Positions 1 through 64,000 of a stretch of 64,000 nucleotides of DNA are shown in pieces; within the stretch, counting starts at the first letter, position 1, and every line of letters begins with the position of its first letter. Under the pieces are notes generated by a model. The model saw only the letters and a list, made by a program, of their open reading frames with translations, did not search any database and was not told where the DNA came from. The position numbers and the translations under genes are program-made. Source of the DNA: Wenjunlia tyrosinilytica (lineage in GTDB: Bacteria > Actinomycetota > Actinomycetes > Streptomycetales > Streptomycetaceae); contig NZ_BMMS01000010.1 in NCBI RefSeq assembly GCF_014646055.1, positions 15,674-79,673 on the forward strand, read 5' to 3'.

Positions 1-85
1 CCCTAAGCGCCCTCATCCAGAGCCGGTTGCTTCATGAGGTGACCTCTTCGGGGCCCTGGGGGAAGCGAGCCTCGCAGGGGACGCC

Positions 86-1651
86 TCAGTTGCACCTGCG
101 ACCGCTGTTGATGCAGTCCACGGCCTTGTTCATGAGGTCGTCCGACATCACATTGATGAAGTCGCCGTGGTCGGTCACCGGCTTGTGGAGCTGTTCGGGG
201 AAGCTGTCCACAGCGATGTTCGTGCTGCCCGGCTCGACGTCGTAGACGATCCGCTGGACCAGCTTCGGGATCGCCTTGAAGCCGTTCGCACACGAACCGT
301 CCGCCTGGGCGAAGGCCACGTGGGTGCGGTGGTTGGCGCTGTCGATGTTCTGGCCGTCCCAGCAGCTCTGGAAGTTGAACGTCCGGACCACCTTGCTGCC
401 GTCGGGGCAGATCGGGTACTTGTCCTTGAGCTGGCGGTTCTCGAAGCCGGTGCAGCTCCACGACGCGTTGGCGTTGCCGGTGCCGTTGGTGAACGACTTG
501 GCGTCACCGGTGATGATCCGCAGGAAGCGCGGCATCGCGGTCACCTCGCTCACCGGGCTGCCCTTGAACCGGATCGAGACCGCGGCGGGGCGAAGGATCT
601 TGCCCACGTTGGCGTCCTGGCCACCGCCGGGCTGGTCGGCGTCCCGCTCCTGGCCGCCGTCCTGCACACGCAGCACCGGCCAGTAGTAGGTCGACTGGTC
701 GCCGTTGCCGCACGTGGTGTCCGCGGCGGCGAGGCTGTCGTTCGTCGAGAAGCCGTCGGTGGACTCGTTGCCCACGTAGTCGTGCATGTGGTGGGCGCCG
801 TTGCTCACGCCGGGGGCCACGATCACATTGTCGGGGTTGAAGTGCTCGTTCTCGTTGCGGCCGCACTTCGAGCTGAACGAACCGGTCGAGGAGTTCTGCT
901 GGTTGTCGACCCTCTGGACATTCGGCTGGACGGTCTTGATGTCGACGAAGTCGTCGGGCGAGGGGCCGCCCTGTTGCTGGTTGCCGTCGTCCTGGCCGCC
1001 GTCCTGACCCTGGTCCTGGCCGCCGTCCTGGTCCTGGTCGTCGTCCTGGTCCTGGCCCTGGTCCTGACCTTGATCCTGATCCTGGTCGTCGTCCTGGTCC
1101 TGTCCTTGGTCCTGGTCGCCGTCCTGGTCCTGTCCCTGGTCCTGGTCGTCCTGGTCCTCGTCGTCGTCCTGGTCCTCGTCCCGATCGCTCGTCGTGCTCG
1201 CCTGCTTGACCGTGCAGGGTGCCATCGCCTCGAGCCCGGTCGGCCGGTCGGCCCCGCGCTCGATGGCGCTCGCGATACGGTTGATGGTGGCCGTGCGGCT
1301 GATCTTGAGCGGCTTCAGGATGGAGTCGTCCACGAAGCTCTGGCCACCTTGGCCCCGGGCCGCCGCCAGGCGTTTGTAGGCGTCCGCGACCCCGCTGTCG
1401 AGGAGCGCGAGCTCCTGGTCGACCTCGGCACGGGACTGCTGCGGGACCTCGGGGAGCTTGTCGCCCACGTCGGGGCAATCGACCGTCCAGACGCCGGACG
1501 CCTGCTGTTGCTGGTCCGAGCCCCGGTCCGAGTTGCCTGCGTTGGCGTTTGCGGTGATGACCGCGATACCGCCGCCTCCCAGCGCCAGGGCGGCGACCAG
1601 CGCGACTGTCCTGCTCACGGCTGGTGAGCGTTTGTGAGCCTGTTGTCTCAT
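86..1651 (-). CDS. Secreted DUF1996 protein with Asp/Gln repeat linker
   Basis: The 521-residue protein begins with an N-terminal signal sequence (basic residues 1-14, hydrophobic 15-33, an Ala-rich cleavage region near 38). Residues 40-155 form an N-terminal region, residues about 158-226 are almost pure Asp/Gln/Gly repeats of the DQDQGQD type, and from about residue 265 the sequence matches DUF1996, with a motif reading [17 protein letters not shown]1996 proteins are secreted and of unknown function; some fungal members sit beside carbohydrate-active domains, but no catalytic residues can be assigned here. The start ATG has AAGGG five bases upstream. The acidic linker, encoded at about 974-1180, could bind divalent cations or simply act as a spacer, which is inference. 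It appears monocistronic. Confidence 0.85.
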
Positions 1652-1674
1652 CGGAGCCCTTCACTTTTTGTCGT

Positions 1675-1692
1675 TCGGGAGCACACTCCCGA
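1675..1692 (-). promoter_or_regulatory. Perfect inverted repeat in the 5' region of the DUF1996 gene
   Basis: TCGGGAG and CTCCCGA are separated by CACA, giving a perfect 7-4-7 dyad about 25 bases upstream of the start codon of the DUF1996 gene. It could be an operator or a leader hairpin. No T-run follows on either strand, so an intrinsic terminator is less likely. Confidence 0.35.
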
Positions 1693-1774
1693 TGGAGTAC
1701 GGATCCCGGGCTTCCGGTGCTCAATCACACGCCACATTCGTCTCAGGCGCCGCACGAGTGGCGTGCGTCAGGGC

Positions 1775-2266
1775 TCAGCCGGAGTGCTGATGCGACTGGT
1801 CGGAGCCATGGGAGGCACCCGCCTCGATGGTTCCGCCGAGCTTGTGGCGCAGGCCGTCAAGTGTGGCCGTGGGCTGGGCCGTTATCGCCCAGCGCTTGCC
1901 CACGAGATAGGTGCCGCCGTACGCCTGCGCCTCCTCCAGCCAGGCGTGCTGTCCGGTGTCGGTGGCGAAGGTGACCATCCGGTACCTCGTGCGCCGCGAC
2001 TCGCAGGCGGCCTGGCGCAGTTCCTTGGCGTCCACCGTGATGTCGGCCTTGCAGCCGATGGTGGAGGCGATCTTCTCGATGCTGGACGGCTTCGCGGGCA
2101 CCGGCTTGTCCCCGGCCGTCTTCTCCCCGGTCCCCCCGGCGGACTTGTCCGCCGTCGTTCCGGGGGCCGACGTCTTGCCGCCGAGGGTGGCCACCAGGAG
2201 CGCGGCCACCGCGAGGACGGCGACGGCGGCGGCAGCCACGAGGAGGGCACGCGGACTGTTCTTCAT
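1775..2266 (-). CDS. Membrane-anchored or secreted hypothetical protein
   Basis: The 163-residue protein has a short basic N-terminus, a hydrophobic segment at residues 8-28 (uncleaved anchor or signal peptide), a Thr/Gly/Lys-rich linker and a C-terminal globular part. That part has two cysteines (in IGCKAD and AACESR) that could form a disulfide outside the cell, and a His-rich tail. A start five codons upstream is possible, but the ATG at 2266 is preceded by GGGAGA at good spacing, so it is preferred. No family is recognised. It lies divergently from the aldehyde oxidase operon, in the same direction as the DUF1996 gene. Confidence 0.75.
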   Translation of the reverse strand: MKNSPRALLVAAAAVAVLAVAALLVATLGGKTSAPGTTADKSAGGTGEKTAGDKPVPAKPSSIEKIASTIGCKADITVDAKELRQAACESRRTRYRMVTFATDTGQHAWLEEAQAYGGTYLVGKRWAITAQPTATLDGLRHKLGGTIEAGASHGSDQSHQHSG

Positions 2267-2442
2267 CGGATCTTCTCCCATACATACGCGGATGCGAGAA
2301 CGCCCCCCGGTCCGGGCAGGTTAGACCGGTCGGCGGCGCCCGTGTCGGCGGATCACGGGTTTCAACCGGTCGCCATCGGGTTATCGGCAAACGTGCCGGT
2401 TCGCGGTGACAAGGGACGGATGTCGGAGGGAGAGGTGCGGTC

Positions 2443-3002
<560 letters not shown>

Positions 3003-3006
<4 letters not shown>

Positions 3007-4001
3007 GGGCCGTCCGGTACGAGCGGGCCGCCGACGCCTCGGCCGCCGTGGCGGCCCTGGCCGGATCGCCGCACGGACGGTATCTGGCGGGCGGCACCAA
3101 CCTCGTGGACCTGATGAAGCTCGGCGTGGAGACACCCGACCTCCTCGTGGACATCACCCGGCTGCCGCACGACAGCATCGAGACCGTGGAGGACGGCGCG
3201 CTGCGCATCGGTGCCGCGGTCCGCAACAGCGACCTGGCCGCCGACCCCGTCGTCCGCGCCCGCTGGCCGGTGCTGTCGCAGTCCCTGCTGGCCGGCGCGT
3301 CGGGGCAGCTGCGCAACGCGGCCACCGTCGGCGGCAACCTCCTCCAGCGCACCCGCTGCCTGTACTTCCAGGACGTCGGCAAGCCCTGCAACAAGCGCGA
3401 GCCCGGATCGGGGTGCCCCGCGCGCGAGGGCGTCCACCGGGATCTGGCCGTCCTCGGCGCCTCCCCGGCGTGCATCGCCACCAACCCCTCCGACATGGCG
3501 GTCGCCCTGGCCGCCCTCGACGCGCAGATCCACGTCCACGGCCCGACCGGCCGCCGGACCGTGCCGCTGGACGAGCTGTACCGGCTCCCCGGCGGCCACC
3601 CCGAACGCGACACGGTCCTCGAGCCCGGCGACCTCATCACCCATGTCGAGCTCCCCGCGCTCCCCGAAGCCGTGAACTCCGCCTACCGCAAGGCCCGGGA
3701 CCGGGCCTCGTACTCCTTCGCCCTCGCCTCCGCGGCCGCCGCGCTGGAGGTGCGCGAGGGAACCGTCCACCGCGTGCGCCTCGCCTTCGGAGCGGTCGCG
3801 GCCAAGCCCTGGCGGGCGTACACCGCCGAGCAGCGGCTGACCGCAGGCCCGGCCACGGCGGAGTCGTTCGCCCGGGCGGTGGACGCCGAACTCGCCGCCG
3901 CCGTGCCGCTGCGGGACAACGGGTACAAAGTGCCCCTGGTGCGCAACCTGGCGGTACGGGTGCTCACCGACCTCGCCGAGCGTAGCCGGGAGCCACGATG
4001 A
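3003..4001 (+). CDS. paoB: Aldehyde oxidase FAD-binding subunit (PaoB-like)
   Basis: The 332-residue FAD subunit starts at the ATG overlapping the paoA stop. The FAD-binding motif YLAGGTNLVD lies at 27-36 and NAATVGGNLLQ follows at 105-115. An insertion with four cysteines (C119, C129, C138 in CNKREPGSGC context, and C157) matches the extra 4Fe-4S-binding insert of E. coli PaoB/YagS, which ordinary xanthine dehydrogenase FAD subunits lack. This places the complex in the PaoABC subgroup rather than with purine-oxidising enzymes. Its stop overlaps the paoC start. Substrate cannot be read from sequence; aromatic aldehydes are typical for the group. Confidence 0.92.
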
Positions 4002-6175
4002 GCGGCGCCACGAGCGCCGGGGCGTCCGGCCCGACGTCGGGCCCGACGCCAGGCGGGGCCTCGGGCGCCCCCGCGCTGGGCGCGCCGCTCCAGCGCCTGG
4101 AGGGCCGGGAGAAGGTGACCGGGGCGGCCAGGTACGCCGCCGAGTACTTCCCGCCCCGCTGTGTCCACGCCTGGCCGGTCCCCGCGACCGAGGCCAAGGG
4201 CCGGATCAGCGCTCTCCACGTCGACCGGGCGCTCGCCGAGCCCGGGGTGCTCGCCGTGCTCACCCACGACAACGCCCCCCGCCTCGCGGAGACCGAGGAC
4301 CGCACCCTCGCCGTGCTGCAGTCCCCGCGTGTCCTCCACCGCGGCCAGCACATCGCCCTGGTCGTGGCCGAGACCCTGGAGGCCGCCAGGGAGGGGGCCG
4401 CCGCGGTCCGTGCCGAGTACACGGTGGAGCCGCACGACGTCGAACTGCGCGCCGACCACCCCGGCCTGTACGTGCCCGACGAGGACAACGGAGGCTTCGA
4501 CGGGGCCCGGTCCATCGGCGACTTCGACACCGCCTGGGCCTCGGCGCCGGTCACGGTGGACGCCGTCTACCGCATCCCCGCCCTCCACAACCACCCGATG
4601 GAGCCGCACGCCGCCACGGCCGTGTGGGACGGCGGCCGCCTCACCGTCCACGACTCCAACCAGGGCACGACAGCCGTTCAGCGCACCCTCGCCGAACTGT
4701 TCGGCATCGAGGCCGAGCAGGTCACGGTCATCGCCGAGCACGTCGGCGGCGGCTTCGGGTCGAAAGGCACACCGCGTCCCCATGTGGTCCTCGCCGCCAT
4801 GGCCGCGCGCGAGGTCGGCCGACCGGTCAAACTCTCCCTCCCCAGGGCGCAGATGGCCGCCGTCGTGGGGCACCGTGCCGCCACCGAGCAGCGGGTCCGC
4901 CTCGGCGCCCGCCCCGACGGGCGGCTGACCGCCCTGGCCCATGAGGTGGTCACCTACCGCTCCACCCTGCGCGCCTTCGTGGAGCAGGCCGCCACCGCGA
5001 CCCTGTCGATGTACGCGGTCCCGCACGCCCGTACCGTCCACCGGGTCGTCCACCTCGATGTGCCGAGCCCCTCGTGGATGCGCGCGCCCGGCGAGTGCTC
5101 CGGGATGTTCGCCCTGGAGTCGGCGATGGACGAACTCGCCGCCGCCTGCGGCGTGGACCCCGTCGCGCTGCGGGTGCGCAACGAGCCGGACACCGACCCC
5201 GACACGGGACGCCCGTTCAGCAGCCGCCATCTCGTCGAGTGCCTGCACGAAGGGGCGCGCCGCTTCGGCTGGGGCGGCCGGGATCCGCGGCCGGGAGTCC
5301 GCCGCGAGGGGCGGCTCCTGGTCGGTACGGGCGTGGCCGCCTCCATCTACCCGGTCTTCGTCATGCCCTGCCGGGCGCAAGCCGTGGCCGAACCCTCCGG
5401 GCGCTACCGCGTCCGAGTCAACGCCACCGACATCGGGACGGGGGCCAGGACCGTCCTCACGCAGATCGCGGCCCGTGCGCTGCGGGTGCCGCCGGAGCGC
5501 GTGTCGGTCGAACTCGGGTGCAGCGACCTGCCCCCGGCCTCGGTCGCCGGCGGCTCGTCCGGCACCGCCTCGTGGGGCTGGGCCGCCGAACTGGCCTGCC
5601 GCACCCTGCTGCGCCGCTTCGAGGAGCACGAGGGCCCGCTGCCCGGCGACGGGCTGACCGTGAGCGTGGACACGTCCGAGGAGGTCGAGGCGACGGGCAA
5701 GGAGCACGCCAGGCACGCCTTCGGGGCGCAGTTCGCCGAGGTGACCGTGGACGTCGACACCGGGGAGACCGCGGTGCGCAGGCTGCTCGGCGTGTTCGCC
5801 GCCGGACGCGTCATCAACTCCCGTACCGCCCACTCCCAGTTCATCGGCGCCATGACCATGGGGCTGTCCATGGCGCTGATGGAGGGCAGCACGATGGACC
5901 CCGCCTTCGGCGACCACGCCGAGCGGGACCTGGCCTCCTATCACATCGCCGCCTGCGCCGACGTGCGCGACATCCAGGCCCACTGGCTGGAGGAGGAGGA
6001 CCGCCATCTGAATCCGATGGGCGCCAAGGGCATCGGTGAGATCGGGATCGTCGGTACGGCGGCGGCGATCGCCAACGCGGTCCACCACGCGACCGGTGTC
6101 CGGGTGCGCACGCTCCCGATCCACCCGGACAAGGTGCTCTCCGCCCTGGAGGAAGCGGCGCGCCGGGGAGGGTGA
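3998..6175 (+). CDS. paoC: Aldehyde oxidase molybdopterin-binding subunit (PaoC-like)
   Basis: The 725-residue catalytic subunit binds the molybdenum cofactor. After a low-complexity Ser/Gly/Pro N-terminus (about 28 residues) come the aldehyde oxidase a/b hammerhead domain and the Mo-binding domain, including HVGGGFGSKG. The invariant catalytic glutamate lies in GIGEIGIVG (E681), so the active site looks intact. It overlaps paoB by four bases. No dedicated MoCo chaperone (XdhC/PaoD type) is visible downstream; one would have to be supplied elsewhere in the genome. Confidence 0.93.
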   Translation: MSGATSAGASGPTSGPTPGGASGAPALGAPLQRLEGREKVTGAARYAAEYFPPRCVHAWPVPATEAKGRISALHVDRALAEPGVLAVLTHDNAPRLAETEDRTLAVLQSPRVLHRGQHIALVVAETLEAAREGAAAVRAEYTVEPHDVELRADHPGLYVPDEDNGGFDGARSIGDFDTAWASAPVTVDAVYRIPALHNHPMEPHAATAVWDGGRLTVHDSNQGTTAVQRTLAELFGIEAEQVTVIAEHVGGGFGSKGTPRPHVVLAAMAAREVGRPVKLSLPRAQMAAVVGHRAATEQRVRLGARPDGRLTALAHEVVTYRSTLRAFVEQAATATLSMYAVPHARTVHRVVHLDVPSPSWMRAPGECSGMFALESAMDELAAACGVDPVALRVRNEPDTDPDTGRPFSSRHLVECLHEGARRFGWGGRDPRPGVRREGRLLVGTGVAASIYPVFVMPCRAQAVAEPSGRYRVRVNATDIGTGARTVLTQIAARALRVPPERVSVELGCSDLPPASVAGGSSGTASWGWAAELACRTLLRRFEEHEGPLPGDGLTVSVDTSEEVEATGKEHARHAFGAQFAEVTVDVDTGETAVRRLLGVFAAGRVINSRTAHSQFIGAMTMGLSMALMEGSTMDPAFGDHAERDLASYHIAACADVRDIQAHWLEEEDRHLNPMGAKGIGEIGIVGTAAAIANAVHHATGVRVRTLPIHPDKVLSALEEAARRGG

Positions 6176-6472
6176 CAGCGTGGGAGCGCGTGGGCGAAGG
6201 CGGGGGCGGTACGGGCGCGCGGAACCCCTCACGGCCCGTCACCATCCGCTGGTCGGCGGTCACTCGCGACGGCCGCCGCCCGTCCGCCAACGATGTCTTT
6301 GTCCGGCTATGTCCATGGGTAGGGTCGGGGGCGCGCTCGCTGTCTCGTTCATGCCTATACGCTTGCCACGCGGCAACGGTCCGGGACAGCTCGGCCGTCG
6401 CCGTAGCGGCGTCCCGAGGCGGGGCCGCTCCGAAGGCGGCCCGCACGGCGCCGACTGGAGGCCGGGGCGAGT
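6176..6472 (+). other. Intergenic region upstream of the receiver-phosphatase operon
   Basis: About 300 bases separate paoC from the next operon. No convincing gene is seen. The notable element is the dyad TTGCCACGCGGCAA at 6363-6376, matched in design by another just after the same operon. Confidence 0.5.
6363..6376. promoter_or_regulatory. TTGCC-N4-GGCAA dyad, candidate MarR operator
   Basis: A perfect 5-4-5 inverted repeat lies about 100 bases upstream of the three-gene signalling operon. The same half-sites with the same 4-base spacing recur at 9981-9994, next to the MarR gene. Sharing of half-sites and spacing suggests one regulator; linking it to the MarR protein is inference. Confidence 0.4.
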
Positions 6473-7753
6473 GTGGGGCGAGGGATGGACGCAGGGATGG
6501 ACACAGTAGGCGCACCGCAGAGAGGTACCCCGCAGAGAGGTGCCCCGCAGAGAGGTGCCCCGCAGGCTCTGGGGGATCTGCGGATCCTCCTGGTCGAGGA
6601 CGACGCGGGTGACGCGCTGCTGGTGGAGGAGCTGCTCGCCGACAGCGACCTGGCCGCCCGTCTGACCTGGGCCACGTCGCTGGCCGAGGCGCTCGTCGCC
6701 CTGCCGGCCGCCGCGCCCCAGTGCGTTCTGCTGGACCTGCACCTCCCCGACGCGCTCGGACTCCAGGCGCTCGCGGCGCTGCTCCGGGCGGCGCCCACCG
6801 CCGCCGTCGTCGTGCTCACCGGGCTCGCCGAGGAGGGAGCCGGGCTCAGCGCGGTCACCGCGGGCGCCCAGGACTACCTGGTCAAGGGCAGGGTCGAGCC
6901 CGAGCTGTTCGGCCGGGCGATCCGCTACGCCGTCCACCGCAAGCAGGCCGAGCACGCCGCGGCCGCCCTCCAGGCCGAACGGATGCGGGCCCAGGAGAAC
7001 GCCCGGCTCGAACGCGGCCTGCTGCCCTCCCCGCTCCTGAACGGCGCCGACGTCGACGTGGTGGCCCGCTACCAGCCGGGACGCTCCCAGGCACTGCTCG
7101 GCGGTGACTTCTACGACGTCGTGCAGGCCGACGACGGCATGGTGCACGCGGTGATCGGCGACGTGTCCGGCCACGGCCCCGACGAGGCCGCGCTCGGGGT
7201 GTGCCTGCGCATAGCGTGGCGCACCCTGGTGCTGTCGGGGGTGACCGGCACCCGGCTCCTTCGGCAGCTCGAGCGGATCATGACCGCGGAGCGCTCGTCC
7301 CCCGAACTCTTCGCCACCGTGTGCGGCATCGCCCTGCACCCCGACTCGCGCAAGGTGCGGGTCCTGCGCGCCGGCCACCCCGGCCTGCTCCTGCGCCGAC
7401 CGCCGGCCGCCGACGGCACCGAGCCGGAGGTGGAGCTCCTCGAACCCGCCTTCGGTCCCGCCCTGGGCCTGCTGCCCGGCCTCGCCGCCTGGCCCGAGGA
7501 CGAGATCCGGATCCCCGACGGCGGGTCGCTGGTGATGTTCACCGACGGGCTCTTCGAGGGGCGCACCTCGGCGTCCGGTCCCGAGCGCCTCGGTGAGGAC
7601 GGCCTGATCGCCTTGGCCCGGCGCCACGCCCGGCTGCCCGGCCCCCGCTTCGTCGACGCGCTGATCCACGGCGCCGAGGAGGCCGCCGCGGTGGGCGGCG
7701 GCCTCGCCGACGACGTCGCCGTCGTGCACATGGAATGGAAAGTGACCCCGTGA
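6473..7753 (+). CDS. Receiver-PP2C (SpoIIE/RsbU-type) response regulator phosphatase
   Basis: This 426-residue protein joins an N-terminal receiver domain (acidic pocket E42/D43/D44, phospho-acceptor D88 in LLDLHLP, T116, K138 in YLVKG) to a short helical linker (155-185) and a PP2C-type phosphatase domain. Metal ligands are intact: GGDFYD at 210-215, GDVSGHG at 229-235 and MFTDGLFEG near the C-terminus. Such proteins dephosphorylate anti-anti-sigma factors in partner-switching cascades, with receiver phosphorylation controlling activity. The start is uncertain: GTG at 6473, ATG at 6485 or ATG at 6497. The N-terminus contains a tandem RGTPQ/RGAPQ repeat. It is translationally coupled (GTGA) to the histidine kinase gene, its likely phosphodonor. 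Confidence 0.9.
   Translation: MGRGMDAGMDTVGAPQRGTPQRGAPQRGAPQALGDLRILLVEDDAGDALLVEELLADSDLAARLTWATSLAEALVALPAAAPQCVLLDLHLPDALGLQALAALLRAAPTAAVVVLTGLAEEGAGLSAVTAGAQDYLVKGRVEPELFGRAIRYAVHRKQAEHAAAALQAERMRAQENARLERGLLPSPLLNGADVDVVARYQPGRSQALLGGDFYDVVQADDGMVHAVIGDVSGHGPDEAALGVCLRIAWRTLVLSGVTGTRLLRQLERIMTAERSSPELFATVCGIALHPDSRKVRVLRAGHPGLLLRRPPAADGTEPEVELLEPAFGPALGLLPGLAAWPEDEIRIPDGGSLVMFTDGLFEGRTSASGPERLGEDGLIALARRHARLPGPRFVDALIHGAEEAAAVGGGLADDVAVVHMEWKVTP
6515..6559 (+). repeat. 15-bp tandem repeat encoding PQRG(T/A) at the N-terminus
   Basis: Three near-identical 15-base units (CCGCAGAGAGGTACC, then the same with GTGCC twice) and a partial fourth lie at the start of the receiver-phosphatase gene. 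Each unit contains an AGAGAGGT stretch resembling a ribosome binding site. The repeat length is a multiple of three, so copy number changes would keep the frame. Confidence 0.8.
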
Positions 7754-9447
7754 CCCCGCCAGACGCCACCGCCCCCACCCGGCCCGGCGGCGACCGGAAC
7801 GCCGGCCGAGGCCTGACCGTCCAGGCGTGGTTCCATGTCGTCATAGCCGTGATGGCGGTCATGGTGATGGCGTGTGCCGGGATCGGCGCCATGCTGCTGT
7901 CCCGCACCGACGACGTGACCCGTGACCTGGCCTACCGGGCCTCGCCCGCCCGTTCCGAGGCTCTCGGCCTCCAGGCGGCGCTCATCGACCAGGAGACCGG
8001 TGTGCGGGGCTACCTGCTCACCCGGGACCCGCGGTTCCTGAGCCCCTACGAGGAGGGCAGGAAGGCCGAAGGCGACGCCGCCCGAAGGATCGCGCCCCTG
8101 CTCGAGGGCGACAGAAGGCTCGTCGACGACCTCGCCGCCGTCCGCGACGCCGGGCGCCGGTGGCGCCGCGACTACGCCGAGCCCCTCATCAAGGCCGCCC
8201 AGGGCAAGCAGGCTCCCGACACGACCGCGATCGACCGCAGCAAGCGGGCCTTCGACCGCATCAGAGGCCTCATCGACGTCCAGAACCGGCATCTGCGCGA
8301 GGCCCGCGACCACACCCGCCATGAGCTGAGGCGGACCGAGCGCGTCAGGGATCTGGCCCTCACCGCGATGCTCGCCGTGTTCCTGCTCTCCGGCGTGGTG
8401 CTGGCCGTCCTGCTCCACACCGCCGTCGGCAGACCCCTGGCGGTGCTGCGCGCCGCCTCGCGCCGGGTGGCGGGCGGAGAGTTCGAGCACCGCATCCCGG
8501 CCCAGGGCCCCCGTGACATCCACGAGGTGGCCGAGGTGGTCGAGGAGATGCGCACGCGCATCGTCGCCGAGCTGGCGACCTCCCGGGAACAGCAGGGGCT
8601 GCTGAGCCGGCAGGCCGCCGACCTGGACGCGCAGACTGCCGAGCTGCGCCGCTCCAACGCCGAGCTCGAGCAGTTCGCCTACGTCGCCTCGCACGACCTC
8701 CAGGAACCGCTGCGCAAGGTCGCCTCCTTCTGCCAACTGCTGGAAAAGCGCTACGGCGACAAGCTCGACGAGCGGGGAGCCCAGTACATCGACTTCGCCG
8801 TCGACGGGGCGAAGCGGATGCAGGTCCTCATCAACGACCTGCTCACCTTCTCCCGCGTCGGCCGGCTGAACGACACCAGCGAGGCCGTCCCCCTCGGCCG
8901 TGTCCTCGACAAGGCCATCGTCAACCTGGCCGCGGCCGTCGAGGAGTCCGAGGCGCGCATCGAGCGGCCCGGCGAACTGCCGGAGGTGCTGGGTGATCCC
9001 ACCCTGCTGACGATGCTGTGGCAGAACCTCGTCGGGAACGCCGTGAAGTTCCGCCACCCCGACCGGCCCCCGGTCCTGCGCATCACCGCCGAACCCGAGG
9101 AGTCCGGTACGAGCTGGCGCTTCTCCGTGACCGACAACGGCATCGGGATCGGCGAGGAGTTCGCCGAGAAGGTCTTCGTCATCTTCCAGCGCCTGCACGG
9201 CCGCGACGTCTACAGCGGAACGGGCATCGGGCTCGCGCTGTGCAAGAAGATCGTGGAGCACCACGGCGGAAGCATCTGGATCGACACCGGCCACACCGAG
9301 GGGGCCCGGGTCCGCTTCACCCTGCCCACCGCCCCGGCCGCCGAGGCCCCCGAAACCACCGACGCCGCCCCGGCCGCCGGGGCAGACGCCACCGAGGCCC
9401 CGGCCGCCGGGGCCCGGAGCGCCGCCATGGAAGGAAAGCCCGTATGA
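7750..9447 (+). CDS. Membrane histidine kinase with CHASE3 and HAMP domains
   Basis: The 565-residue kinase has TM1 at about 26-50, an extracellular CHASE3 sensor (about 53-195, motif QETGVRGYLLT), TM2 at 203-224, a HAMP linker, a coiled segment rich in Gln/Ala, and a HisKA domain with the phosphorylated H315 in YVASHDLQEPLRKV. That HisKA resembles the bacteriophytochrome type. A HATPase follows with N-box NLVGNAVKFRH and G-boxes DNGIGIG and GTGIGLALCKK. The C-terminal 35 residues are an Ala/Pro/Glu tail. The GTG at 7750 overlaps the preceding stop and has GGAAAG upstream; an in-frame ATG at 7735 lacks one. The downstream gene overlaps (ATGA). The ligand sensed is unknown. Confidence 0.92.
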   Translation: MTPPDATAPTRPGGDRNAGRGLTVQAWFHVVIAVMAVMVMACAGIGAMLLSRTDDVTRDLAYRASPARSEALGLQAALIDQETGVRGYLLTRDPRFLSPYEEGRKAEGDAARRIAPLLEGDRRLVDDLAAVRDAGRRWRRDYAEPLIKAAQGKQAPDTTAIDRSKRAFDRIRGLIDVQNRHLREARDHTRHELRRTERVRDLALTAMLAVFLLSGVVLAVLLHTAVGRPLAVLRAASRRVAGGEFEHRIPAQGPRDIHEVAEVVEEMRTRIVAELATSREQQGLLSRQAADLDAQTAELRRSNAELEQFAYVASHDLQEPLRKVASFCQLLEKRYGDKLDERGAQYIDFAVDGAKRMQVLINDLLTFSRVGRLNDTSEAVPLGRVLDKAIVNLAAAVEESEARIERPGELPEVLGDPTLLTMLWQNLVGNAVKFRHPDRPPVLRITAEPEESGTSWRFSVTDNGIGIGEEFAEKVFVIFQRLHGRDVYSGTGIGLALCKKIVEHHGGSIWIDTGHTEGARVRFTLPTAPAAEAPETTDAAPAAGADATEAPAAGARSAAMEGKPV

Positions 9448-9887
9448 CAGACCCCGCCGCTCAGCCCATCGAGGTCCTTCTCGTCGAGGACGACCCCGGG
9501 GACGAGCTGATGACCCGTGAGGCCTTCGAGGACAACACGGTCGGCAACACCCTCCACGTGGTCCGCGACGGCCTGGAGGCCCTGGACTTCCTCTACCGGC
9601 GCGGCGAGCACACCGGGGCCCCGCGCCCCGACCTGGTCCTGCTGGACCTCAACCTGCCCAAGTACGACGGGCGGCAGGTCCTGGAGCGGATCAAGTCCGA
9701 CCCCGACCTCAGCCACATCCCCGTCGTGGTCCTGACCACCTCCTCCGCCGAGGAGGACATCCTGCGCAGCTACAAGCTGCACGCGAACGCCTATGTCACC
9801 AAGCCCGTGGACCTCGACCAGTTCGTCGGCGCCATCCGCCAGATCGACGAGTTCTTCGTGACCGTCGTCAAGCTTCCCCGTCGCTGA
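9444..9887 (+). CDS. Single-domain response regulator (Rcp1-like)
   Basis: This 147-residue protein is a lone receiver domain: acidic residues E15/D16/D17, phospho-acceptor D68 in LVLLDLNLP, Thr/Ser in VLTTSSAEED, and the conserved Lys in YVTKPVDL. There is no output domain. It resembles the Rcp1 group that pairs with phytochrome-like kinases, which fits the HisKA type of the kinase immediately upstream. It overlaps the kinase stop by four bases, with GGAAAG as ribosome site. It probably competes for, or relays, phosphate between the kinase and the receiver-phosphatase (inference). Confidence 0.92.
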   Translation: MTDPAAQPIEVLLVEDDPGDELMTREAFEDNTVGNTLHVVRDGLEALDFLYRRGEHTGAPRPDLVLLDLNLPKYDGRQVLERIKSDPDLSHIPVVVLTTSSAEEDILRSYKLHANAYVTKPVDLDQFVGAIRQIDEFFVTVVKLPRR

Positions 9888-9964
9888 CCCGGCGTCGCCG
9901 ACCCCGGCGTCGCTGACCCGGCGTTGCCGACCCCGGCGTCGCTGACCCGGCGTCGCCGATTCGG
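9879..9964 (+). repeat. 29-bp tandem repeat beginning at the response regulator stop codon
   Basis: Three copies of a 29-base unit (beginning CGTCGCTGACCCGGCG) run from within the last codons of the response regulator across the 3' side; the third copy is slightly degenerate at its end. The stop codon is part of the first copy. The units can form GC-rich secondary structure. Whether it acts in termination or mRNA stability is unknown. Confidence 0.85.
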
Positions 9965-9980
9965 CGTCCCGACTGGATAG

Positions 9981-10014
9981 TTGCCGTCCGGCAAGTGTAT
10001 TCTCCTGCCGGCAG
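9981..10014. promoter_or_regulatory. Two dyads between the response regulator and the marR gene
   Basis: TTGCC-GTCC-GGCAA (9981-9994) and the palindrome CTGCCGGCAG (10005-10014) flank a short AT-richer stretch. The first shares half-sites and spacing with the dyad at 6363-6376. They lie between convergent genes, so they may be operator sites, remnants of a promoter, or part of a bidirectional terminator. Confidence 0.35.
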
Positions 10015-10083
10015 TCTTCGCCCGGTGAGCCCTTCAGCGCACCCGGGCGGGCCGTGACCGGGGGACGGGAGGACACCGATGGG

Positions 10084-10611
10084 CTAGGCGGTACGTGCCG
10101 GTTCGTCGACGGCGCCGGGCGCCCCGCCGCTTGTCGCGGCCGCGGCCTCGTCGGCCGCGGCGGTGGCCGCGGCCCGGAAGGACTCCAGCCCCTCGACCAG
10201 TGCCGCCCGCCGGTTGGACGGCATGGCCGCGATCACGGAGCGCAGCTCCGTCTCGCGGCGCCTGCGCAGATCGCGCAGGAAGGTCCGGCCGCGGTCGTTG
10301 AGCCGGAGCTCCAGCTCACGGCGGCTGCTGGCACTGGGTGCCCGCTCTATGTAGCCGACCGCCTGGAGCCGGTCGCAGAGCCGGCTCACGGAGGGGGGAG
10401 TGGAGCCGAGGGCTTCGGCCAGGGCCCGCAGATTGATGCCTTCCTTGTCCTCGAGCACGAACATGGCGCGCAGCTGCGAGGCCGACACCGGCTTGCTGTC
10501 CACGTCACGGCCGCGCTCCCACAGCACCTCCAGCAGCTCCACGACCGAGCCGACCGCACGGGCGGCCTCGTCGGCTCGGGGGCTGGGCGCGGAGGGGGAC
10601 ATGTTCACCAC
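10084..10611 (-). CDS. MarR family transcriptional regulator
   Basis: A 175-residue winged-helix regulator of the MarR type: dimerisation helices at both ends and an HTH with the pattern LRALAEALGSTPPSVSRLCDRL followed by a wing (RAPSASSRRELELRL). The C-terminal 30 residues are Ala-rich and poorly conserved. Possible starts are GTG at 10611, GTG at 10608 and ATG at 10602; no strong ribosome site marks one. It is divergent from the PP2C-like gene at 10742, so the 130-base gap probably holds both promoters and an operator. The ligand is unknown. Confidence 0.88.
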   Translation of the reverse strand: MVNMSPSAPSPRADEAARAVGSVVELLEVLWERGRDVDSKPVSASQLRAMFVLEDKEGINLRALAEALGSTPPSVSRLCDRLQAVGYIERAPSASSRRELELRLNDRGRTFLRDLRRRRETELRSVIAAMPSNRRAALVEGLESFRAAATAAADEAAAATSGGAPGAVDEPARTA

Positions 10612-10741
10612 TGTGACATTTTCGCACTGCCGCTGTCAGCCTGATGCCGCCCGTAACCCGCGGGCCCGCACGGGACCGGCACACGATCCGTACCGCGCCG
10701 CCGTACGGGCGCATTCCTCGGAAAAGGCGTAGAAAACCCAC

Positions 10742-11935
10742 GTGAACAGATTTCTGACGGTCGACCGGGCCCTGCGCTCGGCCGCTCCCCACGCGCTCCT
10801 CGACGTGGCGGGCTCAGCACTCGCGCAGCACTACGCCGCCTCCTCGGTGGACCTGCTGATGGCCGACTACAGCAGGAAGGCGCTGCAGCCGGTGACGCCG
10901 ATTCCCCGCAGCGCGCGCCCGCTGCCGCTGCACTCCACCCCGCAGGGCAGGGCGTTCGGCGCCCAGGAACCGTGCACGGCGGCCGACAGCGCAGGCGGGA
11001 CCGTCGCGGTCCATGTGCCCGTCAGTGTGCACGGCGACCGCCTCGGGGTGCTCTCGGTGACGCTGCCCGGTACCTCCTGCCCGCCCGAGGTCGCCGAGGA
11101 ACTCACCGAGATCGCGCAGGTGCTCGGACGCGAGATCCTCGTGGCCGACCGCAGCTGCGACCTCTTCCTCCTGGCGCGGCGCAAGGAGCGGCTGACCCTG
11201 GCCGCGGAGATGCAGTGGCAGCTCCTGCCCGGCGGCTCGTGCGCGCAGCGGGAGTACGCCATGGGCGCCCAGCTGGAGCCCGCCTACTCCATCCACGGCG
11301 ACGCCTTCGACTGGGCCGTGTCCGCCGACCGGCTGAGCCTCACGGTGGTCAACGGCATGGGCGAGGGCACCGACGCCTCCCTGCTGACCACCCTGGGGGT
11401 CAACGCGCTGCGCAACGCCCGGCGGGCCGGGGTGCCGATCGCCGACCAGGCGGCCCTGGCCGACCAGGCCGTCTACGCCCAGCACCGGGGAGCCCTGCAT
11501 CTGTCGGCCCTCCTGCTGTGCGTCGACCTTGCCTCGGGCCGGATGCAGGTGGTGGACGCCGGGTCGCCCAGGATGCTGAGGATGCGCCGCGGCGCGGTGG
11601 TGGAGACCGTCGACTTCGAGGCCCAACTGCCCCTGGGGATGTTCGAGGAGACCGTCTATCTGGCGCAGGAGTTCCATGTCGAGCCCGGAGACCGCCTGGT
11701 GATCGTCAGCGACGGTGTGTACACGGTGGCCGACGCCGGGGGAGAGCCCTACGGCGACACCGCCCTGGCGAGGGCCATCGCCACGACCCGCCTCCTGCCG
11801 GCCGCCGAGGTCCCGAGCGCCGTGCTGCGCGAGCTGACCTCCTACCGGGGCGCCCCGGAGCTGGACGACGACGCGCTGGTGGTCTGCCTGGACTGGTTCG
11901 GCCGTTCGCCCGCTGCGACCGGCCCGGCAGGCTGA
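10742..11935 (+). CDS. PP2C/SpoIIE-like phosphatase domain protein, active site partly altered
   Basis: The 397-residue protein has an N-terminal GAF-like region (about 15-140) and a SpoIIE/PP2C-like domain (about 150-390). The first metal motif is kept as IHGDAFDW and the C-terminal VSDGV is present. The central GDVxGHG motif found in its relatives in this window instead reads VVNGMGEG, replacing the usual Asp. It may be a weak or inactive phosphatase acting as a binding protein, or may bind metal differently; this is inference. It starts with GTG and is divergent from marR. No anti-sigma factor gene is adjacent. Confidence 0.8.
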   Translation: MNRFLTVDRALRSAAPHALLDVAGSALAQHYAASSVDLLMADYSRKALQPVTPIPRSARPLPLHSTPQGRAFGAQEPCTAADSAGGTVAVHVPVSVHGDRLGVLSVTLPGTSCPPEVAEELTEIAQVLGREILVADRSCDLFLLARRKERLTLAAEMQWQLLPGGSCAQREYAMGAQLEPAYSIHGDAFDWAVSADRLSLTVVNGMGEGTDASLLTTLGVNALRNARRAGVPIADQAALADQAVYAQHRGALHLSALLLCVDLASGRMQVVDAGSPRMLRMRRGAVVETVDFEAQLPLGMFEETVYLAQEFHVEPGDRLVIVSDGVYTVADAGGEPYGDTALARAIATTRLLPAAEVPSAVLRELTSYRGAPELDDDALVVCLDWFGRSPAATGPAG

Positions 11936-12010
11936 GCTTCCAGCCCGCGTCGATCGTCGGCGGTTAGCCTGCCGGAGTCAGTCGGTACTCAGGCGGTTCG
12001 GAGGCCAGAA

Positions 12011-12235
12011 ATGAGCAATCACGTTTACCGGGTTACCGAGATTGTTGGAACGTCGCCCAACGGTGTTGACGATGCCATCAAGGTCGGCCTCGCCCGCGCG
12101 TCGTCCACCCTGCGCGAGCTGGACTGGTTCGAGGTGACGCAGATCCGCGGATACATCCGCGAGGGTGAAGTGAACCATTTCCAGGTCGGCCTGAAGATCG
12201 GTTTCCGCCTCGAGGAAGCGGACGGCGAGGGCTGA
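12011..12235 (+). CDS. Dodecin family flavin-binding protein
   Basis: This 74-residue protein matches dodecin: a small beta-alpha-beta-beta fold that assembles into a hollow dodecamer and stores or buffers flavins, in some species also CoA. Recognisable family stretches are YRVTEIVGTSPNGVDDAI at the N-terminus and WFEVTQIRGYI, which includes the Trp expected to stack on the isoalloxazine ring. GGAGG lies six bases before the ATG. It is monocistronic with a strong hairpin just downstream. Family assignment is secure; a physiological role is not visible from the neighbourhood. Confidence 0.93.
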   Translation: MSNHVYRVTEIVGTSPNGVDDAIKVGLARASSTLRELDWFEVTQIRGYIREGEVNHFQVGLKIGFRLEEADGEG

Positions 12236-12244
12236 GCGCCGCCG

Positions 12245-12279
12245 GGACCGGCCGCGGTCCAGATGATCGCGGCCGGTCC
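12245..12279. terminator. Bidirectional terminator hairpin after dodecin
   Basis: GGACCGGCCGCG (12245-12256) and CGCGGCCGGTCC (12268-12279) form a perfect 12-bp stem with an 11-base loop. It sits between the convergent dodecin gene and the secreted Ig-like protein gene, so it can serve both. No U-tract is evident, as is common in Streptomyces. Confidence 0.75.
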
Positions 12280-12291
12280 GCAGCGGATGCG

Positions 12292-13890
12292 TCAGCGCAC
12301 ATCCACGTAGTCGGAGGGGCCGGTCACGCTGAAGTGCGTGGCATCCCCGACGTGGACGGCGCGCCAGTATCCGTCCCGAGCCGCCGTCACCGTGCCGGCG
12401 AAGCGGCCCCTCGCGTCCGACGCCACGGTGGAGATCCTCTGCCAGGTGCCGGAACCGCTGGGCCTGAACCAGATCTGGACCGCCCGCCCGCCGTACCCGG
12501 CCCAGCCCCCGCCGGACGGCTTGTGCTGGAGCACGCCCTCGACAAGCAGTTTCCCGCCCTCGTCCACCGGTTCGGGCGAGGCGTCGAAGTCCCGCACCCT
12601 CGTCTCCACCCGCCGCAGCGGCTTGGCGTACCCGATGTCCCCGGCGCAGGAGTCGGTCTCGGCGTGGTGCCAGCGGTAGTACCCGTTGGCCGACCCGGGG
12701 ACCTTGACGGAGGCCTTCCCGTGCTCGTCGGTGCGGACCTCGGCCACCTTCTTCCACCCCGTGCGCCCGTCGGCCGACCACTGCAGGGCCGCGCGCTGAC
12801 CGCCCGCGTCGCAGTCGCCCCTGCCCACCAGCGCGACCGAGGCCGACACCACCCGGTCGCGGTCGAGGCCGTACGGGCCCGACCGCAGCTCCAGCGGATC
12901 GGGGATGCCGACCGGCACGCCCTGGGTCTGCTCACCGGTGATGTCCAGGTACACGTCCTCCCACCAGTGCACCGCGGCGAGGACGCTGCCGTCCTCACGC
13001 ACGGGGACCTCGGCGGAGAACGCCCCGTCGCCGTCGGTGCGCACCTTGATCCGGCGCGGTTCGTGCGACGGGTCCTCGGGCTCGAAGGTGACGGTGGTCG
13101 TGAACCCCTTCAGCGGCCGCCACAGCGGGCCGTCCTTGCGGGTGAACGTGCCCTCCACCGTGACCTCGCGTGCGCCGTCGCGGACCGGGCCCTTGACGAA
13201 GTCCGCGGTCATCCTGGCCTGGGAGGTGTCGGCGTCCATGTCGCCCCAGGTGTCCAGGGCGTCCCAGTTGGCGGGCGCTGAGGGGCCGCGGGGGTCGACA
13301 CGGCGGGCCGCGTAGGCGCGGACGGGGAAGCTGCCGTGGTAGATGACGGGGCCTCCCGCCTCGAGGTCGCGGTGGGTGACCCGTACCTTGTCGAGTTCGA
13401 AACGGCCCTTGGCGTCCGTCCTCACCACGCCGAACGACGCGTAGCCCCACTCGTCGGGCACCGGGTCGCCGAACTCGTCGTTGAGGTACTTCTGGACGAC
13501 GTCCACGGTCTCGTTCGCGGCGGGGACGTCAGGGCCGCCGTCCGGGTCGTGCTTCATCAGCCGGCCGACGAACGTGATGTCTCGCAGGCCGTAGGAGGTC
13601 CCCCAGGTGCTCGCGGAGAAGTCGGTGAAGAAGAACGGTGTCGCCTCGGCCGCGGCCCGAGCGCCGGCGGGCGGGGCCGTGGCCGACGAGGGCCGCGGGG
13701 CGGTGGAGCGCGGCGCGGTGGGACGGCCGGAGCTGGAGTGGTGCTGGGCGGCGGGGTGCGCGGTGGGAGCCGCGTAGGCGGTGGTGGGCACCCCCGCGGC
13801 CAGGGCCACCGTGATCACCGCGGTCCGCAGGGTGCGGTGGTGGCGTCTGCGCGCGGCCGGGCGGCAGCGGTCGGGCGAGTGTGCGGGCAT
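12292..13890 (-). CDS. Large secreted protein with Ig-like beta domains
   Basis: The 532-residue protein starts with a long basic N-region and a hydrophobic stretch ending in TAYAAPTAH, a typical Sec cleavage region, then a Pro/Ser/Ala linker. The rest is predicted beta-sandwich repeats, each with motifs such as DAKGRFELDKVRVT, DGDGAFSAEVPV, DEHGKASVKVP and DARGRFAGTV that fit bacterial Ig-like or carboxypeptidase-regulatory folds. No catalytic motif was found. The ATG at 13890 is preceded by GGGGGA at suitable distance and is preferred over the in-frame codon 17 residues upstream. Probably a cell-surface or binding protein. Confidence 0.82.
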   Translation of the reverse strand: MPAHSPDRCRPAARRRHHRTLRTAVITVALAAGVPTTAYAAPTAHPAAQHHSSSGRPTAPRSTAPRPSSATAPPAGARAAAEATPFFFTDFSASTWGTSYGLRDITFVGRLMKHDPDGGPDVPAANETVDVVQKYLNDEFGDPVPDEWGYASFGVVRTDAKGRFELDKVRVTHRDLEAGGPVIYHGSFPVRAYAARRVDPRGPSAPANWDALDTWGDMDADTSQARMTADFVKGPVRDGAREVTVEGTFTRKDGPLWRPLKGFTTTVTFEPEDPSHEPRRIKVRTDGDGAFSAEVPVREDGSVLAAVHWWEDVYLDITGEQTQGVPVGIPDPLELRSGPYGLDRDRVVSASVALVGRGDCDAGGQRAALQWSADGRTGWKKVAEVRTDEHGKASVKVPGSANGYYRWHHAETDSCAGDIGYAKPLRRVETRVRDFDASPEPVDEGGKLLVEGVLQHKPSGGGWAGYGGRAVQIWFRPSGSGTWQRISTVASDARGRFAGTVTAARDGYWRAVHVGDATHFSVTGPSDYVDVR

Positions 13891-14093
13891 CGAATCCCCC
13901 AGAAGGCAGGTGCCGCGGGCCTGTGGGGCACGGTCGGTCACGCCCCGTGGGGCGGCGCCCCTGCCCGATCGCCTTGTTCGACCGGCGGCCGGGCGGGCGC
14001 GTTGTGCGGGCGCGGAGGAAGCTTGGCCGCCCGTGGGCTGAACTCCAGGTGAACGAGGGCGAGTTGACGCAGGGGAAGGGCGGCGGGGGCCCG

Positions 14094-15035
14094 TCAGTCA
14101 GACTCGCCGTACGCCGCCTGGGCCGTCTCGACGGCGGAGTGCAGATCGACGACGGATTCCACGCAGGCCCCGATGCCGAGCGCGAGCAGCCCGGCGACGA
14201 CCACCGCCACCGCACGCGAGGTGTGGGTGTTGGGCATCCTCGCCGGCGGCGGTGCCAGCAGCGCCGCGACGCGCTGCGGGACCGGGCCGGTCCCCGCGTG
14301 GAGGGCGGCGGGGTGGGGGCCCCCGCCCGCGTGCGCGGCCAGGGCGGCGCGGGCCACCGCGTGGGCGGCCTTGGTGCGGTCGCCCACTTCGGCTGCCGCG
14401 GCCTCGTCGGCGCTGCGCTCGACCGCGTACGACAGGACGGGAAGGAGCCGGTGCAGCAGGGGATTGGCCGCGGCAGCGAGTTCGGCGGCGATGAGCAGGA
14501 CATGGTGGTGACCGGCGAGATGGGCCCGCTCATGGGCCAGCAGCGCCCGTCGCTCGGCCGGGTCGAGGGCGTGCAGCATCCCGGAGGAGACCACTATCCG
14601 GCCCGGGCGGCCGGGCAGGGCGTAGGCCAGCGGTGACCGGTCCGGGAGCACCACGAGCTCGCGGTCGTCGGCCAGCCCCCTGCCGTAGGAGAGCGCGTCG
14701 CTCAGCCCCCGGCTGTGGAGGGCGGCGCGACGGACGGTCCGGGACAGCCCCACCGCCAGCGCGGCGACGGCGGCGCACGCGGTGAGCGGGGCGGTGCCGG
14801 GAACCCCCGGCAGCCCACCGGGTGTGTAGTGCCCGAGGACGGCGAGCAGGGGAACCTCGGACACGCCCATCGCCACCAGGACCAGCAGCGCCAGCGTGCT
14901 GATGGCCGCCAGCAGCACGGCCGCCCCGGCGAGCATCCAGGCCGCCCGGTGCGGAGCGAGGTGCGGGGCCAGCGCCCTCAGAGCCGGAACGGCGGCGAGC
15001 GGCAGCAGGAGCGGCAGGTGGACGGCGAAGTACAT
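14094..15035 (-). CDS. M56 family (BlaR1-like) membrane metallopeptidase
   Basis: The 313-residue protein has hydrophobic segments at about 4-20, 31-55, 82-98 and 275-295, and a cytosolic zinc-peptidase domain with the HExxH motif AHERAHLAGHH (H168, E169, H172). M56 proteins sense envelope signals and cleave a cognate BlaI-type repressor. This version lacks the penicillin-binding sensor domain of true BlaR1. It lies 17 bases downstream of the BlaI-like gene in the same direction, the usual sensor-repressor pair. GGAG six bases before the ATG supports the start. Confidence 0.92.
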   Translation of the reverse strand: MYFAVHLPLLLPLAAVPALRALAPHLAPHRAAWMLAGAAVLLAAISTLALLVLVAMGVSEVPLLAVLGHYTPGGLPGVPGTAPLTACAAVAALAVGLSRTVRRAALHSRGLSDALSYGRGLADDRELVVLPDRSPLAYALPGRPGRIVVSSGMLHALDPAERRALLAHERAHLAGHHHVLLIAAELAAAANPLLHRLLPVLSYAVERSADEAAAAEVGDRTKAAHAVARAALAAHAGGGPHPAALHAGTGPVPQRVAALLAPPPARMPNTHTSRAVAVVVAGLLALGIGACVESVVDLHSAVETAQAAYGESD

Positions 15036-15052
15036 TCGGGTCTCCGGTGGGC

Positions 15053-15442
15053 TCAGTCCGCTCGCGGATGCTCGCCGAGCAGGCGCAGCAGCGCCTGTTC
15101 GTCGTCGTCCGACAGGTCCGAGACAAAGCGTGCCAGAACAATGTGCCGATCGGCCTCGGCGTCGAGGAGTTGGCGCATCCGGCGGGCGGCCAGGCCCGGT
15201 TCGTCGGCGACCGGCGCGTAGGCGTAGGCGCGGCCGCTGCGCACCCGGGTGAGCGTGCCCTTCTCGAACAGGCGGGACAGCGCGGTCACCACCGTGCTGT
15301 AGGCGGGGTCGCCCGATATTCGCCGCTGCACCTCGCCGGGGGTGAGCGGGCCGCCGGCCGCCCAGAGGGCGCCGAGGACCTCGGACTCCAGCTCACCGCG
15401 GCCGCGCCGGGACGCGGGATCGTCCGAACCGTCTCGAGCCAT
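15053..15442 (-). CDS. BlaI/MecI/CopY family repressor
   Basis: This 129-residue winged-helix protein has the family pattern GELESEVLGALWAAGGPLTPGEVQRRI, then STVVTALSRLFEKGTLTRV (recognition region) and a C-terminal dimerisation helix. BlaI-type repressors bind dyads near promoters and are inactivated by proteolysis by the partner M56 protein. The perfect dyad at 15483-15500 lies just upstream, suggesting autoregulation and control of the divergent DedA gene. An upstream start at 15469 is also possible; the ATG at 15442 has GGGAGG nine bases ahead. Confidence 0.92.
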   Translation of the reverse strand: MARDGSDDPASRRGRGELESEVLGALWAAGGPLTPGEVQRRISGDPAYSTVVTALSRLFEKGTLTRVRSGRAYAYAPVADEPGLAARRMRQLLDAEADRHIVLARFVSDLSDDDEQALLRLLGEHPRAD

Positions 15443-15482
15443 CGCGTGCCGCCTCCCACCGTCATCCACTATCCTGCAGAAC

Positions 15483-15500
15483 TTCTACGGCTCTGTAGAA
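15483..15500. promoter_or_regulatory. Predicted BlaI-type operator 1
   Basis: TTCTAC-GGCTCT-GTAGAA is a perfect 6-6-6 inverted repeat (7-6-7 with flanking C and G). It lies 41 bases upstream of the repressor start and about 100 bases upstream of the divergent DedA gene. The same half-sites and spacing recur at 19375-19392. Known BlaI-family operators are also TAC...GTA dyads, which supports the assignment. Confidence 0.72.
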
Positions 15501-15600
15501 GCTCTCATTTTCCGGCAAGTCTGCCACAGCGGCCCCCGGCGGCCGTCGGCGTCGCCGACCTCGGCCGGATCGGAAGTCACCACCCGGAAAGGGGCGCTGG

Positions 15601-16296
15601 ATGTTCCTGTTCAGCCACGTGGGGGATCTCGCGTCGAACCGCGTCGCACAGGCGGCGCACGGCGCACTGGCGGTCAACCCGCTCGACCCGACCTCCCTGC
15701 TGTCCGCCTTCGGGACATTCGGGATCTTCGTCGTCCTCTTCGCCGAGACCGGCCTGCTCGTGGGCTTCTTCCTGCCCGGGGACTCACTGCTGTTCACCGC
15801 GGGGCTGCTGACCGCGACCGGGGCGGACGCGCGGCTGCATCTGCCCCTGCCGTACGTGCTGGTGGCGGCCGCGGCGGGAGCGCTGCTCGGAGCGCAGACC
15901 GGTTACGCCATCGGCAGGCGCACCGGCCCCGCCCTGCTGGCCCGCTCGAGCAACCAGCGGCTGCACCACGCCGCCGAGCGCTCCTCGGAACTGCTCGCCA
16001 AGTACGGCTACGGCAAGGCGATCGTGCTGGCCAGGTTCATCCCCCTGGTGCGTACGGTGCTCAATCCCATCGCCGGGGCTCTCGGCGTCCCCGCCCGCCC
16101 GTTCACTCTCTGGCAGGTGATCGGCGGACTCGGGTGGACCATCGGCCTGATCGTCGCCGGGCACGTGCTCGGTGCCTCGATCCCGGGCGTCGACCGCTAT
16201 CTGCTACCGGCCGTCGCCGTCATCGTGGTCCTGTCCGTGATCCCCGTGGCGCTGGAGCTGCGCCGGGGCCGCAGGGCTGCGGCCGAGCGCGCGTGA
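15601..16296 (+). CDS. DedA family membrane protein
   Basis: A 231-residue integral membrane protein of the DedA/SNARE-associated family. Typical features are the re-entrant loop FLPGDSLLFTAGLL, a GxxxGY segment (GAQTGYAIGRR) and the conserved KYGYGKAIVLARFIPLVRTVLNPIAG stretch (read as KYGYGK, ARFIPLVRT and NPIAG). DedA proteins include undecaprenyl-phosphate and phospholipid translocases. It is divergent from the BlaI-like gene with the predicted operator between them. Its 3' end overlaps the convergent PAP2 gene by about 90 bases, which is unusual. Confidence 0.92.
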   Translation: MFLFSHVGDLASNRVAQAAHGALAVNPLDPTSLLSAFGTFGIFVVLFAETGLLVGFFLPGDSLLFTAGLLTATGADARLHLPLPYVLVAAAAGALLGAQTGYAIGRRTGPALLARSSNQRLHHAAERSSELLAKYGYGKAIVLARFIPLVRTVLNPIAGALGVPARPFTLWQVIGGLGWTIGLIVAGHVLGASIPGVDRYLLPAVAVIVVLSVIPVALELRRGRRAAAERA

Positions 16297-17205
16297 GACC
16301 CGGCCGACCGGGTCGGGCTGTGCCGGCTCCGGCTTGATCGGAGCTGCCCGGTCCGGAACGGGCGCGGGGTGGACCAGCGGGGCCACCAGAGCCACCCAGA
16401 CCACGGCGAGCAGCCACCCGGCGAGGACGTCGGTCGGCCAGTGCATCCCCAGATGGACCCGGGTGGCGCCGACCGCGAAGGCCCACAGGACGGCGACCGG
16501 GATCAGCGCGGCGCGGGCCCGGCCGCGCAGCCGGTGGAGCGCCGCGACCACGAAGAGCCCCGCGACCATCGCCGAGGTGGTGGTGTGGCCGGAGGGCAGC
16601 GCCGGTCCGCTCGCGTGCCAGGCCCAGTCGGCGGCCGGGGGCCGGGCACGGTCGATGGACAAGGCGACGGCGGTGCGGAGCAGTTGCCCCGCCGCGAGGT
16701 GGGCGAGCCCGGCCACGGCCCCCACGAGCAGGGCGCGCCGTCCCCTGCGGCCCACCGCCCCGCCGAGCGCGGCGAGCGCGTACGCGGTGATCCCGGTGCC
16801 GCTGGAGGTCACCGCGATGGACAGGCCGCGCCAGGGGCCGCCCCGGTGGCGCGCACCCCAGCGGTGCAGGGAGCCGTCCAGCGGGAACGGCGCGCCGTGC
16901 CGCGCGGTGACCGCGACGGCCAGCGCGCAGAACAGCACGGCGGCGACGGCGGCCACGGCCGCAGGGCCCCGGCGCGGCGGCGCCATGGAGTTACACCGGA
17001 CCCATCGGAGGGGGAGGGGGCATGCGAGGGCGCCTTTCGTCGTGGGGTCCGTCGTCGGATCCGTCGTGGGGTCCCTCGGGGCTCGCCGTGGGTCCCTCGG
17101 GGGGCTCGTCGTGGGGTCCGCCGTGGCGTTCGCCGTCGGGTGCGCCGCCGCGGGCGGGGACGCTCGTTCCGCGACTTCGTGTGCGGCAGCGCGAAGTCCG
17201 GACAC
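16204..17205 (-). CDS. PAP2 family phosphatase
   Basis: The phosphatase core starts near residue 80 and has several membrane segments with PAP2 motifs: DRARPP (motif 1 region), SGHTTTS (motif 2, catalytic His) and RVHLGMHWPTDVLAGW (motif 3). PAP2 membrane enzymes dephosphorylate undecaprenyl pyrophosphate or phosphatidate at the outer membrane face. The first 73 residues from the GTG at 17205 are low-complexity (DPTT repeats), and an internal ATG at 16986 directly precedes the hydrophobic part, so the true start is uncertain. It is the third gene of the glycosyltransferase operon, 18 bases after the unknown gene, and overlaps dedA at its 3' end. Confidence 0.85.
   Translation of the reverse strand: MSGLRAAAHEVAERASPPAAAHPTANATADPTTSPPRDPRRAPRDPTTDPTTDPTTKGALACPLPLRWVRCNSMAPPRRGPAAVAAVAAVLFCALAVAVTARHGAPFPLDGSLHRWGARHRGGPWRGLSIAVTSSGTGITAYALAALGGAVGRRGRRALLVGAVAGLAHLAAGQLLRTAVALSIDRARPPAADWAWHASGPALPSGHTTTSAMVAGLFVVAALHRLRGRARAALIPVAVLWAFAVGATRVHLGMHWPTDVLAGWLLAVVWVALVAPLVHPAPVPDRAAPIKPEPAQPDPVGRVSRALGRSPAAPAQLQRHGDHGQDHDDGDGR
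17039..17074. repeat. 12-bp tandem repeat at the PAP2 N-terminus or leader
   Basis: Three 12-base units (GTCGTGGGGTCC, GTCGTCGGATCC, GTCGTGGGGTCC) encode DPTT repeats on the minus strand if translation begins at 17205; otherwise they lie in the untranslated gap before the PAP2 gene. Degenerate units continue to about 17130. Confidence 0.75.
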
Positions 17206-17223
17206 GCCCAGGCGTGCGGACCC

Positions 17224-18093
17224 TCAGATTCCCTCCAGCGACTCCGCCTTCACCGACAGGCCGTTGGCCTGTGTGTAGTACGGGCGGATGCGAAGGGGGC
17301 CGCGGCCCGGGGCCCAGACGTGGGTGTCGGGGAAGGAGTAGACGTCCTTCTTGTCGGGGATGTCGTCGAGTAGGCGCGCCACGCGCACCGCCTCCGTGGC
17401 GCCGTACGGGAGCGCGTACAGGTCCCACACCTCGCCCTCCGACGCGATCTCCGCGAGGTCGGTCCATAAGAGCGAGGACCGGAACCCCTGCCCCGTCCCC
17501 TCCCAGGCGGGGCTCGGCGCCGGACGCGCCGAGACCACCGTCGGCAGTGCCCGGTCGCAGCCGCGGCGGCAGCGCAGTTCGACGGCCGGCGGCGCCGGAC
17601 GCCCCTGCCCCAGCAGCCAGCCCTCGACCGCGAACTCGTCGCGGGAGACGTGCACCGACTGGACCTCCGCGTGCCCGTACCGCTCCCACGTGCGCAGGGC
17701 CAGCCAGCCCCCGGACGTGCGGTACGGCACCCAGGAGACCACCGGCAGCCGCGGCGGCGCGGCGAGCGGCGGCAGCAGGGCCCGCAGATCGCGCAGACCG
17801 GCGCGCAGCCGCCGCAGCACGGGGCCGGTCTCACTGCCGTACTCGGCGTAGAGGTCCCACCGGCCCTCCGGCAGCAGTCCGGGTTCGCGGACCAGCAGCG
17901 CCCGCGCCTGTGCCCCCGAGGTGTCGAAGGGCACCCGCACCTCCGCCCCCGTGCCGCGCTCCCTGGCGAGCAGCCCGGAGGAGTCCTCGTACCCCGTGCC
18001 CAGGGGAGGCAGCGGGACGCGCACCCGTACCTCCCCCGACCGTTCGACCCAGCAGTCCGCGACCAGCAGGTCCGTCGTCCTCTGGGAGATCAC
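17224..18093 (-). CDS. Unknown protein in glycosyltransferase operon; contains a TTA codon
   Basis: The 289-residue protein starts at a GTG overlapping the glycosyltransferase stop (GTGA). It lacks signal peptide, membrane segments or known catalytic motifs. It is rich in short beta-strand patterns (for example VRVRVPLPPLG, GRWDLYAEYG, EVWDLYALPYG) that recur in two halves, suggesting duplicated beta domains like those attached to some teichoic-acid-type transferases. That is only inference. Leu209 is encoded by TTA (17469-17467), the rare codon read by the bldA tRNA, which would tie expression to development. Confidence 0.78.
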   Translation of the reverse strand: MISQRTTDLLVADCWVERSGEVRVRVPLPPLGTGYEDSSGLLARERGTGAEVRVPFDTSGAQARALLVREPGLLPEGRWDLYAEYGSETGPVLRRLRAGLRDLRALLPPLAAPPRLPVVSWVPYRTSGGWLALRTWERYGHAEVQSVHVSRDEFAVEGWLLGQGRPAPPAVELRCRRGCDRALPTVVSARPAPSPAWEGTGQGFRSSLLWTDLAEIASEGEVWDLYALPYGATEAVRVARLLDDIPDKKDVYSFPDTHVWAPGRGPLRIRPYYTQANGLSVKAESLEGI

Positions 18094-19331
18094 CGCACCG
18101 ACCCTTCGTGGCTGGATGCCTGACGCAGTGCCGCGGCCGCCCGCGTACCGGTGCGCCGCAGCCTCCGCAGTACGGTACAGCCCTGCTGGGCGCGCAGGAG
18201 ACGGGCGAACAGCTCCTCGTACCGGGCCGCGACGCACTGGGGGTCGAAGCGCGCGGCGGCCTCACGGCCCCTGCGCCCCATCCGGGCCCGCATCTCCTCG
18301 TTCCCCACCAGGTCCAGCAGCGCGGCGGCGAACCCGTCCACGCTCCCCGGCTCGACCAGCCGGCCGTCCACCCCGTCGCGGATGATCTCCGGCGGGCCGC
18401 AGGGGCACGCGGTGCTCACCACCGGCAGCCCGCAGCGCATCGCCTCGATGATGGACACCCCGAACGACTCCAGGTTCGAGGACGAGGCGGCGATGGAGCC
18501 CTTGACCCACTCGGCCTCCATGGGCGCGGCCGGGCCCATCAGGAGGACGTTGTTGTGCAGCCCGAGCCGACGGATCCGCTCCTGGAGGGTGGCGCGCAGC
18601 CCTCCCTCGCCGTAGATGCGCAAGGTCCAGTCCGGGTGCAGCCGCACCACCTGCTCGAACGCGTCGATCAGCAGGTCGTAGCGCTTGACCGGGGCGAGCC
18701 GGCCGGCCGCCACCACCACCTTCGCGCTTCCGTCGGCCGGGCGCAGCACGGGCTCCGGAACGGAGTCGGGGACCGCGAGCACCGGCACCCCCGGCAGGGG
18801 CAGGCGCCGGCGGTACGCCGCCGCGTCCTCGTCCGTCACCGTGGTGAGGGCGTCGAGGCGCCGGTACTCCGTCCGTAGGCGCGTACGCAGCGCGGGGCTG
18901 TGGGAGTCGTGGGTGAGGTGCTCCTGGGCGATCTTGACGGCCCCGCCCGGGGCGTACCGGGCCAGGAGCACATTGAGGCCGGGGCGGGTGCCGACGAGCA
19001 CATCCGCGCGCGAACTCTCCAGCCAGGAGCGCACCCTGGAGTCGGTGAGGGCGCTGTACTGCCGGTAGCGGGACTCCTCTCTGGGGAAGGCCTTCGCGGG
19101 CACGCCGGAGAGCGGATGGCCCAGATCGCTTCGCGGCACCCCGGGCCGTAGGTCCACGAGCGGTACCAGGCGTATGCGCGGGTCGATCGAAAACGTCGGT
19201 GCGGCCCGGTGACGGAAAACCGACGCGATCTCCACCTCGTGCCGATCGGCCAGCGCCTGCGCCAGGTTGACCGTGGTCCGGATCGTGCCGCCGATCCCGT
19301 ATGCGTTGTGGATGAGGAAGGAGATCCTCAT
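18090..19331 (-). CDS. GT4 family glycosyltransferase
   Basis: This 413-residue enzyme has the GT-B fold of family GT4. The N-terminal donor-independent domain begins MRISFLIHNAYGIGGTIRT with the Gly-rich loop; the C-terminal domain has AAGRLAPVKRYDLLIDAF, and the sugar-nucleotide site SSSNLESFGVSIIEAMRCGLPVVST with the EX7E-type motif. No signal or membrane segment is seen, so it acts at the cytosolic membrane face, probably on a lipid or cell-wall glycan. It is the first gene of an operon with the unknown protein and PAP2. A predicted BlaI-type operator lies 44-61 bases upstream of the start. Confidence 0.92.
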   Translation of the reverse strand: MRISFLIHNAYGIGGTIRTTVNLAQALADRHEVEIASVFRHRAAPTFSIDPRIRLVPLVDLRPGVPRSDLGHPLSGVPAKAFPREESRYRQYSALTDSRVRSWLESSRADVLVGTRPGLNVLLARYAPGGAVKIAQEHLTHDSHSPALRTRLRTEYRRLDALTTVTDEDAAAYRRRLPLPGVPVLAVPDSVPEPVLRPADGSAKVVVAAGRLAPVKRYDLLIDAFEQVVRLHPDWTLRIYGEGGLRATLQERIRRLGLHNNVLLMGPAAPMEAEWVKGSIAASSSNLESFGVSIIEAMRCGLPVVSTACPCGPPEIIRDGVDGRLVEPGSVDGFAAALLDLVGNEEMRARMGRRGREAAARFDPQCVAARYEELFARLLRAQQGCTVLRRLRRTGTRAAAALRQASSHEGSVR

Positions 19332-19374
19332 GGGCGCCCCCGCGAGCGCATGCTCTCCGCAGCCATGGCGGAAA

Positions 19375-19392
19375 TTCTACGATTCTGTAGAA
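19375..19392. promoter_or_regulatory. Predicted BlaI-type operator 2
   Basis: TTCTAC-GATTCT-GTAGAA is a perfect 6-6-6 dyad sharing both half-sites, spacing and part of the spacer (TCT) with operator 1. It precedes the glycosyltransferase operon. A weaker dyad, ACATG-ACAGCC-CATGT (19412-19427), with the same 6-base spacing follows. It implies control of this operon by the BlaI-like protein encoded 4 kb away. Confidence 0.7.
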
Positions 19393-19464
19393 GTTTACGC
19401 CTGCACTTCTTACATGACAGCCCATGTTTCCTCACGGCACCAAGGGCTGCCCGTCGTCGAAAAG

Positions 19465-19503
19465 CCGCTGCCCCCGCGGGCCTCGGGCCCGCGGGGGCAG
19501 CGG
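19465..19503 (-). terminator. Very strong intrinsic terminator of the carboxypeptidase gene
   Basis: An 18-bp perfect stem (19465-19482 with 19486-19503) closes a 3-base loop TCG. On the minus strand the stem is followed by CTTTT, so it is a classical rho-independent terminator for the D-Ala-D-Ala carboxypeptidase gene 30 bases away. Confidence 0.92.
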
Positions 19504-19534
19504 TGGTGCCGCGCAAGCGGCTCCGGAGGGTGAA

Positions 19535-20464
19535 TCAGTCCTGCTGGGCGCCCTGGGGCAACTGGCGCAGGTTCATCGTCTTCGCGGTGCTCGAGTGGAA
19601 CGCGTAGTCGAGCATCTTGGCCGCGTCCGAGTACCGGCTGGTCTTGCTCGACGCGTGGAGCACGACACCGGCGACGGTGCGGCCGTTGCGGGTCGCGGCG
19701 AAGACCAGGCAGGGTCCGGCGTCCGAGCCGGTGCCGGTCTTGATGCCGATGGCCCCGTTGTACGAGCCGAGCAGCTTGTTGGTGTTGTACCAGGTGTAGG
19801 TGCGGCCGTTCGTCGCCTTCTGGACGGTCGACTGCTTCTTCACGATGGTGCGCAGGGTCTTGCTCTTGAGCGCCCGCTGCGCCAGCTTCGCCATGTCGCG
19901 CGGCGAGGTGTAGTTCTTGCCGCCGTGCGATATGCCGTCGAAGGCGTCGTAGTGCGTCTTCTTCAGGCCGAGGGAGACGGCCTTCTTGTTCATCTTGGAG
20001 ATGAACGACGCGGTGCGCGCCTTGATGGTTGAGCCGGTGCCGAAGTTGTCGGCCAGCGCCATGGCGGCGTCGCAGCCCGAGGGCAGCAGCATCGCGTGCA
20101 GGACCTGCTCGACGGTGAGCTTGTCACCGGTCTTGAGGTCGGCGGTGCTGGCGCCCTCCTTGACCACGTAGTCGCGGTATGCCTGCTTGACCGTGATCTT
20201 GCGCTTGAGGTCCAGGTTGGCGGACTCGAGAACGGTAACGGCGGTCATCAGCTTGGTGGTGCTGGCCATCGGGCGGGAGGTGTCCGCGCTCTTGCTCCAA
20301 AGGGTCTTGCTGGAGCCGGTGTCGAGGAGGAACGCCCCCTTCGCGGTGATACCGCTGGGGCCCGAGGCAGTGTGGGCCGAAGCCGCCGGAATCACGACCA
20401 GCATCACGCTGGAGGTGAGAGCCACCGCGGCCAAGCCGCCGATTCCCGCGAGTCGGGATCTCAA
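19535..20464 (-). CDS. D-alanyl-D-alanine carboxypeptidase (PBP5 family, S11)
   Basis: The 309-residue secreted serine peptidase trims the terminal D-Ala from peptidoglycan stem peptides. The signal peptide ends near ASAHTA (residue 30-31). Active-site motifs are S68-T-T-K71, S129-G-C131 (SxN variant with Cys) and K242-T-G. No C-terminal membrane anchor helix is seen, so it may be released or bind the wall. Translation probably starts at the TTG at 20464, which has GGAG six bases upstream; no closer ATG or GTG fits. It lies next to the predicted BlaI-controlled envelope genes but has its own promoter region and terminator. Confidence 0.92.
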   Translation of the reverse strand: MRSRLAGIGGLAAVALTSSVMLVVIPAASAHTASGPSGITAKGAFLLDTGSSKTLWSKSADTSRPMASTTKLMTAVTVLESANLDLKRKITVKQAYRDYVVKEGASTADLKTGDKLTVEQVLHAMLLPSGCDAAMALADNFGTGSTIKARTASFISKMNKKAVSLGLKKTHYDAFDGISHGGKNYTSPRDMAKLAQRALKSKTLRTIVKKQSTVQKATNGRTYTWYNTNKLLGSYNGAIGIKTGTGSDAGPCLVFAATRNGRTVAGVVLHASSKTSRYSDAAKMLDYAFHSSTAKTMNLRQLPQGAQQD

Positions 20465-20572
20465 TGAATGCTCCGATTGGTTCAGGGATGCGAACAGAAG
20501 TCCATATCCTGTCAGTAGTGCGGCAGGACAGGTAGCCGAGCTTACGAAATCCTGTTCGTCCGCAACACGCAG

Positions 20573-20604
20573 CCCCTGGAAAGAGCCAAAGCTCTTTCCA
20601 GGGG
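20573..20604 (-). terminator. Terminator hairpin after the M1 peptidase
   Basis: CCCCTGGAAAGAGC (20573-20586) and GCTCTTTCCAGGGG (20591-20604) form a perfect 14-bp stem with loop CAAA. It lies 120 bases downstream of the M1 peptidase stop on the minus strand and upstream of the carboxypeptidase promoter. Confidence 0.85.
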
Positions 20605-20661
20605 CGGGTGTTCGGAACCGGTCTCCCCGGGACCGCCGCTCGCGCCGGGCGGCCGCCGGCC

Positions 20662-20725
20662 CAGCGTTTCGGCAGTTCAGCGTTTCGGCAGTTCAGCGGT
20701 TGGGCAGTTCAGCGTTTCGGCGGCT
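20662..20725. repeat. 16-bp tandem repeat beginning at the M1 peptidase stop codon
   Basis: Four units of 16 bases (consensus CAGCGTTTCGGCAGTT) end at the first base of the peptidase stop codon complement. The unit is not a multiple of three and lies 3' of the gene on the minus strand. Confidence 0.88.
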
Positions 20726-22215
20726 CAGCGGCGGTGGTCGTGGATGTGATCGGTGGCCCTGATCTGCTTCCAGGACTTCGGCTGCTGGGGGCGGGAGGCG
20801 CCGAGCCGGAGCGCGGCCGCCGCCGGGGCGGACGGCTTGGCCGGCGTGAACAGCCAGGTGTCGAAGAACTCCGCGAGCGGCCGGCCGGACTCGTGCTCGG
20901 CGAACCTCACGAAGTCCCGCACGCTCGCGTTGCCGCCCCGGTTCCGCGTCGGCCAGTCCTCCAGGATCGCGAAGAAGGCCTTGTCCCCCACCTTGTTGCG
21001 CAGGGCCTGGAGCGCGAGGGCGCCCCGGTCGTAGACGGCGAGCGCGAACTGGTTGTCCGGACCCGGGTCGCCGGGCTCGACCTTCCAGAACGGGTCGTCG
21101 GCCGGGTGGAGGGCGTAGACGTAGTCGGCGAGTTCCTGCCCGGTGCCCTCGCCCTCCTTCTCCGACCACAGCCACTGGGCGTAGCGGGCGAAGCCCTCGT
21201 TGATCCAGATGTCGCTCCAGCGCTTGAGCGAGACGCTGTCGCCGTACCACTGGTGGGCCAGTTCGTGCACGACCACCGACACATTGGAGCCGTTGGCGAA
21301 CTGGCGCGGGCTGTAGAACGGGCGGGTCTGGGTCTCCAGCGCGTACCCCGTGGGGACATTGGGCACGTAGCCGCCCAGCGCGTTGAACGGGTAGGGGCCG
21401 AAGATCCCGCTCAGCCAGTCGGCGACCTCGGCGGTGCGCTCCACACTGGCGCGGGCCGCTCCGGCGTTGTCGCCGAGGTCCTTGCTGTAGGCGTTGATGA
21501 CCGGCAGGCCGCTCTCGGTGGTGTTGTCGGTGATGTCGAACCTCCCCACGGCGAGAGTGGCCAGATATGTCGCCTGGGGTTTGCTGGAGCGCCAGTTGAA
21601 ACGGGTCCAGCCGAGCCGGGAGCTCTGCGAGACCAGGACGCCGTTGCTCACCGCCTGCGTGCCGTCGGGGACCGAGACGGAGATGTCGTAGGTGGCCTTG
21701 TCCGTGGGGTGGTCGTTGCTGGGGAACCACCACCAGGCCGACTCGGGCTCGTTGGCCGCCACACCGCCGTCGGGGGTGCGCAGCCACGAGGTGAAGCCGG
21801 AGGCGACGACCTTGGAGGGCGTGCCCGAGTAGCGCACCACCACGCTGATGGAACGGCCCTTGTCCAGCGGCGCGGACGGGGTGATCTCCAGTTCGTGGTC
21901 GCCGGACCTGGCGAACGCGGCCTTCCTGCCGTTGACCCTCACCTCGCTCACGTCAAGGGCGAAGTCGAGGTTGAACCGGGACAGCGCCTGCGTCGTGTCG
22001 GCGAGCAGCGTCGCCGTTCCCTCCAGGCGGTCGGTCGAGGGCCGGTACTTCAGACGCAGATCGTAGTGCGAGACGTCGTACCCGCCGTTGCCGTAGTCGG
22101 GGTAGTAGGGGTCGCCCACGCCCGGGGCTCCGGGGGTGGCGTCGGCCGCGGATGCCGGGATCGCCAGCAGGGCGCAGAGGGCGGCCACACCCGGGGCGAT
22201 CAGTCTTGTGCGCAC
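20725..22215 (-). CDS. Secreted M1 family aminopeptidase
   Basis: The 496-residue zinc metallopeptidase has a signal peptide (cleavage near ASAADA, residue 24), an N-terminal beta-saddle domain, and a thermolysin-like catalytic domain. Zinc ligands are H317 and H321 of HELAHQWYGD and E340 of WINEGFA, with E318 as the general base: the canonical HExxH-x18-E arrangement. It is short compared with full-length M1 enzymes, lacking the large C-terminal helical domain, as in other actinobacterial secreted M1 proteins. Likely role: extracellular peptide degradation. Downstream are a tandem repeat and a terminator. Confidence 0.92.
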   Translation of the reverse strand: MRTRLIAPGVAALCALLAIPASAADATPGAPGVGDPYYPDYGNGGYDVSHYDLRLKYRPSTDRLEGTATLLADTTQALSRFNLDFALDVSEVRVNGRKAAFARSGDHELEITPSAPLDKGRSISVVVRYSGTPSKVVASGFTSWLRTPDGGVAANEPESAWWWFPSNDHPTDKATYDISVSVPDGTQAVSNGVLVSQSSRLGWTRFNWRSSKPQATYLATLAVGRFDITDNTTESGLPVINAYSKDLGDNAGAARASVERTAEVADWLSGIFGPYPFNALGGYVPNVPTGYALETQTRPFYSPRQFANGSNVSVVVHELAHQWYGDSVSLKRWSDIWINEGFARYAQWLWSEKEGEGTGQELADYVYALHPADDPFWKVEPGDPGPDNQFALAVYDRGALALQALRNKVGDKAFFAILEDWPTRNRGGNASVRDFVRFAEHESGRPLAEFFDTWLFTPAKPSAPAAAALRLGASRPQQPKSWKQIRATDHIHDHRR

Positions 22216-22424
22216 AGGTGCTCCAACTCGTTTCGGAGAACGATCACTTGGACGGTTGGGACCCTAGGAGCCGCCGGGGTGTCCGGCAACCATGCCCTTA
22301 CTGGACAAAAACGCTCAAAACTCGCCCTCTTTCGAGCAGTTGCCGTTTTTGCGGCGCAAGTGTGTTTCGGCCACCCGAGTCAAAATGTAGAGTTTTCGCA
22401 CGGTGGCATCCGGGGGGTTCGATC

Positions 22425-25400
22425 ATGGGTGGAAAAGGCGCGGGCAGGAAAAGCACGCTCGCCGGTCTCATGGTGGCGGCCCTCATGCTCACGCTGAGCG
22501 GCCTGGGGGGAGTGAGCCGGGCGGACTCCGCGACACTGGGAAGCACGCAGATCGGGGACCACTCGGATTTCGGGGACTCGGGCTACATGAATTCCGTCCG
22601 GGTCACGACGGGCGCGATGGGCGGCACCGTCACCAGTGTGAGCGTCTACGTCGGAAGTGTCGGCCCGGCACCCGGAAACAAGTTCGAGGTCGCCGTCTAC
22701 AGCGACAGTGACGGCTCTCCCGACGAACTGCTGGGAAAAAGCGGAACCGGGACGCTGACGGCCAACAGCTGGAACACCATTGCGGTATCCGCTGCGCTGA
22801 CTCCCGACACCGCGTACTGGCTCGCTTACAACACCAATGGCGCGGACGTCGAGAGCAACAATCTGCGCTACACCTCCGGCGGCCGAAGCGCCTACAGCAC
22901 ATCCGGAACCCCATTCGGAACGTGGCCGCAGGTATTCGGGCCGGCGACGTTCCAGACGCTGGACTTCTCGATGTACGCCACGTACACCCCCGAGACCCCG
23001 GTGCCGCCCGCCCCCGACAACGGGCCCGGCGGCCCCATCCTGCTCATCACCGATCCGGCCGATCCCTTCACGCGCTACTACGCGGAGATCCTCAAGGCCG
23101 AGGGCCTCAACGAGTACCGCGTCAGCGACCTCTCCGACGTGACCGCCTCGGCCCTCGGGGACTACGACATCGCCGTCCTCGGCCGGATGCCGCTCACCGA
23201 CGCCCAGGCGTCGATGCTCGGCGGCTGGGTCGGCGGCGGCGGAAAGCTCGTCGCGATGCGCCCCGACAAGAAGCTCGCCCCCCTGCTGGGGCTCAACGAC
23301 ACGGGGAGCACCCTGGCCGAGGGCTATCTGAAGGTGAACACCTCCGCCGCCCCCGGCGCGGGCATCACCGGCGACACCATGCAGTACCACGGCACCGCGG
23401 ACCGGTACTCCCTGGGCAGCGCCACCGCCGTGGCCACGCTCTACAGCAGTGCCACGACCGCGACGACCAGTCCCGCCGTCACCGTCCGCTCCGTCGGCTC
23501 CAACGGCGGCCGGGCGGCGGCGTTCACCTACGACCTGGCCAGGTCGGTCGTCCTGACCCGCCAGGGCAATGCCGCCTGGGCGGGCCAGCAGCGCGACAGC
23601 ACCGACGGCTACGAGGCCAGTGAGATGTTCTACGGGACGGGCGGCCAGCCGGACTGGAACAACCTCGACAAGGCCCTGATCCCGATCGCGGACGAACAGC
23701 AGCGCCTGCTCGTCAACACCATCACGCATCTGACGGCGCCCGTGAAACCGCTGCCGCGCCTGTGGTACTTCCCCCGCGACCTGAAGGCCGTCGTCATCAT
23801 GAGCGGCGACGACCACGCCAACGGGGGCACCGCCGGACGCTGGGACCACTACATCGCCCAGAGCCCCGCCGGTTGCAGCGTCGCCGACTGGGAGTGCGTC
23901 AGGGCCTCCTCGTACGTCTACAACGGCTCACCGCTGACCTCCGCCCAGGCCAAGGGCTACACCGACCAGGGCTTCGAGGTGGGGCTGCACGTGACGACGC
24001 TCTGCCGGCCCTGGGGCGCCACCCCGCTGGACACCTACTACGGCGACCAGTTGAGCGTGTGGAAGTCGAAGTACTCCACCATTCCCAAGCCTTCCAGTTC
24101 CCGCACCCACTGCGTGGAATGGGACGACTGGTCGACCCAGGCGAGGATGAAGAAGAAGTACGGAATGCGCCTGGACCAGGACTACTACTACTACCCGGCG
24201 TCGTTCACGAAGAACCGTCCCGGATACTTCAACGGCACGGGCGAGATCATGCGCTTCGCCGAGCAGGACGGCCAGGTCATCGACACCTACCAGGCGACGA
24301 CGCAGCTCACCGACGAGTCCGGCCAGAGCTACCCCTACACCATCGACACCCTGCTCGACGCCGCCTACGGCGCGCAGGGCTACTACGCCGCGCTCGGCGC
24401 CAATATGCACACCGACAGCGTCGCCTCCTCCGGCTCGGACGCCATCGTGGCATCGGCGCAGGCGAGGGGAGTGCCGATCGTGTCGGGCCGTCAGATGCTC
24501 ACCTGGCTGGACGACCGCAACAGCTCCGCCTTCGCCGATCTCCAGTGGAGCGGCGACGTGCTGAGCTTCAAGGTGACCGGCGGGGCCCGGGGGCTGCGGG
24601 CGATGGTTCCGCTGAACTCCAGCGGCGGGGTGCTCTCCGGCGTCACCTTCAACGGCAGCGCGGTGCCGGTGAGGACCGACACCGTCAAGGGTGTGCCGTA
24701 CGCCTTCTTCGACGCCGGACCCGGCTCCTTCCGGGCGACGTACGCGCCGGACACCACCGCGCCCACCGTCACCTCGACCTCTCCGGCCGACAACGCCACC
24801 GATGTGAAGGTGACCGACCCCGTCAAGGTCACCTTCAGCGAACCCATGGACTCCTCGACCATCACCTCCGCGAATCTGGTGCTGCGGGATTCCGCGGGCC
24901 ATTCGGTGCAGACGACGGTCACGTACGACCCGGCCACGAAGGCGGCCACGCTCGCGCCGACGCTGCCGCTCGCCACGAGCAATCGCCATACGGTCACGGT
25001 GGACCATGTCGGCGATGCCGCGGGAAACGAACTGGCGGCTCCCTACTCATTCTCGTTCACCACCAGTGCCTCGGCCACGAGCAGCCTCGGCAACACCCAG
25101 GTGGGAAACCATCTGGACGACGGCGACTCCAACCACATGAACGGCAGCAGGGTCACCACGGGCAGTGCGCAAGCGGTCCTCAAGACCGCCTCGGTGCACG
25201 TCGGTTCGGTCTCCGCCTCGCCCAACAACAAGTTCCAGCTGGCGGTCTACACCGACAGCAATGGAAAACCGGGAACCCTGGTCGCCGCCACGGCAAGTGG
25301 AACCCTTACGGCGAATGCGTGGAACTCCTTGCCGATCACTGCCACGTTGAACCCCAACACGTCCTACTGGCTGATGTACAACACCAATGGGACCACCATC

Positions 25401-25544
25401 GCGGCCAACAATATGCACTACTCCGACGGCGGCAGCGGGCAGGGCGCGTACAGCACGGGCGCAACGACATTCGGTACCTGGCCGGCGAATTTCGGGAACG
25501 CCACGCAGAGCACGGCGCTGTACTCGATCTACGTCACGTATTAA
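22425..25544 (+). CDS. Large secreted modular protein with polysaccharide-deacetylase-like core
   Basis: The 1039-residue protein has a signal peptide (residues 1-34). Domain order: an N-terminal beta-sandwich (about 36-185); a Rossmann-like glutamine-amidotransferase/ThuA-like domain (about 205-440, start PILLITDPADPFTRYYAE); a NodB-like deacetylase core (about 445-700) with the metal-site Asp-Asp-His at 462-464 (MSGDDHAN) and a later GLHVTTLC; an Ig-like/SbsA domain (TSPADNATDV, TFSEPMDSST); and a C-terminal copy of the first domain. The two end domains are clearly duplicated (both contain TQ(I/V)G(D/N)H, NKF, YW(L)xYNTNG and YST). A surface glycan-modifying enzyme is the best guess. ATG at 22425 is used; the long frame upstream of it is not coding-like. 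Confidence 0.85.
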   Translation: MGGKGAGRKSTLAGLMVAALMLTLSGLGGVSRADSATLGSTQIGDHSDFGDSGYMNSVRVTTGAMGGTVTSVSVYVGSVGPAPGNKFEVAVYSDSDGSPDELLGKSGTGTLTANSWNTIAVSAALTPDTAYWLAYNTNGADVESNNLRYTSGGRSAYSTSGTPFGTWPQVFGPATFQTLDFSMYATYTPETPVPPAPDNGPGGPILLITDPADPFTRYYAEILKAEGLNEYRVSDLSDVTASALGDYDIAVLGRMPLTDAQASMLGGWVGGGGKLVAMRPDKKLAPLLGLNDTGSTLAEGYLKVNTSAAPGAGITGDTMQYHGTADRYSLGSATAVATLYSSATTATTSPAVTVRSVGSNGGRAAAFTYDLARSVVLTRQGNAAWAGQQRDSTDGYEASEMFYGTGGQPDWNNLDKALIPIADEQQRLLVNTITHLTAPVKPLPRLWYFPRDLKAVVIMSGDDHANGGTAGRWDHYIAQSPAGCSVADWECVRASSYVYNGSPLTSAQAKGYTDQGFEVGLHVTTLCRPWGATPLDTYYGDQLSVWKSKYSTIPKPSSSRTHCVEWDDWSTQARMKKKYGMRLDQDYYYYPASFTKNRPGYFNGTGEIMRFAEQDGQVIDTYQATTQLTDESGQSYPYTIDTLLDAAYGAQGYYAALGANMHTDSVASSGSDAIVASAQARGVPIVSGRQMLTWLDDRNSSAFADLQWSGDVLSFKVTGGARGLRAMVPLNSSGGVLSGVTFNGSAVPVRTDTVKGVPYAFFDAGPGSFRATYAPDTTAPTVTSTSPADNATDVKVTDPVKVTFSEPMDSSTITSANLVLRDSAGHSVQTTVTYDPATKAATLAPTLPLATSNRHTVTVDHVGDAAGNELAAPYSFSFTTSASATSSLGNTQVGNHLDDGDSNHMNGSRVTTGSAQAVLKTASVHVGSVSASPNNKFQLAVYTDSNGKPGTLVAATASGTLTANAWNSLPITATLNPNTSYWLMYNTNGTTIAANNMHYSDGGSGQGAYSTGATTFGTWPANFGNATQSTALYSIYVTY

Positions 25545-25590
25545 CAGTTCGTGAAGCCCGCGGGCGGGGTCGGGATCGAGCCACACCGGG

Positions 25591-25968
25591 TCACCGGCCC
25601 CGCCGTCCGGGCGCCGGGATGCTCAGCAGGTCCAGGACCGGGGGCAGCGGCGCCGGTCCGCTGCCCGGCCCGCGGGCCGGGGCGGTGGCGAGTCCGCTGA
25701 TCCAGGAGCACAGGTCGGCCACGTCCGCGCGGTCGTGAAGAAAGCCGAACCACCGGGGACCGCCCGGTCCCACCCCGCGTCCACGCACCACGACGACGTT
25801 CGCCCGGCCGCACGGACCGAGGCAGTCACTCGTCACCAGCCGCGTCCCCTCCGTGGCGGCCACCAGTTCCTCGAACTGCCGCACCTGGCCCTCGTGGTCC
25901 GTGCCGGGGTGCTTGTCGGGACTGCCGCAGCAGCAGCCTCGGCACACGACGACATCGATCGGCGGCAT
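25591..25968 (-). CDS. Thioredoxin-like (2Fe-2S) ferredoxin domain protein
   Basis: This 125-residue protein carries cysteines in VCRGCCCGSP near the N-terminus and SDCLGPCGRANVV in the middle, the pattern of thioredoxin-like [2Fe-2S] ferredoxins (related to the 24-kDa subunit of respiratory complex I). The last 30 residues are a Pro/Gly-rich tail. In actinobacteria such proteins are often linked to cobalamin or nitrogen metabolism, but no such gene lies nearby. It is monocistronic and convergent with the preceding large secreted protein. Confidence 0.85.
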   Translation of the reverse strand: MPPIDVVVCRGCCCGSPDKHPGTDHEGQVRQFEELVAATEGTRLVTSDCLGPCGRANVVVVRGRGVGPGGPRWFGFLHDRADVADLCSWISGLATAPARGPGSGPAPLPPVLDLLSIPAPGRRGR

Positions 25969-26283
25969 GGAGTTCCTTCGGGAGGTTCGGGAGGGCGGTG
26001 GCGGGACACCGGGAGGGCGGCGGCGGGAGCGGGCGGCGGCGGGAGCGGGCCGTTACGGTGGTGAAAGGGCCTCGACGACCCTATGCCTCCCACGGACCCG
26101 TGGCCATTTTTGTCGTGGGCATAACAATATGGCCGCTACATCCATGGGTGTGCCGACCAGGTCCGCCCGGACCGCGTGGGCGTACACGCACCGTTCTTCC
26201 CCCCTTCACTCGGCACCACCGGAGCCCGCCACCGCCCGCCCCTAGCCTGGCGCCGCCCAAGCCTCATCCTCCGGAGGACTGAC
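25969..26283. other. Divergent intergenic region
   Basis: The gap between the ferredoxin-like gene and the phosphoesterase gene holds two copies of a 16-base GC-rich unit (GGGCGGCGGCGGGAGC at 26015-26046) and an AT-richer stretch around 26105-26135 that may contain promoter elements. No gene was recognised. Confidence 0.5.
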
Positions 26284-27174
26284 GTGCCCACAGCCAAGCC
26301 GCGCTCCCGCCGTACGCTCACCGCCCTGGCATCCGCGTTCGGAACGGCCGCCGCCTCGATCGGCCTCTGGGCCGGATTCGGCGCCCCGTCGGACGCGCAC
26401 GCGGCGGCCACCGTCCCCACCCCCGCCCACGTGGTCGTGGTGGTGTTCGAGAATCACGCCTACTCGCAGGTCATCGGAAGCTCCAGCGCGCCCTACATCA
26501 ACTCCCTCAAGAGCGGCGGCGCCAACCTCACCGCCGGCTACGCCGAGACGCACCCGAGCCAGCCCAACTACTTCGCACTCTTCTCGGGCGGCACCCAGGG
26601 CATCACCGACGACAGCTGCTACACCCCCGGCTTCAGCTCCAAGGCGAACCTCGCCTCCGAGCTGATCGCCGCCGGAAAGAGCTGGGCGAGCTACAACGAG
26701 ACCCTGCCCAGCCAGGGCTCCACCGTCTGCAGCAGCGGCAAGTACGCCCGCAAGCACAACCCCTGGTTCGGCTTCAGCAATGTGCCGACCTCCACGGCCC
26801 ACACCTTCGGGCAGTTCCCCAGCGACTACACCAAGCTGCCCGACGTCTCGTTCGTCGTCCCCAACCTCTGCAGCGACATGCACGACTGCTCGGTCTCCAC
26901 CGGTGACACCTGGCTGAAGAACAACCTCGGCGCCTACGCCGCCTGGGCCAAGACCCACAACAGCCTGCTGGTCGTCACCTTCGACGAGGACAACCGCCTC
27001 AGCGGCAACCGCATCGCCACCGTCCTCTACGGACAGCAGGTGACGGCGGGCAGCTCCTCCTCCACCACCTGCAACCACTACAACCTGCTGCGCACCCTCG
27101 AGGACATGCACGGCACCGCGCACGCGGGCAACGCCGCGAACGCCGCCCCCATCACCGGCATCTGGAACCAGTGA
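26284..27174 (+). CDS. Secreted phosphoesterase (acid phosphatase/phospholipase C superfamily)
   Basis: The 296-residue protein begins at GTG with GGAGGA five bases upstream. The signal peptide runs to about residue 40 (APSDAHAAAT). The phosphoesterase family (PF04185) signature is VVVVVFENHAYSQVIG; other conserved parts are ETHPSQPNYFALFSGG, FVVPNLCSDMHDCS and VVTFDEDN. Such enzymes hydrolyse phosphate monoesters or phospholipids outside the cell. It is the first gene of a three-gene operon with overlaps to an MFS transporter and a beta-propeller protein. Confidence 0.9.
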   Translation: MPTAKPRSRRTLTALASAFGTAAASIGLWAGFGAPSDAHAAATVPTPAHVVVVVFENHAYSQVIGSSSAPYINSLKSGGANLTAGYAETHPSQPNYFALFSGGTQGITDDSCYTPGFSSKANLASELIAAGKSWASYNETLPSQGSTVCSSGKYARKHNPWFGFSNVPTSTAHTFGQFPSDYTKLPDVSFVVPNLCSDMHDCSVSTGDTWLKNNLGAYAAWAKTHNSLLVVTFDEDNRLSGNRIATVLYGQQVTAGSSSSTTCNHYNLLRTLEDMHGTAHAGNAANAAPITGIWNQ

Positions 27175-28595
27175 CCGTGTACCTCGCGGACAGCCGCGGC
27201 CGGACACCCGGCGCGGCCGAGCCGCAGCCCACCGCCGCCCGAGGCACCGGCCCCGGGCGGCGGCACGCCGCGGCGGTACCCGGCACCGTGCTCGCCCTCG
27301 GCACGGTCAGCCTCATCACGGACGTCTCGGCGGAGATGGTCACCGCCGTACTCCCGCTCTACCTCGTCACGGGGCTCGGCCTGTCCCCGCTGGGCTTCGG
27401 CCTGCTCGACGGCGTCTACAACGGCGTCGGCGCGCTGGTGCGTCTCCTGGGCGGCCACCTCGCAGACCGCGGCGCCGACGGCGGACGCCACAAGGCCGTC
27501 GCCGTCGTGGGCTACGGCCTGTCCGCGCTGTGCAAGCCCGCCCTGCTGGCCGCGCACACGCTGCCCCTCATCGGCGCGGTGCTCGCCGCCGACCGCACCG
27601 GCAAGGGCCTGCGCACCGCCCCGCGCGACGCCCTGATCTCGCTGTCCACCCCGGCGCGGACCCGGGGCCGGGCCTTCGGGGTGCACCGCGCCATGGACAC
27701 CGCGGGCGCGCTGCTCGGCCCGATCATCGCCTTCCTCGTCCTGCGGATCGCCGTCGACGGCTACGACGCGGTCTTCGCCGTCAGCTCCTGCGTCGCCGCG
27801 CTGGGTGTGCTCGTCCTCGTCCTCTTCGTGCCGGCACGTGCCCCCCGGGCCGACACGGGGGCCGGTGGGCCGGGTGCCGCCGCCCCCCTGGCCCATCAGC
27901 CGCGCGGGCGCGAGGAGCGCGAGTCCGGGGGCCGGGTGACCGGGGCGCGCAACCCCGAGGCGCGCAGGCCCGCGGCGCGCGAGCCCGCCGCGGTCACCGG
28001 CCGCGCGGCCCTGGACCTGCTGCGCCAGCCCGAGCTGCGCAGGCTCATCGTCTGCGCGGTACTGCTCGGCCTCACCACGGTCAGCGACTCCTTTCTCCAT
28101 CTGCTGCTGCAACGCCGACTCGATCTGCCCGTGCGGTGGTTCCCTCTCCTTCCGCTCGGCACCGCGGCGTGCTTCCTCCTGCTCGCCGTTCCGCTGGGCG
28201 CCGTCGCCGACCGCGTCGGACGCCGTCAGGTCTTCCTCGCCGGGCACCTCGGCCTGCTCGCCGCCTACGGCCTGCTGATCTTCACACCGACCGCGGGCAC
28301 GGCGCCGACCGTGGCCGTCCTGGCCCTGCACGGAGCCTTCTACGCCGCCACGGACGGGGTGCTCATGGCCGCCGCGGCGGGCGCCGTGCCACCGCGGCTG
28401 CGCGGCAGCGGACTGGCGCTGGTCGGCACCGGACAGGCCCTGGCCCGTTTCGCCTGCTCGCTCGCCCTCGGCGCCGTCTGGACGGCCTGGGGCGGCCGCA
28501 CCGCCCTGGCGTCGGCCGCCGTGGGCCTGGCCGTGTGCGCCGCCGCGTCGGCCTTCCTGCTGAGTGACGACGGTGACGGAAGGACCGCCCGATGA
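27171..28595 (+). CDS. MFS transporter
   Basis: The 474-residue transporter starts at a GTG overlapping the phosphoesterase stop. About twelve membrane helices are visible, with a long charged cytosolic loop (about residues 225-275) in the middle. Diagnostic motifs are GGHLADRG (loop 2-3), ADRTGKGLRTAPRDALIS (loop 4-5) and ADRVGRRQ (loop 8-9). The RTGKGLRTAPRDALI signature defines a subfamily of uncharacterised MFS proteins. The substrate is unknown; coupling to a secreted phosphoesterase hints at uptake of its product, but this is inference. Confidence 0.9.
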   Translation: MTVYLADSRGRTPGAAEPQPTAARGTGPGRRHAAAVPGTVLALGTVSLITDVSAEMVTAVLPLYLVTGLGLSPLGFGLLDGVYNGVGALVRLLGGHLADRGADGGRHKAVAVVGYGLSALCKPALLAAHTLPLIGAVLAADRTGKGLRTAPRDALISLSTPARTRGRAFGVHRAMDTAGALLGPIIAFLVLRIAVDGYDAVFAVSSCVAALGVLVLVLFVPARAPRADTGAGGPGAAAPLAHQPRGREERESGGRVTGARNPEARRPAAREPAAVTGRAALDLLRQPELRRLIVCAVLLGLTTVSDSFLHLLLQRRLDLPVRWFPLLPLGTAACFLLLAVPLGAVADRVGRRQVFLAGHLGLLAAYGLLIFTPTAGTAPTVAVLALHGAFYAATDGVLMAAAAGAVPPRLRGSGLALVGTGQALARFACSLALGAVWTAWGGRTALASAAVGLAVCAAASAFLLSDDGDGRTAR

Positions 28596-29638
28596 GCCGC
28601 ACCGCACGGGTGCTCACCCTGGTCGCCGCCGTGGTGGTCCTCGCCGGGATCGCCGTCGGCTACACCCTGCACGCCGTCGACCGGGCCGCGCGCCGCGACC
28701 GCCCCCGGGCCGGCGGCCCCCGGGTGAGCTCCGGCGCGGTCCAACTGGCCGCAGCGCCCGGCGACCGGCGCATGGTCTTCCGCAATACGGCGTGGGGGCC
28801 GCACCGCGACGAACTCGCCTCCGTCCCCGCCGACCACCCCGGCGGCCCCAGGACCGCGTCGGGCGTCACGTGCCTGCGCTTCCACGCGGCGGCCGGCACC
28901 GGCATCTGCCTGCGCGCGGTCCATGGCGCGCTCCAGGACAGCTACCGCGCGGTCGTCCTCGACAGCCGCCTGCGCGAGCGCCGCCACTACGCGCTGTCCG
29001 GCATCCCCACGCGGGCCAGGGTCTCCCCGGACGGGCGCATGGCCGCGTGGACCGTCTTCGTCAGCGGCGACTCGTACGCGGGCACCGACTTCTCCACCCG
29101 CACCTCCGTCCTGGACACCCGCACCTGGACCCTCCAGGACAGCCTGGAGAAGTACCGGATCATCAAGGACGGCCACGCCTACCGCGCGGTGGACGCCAAC
29201 TTCTGGGGCGTCACCTTCGCCGACGACGACCACTTCTACGCCACCCTCGCCACCCGGGGCAGGACCCATCTGGTGCGCGGCGACGTCCGGGCCCGCACCG
29301 TGCGAACGCTGCGCGAGAACGTCGAGTGCCCCTCGCTGTCTCCCGGCGGCACCCGGATCGCGTTCAAGAAGCGGGTGCCGGGACTGCCCGCCGACGCGCC
29401 CTGGCGGCTGTACACGCTGGATCTGGGCACCCTGCGCGAGACCGCGCTCGCCGAGCGGCGGAATGTGGACGACCAGGCGGTGTGGGTGGACGGGAACACG
29501 GTCGCCTACTCCCTGCCCGGCGACTACGGGGCGAACCTGTGGAGCGTGCCGGCCGACGGCGGCGGAAGGCCGAGGCGGCTGCTCGACGCCGGTCTCGCCC
29601 CGGCGTTCATCGGCGCGGGTCCAACTCGAAGCCGGTGA
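28592..29638 (+). CDS. Membrane-anchored TolB/WD40-like beta-propeller protein
   Basis: The 348-residue protein has one N-terminal membrane segment (about 5-25) and then repeated beta-propeller blades with Asp-boxes such as SPDGRMAAWTVF, SPGGTRIAFKKRV and WVDGNTVAYSLPGDYG. TolB-like propellers act as extracytoplasmic binding platforms. It overlaps the MFS gene (ATGA) and its 3' end overlaps the convergent GH89 gene by about 30 bases. Confidence 0.85.
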   Translation: MSRTARVLTLVAAVVVLAGIAVGYTLHAVDRAARRDRPRAGGPRVSSGAVQLAAAPGDRRMVFRNTAWGPHRDELASVPADHPGGPRTASGVTCLRFHAAAGTGICLRAVHGALQDSYRAVVLDSRLRERRHYALSGIPTRARVSPDGRMAAWTVFVSGDSYAGTDFSTRTSVLDTRTWTLQDSLEKYRIIKDGHAYRAVDANFWGVTFADDDHFYATLATRGRTHLVRGDVRARTVRTLRENVECPSLSPGGTRIAFKKRVPGLPADAPWRLYTLDLGTLRETALAERRNVDDQAVWVDGNTVAYSLPGDYGANLWSVPADGGGRPRRLLDAGLAPAFIGAGPTRSR

Positions 29639-32600
29639 ACTCCACGAGGCCCCGCGCACCGCTGCCGCCGTTGGACGCCGACATGAACAGCCCGGCGTCC
29701 CGGGCTCCTTGGGCTCCCGGCACGGTGACCGTGGCCACGGCCTGCCAGGTCGTCCCCCCGTCGGTGGAGTACTCACCGGTGAACAAGGCGCCCTCGCGGG
29801 TCAGGCGAAGGCCCACCGGGGCGCCGAGGCCGGCGACCTTGCGGTAGGTGTCCAGCGTTCCGTCGCCGTTGGAGTCGAACGACAGGACGACGCCGTTGCC
29901 GGGGGTGACGGCGAGGCAGACGAACCCCGGTGCGTCCTCGGCCGCCAGGCTGTCCCGGACGACGATGCCGGCCCGCGCCCAGGGCCCCGTGGCCGTCTGG
30001 CTGTCGACGCGGGTCGTCACCCGCGCCGCGTACGCCATGGCGGCCTCCCGGAAGACGGCGCCGAACTGCGCGACGCCCTTCCACAGGTCGTCGCCCGCGC
30101 CCTCGATGCCGAAGCGGTCGCCCGATCGGCCGAAGACGGCCGCGTTGGTCGTCGCCGTCCTCAGATCCGGGCCGAGCGGTCCGGCCACGTAGAGGTTCCC
30201 CGGGTGGACCGCGCGGACCCGGGCCTGTCCCCGGGGCCCGTACCGAGCGGACAGGACATAGGGAAGGGGCTCGAGCGGCCGGGTCAGTGGTGCGTCCGGG
30301 GCGGTCGTCCTCCAGGCGACCGAGGCCCGGCCGCCCGCCGGGACACGCGGCACCCAGGTGGGCCCCTGCGGCTGGGCGTCGAGGCCGGTGAGCTCGAAGT
30401 CGGCCCGGCCGGTGGGTGAGAGCCCGTTGCCATTGGCCAGGACCGCGGTGACCTCGGCGGTTCCACCGGGGGAGAGCGCAGGTGGCACCGCCGTGACGGA
30501 GAGGGTGCCCTGGTAGGGGGCGCGCGCCAGCACCTCGCGCACCCTCCGGGCGGTGCGGAAGGCGTCGGCGGTGGGCCGCTGCGGATACTCCTTGCGCTCG
30601 CGCGTCCACGGCTCCTCGACCGCGTACCAGTCGACGGGCTCCGGGGGGCGGCCCGAGGCCAGCGCGTCCGCCAGGCCGTCCAGGTAGCGGCGCCAGCGCG
30701 GCAGGTAGAAGTCCCGCGTCAGGCCCGACCAGTCGCGGTCGGCGTACTCGTGCAGATTCCCGGCGTCGGAAGTGGCCCTGCCGCCCCAGGTCGTCAGCAG
30801 GACCCGGGCCGTCCGCTCCAGCTCCGCGGCCTCCGCGGCGTCGGCCGCCGCCCTCCTGGCCGCCTCCAGCCACGGTCCCAGCATGAAGGCCGGGTCGGTG
30901 CCGGTGATGTCGTCGCTGAGCCGCATCAGCCGCAGCCACAGCGAGGACAGCGCCCGGAAGGTGTCCGCGTCCGCGCGCTCGTACGCGGCCCTCAACTGCG
31001 GCAGGAGCCGCCACCCGCGGTTGGCGACGGCCTGCCGAGCCACGTCCACCAGGTCGTACCGGTAGGCGGTCGAGCGGCGCAGGGGCCCGTCGACCCTCAG
31101 CAGGCCCGCCAGCGCTCGGTCGAACACCGCCGGGTCGTACGCCAGGGCGTGCGGGGCGTACTCGGCGGCGGAGTGTGCCGCCAGTGTCGGCCGGGCGGCG
31201 AACAGGCTGTCGTGGGTGTCGGCGCGCTCGTTCGCGACGTGCCCGTACGCGCTCTCGCGCAGCGCCGACCAGGCCGCCCGCGCGCTCTCGTCCGGGCCCC
31301 CGTAGCGCAGCCGCGCGTACCGGTCGAACCAGGACGGCAGGTCCACCGGCCGTTCCCGCCAGGCCAGTTCGCTGAACAGCTCGAACGCGGCGGGGTCGCG
31401 CAGCGCCGACTCCGGCATGTAGGCGGTGCCGACGAGCGCGCTGCCGGCCTTGTCCCGCCAGGTGAAGAACTTCTCGATCCAGATCCGCGCCTTGGCGCCG
31501 ATGGTCGTGCGCCCGCCGTAATTGGGGATCGAGCCGAAGGCATAGGGGGTGCCGCCCCAGTCCCGCTCGCGGTCGGTCACCGCCCTGAAGCGGTCGCAGA
31601 CCCCGTCCACGACGAGCATGCGCTCCTTGTCCACCGCGTCCAGCAGGTCGCGGCGGGGGTTGTCCTGCCAGCCCAGGATGACCCAGGTCGCCTCCGGGTG
31701 GGCGGTGCGCAGGGCGGACTCCACCGCGCGGGCCGCGTCCGGCACCGGCACGTCCCCGGGGGTTCCTCCCTCGTGCAGCAGGTCCATCTTGAAGTGGGCG
31801 GCCGCGCCGAAGAGTTCGCGCTGGTGCCCGTAGAACGACGTGGCGACGTCCCGGAAGGCGGAGGTGCGCGGGTCGAGCCAGTCGGGACGCGCGAAACCGT
31901 GCCAGGTGCCCTGGGGGACGGCCCGGGCGCCGGGATTGCGGCGGACGAAGCCGTCGGGAACGGTCCCGAACCAGCCGGGCAGCACGGGTGCCATGCCGAG
32001 GGCGCGCAGGCGCTCGACGATGCGCACGCCCAGCCGGGTGCGCGTGTCCAGCAGCTCGCGGCCGATGGGGCCCCCGTAGGCGCTGAGGTTCTGCAGGAGC
32101 CACCACGGCTGGTGGGAGGGAGCGGGGATCCAGGAGCGGGCCTCGGCCTCGGTGTAGCCGAAGTCCTGGAGGACGCGGTGGTACACGGCCTCCTGACCGG
32201 TGGTCACCAGCACCTCGTTGCAGCCGTGCAGCGCGAGGACGTCGATGAGCCGTTCCCAGAAGGCCCAGTCGGCGTAGGGGGCGGTGTAGCCGTCGTTGGT
32301 GTCGTTGAGGACGAAGCGGTGGCGCACGGCCGCGGTGTGCTCGATGGGGGAGCCAGGGGCGGGCAGGCGCTCCGGCAGGTCGAGGCGGCTGCCGGACCAG
32401 GTGATGCCCGTGTCGCAGACGTCCTTCAGATACCAGTGCACTCCCGCGAGCAGGGTCGCGGGAGTGGTGGCGTGGACCTCGATCCGCCCGGCGGACCCCT
32501 CGACGCGGAAGCGGTCCTGCCCGGCCGCCGGGGCGGTCGGGACAAGGTGGAACTGCCCGGCGTGCCGGCCGAGGAGGCGCACCAGTGCCTCATGGGCGGG

Positions 32601-32747
32601 GGACGGGTCGAAGGTCGGGGCGGGGCCGAGGGTCCGGGCGGGGTCGAAGGGCGCCGCGGCGGCAGCGGGGGAGTGCGGGGTGAGTGTGCTCACGGCGCCG
32701 AGGGCCGCGGCGGCCCCGAGCACCGCCCTCCTGGAGACGTCGGTCAC
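29607..32747 (-). CDS. Secreted alpha-N-acetylglucosaminidase (GH89)
   Basis: The 1046-residue enzyme has a twin-arginine signal (VSRRAVLGAAAALG at the N-terminus), then NAGLU N-terminal, catalytic TIM-barrel and C-terminal domains. Recognisable stretches include HWYLKDVCDTGITWSG, FVLNDTNDGYTAPY, WERLIDVLALHGCNEVL, HGFARPDWLDP and VVDGVCD. After about residue 790 a beta-rich NPCBM-associated/Ig-like part and a C-terminal DUF1349/concanavalin-like domain (ending GARGLVEFTGFELDPRR) follow. GH89 enzymes remove terminal alpha-linked GlcNAc from glycans. GTG at 32747 is chosen because GGGAG precedes it and it gives a compact Tat signal; a longer N-terminal reading would be Arg/Pro-rich and implausible. 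Confidence 0.9.
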   Translation of the reverse strand: MTDVSRRAVLGAAAALGAVSTLTPHSPAAAAAPFDPARTLGPAPTFDPSPAHEALVRLLGRHAGQFHLVPTAPAAGQDRFRVEGSAGRIEVHATTPATLLAGVHWYLKDVCDTGITWSGSRLDLPERLPAPGSPIEHTAAVRHRFVLNDTNDGYTAPYADWAFWERLIDVLALHGCNEVLVTTGQEAVYHRVLQDFGYTEAEARSWIPAPSHQPWWLLQNLSAYGGPIGRELLDTRTRLGVRIVERLRALGMAPVLPGWFGTVPDGFVRRNPGARAVPQGTWHGFARPDWLDPRTSAFRDVATSFYGHQRELFGAAAHFKMDLLHEGGTPGDVPVPDAARAVESALRTAHPEATWVILGWQDNPRRDLLDAVDKERMLVVDGVCDRFRAVTDRERDWGGTPYAFGSIPNYGGRTTIGAKARIWIEKFFTWRDKAGSALVGTAYMPESALRDPAAFELFSELAWRERPVDLPSWFDRYARLRYGGPDESARAAWSALRESAYGHVANERADTHDSLFAARPTLAAHSAAEYAPHALAYDPAVFDRALAGLLRVDGPLRRSTAYRYDLVDVARQAVANRGWRLLPQLRAAYERADADTFRALSSLWLRLMRLSDDITGTDPAFMLGPWLEAARRAAADAAEAAELERTARVLLTTWGGRATSDAGNLHEYADRDWSGLTRDFYLPRWRRYLDGLADALASGRPPEPVDWYAVEEPWTRERKEYPQRPTADAFRTARRVREVLARAPYQGTLSVTAVPPALSPGGTAEVTAVLANGNGLSPTGRADFELTGLDAQPQGPTWVPRVPAGGRASVAWRTTAPDAPLTRPLEPLPYVLSARYGPRGQARVRAVHPGNLYVAGPLGPDLRTATTNAAVFGRSGDRFGIEGAGDDLWKGVAQFGAVFREAAMAYAARVTTRVDSQTATGPWARAGIVVRDSLAAEDAPGFVCLAVTPGNGVVLSFDSNGDGTLDTYRKVAGLGAPVGLRLTREGALFTGEYSTDGGTTWQAVATVTVPGAQGARDAGLFMSASNGGSGARGLVEFTGFELDPRR

Positions 32748-33094
32748 GGTCGGCTCCCAACTGCGTCCTGCGGCACGGCGCCGCGGTCCGCGCACGGCGC
32801 CGCGGCGTCCGGCACGGCGAGGGGGTCCGCGGGACGGCGCCCCGGCGGTGGCGGACAGTGACGGGATGTGCGCGGACAAGCACGTTAACCATGGTCGCCC
32901 GAAGGGGCAATGAAGTCTGTGGGGCGTTTGGTGTGAATGCCCCGTGTGGCGGGACGGCTCCCCGGCGCGCGGGACAGCTCATGGGCATGCGGACGTGTGT
33001 GCGGGGTACGGTCTCGGTGTCCCGTCAGAAGCCCGCCGTCAGCGGACTGTCACCCTTCGACAGCAAAGCGCCTCGCTGTGCTAAAAAGGTTAAT
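32748..33094. other. Divergent intergenic region
   Basis: About 350 bases separate the GH89 gene from the large sensor phosphatase. The part near 33080-33115 is unusually AT-rich. GGGGC and GCCCC half-sites 13 bases apart lie around 32920-32943. No gene is recognised. Confidence 0.5.
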
Positions 33095-35824
33095 ATGGTC
33101 AAATACTTTGACCGATTCCGGAGCCTGCCGGTTCGGTCACTGACCAAGAAGCGCCCCCGGAGCCTCGCAGGGCAGGTCTTCGCCCTGCAAGTGGCAGTGG
33201 TGGTGCTGCTTGTCGCCTGTGCGGTCATCGCGCTCGTCCTGCAGTCCCGGCACGACAGCGGCGCTGAGGCCAAACGGCGGTCCGTCGCCGTCGCCCAGAC
33301 GTTCGCGCACTCCCCGGGCGTCCTCGCAAGCCTGAATTCCCCCGATCCGTCCAAGATCCTCCAGCCGCTCACGGAGGCCGGGCGGAGGGCGGCGGGCGTC
33401 GACTTCATCGTCGTGATGGACACCAAGGGGATCCGCTACACCCACCCCAAACCGGACCGGATCGGGAAGAGGTTCGTCGGCACCATCGAGCCCTCGCTGG
33501 CCGGCCGTGTCTACACCGAGAGCGTCTACGGCCCGCTCGGCCACGAGGTACAGGCGACCGTCCCCATCTACAACCAGAAGGGCAAGGTCACGGCCCTGGT
33601 CTCCGCGGGGCTGCGGGTGAAGAACGTGACCAGTGTGGTCGGCCGGCAGCTGCCGCTCATCTTCGGCGCCGGAGCGGCCGCCCTCGTCCTCGCCACGGGC
33701 GGGACGGCGCTGGTGGCCCGGCGGCTGAGGCGGCAGACCCACAGCCTCGGACCGGCCGAGATGACCCGCATGTACGAGCACCACGACGCGGTCCTGCACT
33801 CGGTCCGCGAAGGCGTGCTCATCGTCGACCACGGCGGTCGGCTGATGCTCGCGAACGACGAGGCCAAGCGGCTGCTGGAGCTGCCCGCGGACGCCGAGGG
33901 GCGGAACATCTCGGAGCTGCCCGGACTTGATCCGACCACCATGGAGATGCTGTCCACCGGGCGCGTGGCCACGGACGAGGTGCATCCGGCGGGGGAGCGG
34001 CTGCTCGCGGTGAACCAGCGGCTCACGGACCGCCACGGCGGCCCCAAGGGAACGGTCACGACCCTGCGCGACTCCACCGAGCTGCGGGCCCTCTACGGCA
34101 GGGCCGAGGTGGCCCGAGAGCGGCTGAAGCTGCTGTACGACGCGAGCCTGGGCATCGGCACCACCCTCGACGTGGTGGCCACGGCGGACGAACTGGCGAA
34201 GGTCGCCGTCCCCCGGTTCGCCGACTTCGTCACCGTCGACCTGGCCGACCCCGTCCTGCGCGGGGAGGAGCCCACGGGCACCGCCTCCGACATGCGGCGC
34301 ACGGCCGTCAACGGCATCCGCGACGACCACCCCCTCTACCCGCGCGGCAAGCTCATCGACTTCCTGCCCTCCACACCGCAGGCACGCGGCTTCGGCAGCG
34401 GCCGCGCCGAGCTAGCCCCCGACCTCGCCGCCGCGCCGGGCTGGCAGGCACAGGACAGGGAGCGGGCCCGGCAGATCGTCGACTACGGCATCCACTCCCT
34501 CATCGCGGTGCCCCTCCAGGCACGTGGCGTCATCCTGGGCGTCGCCAACTTCTGGCGCTCGGAGAAGCCGCAGCCGTTCGAGGAGGACGACCTGTCGCTG
34601 GCCGAGGAACTCGTCGCGCGCGCCGCCGTCTGCATCGACAACGCCCGCCGCTACACGCGTGAGCACGCCATGGCGGTCACCCTGCAGCAGAGCCTGCTGC
34701 CGAGGGCCCTTCCCGAGCAGACCGGCGTCGAGGTGGCCCACCGCTACCTGCCCGCGCAGTCCGGGGTGAGCGGCGACTGGTTCGATGTGATCCCGCTTCC
34801 CGGCAGCCGGGTCGCGCTGGTCGTCGGCGACGTCGTCGGCCACGGCCTGCACGCGGCCGCCACCATGGGCCGGCTGCGCACGGCGGTGCACAACTTCTCC
34901 ACGCTCGACCTGCCCCCCGACGAGATCCTCAGCCACCTCGACGACCTGGTCGGGCGCATCGACCAGGAGGAGGTGGGGGCCGACGGCGGCGCGGGTGTCA
35001 CCGGTGCCACCTGCCTGTACGCGGTCTACGACCCCGTCTCCCGACGCTGCGCCATGGCCCGGGCCGGGCACCTGCTGCCCGCCCTCGTCCACCTCGACGG
35101 CGGTGTCACCTTCCCCGACCTGCCGACCGGCCCGCCCCTGGGCCTGGGCGGCATGCCGTTCCAGACGGCCGAGCTGGAACTGGAGGAGGGCACACAGATC
35201 GTCCTCTACACCGACGGCCTCGTCGAGGACCGCACCCGGGACATCGACGTCGGTATCGAGATGCTGCGCGAGGCCCTGGCCTCCCACCCCGACCGGCCCC
35301 CGGAGAAGAGCTGCCAGGCGGTGCTGGACGCGCTCCTGACCGAGCGTCCGAAGGACGACGTGGCCCTGCTCATCGCCCGCACCCGGGCGATCCCGCCCGA
35401 CCACGTCGCCGACTGGGAGGTGCCCTTCGACCCCTCCGCCGTGTCGGGCATGCGCGCCGCCGTGGCGCAGAAGCTGGACGAATGGGGGCTGCGCGAGCTC
35501 GCGTTCGGGATGGAACTCGTCCTCAGCGAGCTGATCACCAACGCCATCCGCTACGCCTCCGCGCCGATCACGATGCGGCTGATCCGCGACCGGACCCTGA
35601 CGTGCGAAGTGGCGGACGCCAGCAGCACCTCACCCCACCTGCGGATCGCGACCACCATGGACGAGGGCGGCCGCGGACTGTTCCTCGTCGCGCAGATGGC
35701 AGAACGCTGGGGCACCCGCTACACCCCCCAGGGAAAGGTCATCTGGGCGGAACTGGCCCTGCCGGGACCCGAGGAGGGCCAGGAGGAGACGAGGTGGCTC
35801 GACGTCCTCGACGCGGAGGTCTAG
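33095..35824 (+). CDS. Multidomain sensor PP2C phosphatase with HATPase domain
   Basis: The 909-residue protein has TM1 (about 27-49), an extracellular Cache-type sensor (about 50-184), TM2 (about 185-207), a PAS domain (about 220-320), a GAF domain (about 345-530), a SpoIIE/PP2C phosphatase (SGDWFDVIP, VVGDVVGHGLHAA and LYTDGLVED, all intact) and a C-terminal RsbW-like HATPase (MELVLSELITNAIRYAS). One protein thus combines anti-sigma-kinase-like and antagonist-phosphatase modules, an arrangement expanded in Streptomyces partner-switching networks. The ATG at 33095 has AAGG five bases upstream; a perfect dyad overlaps this start codon. It is monocistronic or followed by the small SnoaL-like gene 112 bases on. 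Confidence 0.9.
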   Translation: MVKYFDRFRSLPVRSLTKKRPRSLAGQVFALQVAVVVLLVACAVIALVLQSRHDSGAEAKRRSVAVAQTFAHSPGVLASLNSPDPSKILQPLTEAGRRAAGVDFIVVMDTKGIRYTHPKPDRIGKRFVGTIEPSLAGRVYTESVYGPLGHEVQATVPIYNQKGKVTALVSAGLRVKNVTSVVGRQLPLIFGAGAAALVLATGGTALVARRLRRQTHSLGPAEMTRMYEHHDAVLHSVREGVLIVDHGGRLMLANDEAKRLLELPADAEGRNISELPGLDPTTMEMLSTGRVATDEVHPAGERLLAVNQRLTDRHGGPKGTVTTLRDSTELRALYGRAEVARERLKLLYDASLGIGTTLDVVATADELAKVAVPRFADFVTVDLADPVLRGEEPTGTASDMRRTAVNGIRDDHPLYPRGKLIDFLPSTPQARGFGSGRAELAPDLAAAPGWQAQDRERARQIVDYGIHSLIAVPLQARGVILGVANFWRSEKPQPFEEDDLSLAEELVARAAVCIDNARRYTREHAMAVTLQQSLLPRALPEQTGVEVAHRYLPAQSGVSGDWFDVIPLPGSRVALVVGDVVGHGLHAAATMGRLRTAVHNFSTLDLPPDEILSHLDDLVGRIDQEEVGADGGAGVTGATCLYAVYDPVSRRCAMARAGHLLPALVHLDGGVTFPDLPTGPPLGLGGMPFQTAELELEEGTQIVLYTDGLVEDRTRDIDVGIEMLREALASHPDRPPEKSCQAVLDALLTERPKDDVALLIARTRAIPPDHVADWEVPFDPSAVSGMRAAVAQKLDEWGLRELAFGMELVLSELITNAIRYASAPITMRLIRDRTLTCEVADASSTSPHLRIATTMDEGGRGLFLVAQMAERWGTRYTPQGKVIWAELALPGPEEGQEETRWLDVLDAEV
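33097..33113. promoter_or_regulatory. Perfect palindrome overlapping a start codon
   Basis: GGTCAAA-TAC-TTTGACC is a perfect 7-3-7 dyad whose first base is the G of the start codon of the sensor phosphatase gene. It is AT-rich within a GC-rich gene. It could be an operator or a translation-blocking hairpin, or could be chance. Confidence 0.4.
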
Positions 35825-35936
35825 CGCGTCCCGCGCGGGGCGCGAGCCGGACTCCATCGCCGCGCGGGAGGCCTTCGAGGCGATGGCGCCAGGCTCCTGT
35901 CCCCGTATCGACCCCCGCATCTGTCTCGGAGGCAGC

Positions 35937-36374
35937 GTGTCGCCAGGCGCCAACGACGCATCGGAAGTCCGCGGGACCCGCGAGACAGTCGAGACCTTCC
36001 TGCGCCTGGTCGGCGAAGGCGACGCCGACCGCCTCGCGGACGCCTTCGCCGAGGAGATCGACTGGTCGGTGCCGGGCGACGGCAGCCTGCCCTGGACGGG
36101 CCGCCGCTCCCATCGGCACGAGGTCCCCGAGTACTTCAAGGTGATGTGGCCCACGTTCGTGGAGTCCGAGAGCGAGACCGCGATCGACAACATCCTCGTG
36201 GACGGCGCGGACGCGGTGGTCCTGGGCCGCTTCTCCCACACGGTGAAGGCCAACGGCCGCCGGTTCGGCACCCCGGTGGCCATCCATCTCACGGTGCGGC
36301 ACGGAAGCATCACCCGCCTGCACCTGTACGAGGACACCTACACGGTCGCCAAGGCCGTCACGGCCGAAGCCTGA
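35937..36374 (+). CDS. SnoaL/NTF2-like fold protein
   Basis: This 145-residue protein fits the cone-shaped SnoaL-like/NTF2-like fold: a first helix TRETVETFLRLVGEGDADRLADAF, a DW motif (EEIDWSVPG) and strands ending in HLTVRHGSITRLHLYEDTYTV. Such proteins are small isomerases, hydrolases or binding proteins; the function cannot be told from sequence. GTG at 35937 with GGAGG four bases upstream is preferred over an ATG 18 codons earlier. Confidence 0.82.
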   Translation: MSPGANDASEVRGTRETVETFLRLVGEGDADRLADAFAEEIDWSVPGDGSLPWTGRRSHRHEVPEYFKVMWPTFVESESETAIDNILVDGADAVVLGRFSHTVKANGRRFGTPVAIHLTVRHGSITRLHLYEDTYTVAKAVTAEA

Positions 36375-36413
36375 CCCCCGAGCGGCACCCCCGAGCAGCA
36401 CCCCCGAGCGGTG
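36375..36413. repeat. 13-bp tandem repeat directly after a stop codon
   Basis: Three units of 13 bases (CCCCCGAGCGGCA, with one or two changes in later copies) begin at the base after the SnoaL-like gene stop codon. Confidence 0.85.
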
Positions 36414-36817
36414 CAGGCGAGTTCAGCCCCTCCCACCACCCCGAGGCTCCAGCGGATCGGGCGGGAGGGCCGGGCCTCGAGTGGGGAAGCCTGCCCGCGG
36501 CCGGTACCGGAGCGTGCTCGGCCAGGTACTGCCCGGAGTGGGAGCTCGATGGCTCATGTCCGCGTGCCGCGACCCCGGAAGCGGCCCCGGAGCAGACCCG
36601 GGAGTGACCCCGGAAGTGGCCCCGGAAAGTGGCTCGGGAGTGACCCCAGAGCGCTGCAGATGCGAATGAGGCGGCATGGGCCGAACATAAAAAGAGGCCA
36701 AACGGGTGCAAACAATCACCAATGGTGCTCCGAATGCCTGATATGGAGTCCGAACGCGGCACCCCGGCGCACATGCCGGGAAAGGCCGCCCGGACCTCGC
36801 AGAAGGAGGTGCGAGTC
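36414..36817. other. Intergenic region with 36-bp repeat upstream of the Trp/His/Lys-rich gene
   Basis: The region contains a 36-base unit present about 2.4 times (36569-36654, rich in GACCCCGGAAG) followed by an AT-rich stretch (36680-36745: AACATAAAAAGAGG, TGCAAACAATCACC) that probably holds the promoter of the downstream gene, and a small dyad CACC-AAT-GGTG (36717-36727). No gene is recognised. Confidence 0.55.
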
Positions 36818-37180
36818 ATGGGGACACAGCGTGTGACGCGCTCGCTCGCGGTTGCCGCCGCAGGCGCACTGCTTGCCGGTGGAGCGGCCGCGACCGCGGC
36901 GGGTACGGCATCGGCCGCCCCCGCGACATCCGTCACCCAGCAGAAGTGCACCTGGCACAACGGCTGGTGGCAGAAGCATTGGCGCAAGGCCCACTGGGAG
37001 AAGCGCTGGGACAAGGGCCACTGGGAGAAGAAGTGGCATCCCGGCTGGTGGGACAGCCACCACAAGTGGCACAAGGGCCACTGGGAGAAGAAGTGGCACA
37101 AGGGCCACTGGAAGAACACCTGGCGTCCTGGCCACTGGGAGAAGAAGTGGCACAAGGGCTTCTGGGTCTGCCACAAGTAG
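36818..37180 (+). CDS. Secreted Trp/His/Lys-rich repeat protein, novel
   Basis: The 120-residue precursor has a clear signal peptide (basic start, hydrophobic Ala/Gly core, cleavage near TASAAPA, residue 34-37). The mature part of about 80 residues consists almost only of Trp, His, Lys, Gly and Glu, in tandem units around GHWEKKWHKGHW and WxxGWW. It is bracketed by two cysteines (QQKCTWHNGWW at the start and WVCHK at the very end) that could close one disulfide. No family is recognised. The very high His/Trp/Lys content suggests metal binding, wall adhesion or membrane activity, all inference. A near-perfect ribosome site AAGGAGGT lies seven bases before the ATG, arguing for high expression. 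A strong terminator follows. Confidence 0.88.
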   Translation: MGTQRVTRSLAVAAAGALLAGGAAATAAGTASAAPATSVTQQKCTWHNGWWQKHWRKAHWEKRWDKGHWEKKWHPGWWDSHHKWHKGHWEKKWHKGHWKNTWRPGHWEKKWHKGFWVCHK

Positions 37181-37205
37181 CCGTCCACCCGCGAACGGTC
37201 CGAAA

Positions 37206-37232
37206 GGCGCGGCCCCCACGCGGGGCCGCGCC
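37206..37232 (+). terminator. Terminator hairpin after the Trp/His/Lys-rich gene
   Basis: GGCGCGGCCCC (37206-37216) and GGGGCCGCGCC (37222-37232) form a perfect 11-bp stem with loop CACGC, 26 bases after the stop codon. Confidence 0.85.
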
Positions 37233-37328
37233 GTCCGTCCGGGAACGGGTCGGCGCGGGATTCGGGGGATGGCCGGAACGGCGCGGATCGCCGGTCCCGG
37301 ACGGGGCGACCCCCTAGGGTCGTGCGGC

Positions 37329-37709
37329 ATGACGTTCGACGAACTGGCCCGTGCGCCCTATGTCTCCCTCGCCACCTACCGCCGCACCGGCGCCGCCGTG
37401 CCGACGCCCGTGTGGGTGGCCTCGGACGGTGAGCGCCTGTACGTGTGGACGAGGACCGACTCCGGCAAGGTCAAGCGTCTGCGCAACAGCGACCGCGTCA
37501 CGATGACCCCCTGCGACGCGCGCGGGCGCATCCTGGGGGGCGCTGCGACCCGCGAGGGGAGGGCCGAGCTCCTCGACCGGCCCGGTACCGACCGGGTCAG
37601 GGCGCTGATGCGCGACAAGTACCGGTGGCGGTTCCTCGCGGTCGACCTGTCCGGAGCGATGCTGCGCCTCGGAAGGCGTCCGCACGTCGGGATCGCCATC
37701 ACGCTGTAG
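37329..37709 (+). CDS. PPOX-class F420-dependent oxidoreductase
   Basis: This 126-residue split-barrel protein fits the pyridoxamine-5'-phosphate-oxidase-like, F420-dependent group (PPOX class). Recognisable patterns are YVSLATYRRTGAAVPTPVWVA, LYVWTRTDSGKVKRLRN and a C-terminal DKYRWRF...AVDLSG region. Members use deazaflavin F420 or flavin to reduce varied substrates; the substrate is unknown. The ATG at 37329 starts the conserved fold. It is monocistronic. Confidence 0.87.
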   Translation: MTFDELARAPYVSLATYRRTGAAVPTPVWVASDGERLYVWTRTDSGKVKRLRNSDRVTMTPCDARGRILGGAATREGRAELLDRPGTDRVRALMRDKYRWRFLAVDLSGAMLRLGRRPHVGIAITL

Positions 37710-37959
37710 CGGCCATGGCGCCCCGACCGCGGGGCCGCGCCGCCCCGCCGCGCCGGTCCTTCCCCGACTCCGCCGCGCTCACCGGGCCGAGGAATGCCCC
37801 CACCGCCTCGCGCACGTCCTCGCGACCACTCCGGCACCCGGCGTCGCTCAGGGACCGGGTGTCGGACCACGTGCGACATACCGCCATATACGGGCGGGGC
37901 GGCGACAGGGGACCGGCAGGGCCGCCGGGGCGGATGCGAGTGGGTGTGTGCCCGGCGGG

Positions 37960-38361
37960 CTACGCCTGGCGCGGCATCCGCATGGGCCGCGAGCCCGGGC
38001 CGCCGACGTGGGAGAAGGGCTGCGTGCGCCAGTCGAGGCCGGCGGGCAGCGTCAGCAGTGCCGCCGCGACCTCGCGCTCGCCGCCGTCCAGCACGTCCTG
38101 CACGGGACCCGCGTCCTCGACCGACCGGCCGGAGCCGGCGCACACGCTCAGCCCGAACGGGTTCCACGGAGTGGCGCACAGAGCGTGCTCGGGCAGCACG
38201 TCCTCGTCCGCGAGCAGCGCGATCGGCTGGCGGCAGTCCGGGCAGTGGACCCGGAAGATCTCCCAGGTCTCCTCGTCCGTCGTCTCCGAGCCATCGAGGC
38301 CTGCCTCAAGACCGGTCAACTCCTGGACCTCCGAAGCATCCAACGATTCAGAACTGCGCAT
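37960..38361 (-). CDS. Conserved hypothetical protein with Cys motif
   Basis: A 133-residue protein with an acidic N-terminus (residues 1-35, many Ser/Glu/Asp) followed by a Cys-containing part: HCPDCRQPIALL and then two single cysteines (ALCATPWNP, SVCAGSG), which could form a zinc ribbon. No catalytic motif is seen. The ATG at 38361 has GGGGGAGA upstream; earlier in-frame starts at 38406 and 38466 are possible. The first 250 bases downstream (37710-37959) hold no gene. Confidence 0.65.
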   Translation of the reverse strand: MRSSESLDASEVQELTGLEAGLDGSETTDEETWEIFRVHCPDCRQPIALLADEDVLPEHALCATPWNPFGLSVCAGSGRSVEDAGPVQDVLDGGEREVAAALLTLPAGLDWRTQPFSHVGGPGSRPMRMPRQA

Positions 38362-38517
38362 GATCTCCCCCTTGCATGGGCCCACAGGCATCGTGGCCTC
38401 GGCCATAGCGAGCACTTCCCGTCCCGTGACCCGGCTAATCCCACCAGGCCAGGCAACCGGCAGCACTCCGTGTGGCGTCGATCACACTACCCTCGTGCCG
38501 TGTGCTTTCCCGTGCCA

Positions 38518-39591
38518 CTACACGCCGCTTGACGCGCCGTCGGTTCCCCCGCCCCTGCCTCCCCCTCCTCCGCCGCTTCGGCCGCCGCCTCCCGCACCGC
38601 CGTCCGGCTCGGGGTCGCGCTCTGCCTCCGTGCCGCCCTCCGCCTCCGTGCCGCCCTCCGGCTCGGCGTCCACCGCCCGGCGCAACTGCTCCAGCCGGTA
38701 GGGGAGAGGCTCCCACCCCGGCTCGCCCGCCATCTCGTCGTTCAGCCGCACCACGGTGCGGGTGTACGCCCGGGCCAGCCCCCGCGGCATCAGCGGCATC
38801 CCGGGGGGCCGCCGCAGCGCCCGGCCGCCCTCGTCCAGCACCCCCGCGTGGTTGCCGCGCACCGACACCCACAGGGCCGTCGCCGTTCCCCGCACCGGCG
38901 CCGTCAGATGCCTGCGCACCGGCAGCCAGCGCCGCAGGGCCGCCCGCGAGGACGCGGACAGGGGCAGGACCTCGGTGGTGGGCGGACTGACCGAACGGGC
39001 CTGGGGGTGCCGCACCACACGGAGCGTGGTCAGATCGGCGCCCAGGTCCCGCACGTGCATCGCGCACAGCTCACCCGCCCGCGCCCCGGTGTCCAGGACC
39101 ACCCCGATGAGCGCCAGGAGCCGCACCCGCCCCGCGTCCGCCCCGGACCGCTCCGCCTGCTCGGCCAGGTGCCGCTGGAGGAGCGAGCGCTGCCTCGGGC
39201 CCACGGTCGGCCTCGGCTCGGGCACGGCGGGCCGCCGCGGTGCCTCGAACGGCAGCACGGCGGCCTTCGCCAGGATCTCCAGGCAGTCCAGCCGCACCCG
39301 CATGCTCGCGTCCGACGCCCTCGACGGATCCGCCACCTGCCGACTGCGCAGCTCGCCGGCCCGTGCCAGCGCCAGATACGCCTCCACCGTCTCGCCGGAC
39401 AGCAGCGCGGGCAACGAGCGCCGGGCCCCGGCCGCGAATCCCTCCCGCCGCGCTGCCCGTCTCAGCTCGCGCGCCACCCATCGCAGCTGCCGGGCCCGCG
39501 CGGCGCTCACCTCGGGCCGCTCGACGACCTCCTCCACGATCCGGTCCAACCGGTCCAGAGCGGGCAGCGGCCTGCCGGGGACATCAGCCAT
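38518..39591 (-). CDS. Tyrosine-recombinase-like protein with Gly-rich tail
   Basis: The 357-residue protein resembles the core-binding and catalytic domains of phage-type integrases: LLALIGVVLDTGARAGELCAMHVRDLG contains the first catalytic Arg of the family. The later His-x-x-Arg and Tyr are not clearly recognisable, and the last 45 residues are a Glu/Gly/Ser-rich tail with GGTEAE repeats, so catalytic activity is doubtful. No tRNA, attachment site or excisionase lies nearby; it looks like a resident chromosomal gene. The ATG at 39591 lacks a ribosome site but TATCTT lies six bases ahead, so a leaderless mRNA is plausible. It is divergent from the AsnC regulator gene. Confidence 0.72.
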   Translation of the reverse strand: MADVPGRPLPALDRLDRIVEEVVERPEVSAARARQLRWVARELRRAARREGFAAGARRSLPALLSGETVEAYLALARAGELRSRQVADPSRASDASMRVRLDCLEILAKAAVLPFEAPRRPAVPEPRPTVGPRQRSLLQRHLAEQAERSGADAGRVRLLALIGVVLDTGARAGELCAMHVRDLGADLTTLRVVRHPQARSVSPPTTEVLPLSASSRAALRRWLPVRRHLTAPVRGTATALWVSVRGNHAGVLDEGGRALRRPPGMPLMPRGLARAYTRTVVRLNDEMAGEPGWEPLPYRLEQLRRAVDAEPEGGTEAEGGTEAERDPEPDGGAGGGGRSGGGGGGRGGGTDGASSGV

Positions 39592-39626
39592 GAGACAAAG
39601 ATAACGGGCCCAAGCGGCGTTTGTGG

Positions 39627-39655
39627 TGCGCCGACCCCGTCCGGCGCAGTAGGTT
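39627..39655 (+). promoter_or_regulatory. Dyad and -10 element for leaderless asnC-type gene
   Basis: TGCGCCG-N8-CGGCGCA (39627-39648) is a perfect 7-8-7 inverted repeat immediately upstream of TAGGTT (39650-39655), a plausible -10 element eight bases before the GTG start at 39664. The layout suggests a leaderless transcript autoregulated by the AsnC-type protein. Confidence 0.5.
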
Positions 39656-39663
39656 GATCCGCT

Positions 39664-40104
39664 GTGGAGGACCTGGACCGCCAAATCGTGCAGCTGCTCG
39701 TCACCGACGGGCGGATGAGCTACACCGACCTGGGCAAGGCCACTGGCCTGTCCACGTCCGCTGTGCACCAGAGGGTGCGCCGCCTCGAACAGCGCGGGGT
39801 GATCCGCGGCTATGCCGCCATGGTCGACCCCGAGGCCGTCGGCCTGCCGCTGACCGCGTTCATCTCGGTGAAACCGTTCGACCCCAGTGCGCCGGACGAC
39901 GTGCCGGACCGGCTCTCCGACATCAATGAGATCGAGGCCTGCCACAGCGTCGCGGGGGAGGAGAACTACATCCTCAAGGTCCGCGTGGGCACACCCGGAG
40001 AGCTGGAGCACCTGCTCTCCCGTATCCGCACCCTGGCCGGTGTCTCCACGCGTACGACGATCGTCCTGAGCACCCCCTACGAGGCGCGGCCGCCGCTCAC
40101 GTAG
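39664..40104 (+). CDS. Lrp/AsnC family transcriptional regulator
   Basis: A 146-residue feast/famine regulator: N-terminal HTH (LDRQIVQLLVTDGRMSYTDL and STSAVHQRVRRLEQRGVI) and C-terminal RAM ligand-binding domain (AGEENYILKVRV, EHLLSRIRTLAGVSTRTT). Such proteins form octamers and respond to amino acids. The amidohydrolase gene follows within 12 bases and is probably co-regulated. The start GTG appears leaderless. Confidence 0.93.
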   Translation: MEDLDRQIVQLLVTDGRMSYTDLGKATGLSTSAVHQRVRRLEQRGVIRGYAAMVDPEAVGLPLTAFISVKPFDPSAPDDVPDRLSDINEIEACHSVAGEENYILKVRVGTPGELEHLLSRIRTLAGVSTRTTIVLSTPYEARPPLT

Positions 40105-40115
40105 CGTTTGTGCCC

Positions 40116-41750
40116 ATGAGCGAGCGTGAGTCCCGGACCGTCCTGCTGCGGGGCGGCAGCGTCTACAGCCCCGCCGACCCCTTCGCGACCGCGATGGTCG
40201 TCCAGGACGGTCAGGTCGCCTGGATCGGCTCGGACGCCGCCGCGGTCTCGTACCTCGACGCCGTCGACGAGACCGTGGAACTGCGGGGCGCCCTGGTCAC
40301 GCCCGCCTTCACCGACGCCCATGTGCACACCACCGCCACCGGGCTGGCACTGGGCGGACTCGACCTGACCGGCAGCCCCTCCCTCGCGGACGCGCTCGCC
40401 CGGCTGGCCGACCACGCCAGGGCCCACCCCGGCCACCGGGTGGTCCTCGGCCACGGCTGGGACAGCGCCCGCTGGCCGGAGCACCGGGCCCCCACCCGTG
40501 AGGAGATCGACGCCGCGGCACCCGGCCGCGCGGTCTACCTCACCCGCACCGACATGCACTCCGCGGCCGTCTCCGGCGCCCTGCTCGCCGAGGTGCCGGG
40601 TATCGGGGGACTGCCGGGCAACGAGGCCGACGGGACCCTCACCCGCGACGCCCACCACGCCGCACGCCGCGCCGCCCACGCCGCCGTCACCGCCCGGCAG
40701 CGGCTCGACGCCCAGCGGACCGCGCTGCGCCACGCCGCCTCCCTGGGCATCGCCGCCGTCCACGAGTGCGCCGGTCCCGACATCTCCTCCGAGGACGACT
40801 TCACCGGCCTGCTCGGCCTGGCCTCCCGGACCCCCGGCCCGCAGGTGCACGGCTACTGGGCCGAGGCGCTCGTCCCGGGCGATGCCAAGGCACTCGAGCG
40901 CCTCCGCGATCTCGGCGCGGCGGGCGCGGCCGGCGACCTGTTCGCCGACGGCTCGCTCGGCTCCCGCACCGCGTGCCTGCACCAGCCCTACGCCGACACC
41001 GACGGGCACACCGGCACCGCCTACCTCGACGCCGACGCCATCGCCGACCACTTCACCGCCGGCACCGAGGCGGGGTTGCAGGGCGGCTTCCACGCCATCG
41101 GCGACGCCGCGCTCGCCACCGTCGTGGAAGGGGCGCGCAGGGCCGCCGAACGCCTCGGCCTCGCCCGGTTCCGCGCGGCCCGCCACCGCGTCGAGCACGC
41201 CGAGATGCTCACCCCCGAGACCGTCGCGTCCTTCGCCGAGCTGGGCCTGACCGCGTCCGTCCAGCCCGCGTTCGACGCCGCGTGGGGCGGTGAGGACGGT
41301 ATGTACGCGGAGCGCCTGGGCGTGGAGCGGGCGCGGACCCTCAACCCCTTCGCCGCCCTCCTGCGGGCCGGGGTGCCCGTGGCCCTCGGCTCGGACTCGC
41401 CCGTCACCCCGCTCGACCCGTGGGGGAGCGTGCGCGCCGCGGCGTTCCACCGCACGCCCGAGCACCGGATCTCGGTGCGGGCCGCCTTCACCGCCCACAC
41501 CCGGGGCGGCTGGCGGGCCGTGGGGCACGACGACACCGGAACGCTCGTCCCGGGTGCCCCCGCGCACTACGCGGTGTGGGAGACCGAGGACCTGGTCGTC
41601 CAGGCCCCCGACACCCGGGTGGCCAACTGGTCCACCGACCCGCGCTCCGGGACCCCCGGCCTGCCCGACCTCACTCCCGGGCGCGAGCTGCCCCGCCTGC
41701 TGTGCACGGTGGTGGCCGGAGTCGTGGTCCACACGGCGCCGAACGAGTGA
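40116..41750 (+). CDS. Amidohydrolase family protein (YtcJ-like)
   Basis: The 544-residue protein is an amidohydrolase-3 type metal-dependent hydrolase (TIM barrel with small beta domain). Metal and catalytic elements visible: TDAHVHTTA, YLTRTDMHS, HAIGDAAL, HRVEHAEML and GSDSPVTPLDPW. The substrate is unknown; relatives act on N-acyl or cyclic amide bonds. The ATG at 40116 is chosen; GTG two codons earlier is possible. It lies close behind the AsnC regulator. Confidence 0.9.
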   Translation: MSERESRTVLLRGGSVYSPADPFATAMVVQDGQVAWIGSDAAAVSYLDAVDETVELRGALVTPAFTDAHVHTTATGLALGGLDLTGSPSLADALARLADHARAHPGHRVVLGHGWDSARWPEHRAPTREEIDAAAPGRAVYLTRTDMHSAAVSGALLAEVPGIGGLPGNEADGTLTRDAHHAARRAAHAAVTARQRLDAQRTALRHAASLGIAAVHECAGPDISSEDDFTGLLGLASRTPGPQVHGYWAEALVPGDAKALERLRDLGAAGAAGDLFADGSLGSRTACLHQPYADTDGHTGTAYLDADAIADHFTAGTEAGLQGGFHAIGDAALATVVEGARRAAERLGLARFRAARHRVEHAEMLTPETVASFAELGLTASVQPAFDAAWGGEDGMYAERLGVERARTLNPFAALLRAGVPVALGSDSPVTPLDPWGSVRAAAFHRTPEHRISVRAAFTAHTRGGWRAVGHDDTGTLVPGAPAHYAVWETEDLVVQAPDTRVANWSTDPRSGTPGLPDLTPGRELPRLLCTVVAGVVVHTAPNE

Positions 41751-41860
41751 TCCTCGGCGCGCCGATACGGCCGAACGAAGCCCACTCGGCCTGTCGTAGT
41801 GATCTCTGCGGCACCGCACTGACCTGCTGATATCCCGCATTCGTGCAGGTAGGACCACTG

Positions 41861-41891
41861 TTGACAGGCGATGGGCGCGGGCGAGTAGGTT
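41861..41891 (+). promoter_or_regulatory. Strong housekeeping-type promoter
   Basis: TTGACA (41861-41866) and TAGGTT (41886-41891) are separated by 19 bases, close to the principal sigma factor consensus. Transcription would begin near 41898, over 600 bases upstream of lnt, the next gene. Confidence 0.6.
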
Positions 41892-41960
41892 CGGCGCAGT
41901 CCACCACAGGACGTCCGGCCGGGGAACCTCCTCGCGCTCCGTGACCGCGCCTGGGCCACA

Positions 41961-41987
41961 GGCGGCGCGCCAGGCAGACGCGCCGCC
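41961..41987 (+). promoter_or_regulatory. Hairpin downstream of the 41861 promoter
   Basis: GGCGGCGCG (41961-41969) and CGCGCCGCC (41979-41987) form a perfect 9-bp stem with a 9-base loop CCAGGCAGA about 65-90 bases after the predicted start of transcription. It could end a small RNA or act as an attenuator of the lnt-ppm1 operon. Confidence 0.45.
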
Positions 41988-42153
41988 ATTGGGAGCCAGG
42001 TCCAGCGCCCGCGGAACGGGAGTGTGGCCAGCGGGTCCCGGTCGGCAGGTGCGACCCGGGTGGGGCCCGGACGCTCAGTAGACAACGGCTCTAGGTCGAT
42101 CCGCAGCCAGCGGGTTCCAGGTCGGCCCGAAGGGTGTCCGGGTCCCTATCCGC

Positions 42154-42234
42154 CGCGCTGTCCGGCGCTGTTTCCGGCGCTGTTCCGTCGCGCTGTCCGT
42201 CGCGCTGTCCGGTGCGCTGTCCGTCGCGCTCGTG
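42154..42234. repeat. Degenerate 12-bp tandem repeats
   Basis: About six units resembling CGCGCTGTCCGT follow one another with small length changes inside the leader region of lnt. Confidence 0.7.
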
Positions 42235-42527
42235 GCGCGGCCGGCAGCGGCTTGGGCCAGGACTCTGCCGGCCCCGTCGGTGGGCCCACCGGCCCCGGTC
42301 GGCCACGGTGGCTGTTCCGGAGATGCCTTTCGGCCGGTCCCGGACCGGGAATCGTTCTCCTCGCGGGCCCCCACGGCCTCGTCCTGGTCCCGGGAAGCCG
42401 CTCACGAGGCCGATCCGCAGGTCCCGGCACCGGCCGCCCCTCGGCGGTGAACACCTGGGCGCGATCGAACCCCTTCGCACGTTGTACGGTCACCACACGA
42501 ACCGCGAAACCTGGAAGGCCCCAGAGC

Positions 42528-44192
42528 GTGCATCCGCGACCCGACACCCCCACCGTCGCCTCCGCCCCGGAGGGAGCGGCCGACGGTTCCCGAGTGGGCG
42601 TCGCGACCGCCCGCGGCGGCGACCCGGGCGGTGCCGCCCAGCGGCCGAGCAGGCGGCGGCGCCTCGCATCGGCGGCGCGTGCGGCCGCCCCTCGTTCCGC
42701 TCTCGCCGCGGGCGCGGGCCTGGCGCTGGCGGCCGCGTTCCCGCCGTACGGGGTCTGGCCGCTGTCGATCTTCTCGGTCGCGGCGCTGAGCCTGCTCACC
42801 CGTGACCGGACGCCGCGCCAGGGGGCGTGGCTCGGCTTCGCCTTCGGGCTTCCGTTCTTCTTCTGGCTGCTGCTGTGGTTGAGGGTCGTCGGCCTCGACG
42901 CCACCTTCGGCCTGGCCCTGATCCAGTCCCTGTTCTTCGTGCCGCTCGGTGCCGGGCTCAGTCTCACCTCGCGTCTGCCGGGGTGGCCGATGTGGGGCGC
43001 CTGCCTGTGGGTGACCGAGGAGTGGGCGCGCGACCGGGTTCCGTTCGGCGGCTTCCCGTGGGGGCGGCTGGCCTTCGCGAACACCAGCAGCCCGTTCACG
43101 CCGCTGGCCGCGCTCGGTGGCGCGCCGCTGGTGACGTTCGCGGTGGCGCTGGCGGGCATGCTGGTCGCCGCTGTGGTCGTCCATCGGCGCAGGGGGCTGC
43201 CGAGTGTGCGGGCGGTGGTGGCCGCGGGGCTGTTCTGCGCGGTCCTGCTGTGCGGGTACGCGGTGCCGGTGCACACGGCGGCGGCGGACTCGGTGGACAT
43301 CGCGGTGGTTCAGGGCAATGTGCAGAGGGCTGGTGTCGATTTCCTCGGCCGTCCGATGCTCATCCTGAACAACCATGTGAAGGCCACGCTGGATCTCGCC
43401 GACGACATCGAGGCGGGTCGGGTCCGCAAGCCGGATCTGGTCATCTGGCCGGAGAACTCCTCGGACCTGGACCCGTTCCGGACCCCCGCGGCGCGTGCGC
43501 GGATCGAACGGGCCGTCAAGGCCGTGGGTGTCCCGATCCTCGTGGGCGCGCTCGTGGACGGGCCGGACGACAAGCATGTGCGGAACAACGGCATCGTGTG
43601 GGACCCGGTGACCGGTCCCGGGGCGAGCTACACCAAGCAGCACCCGGTTCCCTTCGGTGAGTATGTGCCGTTCCGCGAGGCGTTGAGCAAGGTGATCACG
43701 CGGCTCGACCGGATTCCGCGGGACTTCTGGCACGGTACGCACGACGGTGTGCTCCAGGTCGGTCCGGCCCGGCTCGGTGACGTCATCTGTTTCGAGATCG
43801 CCTACGACGAGATCGTCCGGGACACGGTCAACGCCGGCGGGCGGGCCATCGTCGTCCAGACGAACAACGCGACCTACGGCCGTACCGGGCAGCCGGAGCA
43901 GCAGTTGGCGATGTCCCGGCTGCGTGCGGTCGAGCACGGCCGGGCGGTCGTCACCGCGGCCACCAGCGGCATCAGTGCCGTTGTGGCCCCGGACGGCACC
44001 GTCGAGCAGCGCACTCGCGAGTTCACGCAGGACGTCCTGTCCGCACGGCTCCCTCTACGGGATGAAAAGACGCTCGCCGATCGCGTCGGCGAGTTCCCGG
44101 AGTGGGCGGTAAGTATCTTGGGACTCCTCGCCTGCGCCGCGGAATTGATCCGCGTCCGGCGGGGGCGCGCCGAACAGAAGGGGCAAGCGTGA
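42528..44192 (+). CDS. lnt: Apolipoprotein N-acyltransferase
   Basis: The 554-residue enzyme adds the third acyl chain to lipoproteins. It has about six to seven membrane helices (residues 58-250) and a nitrilase-like periplasmic domain with the Glu-Lys-Cys triad at E309 (VIWPENSSD), K370 (SYTKQHPVPFGEYVPF) and C421 (VICFEIAYDE). The N-terminal 45 residues are a basic, poorly conserved extension. GTG at 42528 has GGAAGG nine bases upstream. It overlaps ppm1 by four bases. In mycobacteria the two activities are fused in one polypeptide, so this adjacency is a split version of that arrangement. Confidence 0.93.
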   Translation: MHPRPDTPTVASAPEGAADGSRVGVATARGGDPGGAAQRPSRRRRLASAARAAAPRSALAAGAGLALAAAFPPYGVWPLSIFSVAALSLLTRDRTPRQGAWLGFAFGLPFFFWLLLWLRVVGLDATFGLALIQSLFFVPLGAGLSLTSRLPGWPMWGACLWVTEEWARDRVPFGGFPWGRLAFANTSSPFTPLAALGGAPLVTFAVALAGMLVAAVVVHRRRGLPSVRAVVAAGLFCAVLLCGYAVPVHTAAADSVDIAVVQGNVQRAGVDFLGRPMLILNNHVKATLDLADDIEAGRVRKPDLVIWPENSSDLDPFRTPAARARIERAVKAVGVPILVGALVDGPDDKHVRNNGIVWDPVTGPGASYTKQHPVPFGEYVPFREALSKVITRLDRIPRDFWHGTHDGVLQVGPARLGDVICFEIAYDEIVRDTVNAGGRAIVVQTNNATYGRTGQPEQQLAMSRLRAVEHGRAVVTAATSGISAVVAPDGTVEQRTREFTQDVLSARLPLRDEKTLADRVGEFPEWAVSILGLLACAAELIRVRRGRAEQKGQA

Positions 44193-44962
44193 ACGACGTC
44201 GGGCAGCGGGCTCATGGTCCGCTCGGCAAGGTGTTGGTGATCATCCCCACCTACAACGAGGCCGACAACATCGAACCGATCGTTGCCCGCGTACGCTCGG
44301 CCGTGCCGCAGGCGCATGTCCTGGTGGCCGACGACAACAGCCCCGACGGCACGGGCAAGCTCGCCGACGGTCTGGCGCATGATGACGATCATGTGCATGT
44401 CCTGCACCGCAAGGGCAAGGAGGGGTTGGGTGCGGCGTATCTGGCCGGGTTCCACTGGGGTATCGACAACGGCTACGACGTGCTGTGCGAGATGGACGCC
44501 GACGGTTCCCACCAGCCGGAGGAGCTGCCCCGTCTGCTGACGGCGCTGAAGAACGCGGACCTGGCGATCGGCTCGCGGTGGGTGACCGGGGGGCGGGTGG
44601 TCAACTGGCCCAAGTCCCGCGAGATGCTCTCCCGGGGCGGCAGCACGTATTCGCGTCTTCTGCTGGGTGTCCCGACGCGGGATGTCACGGCGGGCTACCG
44701 GGCCTTCCGCAAGGAGACCCTGCTGGGTCTGGGCATGGACGACGTCGCCTCGCAGGGCTACTGCTTCCAGATCGACCTGACCCGTCGGGCGCTGGCGACC
44801 GGCTACAAGGTCGTCGAGGTGCCGATCACCTTCGTGGAGCGTGAGCGCGGCGACAGCAAGATGAGCCGGGACATCGTTGCCGAGGCGGTGTGGCGGGTGG
44901 CCGCCTGGGGTGTGGGGGACCGGGTCCAGCGGGTCATGGGGCGGCGCGACACCCGTCGCTGA
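44189..44962 (+). CDS. ppm1: Polyprenol monophosphomannose synthase
   Basis: A 257-residue GT2 enzyme that transfers mannose from GDP-mannose to polyprenyl phosphate, the donor for protein O-mannosylation in Streptomyces. Motifs: VIIPTYNEADNIEPIV, ADDNSPDGTG, CEMDADGSHQPEEL (metal-binding DAD) and GSRWVTGG. No membrane anchor domain is attached. It starts at a GTG overlapping the lnt stop. Protein O-mannosylation also supports phage infection and antibiotic resistance phenotypes in S. coelicolor (established for its homologue). Confidence 0.94.
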   Translation: MNDVGQRAHGPLGKVLVIIPTYNEADNIEPIVARVRSAVPQAHVLVADDNSPDGTGKLADGLAHDDDHVHVLHRKGKEGLGAAYLAGFHWGIDNGYDVLCEMDADGSHQPEELPRLLTALKNADLAIGSRWVTGGRVVNWPKSREMLSRGGSTYSRLLLGVPTRDVTAGYRAFRKETLLGLGMDDVASQGYCFQIDLTRRALATGYKVVEVPITFVERERGDSKMSRDIVAEAVWRVAAWGVGDRVQRVMGRRDTRR

Positions 44963-44982
44963 GCGCCAGGCACAATTGGTTC

Positions 44983-45594
44983 ATGGTCAGCCCCGACATC
45001 CCGCAGGCACATCAGCAGCCGCCCCGGCGCAGGCGCTCGCGTGCGCGCGTCGTCGTACCCCTGGCCGTGGCCGCCTGGGTGGTGCTGGAGGTCTGGCTTC
45101 TGACGGTGGTGGCCGGGGCGACGAGCGCGGGCCTGGTGCTGCTGTTGCTGGCGGCGGGCTTCGTCGTCGGCGCCGTGGTGGTCAAACGGGCGGGGGTGCG
45201 GGCCTGGCGGGGGCTGACGGAGGCGTTCCAGCCTCCGGGTCCGGCCGAGGGTGCCCACTCGGGTGGGCCCTCCGGTGACGGCGGGGGTGCGGCCTCCGGC
45301 CGACGGGGCGGGTCGTCGGGCGCCACGGGGTCGTCGTCCGCCACGGGGTCGTCGGGCGCGGGGCTGTCGATGCTCGGTGGGGCACTGCTGATGCTGCCGG
45401 GGTTCGCCTCGGACGCGCTGGGGCTGCTGCTGATCCTGCCGCCGGTCCAGGCGCTGATCCGCAAGGTGCTGCCCACGAGCCGTCTGGCGACGGCGGGGCC
45501 GGTGGGGGAGGCGTACCAGCAGGCCAGGATCCACCGGCCGGACGGGAAGGTCGTCCAGGGTGAGGTCGTGGACCGGGACCCGGACGGGAGTTGA
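44983..45594 (+). CDS. fxsA: FxsA family membrane protein
   Basis: The 203-residue protein has two adjacent membrane helices (about 24-70) with a cytosolic basic N-terminus and a third hydrophobic region (about 128-155, GGALLMLPGFASDALGLLLILPP) typical of FxsA. A Ser/Gly-rich linker (85-125) contains GATGSSSATGSSGAG repeats. FxsA overproduction relieves F-plasmid exclusion of phage T7 in E. coli; its normal function is unknown. It lies 20 bases after ppm1 and ends before the convergent rbpA. Confidence 0.87.
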   Translation: MVSPDIPQAHQQPPRRRRSRARVVVPLAVAAWVVLEVWLLTVVAGATSAGLVLLLLAAGFVVGAVVVKRAGVRAWRGLTEAFQPPGPAEGAHSGGPSGDGGGAASGRRGGSSGATGSSSATGSSGAGLSMLGGALLMLPGFASDALGLLLILPPVQALIRKVLPTSRLATAGPVGEAYQQARIHRPDGKVVQGEVVDRDPDGS

Positions 45595-45640
45595 GCCGGT
45601 CCGGCGAGGGCCGGGGCGGGTCCGGGCGCAAAAATGACCC

Positions 45641-45675
45641 GGGCCGCAGCGCAGGGGGGGATTGCGCCGCGACCC
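45641..45675. terminator. Bidirectional terminator between fxsA and rbpA
   Basis: GGGCCGCAGCGCA (45641-45653) pairs with TGCGCCGCGACCC (45663-45675) in a 13-position stem with two mismatches. It is positioned between convergent genes. Confidence 0.65.
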
Positions 45676-45717
45676 GGGAGAACTGGGCCCGCGTGGGCGC
45701 GGGCCGTCCGCCTACCC

Positions 45718-46092
45718 TCAGGCGGACTTGCGGTTGTCTCGCGGATGAACCGCGAGGTTGATGCCGCCGGAGCGCAGGATGGCCAGCCTCTCGGCCAGGA
45801 CTTCCTCCAACTCCTCACGCGTGCGCCGTTCCATCAGCATGTCCCAATGGGTACGCGCCGGCTTCGTCTTCTTCTCCTCAGGGCCGTCACCGTCGACCAG
45901 CAGGGCTTCCGCGCCGCACGCACGGCACTCCCACTGCGGCGGTACCTCGGCCTCCACCGAGAACGGCATCTCGAATCGATGGCCGTTCACGCACGCGTAT
46001 TCCACGGTCTGGCGAGGCGCCAGGTCGATACCGCGGTCGGTCTCGTAGCTGGTGGCGCCGAGTCGCGTGCCGCGGAGAGCTCGCTCACTCAT
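45718..46092 (-). CDS. rbpA: RNA polymerase-binding protein RbpA
   Basis: The 124-residue protein is RbpA, an actinobacterial RNA polymerase-binding activator that contacts the principal sigma factor. The N-terminal tail (LRGTRLGATSYETDRG), the zinc-binding core (YACVNGHRFEMPF and WECRACG) and the C-terminal sigma-interaction helix (ARTHWDMLMERRTREELEEVL) are all present. In S. coelicolor rbpA (SCO1421) is induced by thiol oxidation through sigma-R; a matching promoter is visible upstream here. Confidence 0.97.
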   Translation of the reverse strand: MSERALRGTRLGATSYETDRGIDLAPRQTVEYACVNGHRFEMPFSVEAEVPPQWECRACGAEALLVDGDGPEEKKTKPARTHWDMLMERRTREELEEVLAERLAILRSGGINLAVHPRDNRKSA

Positions 46093-46153
46093 GAATCGTG
46101 CCTCCCGGGCTTGTCGCCCACAGGACAGTCGTCACTGTCGTCGTCATCCGGTC

Positions 46154-46180
46154 AACGTCCGGTCGGCGGTGAAGATTCCC
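46154..46180 (-). promoter_or_regulatory. Sigma-R type promoter of rbpA
   Basis: On the minus strand, GGGAAT (46180-46175), an 18-base spacer and GTT (46156-46154) match the known sigma-R consensus GGAAT-N18-GTT exactly, 60 bases upstream of the rbpA start. Between it and the gene lies a GACAGT-N4-ACTGTC dyad (46124-46139), which would fall in the 5' untranslated leader. Confidence 0.82.
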
Positions 46181-46346
46181 GTTTCGGAACATGCGTCGCC
46201 CGTCGTGCCGCCCTGTTACTACCCACCGTCGCCCGTTTTGTCACACCTGGCACGAGATATCACCCAGAGTTTTGCCCTCTGATACGTGCAGTAACGGTCC
46301 ATCCGGCGGGCCAAACGCGTACACTACCCGCCCGCACCCTTAACCC

Positions 46347-47219
46347 CTAAATCGTGCCCGTGCCGGCTTCGCTCCCAGCCAACTCGTCCCCCGTTCCCGC
46401 GGCCCTTACACGCCGAGTGTCGGCGGACCGTATCGCGTGCGCCTCAAGGTCGGCCACAGGACCGGCCGGACAGGGCGCAATGGAAGGGATCGGGGAAGCC
46501 GCGGCGGGGGATGGCCGGTCAGGGGCCGCGGGGAAGGGGGCGGGCCCCGCCGCGGCGGTGGGCTCGGGGATGGCGAACAGGCGCAGGAAGAACTGCGCGA
46601 GCGGCCCGATGGCCAGCGCGTAGGCGACGGTGCCGACGCCCACATTGCCGCCGAGCAGGAAGCCGGCAGTGAGAACCGTCACTTCGATGCCGGTGCGGAC
46701 CAGGCGGACGGAGCGGCCGGTGCGGCGGTGGAGTCCGGTCATCAGCCCGTCGCGCGGCCCCGGTCCCAGTTTCGCGCAGATGTAGAGGCCGGTCGCCACG
46801 CCGTTGAGGGCGATCGCGAACAGCAGGAGCGGAATTCTCACGGCGAGGCGCTCGATCGCGGGCACCAGGTGCAACGTGGCGTCCATCGCCAGGCCGATGA
46901 CGAAGACATTGGAGACCGTGCCCGCACCGGGGCGCTGGCGCAGGGGTATCCACAGCAGCAGGACCGCGGCGCCGGTGATGATCGAGACCGTGCCGATGGA
47001 CAGCCCCGAGTGCTCGGTGACGCCCTGGTGGAAGACGTCCCACGGGTCCAGGCCGAGGGCGGCGCGCAGTTGCAGGGCGGCGCTCGCGCCGTAGAGGACG
47101 AGTCCGACGCAGAGCTGGACGAGGCGGCGGGCGGGGAGCAAGGACGGTCCTTTCGTCGGGGGCCGCGGGCGCTCCGCGGGAGTGGACAAGGCGCCCTTGA
47201 CGCGGTTGGCCTGGTACAT
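46347..47219 (-). CDS. YczE/YyaS/YitT family membrane protein
   Basis: The 290-residue protein has about five membrane helices between residues 27 and 215. Family stretches are ALGLDPWDVFHQGVTEHSGLSIGTVSII and LGPGPRDGLMTGLHRRTGRSVRLVRTGIE. The last 65 residues are a Pro/Ala/Arg-rich tail of unknown role. YczE proteins are uncharacterised and frequently paired with a divergent MocR-type regulator, as here. The start is uncertain: the ATG at 47219 lies inside a 19-base palindrome and has no clear ribosome site, so a downstream start is possible. Confidence 0.82.
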   Translation of the reverse strand: MYQANRVKGALSTPAERPRPPTKGPSLLPARRLVQLCVGLVLYGASAALQLRAALGLDPWDVFHQGVTEHSGLSIGTVSIITGAAVLLLWIPLRQRPGAGTVSNVFVIGLAMDATLHLVPAIERLAVRIPLLLFAIALNGVATGLYICAKLGPGPRDGLMTGLHRRTGRSVRLVRTGIEVTVLTAGFLLGGNVGVGTVAYALAIGPLAQFFLRLFAIPEPTAAAGPAPFPAAPDRPSPAAASPIPSIAPCPAGPVADLEAHAIRSADTRRVRAAGTGDELAGSEAGTGTI

Positions 47220-47235
47220 GCCACTGTGTGGCATG
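47217..47235. promoter_or_regulatory. Perfect palindrome between yczE-type gene and mocR-type gene
   Basis: CATGCCAC-TGT-GTGGCATG is a perfect 8-3-8 dyad in the divergent control region. TTGACG at 47197-47202 may be the -35 element of the regulator gene. A binding site for the MocR-type regulator is the simplest reading. Confidence 0.65.
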
Positions 47236-47283
47236 GTGCGCGGAGCGCTCCATGGCCAATCGGGGAAGGGTGGACTGGTTCTT

Positions 47284-48756
47284 GTGCCCGAGTGGACATC
47301 GACGGTGGCGGCCCCGCGGCTGGCGCGGCTGTTGGGCCCGCAGTGCCTGTCGGCGCCGGGACCGGCGTACAGGTCCCTGGCCGGGGGCATCCGGCTGCTG
47401 GTGGCGGAGGGGCGGCTTCCGGTGGGCACGCGGCTGCCCGCGGAGCGTGAGCTCGCGGCGGCGCTGGCGGTGAGCAGGACCACGGTGGCGGCGGCGTTCG
47501 AGGCCCTGCGGGGCGAGGGCTATCTCGCCTCGCGGCGGGGCGCGGGGAGTTGGACGGCGCTGCCGGAGGGCCACCCCGTGCCGACGGCCGGGCTGCGGCC
47601 GCTGTCGGCGGAGCAGGCGGCCCGGATGATCGACCTGGGGACCGCCTCGCTGCCCGCCCCGCAGCCGTGGATGACGCGGGCGACGCGGGAGGCGGTCGAG
47701 GACCTGGGCGCGTACTGCGGGGCGCACGGCCACTACCAGGCGGGGCTGCCTGCGTTGCGGGAAGCGCTGGCCGCCCGGTTCACCGGGCGCGGGGTGCCGA
47801 CGATGCCGGAGCAGATCCTGGTGACCGGCGGAGGCGCGATGAGCGCGCTCGGCCTGGTCTTCCGGATGCTGATCGGGCAGGCGGACCGGGTGGCGGTGGA
47901 GGCGCCGAGCTACGCCAATGTGCTGATGATGCTGGAGCGGGCCGGTGCCCGCCGGGTGCCGGTGGGCATCTGCGCGCGGGGGTGGGACCTGGAGGCGTGG
48001 CGGCGGGTCCTTCGGGACGCGGTGCCGCGGCTGGCCTATGTGGTGCCCGACTTCCAGAATCCGACCGGGGTCCTCGTCGGGGAGGAGCAGCGCCGCGAAC
48101 TGGTCGGGCAGGCGCGGGCGGCGGGCACGGTGGTGGTGGCGGACGAGACGATGGTGGACCTGGCGATGGAGCCGGGGCTGCGGATGCCGCGCCCGATGGC
48201 GGCGTTCGACCGGGGCGGCAGCACGGTGGTGACGGTGGGGTCGGCCGGCAAGGTCTTCTGGGGAGGCCTGCGGATCGGGTGGGTGCGGGCGTCGCCGTCC
48301 CTGGTGCGGCGGATGGCGGCGGAGCGCACCTATGTGGATCTGGGCACTCCGGTGCTGGAGCAGCTGGTGACGCTGAGGCTGCTGACGCGGTACCGCGAGG
48401 AGGTCACGCGATTCCAGTGCGAGCGGGTGCGGGGGAACCGGGACGCGCTGGTGGCGGCGTTGCGGCGGACGCTGCCGCGGTGGGAGTTCACGGTGCCGTC
48501 GGGCGGGCTGACGCTGTGGGTGCGCACGGACGGGGTCTCGGGTCCGCGGCTGGCGGTGGCGGGGGAGCGGGTCGGGGTCATGGTGGCGTCGGGTCCGCGG
48601 TTCGGGGTGGACGGGGCGTTCGAGCCGTATCTGCGGCTGCCGCTGACGGTGGGTGAGGAGGTGTCCGGGGAGGCGGTTGCGCGGCTGGCGGCGGCGGCGC
48701 GGATGGTTCAGGCGGGCGGCGCCGCGGACGTGGAGGGCGAGGTGTTCGTCGCCTGA
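47284..48756 (+). CDS. MocR-type (GntR/aminotransferase) transcriptional regulator
   Basis: The 490-residue protein fuses an N-terminal GntR-type winged helix (SLAGGIRLLVAEGRLPVGTRLPAERELAAAL, SRTTVAAAFEALRGEGYL) to a fold-type I aminotransferase domain. The PLP lysine is in VGSAGKVFWGGLRIGW, and the Asp/Asn ligands are in YVVPDFQNPTGVL and VVADETMVD. MocR proteins sense PLP or amino compounds and often regulate a divergent membrane gene. GTG at 47284 is preferred; an upstream ATG at 47233 would overlap the palindrome. The 3' end overlaps the convergent ATPase-like gene by 49 bases. Confidence 0.9.
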   Translation: MPEWTSTVAAPRLARLLGPQCLSAPGPAYRSLAGGIRLLVAEGRLPVGTRLPAERELAAALAVSRTTVAAAFEALRGEGYLASRRGAGSWTALPEGHPVPTAGLRPLSAEQAARMIDLGTASLPAPQPWMTRATREAVEDLGAYCGAHGHYQAGLPALREALAARFTGRGVPTMPEQILVTGGGAMSALGLVFRMLIGQADRVAVEAPSYANVLMMLERAGARRVPVGICARGWDLEAWRRVLRDAVPRLAYVVPDFQNPTGVLVGEEQRRELVGQARAAGTVVVADETMVDLAMEPGLRMPRPMAAFDRGGSTVVTVGSAGKVFWGGLRIGWVRASPSLVRRMAAERTYVDLGTPVLEQLVTLRLLTRYREEVTRFQCERVRGNRDALVAALRRTLPRWEFTVPSGGLTLWVRTDGVSGPRLAVAGERVGVMVASGPRFGVDGAFEPYLRLPLTVGEEVSGEAVARLAAAARMVQAGGAADVEGEVFVA

Positions 48757-50390
48757 GCGGTGGGGACGGGGCCGTGGGCGGGCGTGGCTCCCGTGAAGGG
48801 GCCGCCGGGTGGGCGGGCGACCGGGGCGGTACGGGTGGGCGGGGCGGCGCCGGGGAGCAGGTCCAGGACGGCCCGGCGCCGGGCGTCGCTGGTCTCCTCG
48901 TCGTGGGGGTCCGGGGTGTGCGGGACCTGGAGCCGCAGCGGGCGGCCCGCGCCGAACCTGGCGTATCCGCGACCGGGCGGGGTGTCCGGTGTCGGGGTGC
49001 TGGGGGCGGGGGCGCCGAGGATCTCGGCGGCCTCCTGCGCGGTGAGCGCGCCGAGGGCGGCGCGGGCGCGGGTGTTGAGGGTCACGGCGGGGGCGAGGTC
49101 GGCCGCGGATTCGAGGGTGTCGGCCACGGCGACGGTGACGCAGGCGGCGCGGCCGTGGCGCAGCGGGGTGGTGAGCAGGGTCTGCGGGTCGGTGCGGCCT
49201 TCGGGCGCGGCGAGCTGGGAGAGCGCGGTGGGGCGGTCGGCGATGATCCACAGGGGGCGGCGGGCGTCGCCGGGGACGGGGTGGCCGTCCTGGCGGGCGC
49301 GGTTGACGGCGATCAGGCGGCGCTCGGTCTCGTGGGCGGCCCATTCGAGGACGGCGACGGCTCCGGTGAGTCCGCTCTCGACGGCGAGGACGCCGGGGCG
49401 CCCGGACAGGCACGCGTACTCGCCGCTTCCGCTTCCGTCGATGACGACGACGTCGCCGTGGTGGAGGGCCTGGAGGGCGAGGGAGCGCAGCAGGGTGGTG
49501 GCGCCGCAGCCGGGGTGGCCGAGGGCCAGCAGGTGGGGCTCGGTGGAGCGGGGGCCGGTGCGCCAGATCAGCGGTGGTGCCTGGCGGGTGGCGCCGGAGT
49601 CGGTGACGACGGGGGTGGTGCGCCGGGTGGATTCGGCGTCGGTGAAGCCGAGGACGGTCTCGCCGGGTCCGGTGACGAAGCGCTGGGCGGGGATGTCGGT
49701 GGGCAGCGGGGGCAGTGCGGTGAGCAGGAGGTGGTTGTCCTCCTCGTTCCACACGAAGCGGTATTCGCGGCCGCGTCCGGTCTTGGCGTGCAGGAGCTGC
49801 TCGACGCGGGAGCGCGCCGCCGGGTCGTGGTCGGGGAAGTAGGCGGGGTAGCGCAGCTTCAGGTGGACGAGCCGGTCTTCGGCGTCGAAGGCATGGTCGG
49901 TGAGGACGTTGTGCCATGTGCCGTCGCGGGTGTAGAGCGGCTGGGGGTCGTTGGGGTCGCCGAAGGCCGGGACCAGGGCTTCGTAGAGGCTGCGCAGTCT
50001 GGTGAGTGCGGCCTCGCTGGGGCCGCTGTGGCGCGGGGCGCGTTCGCGTCCGGCCCAGGCGGCGGCTCCCATGGCGCCGACGAGCGCGATGAGCGGGCCG
50101 TGGGGCATGAGGGTGAGGGCGGCGACCGCGGCGAGGCCGAGGAAGATCATCGGTGTGCGCCGCTCGGCGGGGGTGCGGGTCCACCACGCGCGCAGCCAGG
50201 TGGTCTGGCGGCGCAGTCCGCGGGCGACGGTGATGACGGGCTGGAGGACATCGGTGGCGTGGTCGGCGGCGTTCGCGGCGGCGTTCGCGGCGTCGGCGCG
50301 CCGGCGGGTGAGGGCGGCGCGGGTGAGGGCGGCGCGGGCCCGTTCCAGGTGCGGGCCGCGCGGGGGCTGGGGGCGGAGGCGCCGGGCCAC
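48708..50390 (-). CDS. Membrane protein with degenerate P-loop ATPase domain
   Basis: This 560-residue protein has an Arg/Ala-rich N-terminus, two membrane helices (about 80-112) and a cytosolic ATPase-like domain of the FtsK/TraB kind: Walker A position LALGHPGCGATTLLRSLAL, Walker B VVVIDGSG, and a later PLWIIADRP sensor-like strand. The Walker A Lys is replaced by Ala (GCGATT instead of GxGKT/S), so ATP hydrolysis is questionable. A Pro/Thr/Ala-rich tail follows. It lies downstream of the 64-residue membrane protein gene in the same direction, the two probably working together; DNA handling or secretion is conceivable but unproven. Confidence 0.75.
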   Translation of the reverse strand: MARRLRPQPPRGPHLERARAALTRAALTRRRADAANAAANAADHATDVLQPVITVARGLRRQTTWLRAWWTRTPAERRTPMIFLGLAAVAALTLMPHGPLIALVGAMGAAAWAGRERAPRHSGPSEAALTRLRSLYEALVPAFGDPNDPQPLYTRDGTWHNVLTDHAFDAEDRLVHLKLRYPAYFPDHDPAARSRVEQLLHAKTGRGREYRFVWNEEDNHLLLTALPPLPTDIPAQRFVTGPGETVLGFTDAESTRRTTPVVTDSGATRQAPPLIWRTGPRSTEPHLLALGHPGCGATTLLRSLALQALHHGDVVVIDGSGSGEYACLSGRPGVLAVESGLTGAVAVLEWAAHETERRLIAVNRARQDGHPVPGDARRPLWIIADRPTALSQLAAPEGRTDPQTLLTTPLRHGRAACVTVAVADTLESAADLAPAVTLNTRARAALGALTAQEAAEILGAPAPSTPTPDTPPGRGYARFGAGRPLRLQVPHTPDPHDEETSDARRRAVLDLLPGAAPPTRTAPVARPPGGPFTGATPAHGPVPTAQATNTSPSTSAAPPA

Positions 50391-50582
50391 GGGAAGCTCC
50401 TTGGGGCTGTCCTGTCCGGTGGGGGCTTGTCGGGGTCCAGGTGGGGACGGGGGTGGGTGACGGGTGCCGGGTGACGGGCTGTTGCGGCGGCGCGCTCGGC
50501 GCGGTCGGCGCCGCTGTCGCGCAATGGCGATGGGCCCGGGGCGGTGGGGAGTCCGCGTCCGGGCCCTGTGGTGGTGGGCGGC

Positions 50583-50777
50583 CTAGATCTTGATGCCGCC
50601 GAGCATGCTGGCCAGGCTCGCCCCGCCCGCCTTGATGCCGGGCGCGATCGCCGTACCGGCGAGGTAGAAGCCGAACAGGGAGCACACGACGGCATGCGAG
50701 AGCTTCAGGCCGTCCTTCCGGAAGAAGAGGAAGGCAATGACGCCGAGCAGGACGACGCCCGAGATGGAGAGAATCAT
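50583..50777 (-). CDS. 64-residue membrane protein, partner of the ATPase-like protein
   Basis: The 64-residue protein has one N-terminal hydrophobic helix (ILSISGVVLLGVIAFLFF), a charged loop RKDGLKLSHAV, and a second hydrophobic part ending in GGASLASMLGGI. AGGAG eight bases before the ATG at 50777 fixes the start. It resembles small membrane proteins found beside FtsK-like proteins in Streptomyces chromosomes and plasmids; this is family-level impression only. A gap of 192 bases separates it from the ATPase-like gene. Confidence 0.75.
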   Translation of the reverse strand: MILSISGVVLLGVIAFLFFRKDGLKLSHAVVCSLFGFYLAGTAIAPGIKAGGASLASMLGGIKI

Positions 50778-51225
50778 GGGGTTATCTCCTGTGGGTGGGG
50801 ACTGATCACCGAGGGTTCTTCCATGCTCACAGGAAGTAGCGAGTCCGGAAAGTGGCAAATAGGTGATTTTCGTAATAAATCACTACCGTGGGTCAGGATC
50901 CCGACGTGCGCGGACGCGGTGCGCGGCGGGGTGTGCACGGGAGGCGGGGTGTGCACGAGAGGAGGGCGCGGTACGGCGGCACCGCGAACTCCGCGTGAGA
51001 AGCGCACGTGGCCGCGCCGGGGTGGACGAGGCGGCCATCGCGCCGTGGTGGGAACGGGTGGGGCATCGCCCGGATGCGGCGCGGGCCGAGGAGCGGTCGC
51101 CGCGTCTGCGCGAGGATGGGCCGACGGAGTACGCGTTCACGCCGCGGGAGACCTTCCCGGTGCCCGCGGCGGAACGACAGGGCCGACGCAACGGCGGACG
51201 TGACCGCGGAAGTAGGGCTGGGACG
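50778..51225. other. Intergenic region with AT-rich dyad and 18-bp repeat
   Basis: The divergent gap contains an AT-rich stretch (50845-50890) with a perfect dyad and, further right, two copies of an 18-base unit (GCGGGGTGTGCACGGGAG at 50926-50943 and a near copy at 50944-50961). No gene is recognised. Confidence 0.6.
50863..50883. promoter_or_regulatory. AT-rich 7-7-7 dyad, candidate operator
   Basis: GTGATTT-TCGTAAT-AAATCAC is a perfect inverted repeat in one of the most AT-rich spots of the window, 86 bases upstream of the 64-residue membrane protein gene. Its look recalls GntR/Kor-type operators that control transfer genes in Streptomyces plasmids (inference). Confidence 0.55.
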
Positions 51226-51642
51226 ATGAGCGATTCGAAGCACACGTCGGAAGAGCACGCACACGACCCGGAGGTCCTGCAACTGGCCGCCAAGGTGTTC
51301 GACCTCGCCCGGCAGGGGCACGCGCAGACCCTGGCCGCGTACGTCGACGCCGGGGTACCCGCCGACCTGACGAACGATCGGGGCGACACGCTGGTGATGC
51401 TGGCGGCCTACCACGGGCACGCGGCCGCGGTGACGGCCCTGCTGGAGCGGGGCGCCGACCCCAACCGGGCCAACGACCGCGGCCAGACCCCCCTCGCGGG
51501 CGCGGTCTTCAAGGGCGAGGACGAGGTGGTGCGCGCCCTGCTCGACGGCGGCGCCGACCCCGCAGCGGGCCGGCCGTCGGCGGTGGAGACCGCGCGGATG
51601 CTGGCCAGGGCCGAGCTGCTGAAGCTCTTCGGCGAGTCCTGA
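51226..51642 (+). CDS. Ankyrin repeat protein
   Basis: The 138-residue protein has three to four ankyrin repeats, with typical units DRGDTLVMLAAYHGHAAAVTALLERGADPN and DRGQTPLAGAVFKGEDEVVRALLDGGADP (each about 33 residues). It lacks signal or catalytic motifs and is probably a cytosolic protein-interaction module. The ATG at 51226 starts the conserved part. It appears monocistronic. Confidence 0.9.
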   Translation: MSDSKHTSEEHAHDPEVLQLAAKVFDLARQGHAQTLAAYVDAGVPADLTNDRGDTLVMLAAYHGHAAAVTALLERGADPNRANDRGQTPLAGAVFKGEDEVVRALLDGGADPAAGRPSAVETARMLARAELLKLFGES

Positions 51643-51759
51643 TGAGGCGGAGGAGCGACGTAAGGGTTTCGTCACCGGCCGCAGGCCCCTGACGAGCCGG
51701 TCGGCGTCCTAGCGTGTCCCGAGGCAAGCCCCCGCCCCCGGCGACCAGCGAGGATCCAG

Positions 51760-53142
51760 ATGACCGGCACACCACCCCGCGAACCCGAGAAGGAGCAAGG
51801 CGGCGGCAACACGCCGCCACGGCGGGACGGCGTGGGCGCGCCGGTCCTCGCCCCCGCGGCCACCGGCCGCCGCCCGCCGCCCGGGCCCACCCGGCCGGAG
51901 TTCTGGCGCAGCCCCCTGCGGGGGCCGTGGCTGACCGCCGTGCTCGGGACGGTGCTCCTGTTCGGGATCACCGTCCTCTTCGTCACCGGGCTGCTCTCCT
52001 ACGCCGCCTACAATCCCGACCTCGCCGCGGTCAACGACCAGACGCCCGGCAAGGGGGTGCTCGGGTTCTATCTCTTCCCCTGGCCCACCGACCCGCCCTG
52101 GCTCTACCGGCTCACCCAGGGGATCCACGTCACCCTCGGCGTCGCCCTGGTCCCGGTACTGCTCGCCAAGCTGTGGTCCGTCATCCCCAAGCTGTTCGCC
52201 TGGCCGCCGCTGCGCTCGCCCGGCCACGCCGTCGAGCGGCTGTCGCTGCTCCTGCTCGTCGGCAGTGTGCTCTTCGAGTTCGCCACCGGCGTGCTCAACA
52301 TCCAGCTGCACTACGTCTTCCCCGGCTCCTTCTACACCCTCCACTTCTACGGCGCGTGGGTGTTCATGGCGGCCTTCGTCGTCCATGTCGCCTTCCGGCT
52401 CGGCCCGACCGTCCGGTCGCTGCGCGCCCGGCGCCTGCGCACCGAGCTGCGCGTCCCCGCCGAGCGCACCGAACCCGAGCCGCTCGACGGCACCGGCCTG
52501 GTCCCTGCCCGCCCCGCCGCACCGACGATGTCCCGCCGCGGCCTGCTGGGCATGATCGGCGCCGGCTCACTGGCCCTGTTCGCGGTGACCGCCGGACAGA
52601 GCATCGGCGGGCCGCTGCGCGGTACCGCCCTGCTCGCCCCGCACGGGCGCGATCCCGGCTCGGGGCCGGGCGGCTTCCAGATCAACAAGACCGCGGCGAG
52701 CGTCGGCGTGCGCGCCCGGGACATCGGCCCGGACTGGCGGCTGACCGTGCGCGCCGCAGGCCGCGAGACCGTCCTGACCCGTGATCGGGTGATGGCGCTG
52801 CCGCAGCACACCGCCGCCCTGCCCATCGCCTGCGTGGAGGGCTGGTCCACCGACGACCAGCACTGGAGCGGCGTGCGGCTCACCGACCTCGCCGCGCTCG
52901 TCGGGCTGCGCGGCGCGGCGCCCGCCGTTTTCGTCGAGTCCGTCCAGCGCCACGGCTCGTTCCGCTCGACGGTGCTGCGCGACAACCAGGTCCGCGATTC
53001 CCGCTCCCTGCTGGCCCTGCGGGTCAACGGGGCCGACCTCTCCCCGGACCACGGATACCCCGCGCGGATCATCGTTCCGGCCAACCCCGGTGTCCACAAC
53101 ACCAAATGGGTGACCCGGCTGACCTTCCGGGGGCCCGCGTGA
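51760..53142 (+). CDS. Fused haem-b-type membrane domain and molybdopterin oxidoreductase, Sec/Tat type
   Basis: The 460-residue protein has four membrane helices (about 57-84, 116-142, 160-182, 194-214) resembling cytochrome b561-type subunits with candidate haem ligands H123, H195 and H209. A twin-arginine motif follows (S258-R259-R260-G-L-L) just before a fifth helix (262-282) and then a SUOX-like molybdopterin domain with the Mo-ligand Cys in PIACVEGWS (C358). An arrangement where Sec inserts the first four helices and Tat exports the final cofactor-containing domain is established for such actinobacterial haem-molybdenum proteins. It is coupled by GTGA overlap to a small membrane protein gene. 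Confidence 0.9.
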   Translation: MTGTPPREPEKEQGGGNTPPRRDGVGAPVLAPAATGRRPPPGPTRPEFWRSPLRGPWLTAVLGTVLLFGITVLFVTGLLSYAAYNPDLAAVNDQTPGKGVLGFYLFPWPTDPPWLYRLTQGIHVTLGVALVPVLLAKLWSVIPKLFAWPPLRSPGHAVERLSLLLLVGSVLFEFATGVLNIQLHYVFPGSFYTLHFYGAWVFMAAFVVHVAFRLGPTVRSLRARRLRTELRVPAERTEPEPLDGTGLVPARPAAPTMSRRGLLGMIGAGSLALFAVTAGQSIGGPLRGTALLAPHGRDPGSGPGGFQINKTAASVGVRARDIGPDWRLTVRAAGRETVLTRDRVMALPQHTAALPIACVEGWSTDDQHWSGVRLTDLAALVGLRGAAPAVFVESVQRHGSFRSTVLRDNQVRDSRSLLALRVNGADLSPDHGYPARIIVPANPGVHNTKWVTRLTFRGPA

Positions 53143-53570
53143 ACCGGTTCCGGCGCCTGTACGGCGCCTCCCCGCTGCACCTGCTCCTCGCGTCGGCCTC
53201 CTTCGCCCTCACCGCCTACGCGGGAGTGCGGCTGTTCGAGAGCGAGGCCATGGAGGTCGCCGTCTGGCTCTTCGGCGCGGCCGTCCTGCACGACTTGGTG
53301 CTCCTGCCCCTGTACTGCGCCGCCGACCGCGCCCTCGGCGCCGTACCGCCGCGAGCCCTCAACCACGTCCGCGTACCCGCGTTCATCTCCGGACTGCTCC
53401 TGCTGGTGTGGTACCCGCTCATCCTCTCCCGCTCGGCCCCCTACGCCTCCTCCACCGGCCTGTCGCCCAACGTGTTCCGGGAGCGCTGGCTGCTGATCAC
53501 CGCCGCGCTCTTCGGGGCATCCGCCGTCCTGCTCCTCCTGCGGCAGTGGAGGTCCGGGCGCGCCGCCTGA
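53139..53570 (+). CDS. Small four-helix membrane protein
   Basis: The 143-residue protein has about four membrane helices (about 10-25, 38-57, 78-95 and 115-135) and an LYCAADRALG loop. Its GTG start overlaps the molybdo-protein stop, so the two are translationally coupled and likely form a complex. No family could be named. Confidence 0.78.
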   Translation: MNRFRRLYGASPLHLLLASASFALTAYAGVRLFESEAMEVAVWLFGAAVLHDLVLLPLYCAADRALGAVPPRALNHVRVPAFISGLLLLVWYPLILSRSAPYASSTGLSPNVFRERWLLITAALFGASAVLLLLRQWRSGRAA

Positions 53571-53723
53571 GCCCCCCGGCACCCCGCCGGACCCGACCGC
53601 CGCCACACGCCCCGGCATCCGATTGCGGTGCGGGCACCCCGTAGGCCGCCCGATCCGCCGTCACCAGCTTCTGCGGCCATGGAGCCGGGGCGGCTCCATG
53701 GCCGCCGCGACGAGGAGGCGACA

Positions 53724-54544
53724 GTGACGCCGCCGCGCAGAGAAGACAGGGACGTCGGCTCACCCGGAATCCGGTTGTGGCGGCGAAGGCTCGCCCGCCT
53801 CCTCGCCGCGGCGCTCCTGGCCGTCGCCGCGGCCACGGCGACCGCTTCCCGGTCGGCGCTCCCGGCCCGGCCCACGCCGCACCGGCACCCGCCGCCGGGG
53901 CCGTCCCCCTCGTCAAGGTCACCGGCTTCGGGGACAACCCCGGCGACCTCAACACGTACGTCCACCGCCCGGCCTCCCTGCCCGCGAACCCCGCCGTCGT
54001 CGTCGCCCTGCACGGCTGCACCCAGAGCGCACAGGACTACGCGGACCACTCCGGGCTGCCCGCCCTCGCCGACCGCGACGGCTTTCTTCTGGTCTTCGCC
54101 GAGACCGCCCCCACCGCTTCGGCGAAGCCCGCCGCCCACGACGGGCACTGCGCACGGCTCGACCGCCCGCGCGTTCCCGGAGCGCGGCACCAGCGGGCCC
54201 CTGATCACCGTGAACGGCACGCTCGACGTCCTGCTGCCCATCCGCCGGGACTCCGACGTGTACGCGTCCATGGTGCGCCGGGCGGGCCGCGGCGGGCTCT
54301 TCCGCTGCTACCGCGTCGAGGACGGCACCCACGTGGACTCGCTCGTCGACAGCTTCCCCCACCGGCTGCGCCCGCTCGTGCCCTGGCAACCGCGCCGCCT
54401 TCACCGCGCTGGAGGGCCGGCTCGCCGACGGGGTGCAGCCGCCGCCCGGCCACACCGTGCGCAGGCCCGACGGGGCCGACCCGAAGGACCTGCCGGAGCA
54501 CTGCGACCTGTGCGGCGGACGGCGCCCGCCGCGGGCCGCTGCGG
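53724..54544 (+). pseudogene. Decayed PHB-depolymerase/feruloyl-esterase family gene
   Basis: Three reading frames are needed to follow the homology. The signal peptide part (LWRRRLARLLAAALLAVAA) begins at GTG 53724 with GAGGAGG upstream. From about 53880 the frame shifts to VPLVKVTGFGDNPGDLN...VVVALHGCTQSAQDY...FLLVFAET. From about 54195 the first frame resumes with GPLITVNGTLDVLLPI...RVEDGTHVDSLVDSFPHRLRPLV, and from about 54390 a third frame gives RAAFTALEGRL. The segment that should hold the nucleophile (GxSxG) is missing, implying an internal deletion of several hundred bases. Frameshifts plus deletion make a dead gene the best reading; sequencing errors alone could not remove the middle. 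Confidence 0.85.
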
Positions 54545-54608
54545 CGGCGGGCCGAGGCCCTCCCGCAGCGGGGGGCGGGCTGTCGGACCCTTGGCGCACA
54601 CTGGAGGC

Positions 54609-54836
54609 ATGTGCCGAAGCATCAAGACCCTCCGTCCGCCGATGACGGAGCAGGTGGAGGACGACGACATCCGGGCGGCGGCGTTGCAGTACGTCCGCAA
54701 GGTCTCGGGCTTTCGCGCCCCGGCTGCCCACAACCGCGTGGCGTTCGACCAGGCGGTCGACGCGGTGACCGAGGCCACCCGAAGACTGCTCGCCGAGCTC
54801 GAGGTGCGTGGCGCCCGGGCCCGGCGGGCCACCTGA
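54609..54836 (+). CDS. DUF2277 family protein
   Basis: The 75-residue protein matches DUF2277: it starts MCRSIKTLRPP and continues with DDIRAAALQYVRKVSGFRAPAAHNRVAFDQAVDAV. Function is unknown. It shares the frame of part of the upstream pseudogene but starts separately; GGAGG lies only one base before the ATG, which is tight. Confidence 0.88.
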   Translation: MCRSIKTLRPPMTEQVEDDDIRAAALQYVRKVSGFRAPAAHNRVAFDQAVDAVTEATRRLLAELEVRGARARRAT

Positions 54837-55376
54837 CCGACGCCCATCCTGTACCGCCACTATGGCCGTGGCGCCGCTATGGCTGTACCGCCGATATGGT
54901 CGCGCGCCTGATCGGCGTTTCCGGATGCCCTCCGCGGGTTCCACCGGGCCGCGATTCGGCCAGTGGTGTTTCGGATCGGTGAACACCGCGGCAGTGGAAG
55001 ACCCTCGCTTCCTCCGCCGTGGATGTCGTGCGTTCCAGCCGTCAAGAAATGAAAGCAGCACCCCCTCGATCGGGTGGGCAGTGGAGGAAATGGCGACCTT
55101 CATCCCACTTTCGAGTGAGAGTCCGGTCGGGGATCGCTGCATTTCATGAATTGATGCCGGAGCAACCATATGAGCTGTTCACGTGTCCCTTTAGTGGCCG
55201 TTTCGAGCAGCAGTGCGATCTCAGCCTCCGGCGGTGGGCGGGGAAAATATTCTGGTTGACCCCGGTTTGCCGAGTGGATATCCATGGACAGGCTGGGTTG
55301 TAACGGCCGAATCTGGCCCTCCGTTTGGGCGGATTCCGGCCTACCGTCGGGCTCGGAGCAATATCACGGGGGAGAC
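54837..55376. other. Gene-free region before the lasso peptide cluster
   Basis: This 540-base gap contains related 15-19-base units (TGTACCGCC(A/G)(C/A)TATGG at about 54850-54900) close behind the DUF2277 stop codon and an AT-richer stretch at 55230-55300. It marks a drop in coding density at the cluster edge. No gene is supported. Confidence 0.55.
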
Positions 55377-56189
55377 ATGACGAAACTACGGGGGCTGCAC
55401 TACACGTACGTCAGGAACAGGCTGAAAGCGACCGGGTGGACGGCGGACGCGGCGCGCAAGGACATCTGCGCCGACGCGGCGCTGCCCCGGTTCCGGCCCG
55501 GCCTGATGGCCTCATTGATCGAGCGCGCGCTGCCGGCCCGGCTGCGCGACCGCACCGTCGCCGCGCGCACCGCCGCCCGGGAGGAGGAGCGCCGCCGCCT
55601 GCGCCGGGACCTGCACGACGGCCTCGGGGCGACCCTGGCCGGCGTCCGCCTGGTGCTCGACAGCGCGGCGGCCCGGCTCGCCCATGAGCCGACCGCGCGG
55701 CGCCTGGTCCTCCACGCCGCCGCCGAGACGGCCCGCACGGTGGAGGAGATCAGGCGCATCATCGACGACCTTCGGCCGCCCGACCTCGAGGACGCGGGGC
55801 TGCCGGTCGCGTTACGGAGACTGGCCGCCCGGCTGGACAGCCCGGCCGTGGCGGTCACCGCGGAGGTCCCCGACCATCCGCTGGACCTGTCGTGCACGAC
55901 CGAGCTGGCCGCCTACCGCATCGCCTCGGAGGGCCTGGCCAACGTCCTGCGGCACTCCGGCGCCAGCACCGTGACGGTACGCCTGGAGGTCGAGGGCGGG
56001 ACCCTGGTCCTCGATGTGCTCGACGACGGCATCGGGCCGTCCCCCGGCTGCCGACGCGGCCGCGGCACGGGGCTGGCGTCCATGGCGCGCCGCGCGCACG
56101 AGGCCGGAGGGCACTTCGCCCTGCTGCCGCGGCCCGACGCCCGGCCCGGAACCCTCGTACGCGCCGTGCTGCCGCGGGGGCGCGCATGA
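55377..56189 (+). CDS. Cytosolic NarL-type histidine kinase of the lasso cluster; contains a TTA codon
   Basis: The 270-residue kinase has a short N-terminus without membrane segments or a recognised sensor domain, a HisKA_3 dimerisation region with phosphorylated H80 in RRDLHDGLGATLAGV, and a HATPase (LANVLRHSGAS N-box, DDGIG and GTGLASM G-boxes). It pairs with the LuxR-type regulator that overlaps its stop (ATGA). Leu146 is encoded by TTA (55812-55814), so its translation needs the bldA tRNA in Streptomyces; this would place the cluster under developmental control. GGGGGAGA precedes the ATG. How it receives a signal is unclear; a partner membrane protein or a soluble ligand must be assumed. 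Confidence 0.9.
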   Translation: MTKLRGLHYTYVRNRLKATGWTADAARKDICADAALPRFRPGLMASLIERALPARLRDRTVAARTAAREEERRRLRRDLHDGLGATLAGVRLVLDSAAARLAHEPTARRLVLHAAAETARTVEEIRRIIDDLRPPDLEDAGLPVALRRLAARLDSPAVAVTAEVPDHPLDLSCTTELAAYRIASEGLANVLRHSGASTVTVRLEVEGGTLVLDVLDDGIGPSPGCRRGRGTGLASMARRAHEAGGHFALLPRPDARPGTLVRAVLPRGRA

Positions 56190-56848
56190 GCGTGCGGGTC
56201 TTCCTCGTCGACGACCACCCGCTCTTCCGCGCCGGGGTCCGCCTGGCGATGGAGGACGCCGACGACCTGGAGGTCGTCGGGGAGGCGTCCACGGGCGAGG
56301 AGGCGGTGCCGGCCCTGCGCAGCCCCGACATGGCGGCCGACGTCGTCCTGATGGACCTCCTGCTCCCCGGCCGCTCGGGGATCGAGACCACCCGGGCGCT
56401 GATCACCGAGGCCCCGCCGGGCACCACCGCCCCGCGGGTGCTGATCGTCTCCATGTCGGACGAGGACGACGCGGTGGTGGCGGCCATACGTGCCGGGGCG
56501 CACGGCTACCTCGTCAAGGGGACACCGCGCGAGGAACTCCTTCGGGCGGTGCGCACCGTCGCCGAGGGCGGGGCGGTCTTCAGCTCCGCCGTGGCCGCCC
56601 GGCTCAGCGGATACTTCTCCGCCGTGCACGACCTGCCCGGCCGTGCCGCCTTTCCCCAACTCACCGAACGCGAGCGCCAGATCCTCGACCTGCTCGCCCG
56701 CGGATACACCAACCGCCGTATCGCGCGCGAGCTGGTGCTGTCGGAGAAGACCGTGCGCAACCACGTGTCGCACGTGTTCACCAAACTCCAGGTCACCGAC
56801 CGCACCGAGGCGACCGTACGGGCGCGCGACGCCGGTCTGGGCGTCTGA
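56186..56848 (+). CDS. NarL/LuxR-type response regulator of the lasso cluster
   Basis: The 220-residue regulator has a receiver domain (phospho-acceptor D57 in VVLMDLLLPGRSG, Lys in HGYLVKGT) and a C-terminal LuxR-type HTH (LTERERQILDLLARGYTNRRIARELVLSEKTVRNHVSHVFTKL region, shown here only by its start LTERERQILDLLARG). It overlaps the kinase gene and lies upstream of the lasso precursor, the likely target promoter being at about 56901-56929. Confidence 0.92.
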   Translation: MSVRVFLVDDHPLFRAGVRLAMEDADDLEVVGEASTGEEAVPALRSPDMAADVVLMDLLLPGRSGIETTRALITEAPPGTTAPRVLIVSMSDEDDAVVAAIRAGAHGYLVKGTPREELLRAVRTVAEGGAVFSSAVAARLSGYFSAVHDLPGRAAFPQLTERERQILDLLARGYTNRRIARELVLSEKTVRNHVSHVFTKLQVTDRTEATVRARDAGLGV

Positions 56849-56900
56849 CCGGGCGTCCCGCCCGGGCGCGAATCGGGACCTCGACGGGACCTCGCTCCCA

Positions 56901-56929
56901 GGAACCCGGGACCGGGGGCCTCATACGTT
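56901..56929 (+). promoter_or_regulatory. Candidate promoter of the lasso precursor gene
   Basis: GGAACC (56901-56906) and TACGTT (56924-56929) are 17 bases apart. The first element resembles ECF/sigma-E -35 boxes and the second a housekeeping -10. Transcription would begin about 75-80 bases upstream of the precursor ATG. Confidence 0.4.
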
Positions 56930-56947
56930 GAGCTGCACGAGGGAGAA

Positions 56948-56973
56948 GGGCTCCGCGGGTCGCCGCGGAGCCC
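56948..56973 (+). promoter_or_regulatory. Hairpin in the lasso precursor leader
   Basis: GGGCTCCGCGG (56948-56958) and CCGCGGAGCCC (56963-56973) form a perfect 11-bp stem with loop GTCG. It either ends transcripts from the regulator gene or forms a 5' leader structure of the precursor mRNA. Confidence 0.7.
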
Positions 56974-57013
56974 CGATCCCACCCGGATTCGCGTCGAGGG
57001 ATGTGACACGAGC

Positions 57014-57139
57014 ATGGAGAAGCACGACAGCTACGAGCCGCCCACCCTGGTCGAGATCGGCGGCTTCGCCGACCTGACCCTGGCCTTCGGGCCGTGCGTC
57101 GAGAACGACTGGTTCTGGGGCACCGCCTGGATCTGCTAG
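57014..57139 (+). CDS. Class III lasso peptide precursor
   Basis: A 41-residue peptide. The leader (residues 1-23) contains the lasso leader pattern Y7-x2-P10-x-L12-x3-G16 for recognition by the B1 protein and Thr22 at the conserved position -2. The core (24-41) is AFGPCVENDWFWGTAWIC: Ala1 and Asp9 would form a nine-residue macrolactam ring, with one Cys inside the ring (5) and one at the C-terminus (18). A single ring-tail disulfide defines class III (type member BI-32169). The tail GTAWIC resembles the end of class I sviceucin and ENDW the ring end of class IV LP2006. Ala at core position 1 is unusual. The gene is directly followed by hairpins and the cyclase gene. No strong ribosome site is seen (GAGGGA lies 12 bases upstream). 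Confidence 0.93.
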   Translation: MEKHDSYEPPTLVEIGGFADLTLAFGPCVENDWFWGTAWIC

Positions 57140-57159
57140 GCCGCCTCCCCCGGGCGGCC
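57139..57159 (+). terminator. Hairpin overlapping the lasso precursor stop codon
   Basis: GGCCGCC (57139-57145) and GGCGGCC (57153-57159) form a 7-bp GC stem. It begins at the last base of the stop codon and may cause partial termination so that precursor mRNA exceeds enzyme mRNA. Confidence 0.55.
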
Positions 57160-57184
57160 GGTCACACCCGGCCGCCCACTCCCC

Positions 57185-57221
57185 GGCGGTGGAGGGAAGC
57201 ATGGCGGTTCCCTCCACCGCC
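57185..57221 (+). terminator. Strong hairpin between precursor and cyclase genes
   Basis: GGCGGTGGAGGGAA (57185-57198) and TTCCCTCCACCGCC (57208-57221) form a perfect 14-bp stem with a 9-base loop. It lies 63 bases upstream of the cyclase start. It is a good candidate for an attenuator or RNA-stabilising structure as seen between precursor and enzyme genes of other RiPP clusters. Confidence 0.75.
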
Positions 57222-57283
57222 TTCCCGCAGCCCTCTCGCCTCCTCCCACGGCCGACAGGGGCTTCCACACCGGAGAGGCGGAC

Positions 57284-59113
57284 ATGCACTTCTCGATACT
57301 TCCCGACAGTCCCGCGGCCCAGCCCCTGGCGGAGCGCCTCACCGCCGCACCCGGCACCCAGGTGGTCGCCCACGCCTCGGGGCGGCCCTGGATCGCGGGA
57401 CGTTGGGCGGCCGAGGACCTCATCCTCGTGACCGCCGGCGCCCGGCAGCTTGCCCTGCTCGGATACGCCACTGCCGACGAGGGAGCCGTGCGACGGTCCC
57501 TTGCGTCCGCCCGCTCCCTGGGCGAACTCGACGCCGTGGCCCGCACCGTGGCCGGTTCGTTCCACCTGACCGCGTCCCTCGACGGCCGCACACGAGTGCA
57601 GGGCAGCGTCTCCACCGCACGCCAGGTCTTCCACGCCGAGGCCCACGGGGTGACAGTGGCCGCCGACGGCCCCGGCGCCCTCGCCGAACTCCTCGGGGCA
57701 CATCCCGACGAGGAGGTCCTGGCGCTGCGGATGGTGACCCCCTCCCCGCCCTGGCCGCTGAGCCTGCGACCCGTGTGGTCCGGCGTCGAGGCCCTGGACG
57801 TCGGCGCCCGCCTGGAGCTGGGGCCCGACGGCCGCTCCCGGGTGGTGCGGTGGTGGCAGGCGCCCGAGCCCGAGGCCGAGCTGCCGCAGGCGGCCGAGGC
57901 CGTCCGCTCCGCCCTGTCCGACACGATCGCCGCACGCGCCCGCGGCACGATCAGCGCCGACCTGTCCGGCGGCATGGACTCCACCAGCCTGTGCTTCGTC
58001 GCGGACGCCGTGGGAGCCGACCTCGTCACCCACCACTGGAAGCCCCTGGACCGGGCGAACGACGACACGACCTGGGCCGAGCGTGCCGCGAGCCACCTGC
58101 CCTCCGCCCGCCACCGCTTCGTCTCCACCGCGGACAGCCCCACCTGGTACGAGGCGGACGCGGCGGGCGGGACGGCACACGGCGAGGACGAGGGCCCGCT
58201 GCCCTGGGCACGCAACCGCGCGCACATGGAGCGCCTCGTCGCCGATGTCGCGGCCGAGGGCTCCAGCGTCCATCTGCTCGGAGTCGGCGGCGACGAACTG
58301 TTCGGCGCGCTGCCCACCGCCCCCTGGTCGCTCGTCCGCAGCCACCCCCTCACCAGCCTTCCCACCATCCAGCGCTTCCGGGTGCTCAACCGCTGGAGCC
58401 CGGGCTCCACGCTGCGCGGCCTCGCCGACAACAGGTCCTATCCCACCTGGCTGCGCTCGGCGGCGGGCCGGCTCACCGCCCCGGCACCCGGCCCCACCGA
58501 CGCGCTGCTCGGCTGGGGATGGGAGCCCAGGATGCCGCCCTGGGCCACACCCGACGCCGTGGAGACCGTACGGCGCACACTGCGCCGGGCGGCGGAGGAC
58601 GGGCCCCGCCCCCACCACCGCGACCGGGCCCAGCACCAGACCCTGGACTGCGTCGTCCTCAGCGGAGGCGGCATCCGCCAACTCGGCGCCGCCATGCGCG
58701 CCTCCGGGGTCGCCTGTGAAGCCCCCTACCTCGACGACCGCGTCATCGAGGCGGCCCTGTCCGTCCGGATGCGGGACCGGCTGGTGAGCGGCCGCTTCAA
58801 GCCCGTCCTCGCCACCGCCATGCGCGGTGTGGTCCCCGACGAGATCCTCGCCCGCCGCAGCAAGGGCGAGTTCAGCGCCGAGGCCTTCCAGGGCCTGCGC
58901 CGCAACCGCGCCCGCCTCCTCGAACTCTGCGACGACCTGCACCTCTCCCGGCTCGGCCTGGTCGACCCCGCGGCCCTGCGCCGAGCCCTGCTCGGCCCCA
59001 CACCCGAATCACGGCACCTCGTGCCGTTCGAGAACACGCTGGCCTGCGAGAGCTGGCTTCGCTCCCCGAGGGCCACCGCCCCCGGCAGCGCCATGGCAGG
59101 AGGACCACGATGA
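57284..59113 (+). CDS. Lasso cyclase (asparagine synthetase homologue)
   Basis: The 609-residue enzyme is the C protein that adenylates the Asp side chain and closes the macrolactam. It has an N-terminal glutamine-amidotransferase-like domain lacking the catalytic N-terminal Cys (starts MHFSILPDS) and a C-terminal synthetase domain with the PP-loop LSGGMDSTSLCF (SGGMDST at 228-234) and GVGGDELFGALPT, PYLDDRVIEAAL and RRSKGEFSAEAF signatures. GGAGAGG five bases before the ATG gives a good start. Its stop overlaps the PqqD-like gene (ATGA). Confidence 0.95.
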   Translation: MHFSILPDSPAAQPLAERLTAAPGTQVVAHASGRPWIAGRWAAEDLILVTAGARQLALLGYATADEGAVRRSLASARSLGELDAVARTVAGSFHLTASLDGRTRVQGSVSTARQVFHAEAHGVTVAADGPGALAELLGAHPDEEVLALRMVTPSPPWPLSLRPVWSGVEALDVGARLELGPDGRSRVVRWWQAPEPEAELPQAAEAVRSALSDTIAARARGTISADLSGGMDSTSLCFVADAVGADLVTHHWKPLDRANDDTTWAERAASHLPSARHRFVSTADSPTWYEADAAGGTAHGEDEGPLPWARNRAHMERLVADVAAEGSSVHLLGVGGDELFGALPTAPWSLVRSHPLTSLPTIQRFRVLNRWSPGSTLRGLADNRSYPTWLRSAAGRLTAPAPGPTDALLGWGWEPRMPPWATPDAVETVRRTLRRAAEDGPRPHHRDRAQHQTLDCVVLSGGGIRQLGAAMRASGVACEAPYLDDRVIEAALSVRMRDRLVSGRFKPVLATAMRGVVPDEILARRSKGEFSAEAFQGLRRNRARLLELCDDLHLSRLGLVDPAALRRALLGPTPESRHLVPFENTLACESWLRSPRATAPGSAMAGGPR

Positions 59114-59370
59114 CCCTCGCCCTCACCCCCGACGTCACCGCCACCGACACCGATGACGGCCTGGTCCTGCTCGACCAGCGCACCGGCCGCTACTGGCAGC
59201 TCAACCGGACCGGAGCCACCACATTGCGCCTCCTGCTCGACGGGCTCTCGCCCGAGGACGCCGCCTCGGCGCTCACCGCGCACAGCCCCGACGCCGCCGA
59301 CCGCGCCCTCACCGACGTCAGGACACTGCTGGACGCCCTGCGAGCCGCCCACCTGGTGGTGACGGCATGA
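59110..59370 (+). CDS. Lasso leader-recognition protein B1 (PqqD-like RRE)
   Basis: An 86-residue protein of the PqqD-like RiPP recognition element type: VTATDTDDGLVLLDQRTGRYWQLN and GATTLRLLLDGLSPEDAASAL. It binds the precursor leader and presents it to the B2 protease. AGGAGG six bases before the ATG; overlaps the cyclase stop and the B2 start, so the order C-B1-B2 is tightly coupled. Confidence 0.94.
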   Translation: MTLALTPDVTATDTDDGLVLLDQRTGRYWQLNRTGATTLRLLLDGLSPEDAASALTAHSPDAADRALTDVRTLLDALRAAHLVVTA

Positions 59371-59795
59371 CCATGCAGGTCACCGCGGAGCTCAGGGTCC
59401 CGCTCCCATGGCACCGCCACATCACCGCCAGAGCCGCCGTGATCGCCGCCCGCGTACTCATCCAGCTGCCGCCACGGCGGCTGCGTCGAGTGCTGGAGAG
59501 CGCGCGCCGAGGAGCCCGCCCCGCGACCGCCGACCGCGCCCTCGCCGCCCGCGAGGCGGTGGTCACCGTCAGCACCCGCTGCGCCGGACAGGGCTGTCTG
59601 CAACGGTCGGTGGCCACCGCCCTGCTGTGCCGCCTCGGCGGTGGCTGGCCCGACTGGTGCACCGGCATCCGCACACAGCCCTTCCGGGCCCATGCGTGGG
59701 TGGAGGTGGACGGTGCGGCGATCGGCGAATCCGCCGACGTCACCTTGTTCCACACCGTCATGAGCGTGCGGCACGCCCAGGGGAAGCGTCCATGA
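59367..59795 (+). CDS. Lasso leader protease B2 (transglutaminase-like)
   Basis: The 142-residue B2 protease cleaves after the leader (after L23 in the precursor). The transglutaminase-like triad is represented by C77 (GQGCLQRSVATALL), H109 (FRAHAWVEVDG) and an acidic residue shortly after. Its start overlaps the B1 stop and its stop overlaps the ATPase start. It is separate from B1, as usual in actinobacterial lasso clusters. Confidence 0.94.
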   Translation: MTMQVTAELRVPLPWHRHITARAAVIAARVLIQLPPRRLRRVLESARRGARPATADRALAAREAVVTVSTRCAGQGCLQRSVATALLCRLGGGWPDWCTGIRTQPFRAHAWVEVDGAAIGESADVTLFHTVMSVRHAQGKRP

Positions 59796-60895
59796 GCCCG
59801 GGCGGAAGCGGCGGCGCCGCCGTACTCGCCGAGGGCCTGCGCAAGGACTACGGCGACAGGAGCGCCGTCGACGGGCTGGACCTGGCCGTCCCCGCCGGCC
59901 GCACCTTTGGCTTCCTCGGCCCCAACGGCGCGGGCAAGAGCACCACCATCGGAATGCTGTGCACCCTCCTGCGGCCGTCCGGCGGGCGGGCACGGGTCGC
60001 CGGACGCGATGTGCTGAGCGAACCCCACGAGGTACGCCGCCGCATCGGGCTCGTCTTCCAGGAGTCCACGCTCGACGTGGACCTGACCGCCATGGAGAAT
60101 CTGCGGTTCCACGCCGACCTGTTCGGGATACCCCGACGGCAGGCCGTCGAGTCCATCATCGACATGCTCGAACTCGTCGATCTGGCGGACCGCAGGGACT
60201 CCACCGTCCGCACCTTCTCCGGAGGTATGCGGCGGCGGCTCGAGATCGCCCGGGGACTCCTGCACACGCCGAGGGTGCTCTTCCTGGACGAGCCCACCAC
60301 CGGCCTGGACCCGCAGACCAGGGTGGCCATCTGGGAGCATCTGCACCGCCTGCGGCGCGAGCGGGAAGTCACCGTCTTCCTGACGACGCATCACCTCGAG
60401 GAAGCCGAACACTGCGACCTGATCGCCATCATGGACGAGGGACGGCTGGTCGCCCAGGGCACTCCCGCCGAGCTCAAGGCCGTGGTCGGCGCCGACCTGG
60501 TCGTCCTGCGGACCGATGACGACGAGGCAGCCGCACGGGCCATCCGGGAACGGCTGGGCCTCGACGCCGACAGCTTCGACGCCGACAGCTTCGATACCGC
60601 CGATCTCGATACCGCCGGTCTCGACGCCGCCGGTCTGGACGCCCCCAGCCTCGACGCCGCCGGTCTCGACGCCGACGGCTTCGCCCCGGACAGGAGCCCC
60701 GGAGGGCTGCGGCTGCGGGTGCCGGACGGGGCGGCCTTCGTACCCAGGCTCTGCGCGGCCATCTCCGTCCCCGTGCACTCGGTCACGGTGACCCCGCCGA
60801 CACTCGACGATGTGTTCCTGCACTACACCGGGCGAACCATCCGGGAAGCAGACAGCGGCGCAAGCCCGTTCGCCGGCATCGCACCGAGGAGGTAG
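59792..60895 (+). CDS. ABC transporter ATPase with pentapeptide-repeat insert
   Basis: The 367-residue ATPase of the drug-exporter (DrrA-like) type has Walker A GPNGAGKST (43-51), the Q-loop FQEST, signature TFSGGMRRRLEIARGL, Walker B VLFLDEPTTGLDP and H-loop TTHHLEEAEH. After the nucleotide-binding domain, residues 257-296 are eight tandem pentapeptides of the pattern (L/F)-D-(A/T)-x-x, then the usual DrrA C-terminal part (VTVTPPTLDDVFLHYTGRTI). With the adjacent permease it should export the mature lasso peptide and may confer immunity. GGGGAAG five bases before the ATG; overlaps the B2 stop. Confidence 0.93.
   Translation: MSPGGSGGAAVLAEGLRKDYGDRSAVDGLDLAVPAGRTFGFLGPNGAGKSTTIGMLCTLLRPSGGRARVAGRDVLSEPHEVRRRIGLVFQESTLDVDLTAMENLRFHADLFGIPRRQAVESIIDMLELVDLADRRDSTVRTFSGGMRRRLEIARGLLHTPRVLFLDEPTTGLDPQTRVAIWEHLHRLRREREVTVFLTTHHLEEAEHCDLIAIMDEGRLVAQGTPAELKAVVGADLVVLRTDDDEAAARAIRERLGLDADSFDADSFDTADLDTAGLDAAGLDAPSLDAAGLDADGFAPDRSPGGLRLRVPDGAAFVPRLCAAISVPVHSVTVTPPTLDDVFLHYTGRTIREADSGASPFAGIAPRR
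60560..60679 (+). repeat. 15-bp tandem repeat coding for eight pentapeptides
   Basis: Eight 15-base units (type CTCGACGCCGCCGGT) encode LDADS, FDADS, FDTAD, LDTAG, LDAAG, LDAPS, LDAAG and LDADG within the exporter ATPase. The codons vary between copies, so the peptide pattern is conserved more than the DNA. Confidence 0.93.
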
Positions 60896-60898
60896 GCC

Positions 60899-61798
60899 AT
60901 GGCCCGCACCGAACCTGCCGCCGTGGACACGGCCGCCCCGACCACCACCCCCGAGCCGGTGCCCCCGCCCGAGGAGACCGCCGGCCGCGGCGCGCTCGCC
61001 GCCGACCTGCGTGCCGTCAGGGTCCTGTGGCAGCGCGAGGTCATCCGCTTCGGCCGCAACCGGCTCCGGGTCGCCATGAGCGCGGTCACTCCGCTGATGT
61101 TCCTACTGATCCTCGGCACCGGCCTCAACTCCGCGCTGTCCTCGCAGCAGGACAGCCTCAGGGACTTTCGCGCCTTTCTCTTCCCCGGGGTGCTCCTGAT
61201 GGCCGTACAGGCCCCCGCCGTCGCCGCGGGAGCCTCGATCGTCTGGGACCGGCAGGCGGGCTTTCTTCGCCAGATGCTTGTGGCCCCGGTACGCCGCAGC
61301 CCCCTCCTGACCGGCACCTGCCTCGGAGGCGCCACCGCCGGAGTCGGCTATGGGCTGCCCATCCTGTGCCTCGGTGGAATGGTCGGCATCCCCTACCGGC
61401 CGGAGCTGGTGCTCGCCCTGATGGAACTGGGGCTGATCGCCTTCGCGTTCACGGCGCTGGGGGTGCTGGTGGCCGTGTGCGCCAAGCGGCCAGAGACCTT
61501 CCAGGTCGTCGTCGGACTGTGCATGATGCCCCTGCTCTTCCTGTCCGGTGCGGTCTTTCCCGCCGGTGGGCTGCCGGGGTGGCTGGGCACCGCCGTCATG
61601 GCCAACCCCCTGACCTATGCGGTCGACGCACTCAGGCGCACCCTGCCCGGAGCCGGTGTCAGCGGCCTGGGCACCCGTGCGGCGAGCCCCGAGTGGTGGG
61701 GCTGGACCCCGCCGGTCGCCCTGGAGGTCGGCCTGATAGCGGCGCTGGCGATGGCGGCGCTGGCCGTGGCGACATACCGGTTCTCCCACTCCGAGTGA
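60899..61798 (+). CDS. ABC-2 type permease of the lasso exporter
   Basis: The 299-residue permease has a Pro/Thr-rich cytosolic N-terminus (about 45 residues) and six membrane helices between about 55 and 290, with the ABC-2 signature region around FLSGAVFPAGGLPGWLGTAVMANPLTYAVDALR. GGAGGT precedes the ATG and only three bases separate it from the ATPase gene. A separate ATPase and permease pair replaces the single-chain D transporter of proteobacterial lasso clusters. It is the last gene of the lasso operon. Confidence 0.93.
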   Translation: MARTEPAAVDTAAPTTTPEPVPPPEETAGRGALAADLRAVRVLWQREVIRFGRNRLRVAMSAVTPLMFLLILGTGLNSALSSQQDSLRDFRAFLFPGVLLMAVQAPAVAAGASIVWDRQAGFLRQMLVAPVRRSPLLTGTCLGGATAGVGYGLPILCLGGMVGIPYRPELVLALMELGLIAFAFTALGVLVAVCAKRPETFQVVVGLCMMPLLFLSGAVFPAGGLPGWLGTAVMANPLTYAVDALRRTLPGAGVSGLGTRAASPEWWGWTPPVALEVGLIAALAMAALAVATYRFSHSE

Positions 61799-61840
61799 TG
61801 CCCCGACCCGGGTGATGTCCCGACGCGAGGAGACGCATGG

Positions 61841-63232
61841 TCAGTCGGCCGGACCGGTCGGACCGGCCAGACCGGCGAGTTCCAGGAGGAGTTCCTTCAC
61901 CTCGGCGGCGGCTATCACGTCCCGGGCATGCGAGGCATCCGAAGCCAGCAGGACCGGTGCGTCGTCCGCGGAGGCGGGCAGGCGGCCATGGCTGCCGCGC
62001 ACCCTGGACGGGTCAAGGGAGACCACCTTCATCGCATATCTGAACCCCAGCTTCTTGCGGGCCAGCGCGGCAGCCGCACGGATCCTGACCAGCCGGTCGG
62101 TGTGGTCGAAGAGCAACTCGGCCGGGTCATAGCCGGGCTTGCGGTGGATCTCCACCAGCCGGGCGAAGTCCGGGGCCCGTTTGTCCTCCAGCCAGTAGTA
62201 GTAGGTGAACCAGGCATCAGCGGCGGCCATGGCCACCAGCTCACCCGCCCGCGGATGGTCGATCCCGTAGTCCTTCTTGCCGGTGTCGCCGAGCACCTCG
62301 GCAACCCCGTCGATGCCTCGCAAGAGCTCGCAGACCCTGGGCACATCGGCCGGGTCACGCACGTAGAGATGGGCGATCTGATGGTCCGCGACAGCGAAGG
62401 CCCTTGACGTCCATGGATCCAGATACTCCATACCGCCCTGGGTGTGGACCTGGAGCAGACCGGCGCGCCGCAGCTCGCGGTTGATGTCCACCGGCCGGGA
62501 GACGGGGGTGATCCCGTACTCGCTCAGGACCACGGCGCGGGCCCCCACACGGTGGGCATCGTCGAGCAGGGGCGCCAGGGTCCGGTCCAGTTCCCGGGCG
62601 GCCCTCACCGCTGCGCGGCTGTGCGGACCATGGCGTTGAAGGTCGTAGTCCAGGTGCGGCAGGTAGACCAGGCAGAGATCCGGCCGGTGCCGGCGGAAGA
62701 CATGGCGGGCGGCCTCCACGATCCACTGGGAGGAGGCGATACCGGCCGCCGGCCCCCAGAAGCGGAACAGCGGGAAGTCGCCCAGGCGGTTGGTCAGTTC
62801 GTCGTGCAAAGAGGGCGGGAAGGTGTAGCAGTCGGGTTCCTTGCGTCCGTCGGCGTAGTAGATGGGCCGGGGTGTGACCGTCCAGTCGACGTCCGCGCCC
62901 ATGGCATACCACCAGCAGATGTTCGCCACCGAGTAGCCGGGGCGCCGGCGGCGAGCGGTCTCCCAGATCTTCTCGCCGCCGACCAGCTGGTTGTGCTGGC
63001 GCCAGAGCAGCACTTCGCCGAGTTCACGGAAATACCAGCCATTGCCCACCACGCCGTGCACGGACGGAGGTTCCCCGGTGAGAAGGGTGGACTGCACGGA
63101 GCAGGTCACGGCGGGCAGCACCGTGTCCAGACGGGCTCCGAAGCCTTGGTCGCGCAGAGCCCGCAGGCGGGGCATATGGGGGAGCAGGCGGGGAGTGAGC
63201 CCCACCGCGTTCACCACCAGCAGTCGCCTCAT
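61841..63232 (-). CDS. Alkaline-phosphatase/nucleotide pyrophosphatase family protein of an ebo cluster
   Basis: The 463-residue protein is in the nucleotide pyrophosphatase/phosphodiesterase (alkaline phosphatase superfamily) group: MRRLLVVNAVGLTPRLLPHMP, the nucleophile region AVTCSVQSTLLTG (Thr or Ser nucleophile), HGVVGNGWYFRE, YLPHLDYDLQRHGP and LSEYGITPVSRPVDINRELR. Such a protein is regularly encoded in ebo operons with EboA-E. Its start overlaps the stop of the eboE-like gene (ATGA on the minus strand). The operon runs toward the lasso cluster and ends 42 bases from it. Confidence 0.88.
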   Translation of the reverse strand: MRRLLVVNAVGLTPRLLPHMPRLRALRDQGFGARLDTVLPAVTCSVQSTLLTGEPPSVHGVVGNGWYFRELGEVLLWRQHNQLVGGEKIWETARRRRPGYSVANICWWYAMGADVDWTVTPRPIYYADGRKEPDCYTFPPSLHDELTNRLGDFPLFRFWGPAAGIASSQWIVEAARHVFRRHRPDLCLVYLPHLDYDLQRHGPHSRAAVRAARELDRTLAPLLDDAHRVGARAVVLSEYGITPVSRPVDINRELRRAGLLQVHTQGGMEYLDPWTSRAFAVADHQIAHLYVRDPADVPRVCELLRGIDGVAEVLGDTGKKDYGIDHPRAGELVAMAAADAWFTYYYWLEDKRAPDFARLVEIHRKPGYDPAELLFDHTDRLVRIRAAAALARKKLGFRYAMKVVSLDPSRVRGSHGRLPASADDAPVLLASDASHARDVIAAAEVKELLLELAGLAGPTGPAD

Positions 63233-64000
63233 GACAGGACCTCCTTCAGCCCGAGAGCGGTGATCGCGTCACGGGTCCAGGCGAGTTCGGCCGCGACTCC
63301 CTCGACCAGCCCCGCGCATCCGGGTGCCTCCGGCAGCACGGGCCAGGAGTAGGTCTCCACCTCGATGTGATCGGTGAGCGCGGCATCACCGCCGAGCAGG
63401 ACTCCCAGGGTCTTGAGCAACTCGGGCCTGGTGGCGCGCAGTCCCGGCGGGGGATCGGTGTGCAGCGGCACATGGAAGTGGACACGCCAGGGACCGTCCC
63501 CGGGCAGGGCCCCGGCCAGAGCCTCGGGCAAATCGTCGGTCCCCAGGACCGTGTCCGTGTGGCGTTCCCTGGTCTGGTGGAGGAAGCGGCGCTCGTCGAA
63601 ACGCTCCAGCGCGGCACGGGCCAACCGGTCGCGGGGATTGTCCAGTTGCAGGGCGCAGGACGCCTGCGTCTTCACGATGGGGAGCCCGGCGGCGTGCAGG
63701 CGTGCGCAGGCCGCGGTGGGATCCTCGAACCCGACCGCCAGATGGCAGGCGTCGAGACAGACACCGAGCCGGTCCCGGTCCACGGTGGACAGCAGGGTGG
63801 CGGCCTGGGTGGTGTTCTCGATCAGGCAGCCGGGCTCGGGTTCGAATCCCACCCGCACCGCTCGCCCGGTCCGTGTCTCCACGGCCGCCAGCCTCTGCGC
63901 CATGGAGTCGAGATGGCGCCGGGCACGATCGGCCCGTGCGGAAGACCAGGGCTCGCGCCAGGCCAGCGGCAGGGTCGACACGCTGCCGCGGTCGGCGCCT
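63229..64000 (-). CDS. eboE: Metabolite traffic protein EboE (5' end outside window)
   Basis: The frame is open to the window edge, so the N-terminus lies beyond 64000; the visible 257 residues are the C-terminal two thirds of an EboE-like TIM-barrel protein. Recognisable parts are VGFEPEPGCLIENTTQAATLL, LGVCLDACHLAVGFEDP, IVKTQASCALQLD, WRVHFHVPLH and HIEVETYSWPVLP. The ebo genes act in export or trafficking of a secondary metabolite precursor in cyanobacteria and other bacteria; the actual cargo here is unknown. Confidence 0.88.
   Translation of the reverse strand, partial: GADRGSVSTLPLAWREPWSSARADRARRHLDSMAQRLAAVETRTGRAVRVGFEPEPGCLIENTTQAATLLSTVDRDRLGVCLDACHLAVGFEDPTAACARLHAAGLPIVKTQASCALQLDNPRDRLARAALERFDERRFLHQTRERHTDTVLGTDDLPEALAGALPGDGPWRVHFHVPLHTDPPPGLRATRPELLKTLGVLLGGDAALTDHIEVETYSWPVLPEAPGCAGLVEGVAAELAWTRDAITALGLKEVLS

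What the first reader, a model, noticed from the sequence alone, without database searches (positions are those of the whole stretch)
57014..57139. Unannotated class III lasso peptide precursor with Ala at core position 1
A 41-residue gene lies in a gap between a response regulator and an asparagine-synthetase homologue. It carries the lasso leader motif (Y-x2-P-x-L-x3-G, Thr at -2) and a core AFGPCVENDWFWGTAWIC. Asp at position 9 allows an Ala1-Asp9 ring, and the two Cys (ring position 5, C-terminal position 18) fit a ring-tail disulfide. Class III lasso peptides are very rare (BI-32169 is the type member). Ala1, Cys5 and a tail with three Trp in total distinguish this one from those I know.
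Basis: partly seen in the sequence, partly recalled or inferred. Interest (0 to 1): 0.93.

Follow-up and report, generated by a model that had tools for sequence, protein, structure and literature searches.

The report
Close variant of lasso peptide 9401-LP1
The gene encodes the precursor of a small knotted bacterial peptide that differs by a single amino acid in its mature part from one already made and described in 2018, so it is a sound but ordinary new member of a known, small group.

Summary
57014-57139 encodes a 41-aa lasso precursor that passes NCBI's lasso-leader model and is followed by a cyclase, PqqD/RRE, B2 protease and ABC exporter. A leader profile built without this family gives it 40.9 bits; the next window segment scores 4.4 and the best of 30 simulated windows 7.9.

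The novelty claim fails. The core AFGPCVENDWFWGTAWIC matches 17 of 18 residues of 9401-LP1 (AFGPCVENDWFAGTAWIC), listed in 2018 as 'type III Ala1', expressed heterologously, and shown to carry one disulfide and resist carboxypeptidase Y until reduced (PMC5974421 passages). Ala1 is also on record in class II. Four Streptomyces loci carry the same family with the same gene order; L034's precursor is that of 9401-LP1. Only core positions 6, 8, 11 and 12 vary.

Best reading: an 18-residue class III lasso with an Ala1-Asp9 ring, a Cys5-Cys18 disulfide and Trp16 plug, exported by the clustered ABC transporter; target unknown. New member of a known kind, low interest.

The parts
57014..57139 (+). Lasso precursor gene A; leader residues 1-23, core 24-41 (AFGPCVENDWFWGTAWIC)
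   Evidence: NCBIfam NF033521 above cut-off; 17/18 core identity to 9401-LP1; 4 homologous loci
57152..57177 (+). G+C-rich inverted repeat, 10-bp arms, A-C intergenic region
   Evidence: no matching repeat was listed in the four relatives
57185..57221 (+). Perfect 14-bp inverted repeat between A and cyclase genes, terminator- or attenuator-like
   Evidence: 91-nt region folds with z -5.7; a stem of the same core sequence lies in the A-C gap in 5 of 5 loci, with one C-G to T-A paired change
57284..59113 (+). Lasso macrolactam cyclase (C), Asn-synthase-like, 609 aa
   Evidence: Pfam PF00733 E 2e-40; NF033561 230 bits, below its cut-off of 300
59110..59370 (+). PqqD-like leader-binding protein (RRE, B1/E)
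   Evidence: NF033530 103.9 bits, cut-off 70
59367..59795 (+). Leader peptidase (B2), transglutaminase-like
   Evidence: NF033537 112.6 bits, cut-off 33; PF13471
59792..60895 (+). ABC transporter ATPase, DrrA type; start taken at the ATG overlapping the B2 stop
   Evidence: TIGR01188 above cut-off, on the longer ORF 59408-60892; start read
60899..61798 (+). ABC-2 type permease, DrrB type
   Evidence: PF01061; follows the ATPase in L031-L034
56186..56848 (+). NarL-type response regulator, probable cluster regulator
   Evidence: start read; homologue upstream of A in 4 of 4 relatives, 66-76% identical over aligned stretches, in two pieces in L034
55284..56189 (+). Histidine kinase overlapping the response regulator
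   Evidence: PF07730 and PF02518; no homologue found in L031-L034 (E <= 1e-4; relaxed), so its link to the peptide is weak

Best explanation
A functional-looking biosynthetic cluster for an 18-residue class III lasso peptide of the 9401-LP1 family. The PqqD/RRE protein binds the leader, B2 cuts after Leu23 (Thr at -2), the cyclase joins the Ala1 amine to the Asp9 side chain around the tail, and Cys5 and Cys18 form a ring-tail disulfide with Trp16 as the likely steric plug. The DrrAB-type ABC transporter exports the peptide and may give immunity. Shown here: the genes, their order and the near-identity to 9401-LP1. Inferred by homology: processing, threading, disulfide. Unknown: the target. A narrow-spectrum antibacterial or signalling role is a guess.
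For: Leader model and enzyme genes; leader HMM control. Core 17/18 identical to 9401-LP1, for which the paper reports the calculated mass, +2 Da with DTT, carboxypeptidase Y resistance before reduction, and products A1-W10 and A1-I17 after it (PMC5974421 passages). The mass sum for a core less one water and 2 H gives [M+2H]2+ 983.916 for 9401-LP1, reported 983.92. Order RR-A-C-RRE-B2-ABC-permease kept in 4 of 4 relatives. Ala1, Cys5, Asp9, Trp16 and Cys18 invariant in 5 of 5. The six cluster genes A to permease read without internal stops.
Against: No product has been observed from this strain. Glu7 is as invariant as Asp9 in the five precursors. L034, the relative with the 9401-LP1 precursor, has several enzyme genes that align in two or three pieces, as if frameshifted; sequencing error was not ruled in or out. 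The cyclase scores below the cut-off of its best NCBIfam model.
Confidence: 0.93

Rival explanations
1. The macrolactam closes on Glu7, giving a 7-residue ring, with Asp9 outside the ring.
For: Glu7 is invariant in 5 of 5 family members. LP2006 has a similar FENDW stretch (sequence); that its ring closes on the Glu is recalled.
Against: Reduced 9401-LP1 is trimmed by carboxypeptidase Y to A1-W10; the paper says the enzyme can cut non-lasso peptides up to the residue next to the ring, which points to Asp9.
Confidence: 0.05
2. A silent or decaying cluster that yields no lasso peptide in its host.
For: No expression data here. 9401-LP1 was detected only at trace to modest level in heterologous hosts (Table 2).
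Against: The six cluster genes are open, and cyclase, RRE, B2 and transporter genes keep 63-87% identity to L031-L034 over aligned stretches.
Confidence: 0.05
3. A wholly new kind of class III lasso peptide.
For: Trp12 is not in 9401-LP1, and the exact core was not found in the library's main texts: a paper printing it unbroken would have held at least two of the five terms, and neither of the 2 papers listed held ENDWFWG. Supplements and subscription papers were not searched.
Against: 17 of 18 core residues match a characterised peptide. L033 also has Trp12, with Val11, so Trp12 is variation within the family.
Confidence: 0.02

Closest known systems
9401-LP1 (Streptomyces sp. ADI94-01; Mevaere et al. 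2018, PMC5974421)
   Same: Leader type, Ala1, Cys5, Asp9, Cys18, 18-residue core, 17/18 core identity, 33/41 over the precursor (counted against L034, which has the same 41 letters)
   Different: Ala12 becomes Trp in the loop; seven further differences, all in the leader
BI-32169 (class III type member; sequence in PMC12427821)
   Same: One ring-tail disulfide ending in a C-terminal Cys; Asp9 in the same place
   Different: Gly1, Cys6, 19 residues, different core
SSV-2083 and the siamycin group (class I; sequences)
   Same: SSV-2083 ends GTAWIC-V, like GTAWIC here. Cyclases of the class I-type loci sampled here lie in one supported clade with this cyclase; the SSV-2083 cyclase itself was not in that tree
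   Different: Two disulfides, Cys1 and an extra loop Cys
LP2006 (class IV; sequence)
   Same: Similar FENDW / VENDW stretch
   Different: Both Cys in the tail

Membership tests
Lasso peptide biosynthetic cluster | Precursor with lasso leader, including Thr at -2 | tested here: met
   NF033521 32.8 bits, cut-off 19; Thr22
Lasso peptide biosynthetic cluster | Adjacent cyclase, RRE and leader peptidase | tested here: met
   RRE and B2 models above cut-off; the cyclase is below the cut-off of its subfamily model (230 of 300) but passes PF00733
Lasso peptide biosynthetic cluster | Threaded macrolactam product | not testable with these tools
   needs MS or NMR
Class III lasso peptides | Two Cys, one in the ring and one in the tail | tested here: met
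   Cys5 within residues 1-9 (or 1-7), Cys18 C-terminal; ring size itself inferred
Class III lasso peptides | One disulfide formed between ring and tail | not testable with these tools
   one disulfide shown for 9401-LP1 by DTT, +2 Da
9401-LP1 family | Core pattern AFGPCxExDWxxGTAWIC | tested here: met
   5 of 5 aligned precursors and 9401-LP1 itself; the pattern was drawn from these same sequences
9401-LP1 family | Same gene order, A-C-RRE-B2-ABC-permease | tested here: met
   4 of 4 relatives; the 9401-LP1 cluster itself was not fetched

The most novel reading that the evidence does not exclude
Class III (9401-LP1 and BI-32169 types) and class I (siamycin type) lasso peptides are one lineage that shares the ring-tail disulfide and differs by gain or loss of the second one; within the 9401-LP1 branch, loop residues 11-12 are the fast-changing, perhaps target-facing, site, where this peptide carries Phe-Trp.
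Probability: 0.5. Interest if true: 0.35.

Novelty: new member of a known kind. Interest (0 to 1): 0.15.

Why it matters
It adds a natural single-residue analogue to a very small class and gives an exact mass to look for. The set of five shows which core positions vary in nature (6, 8, 11, 12) and which do not, which is useful for work on the class III fold. It does not open a new kind of chemistry.

Tried and rejected
Rejected: novelty of Ala1 or Cys5. Plasmid search with the precursor: no match. Rfam on 56800-57400: two hits, both far below gathering score. Histidine kinase as a conserved cluster part: no homologue found in L031-L034. Structure prediction was not run, because standard folding of an 18-residue branched peptide would say nothing about threading. 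Class III as a clade of its own: not shown (2 label changes; one origin in 24% of 200 bootstrap trees); no AU test was run. Two paper searches led to reviews and to PMC5974421 among other listings; searches added no further class III peptide of this type in their listings. In one search only loci with the precursor on the + strand gave a readable precursor; the - strand loci were not re-read as such.

Full report
What is there. The ORF at 57014-57139 encodes MEKHDSYEPPTLVEIGGFADLTLAFGPCVENDWFWGTAWIC. It passes NCBI's lasso-leader model (NF033521, 32.8 bits, cut-off 19) and has no Pfam hit. Downstream on the same strand lie an Asn-synthase-like cyclase (57284-59113), a PqqD/RRE protein (59110-59370, NF033530 above cut-off), a B2 protease (59367-59795, NF033537 above cut-off), an ABC ATPase (59792-60895) and an ABC-2 permease (60899-61798). 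The cyclase's best NCBIfam model is the albusnodin/ikarugamycin one, at 230 bits with a cut-off of 300.

More than chance. A leader HMM from 22 rows (21 different precursors) outside this family finds the ORF at 40.9 bits among 985 window segments; the next scores 4.4, and the best of 30 order-2 Markov windows scores 7.9. In the window's own genome the precursor has one match at E up to 0.001, itself.

Already known. A full-text search for pieces of the core found PMC5974421. Its Table 1, seen as passages, lists 9401-LP1 with precursor METNDVYEPPALEEIGGFAELTM-AFGPCVENDWFAGTAWIC, marked 'type III Ala1'; the paper calls it the third example of type III. The authors detected it in S. albus and S. 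lividans. DTT added 2 Da; carboxypeptidase Y left it intact before reduction and gave A1-I17 and A1-W10 after it. It had no activity on the six bacterial species named in the passage. The present core differs only at position 12, Trp for Ala. Ala1 also occurs in caulonodin VI and paeninodin and in pseudomycoidin. I saw passages of five papers, none whole, and no supplements.

Relatives. A scan of genome contigs with the cyclase gave 7 loci. Four of the 7 (L031 S. graminilatus, L032 S. longispororuber, L033 S. typhae, L034 Streptomyces sp. P3) carry this precursor family; L035 and L037 have other precursors, and in L036 my motif scan found none. L034's precursor is, letter for letter, that of 9401-LP1 (compared by eye). 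Core positions 6, 8, 11 and 12 vary; the other 14 are invariant in 5 of 5. Pairwise, the precursor genes show more amino-acid-changing than silent codon differences in 10 of 10 pairs, but the sites are few and the pairs not independent, so I draw no conclusion about selection. Among 394 genomes of the family, the precursor matched 45 at E up to 0.1, the own genome included; none of the other 44 came below E 1.7e-4. A profile of the five precursors matched 1 of 394 genomes of the class, the own one, at E up to 1e-6. The type is rare in these samples, which are partial draws.

Gene order. Response regulator, A, cyclase, RRE, B2, ATPase and permease are kept in 4 of 4 relatives, with several genes in L034 aligning in pieces. 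The histidine kinase next to the regulator here has no homologue in those loci. Between A and the cyclase a hairpin with a GGTGGAGG stem lies in 5 of 5 loci; one stem position is C-G here and T-A in the other four, and the five folds have z from -2.5 (L031) to -6.6 (L033). The 9401-LP1 paper notes such a repeat in many lasso clusters, and that replacing the region with a promoter cassette raised yield 2-4 fold in S. albus.

Mechanism. From homology to 9401-LP1: leader removal after Leu23, Ala1-Asp9 macrolactam, Cys5-Cys18 disulfide, Trp16 plug, export by the ABC transporter. The A1-W10 product of reduced 9401-LP1 favours Asp9 over the equally conserved Glu7. Predicted mass 2080.860, [M+2H]2+ 1041.437; the same sum gives 983.916 for 9401-LP1, reported 983.92. 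The target is unknown.

Side result. A tree of 37 cyclases (window, L031-L037 and 29 of the 30 loci fetched; L038, the window's own, was dropped) puts the five 9401-LP1-type cyclases in one clade (100/99). It puts these, a BI-32169-like locus (L039), five class I-type loci and the mixed locus L046 in one clade (100/100, 12 rows); the class I-type loci with L046 form a clade (98/99). Limits: one search found matches in 83 of 297 genomes and only the 30 best loci were fetched, so the sample leans to near kin of this cyclase; class labels are my reading of the cores, and three rows without a found precursor (L036, L055, L062) were pooled with class II; L034 and L036 entered as 426-aa pieces. Against a simple story: two further loci with one ring Cys and one tail Cys (L035, L052) fall elsewhere in the tree, and whether L039 joins the 9401-LP1 clade is open (one origin of class III in 24% of 200 bootstrap trees). 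L046 holds two precursors, one with four Cys and one with two, which fits gain or loss of one disulfide.

Noticed in passing
A 2022 review passage says the BI-32169 gene cluster was not identified.
   Followed up: partly
   Followed up: partly
   Followed up: no
L034 4844-10471: Response regulator, cyclase, RRE, ATPase and permease genes each align in two or three pieces in Streptomyces sp. P3; sequencing error or decay not told apart.
   Followed up: no
window 57185-57221: Perfect 14-bp hairpin between precursor and cyclase genes, with a like stem in four relatives and one paired change.
   Followed up: partly
window 55284-56189: Histidine kinase overlapping the response regulator, without a homologue found in the four relatives, where the regulator is kept.
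   Followed up: partly
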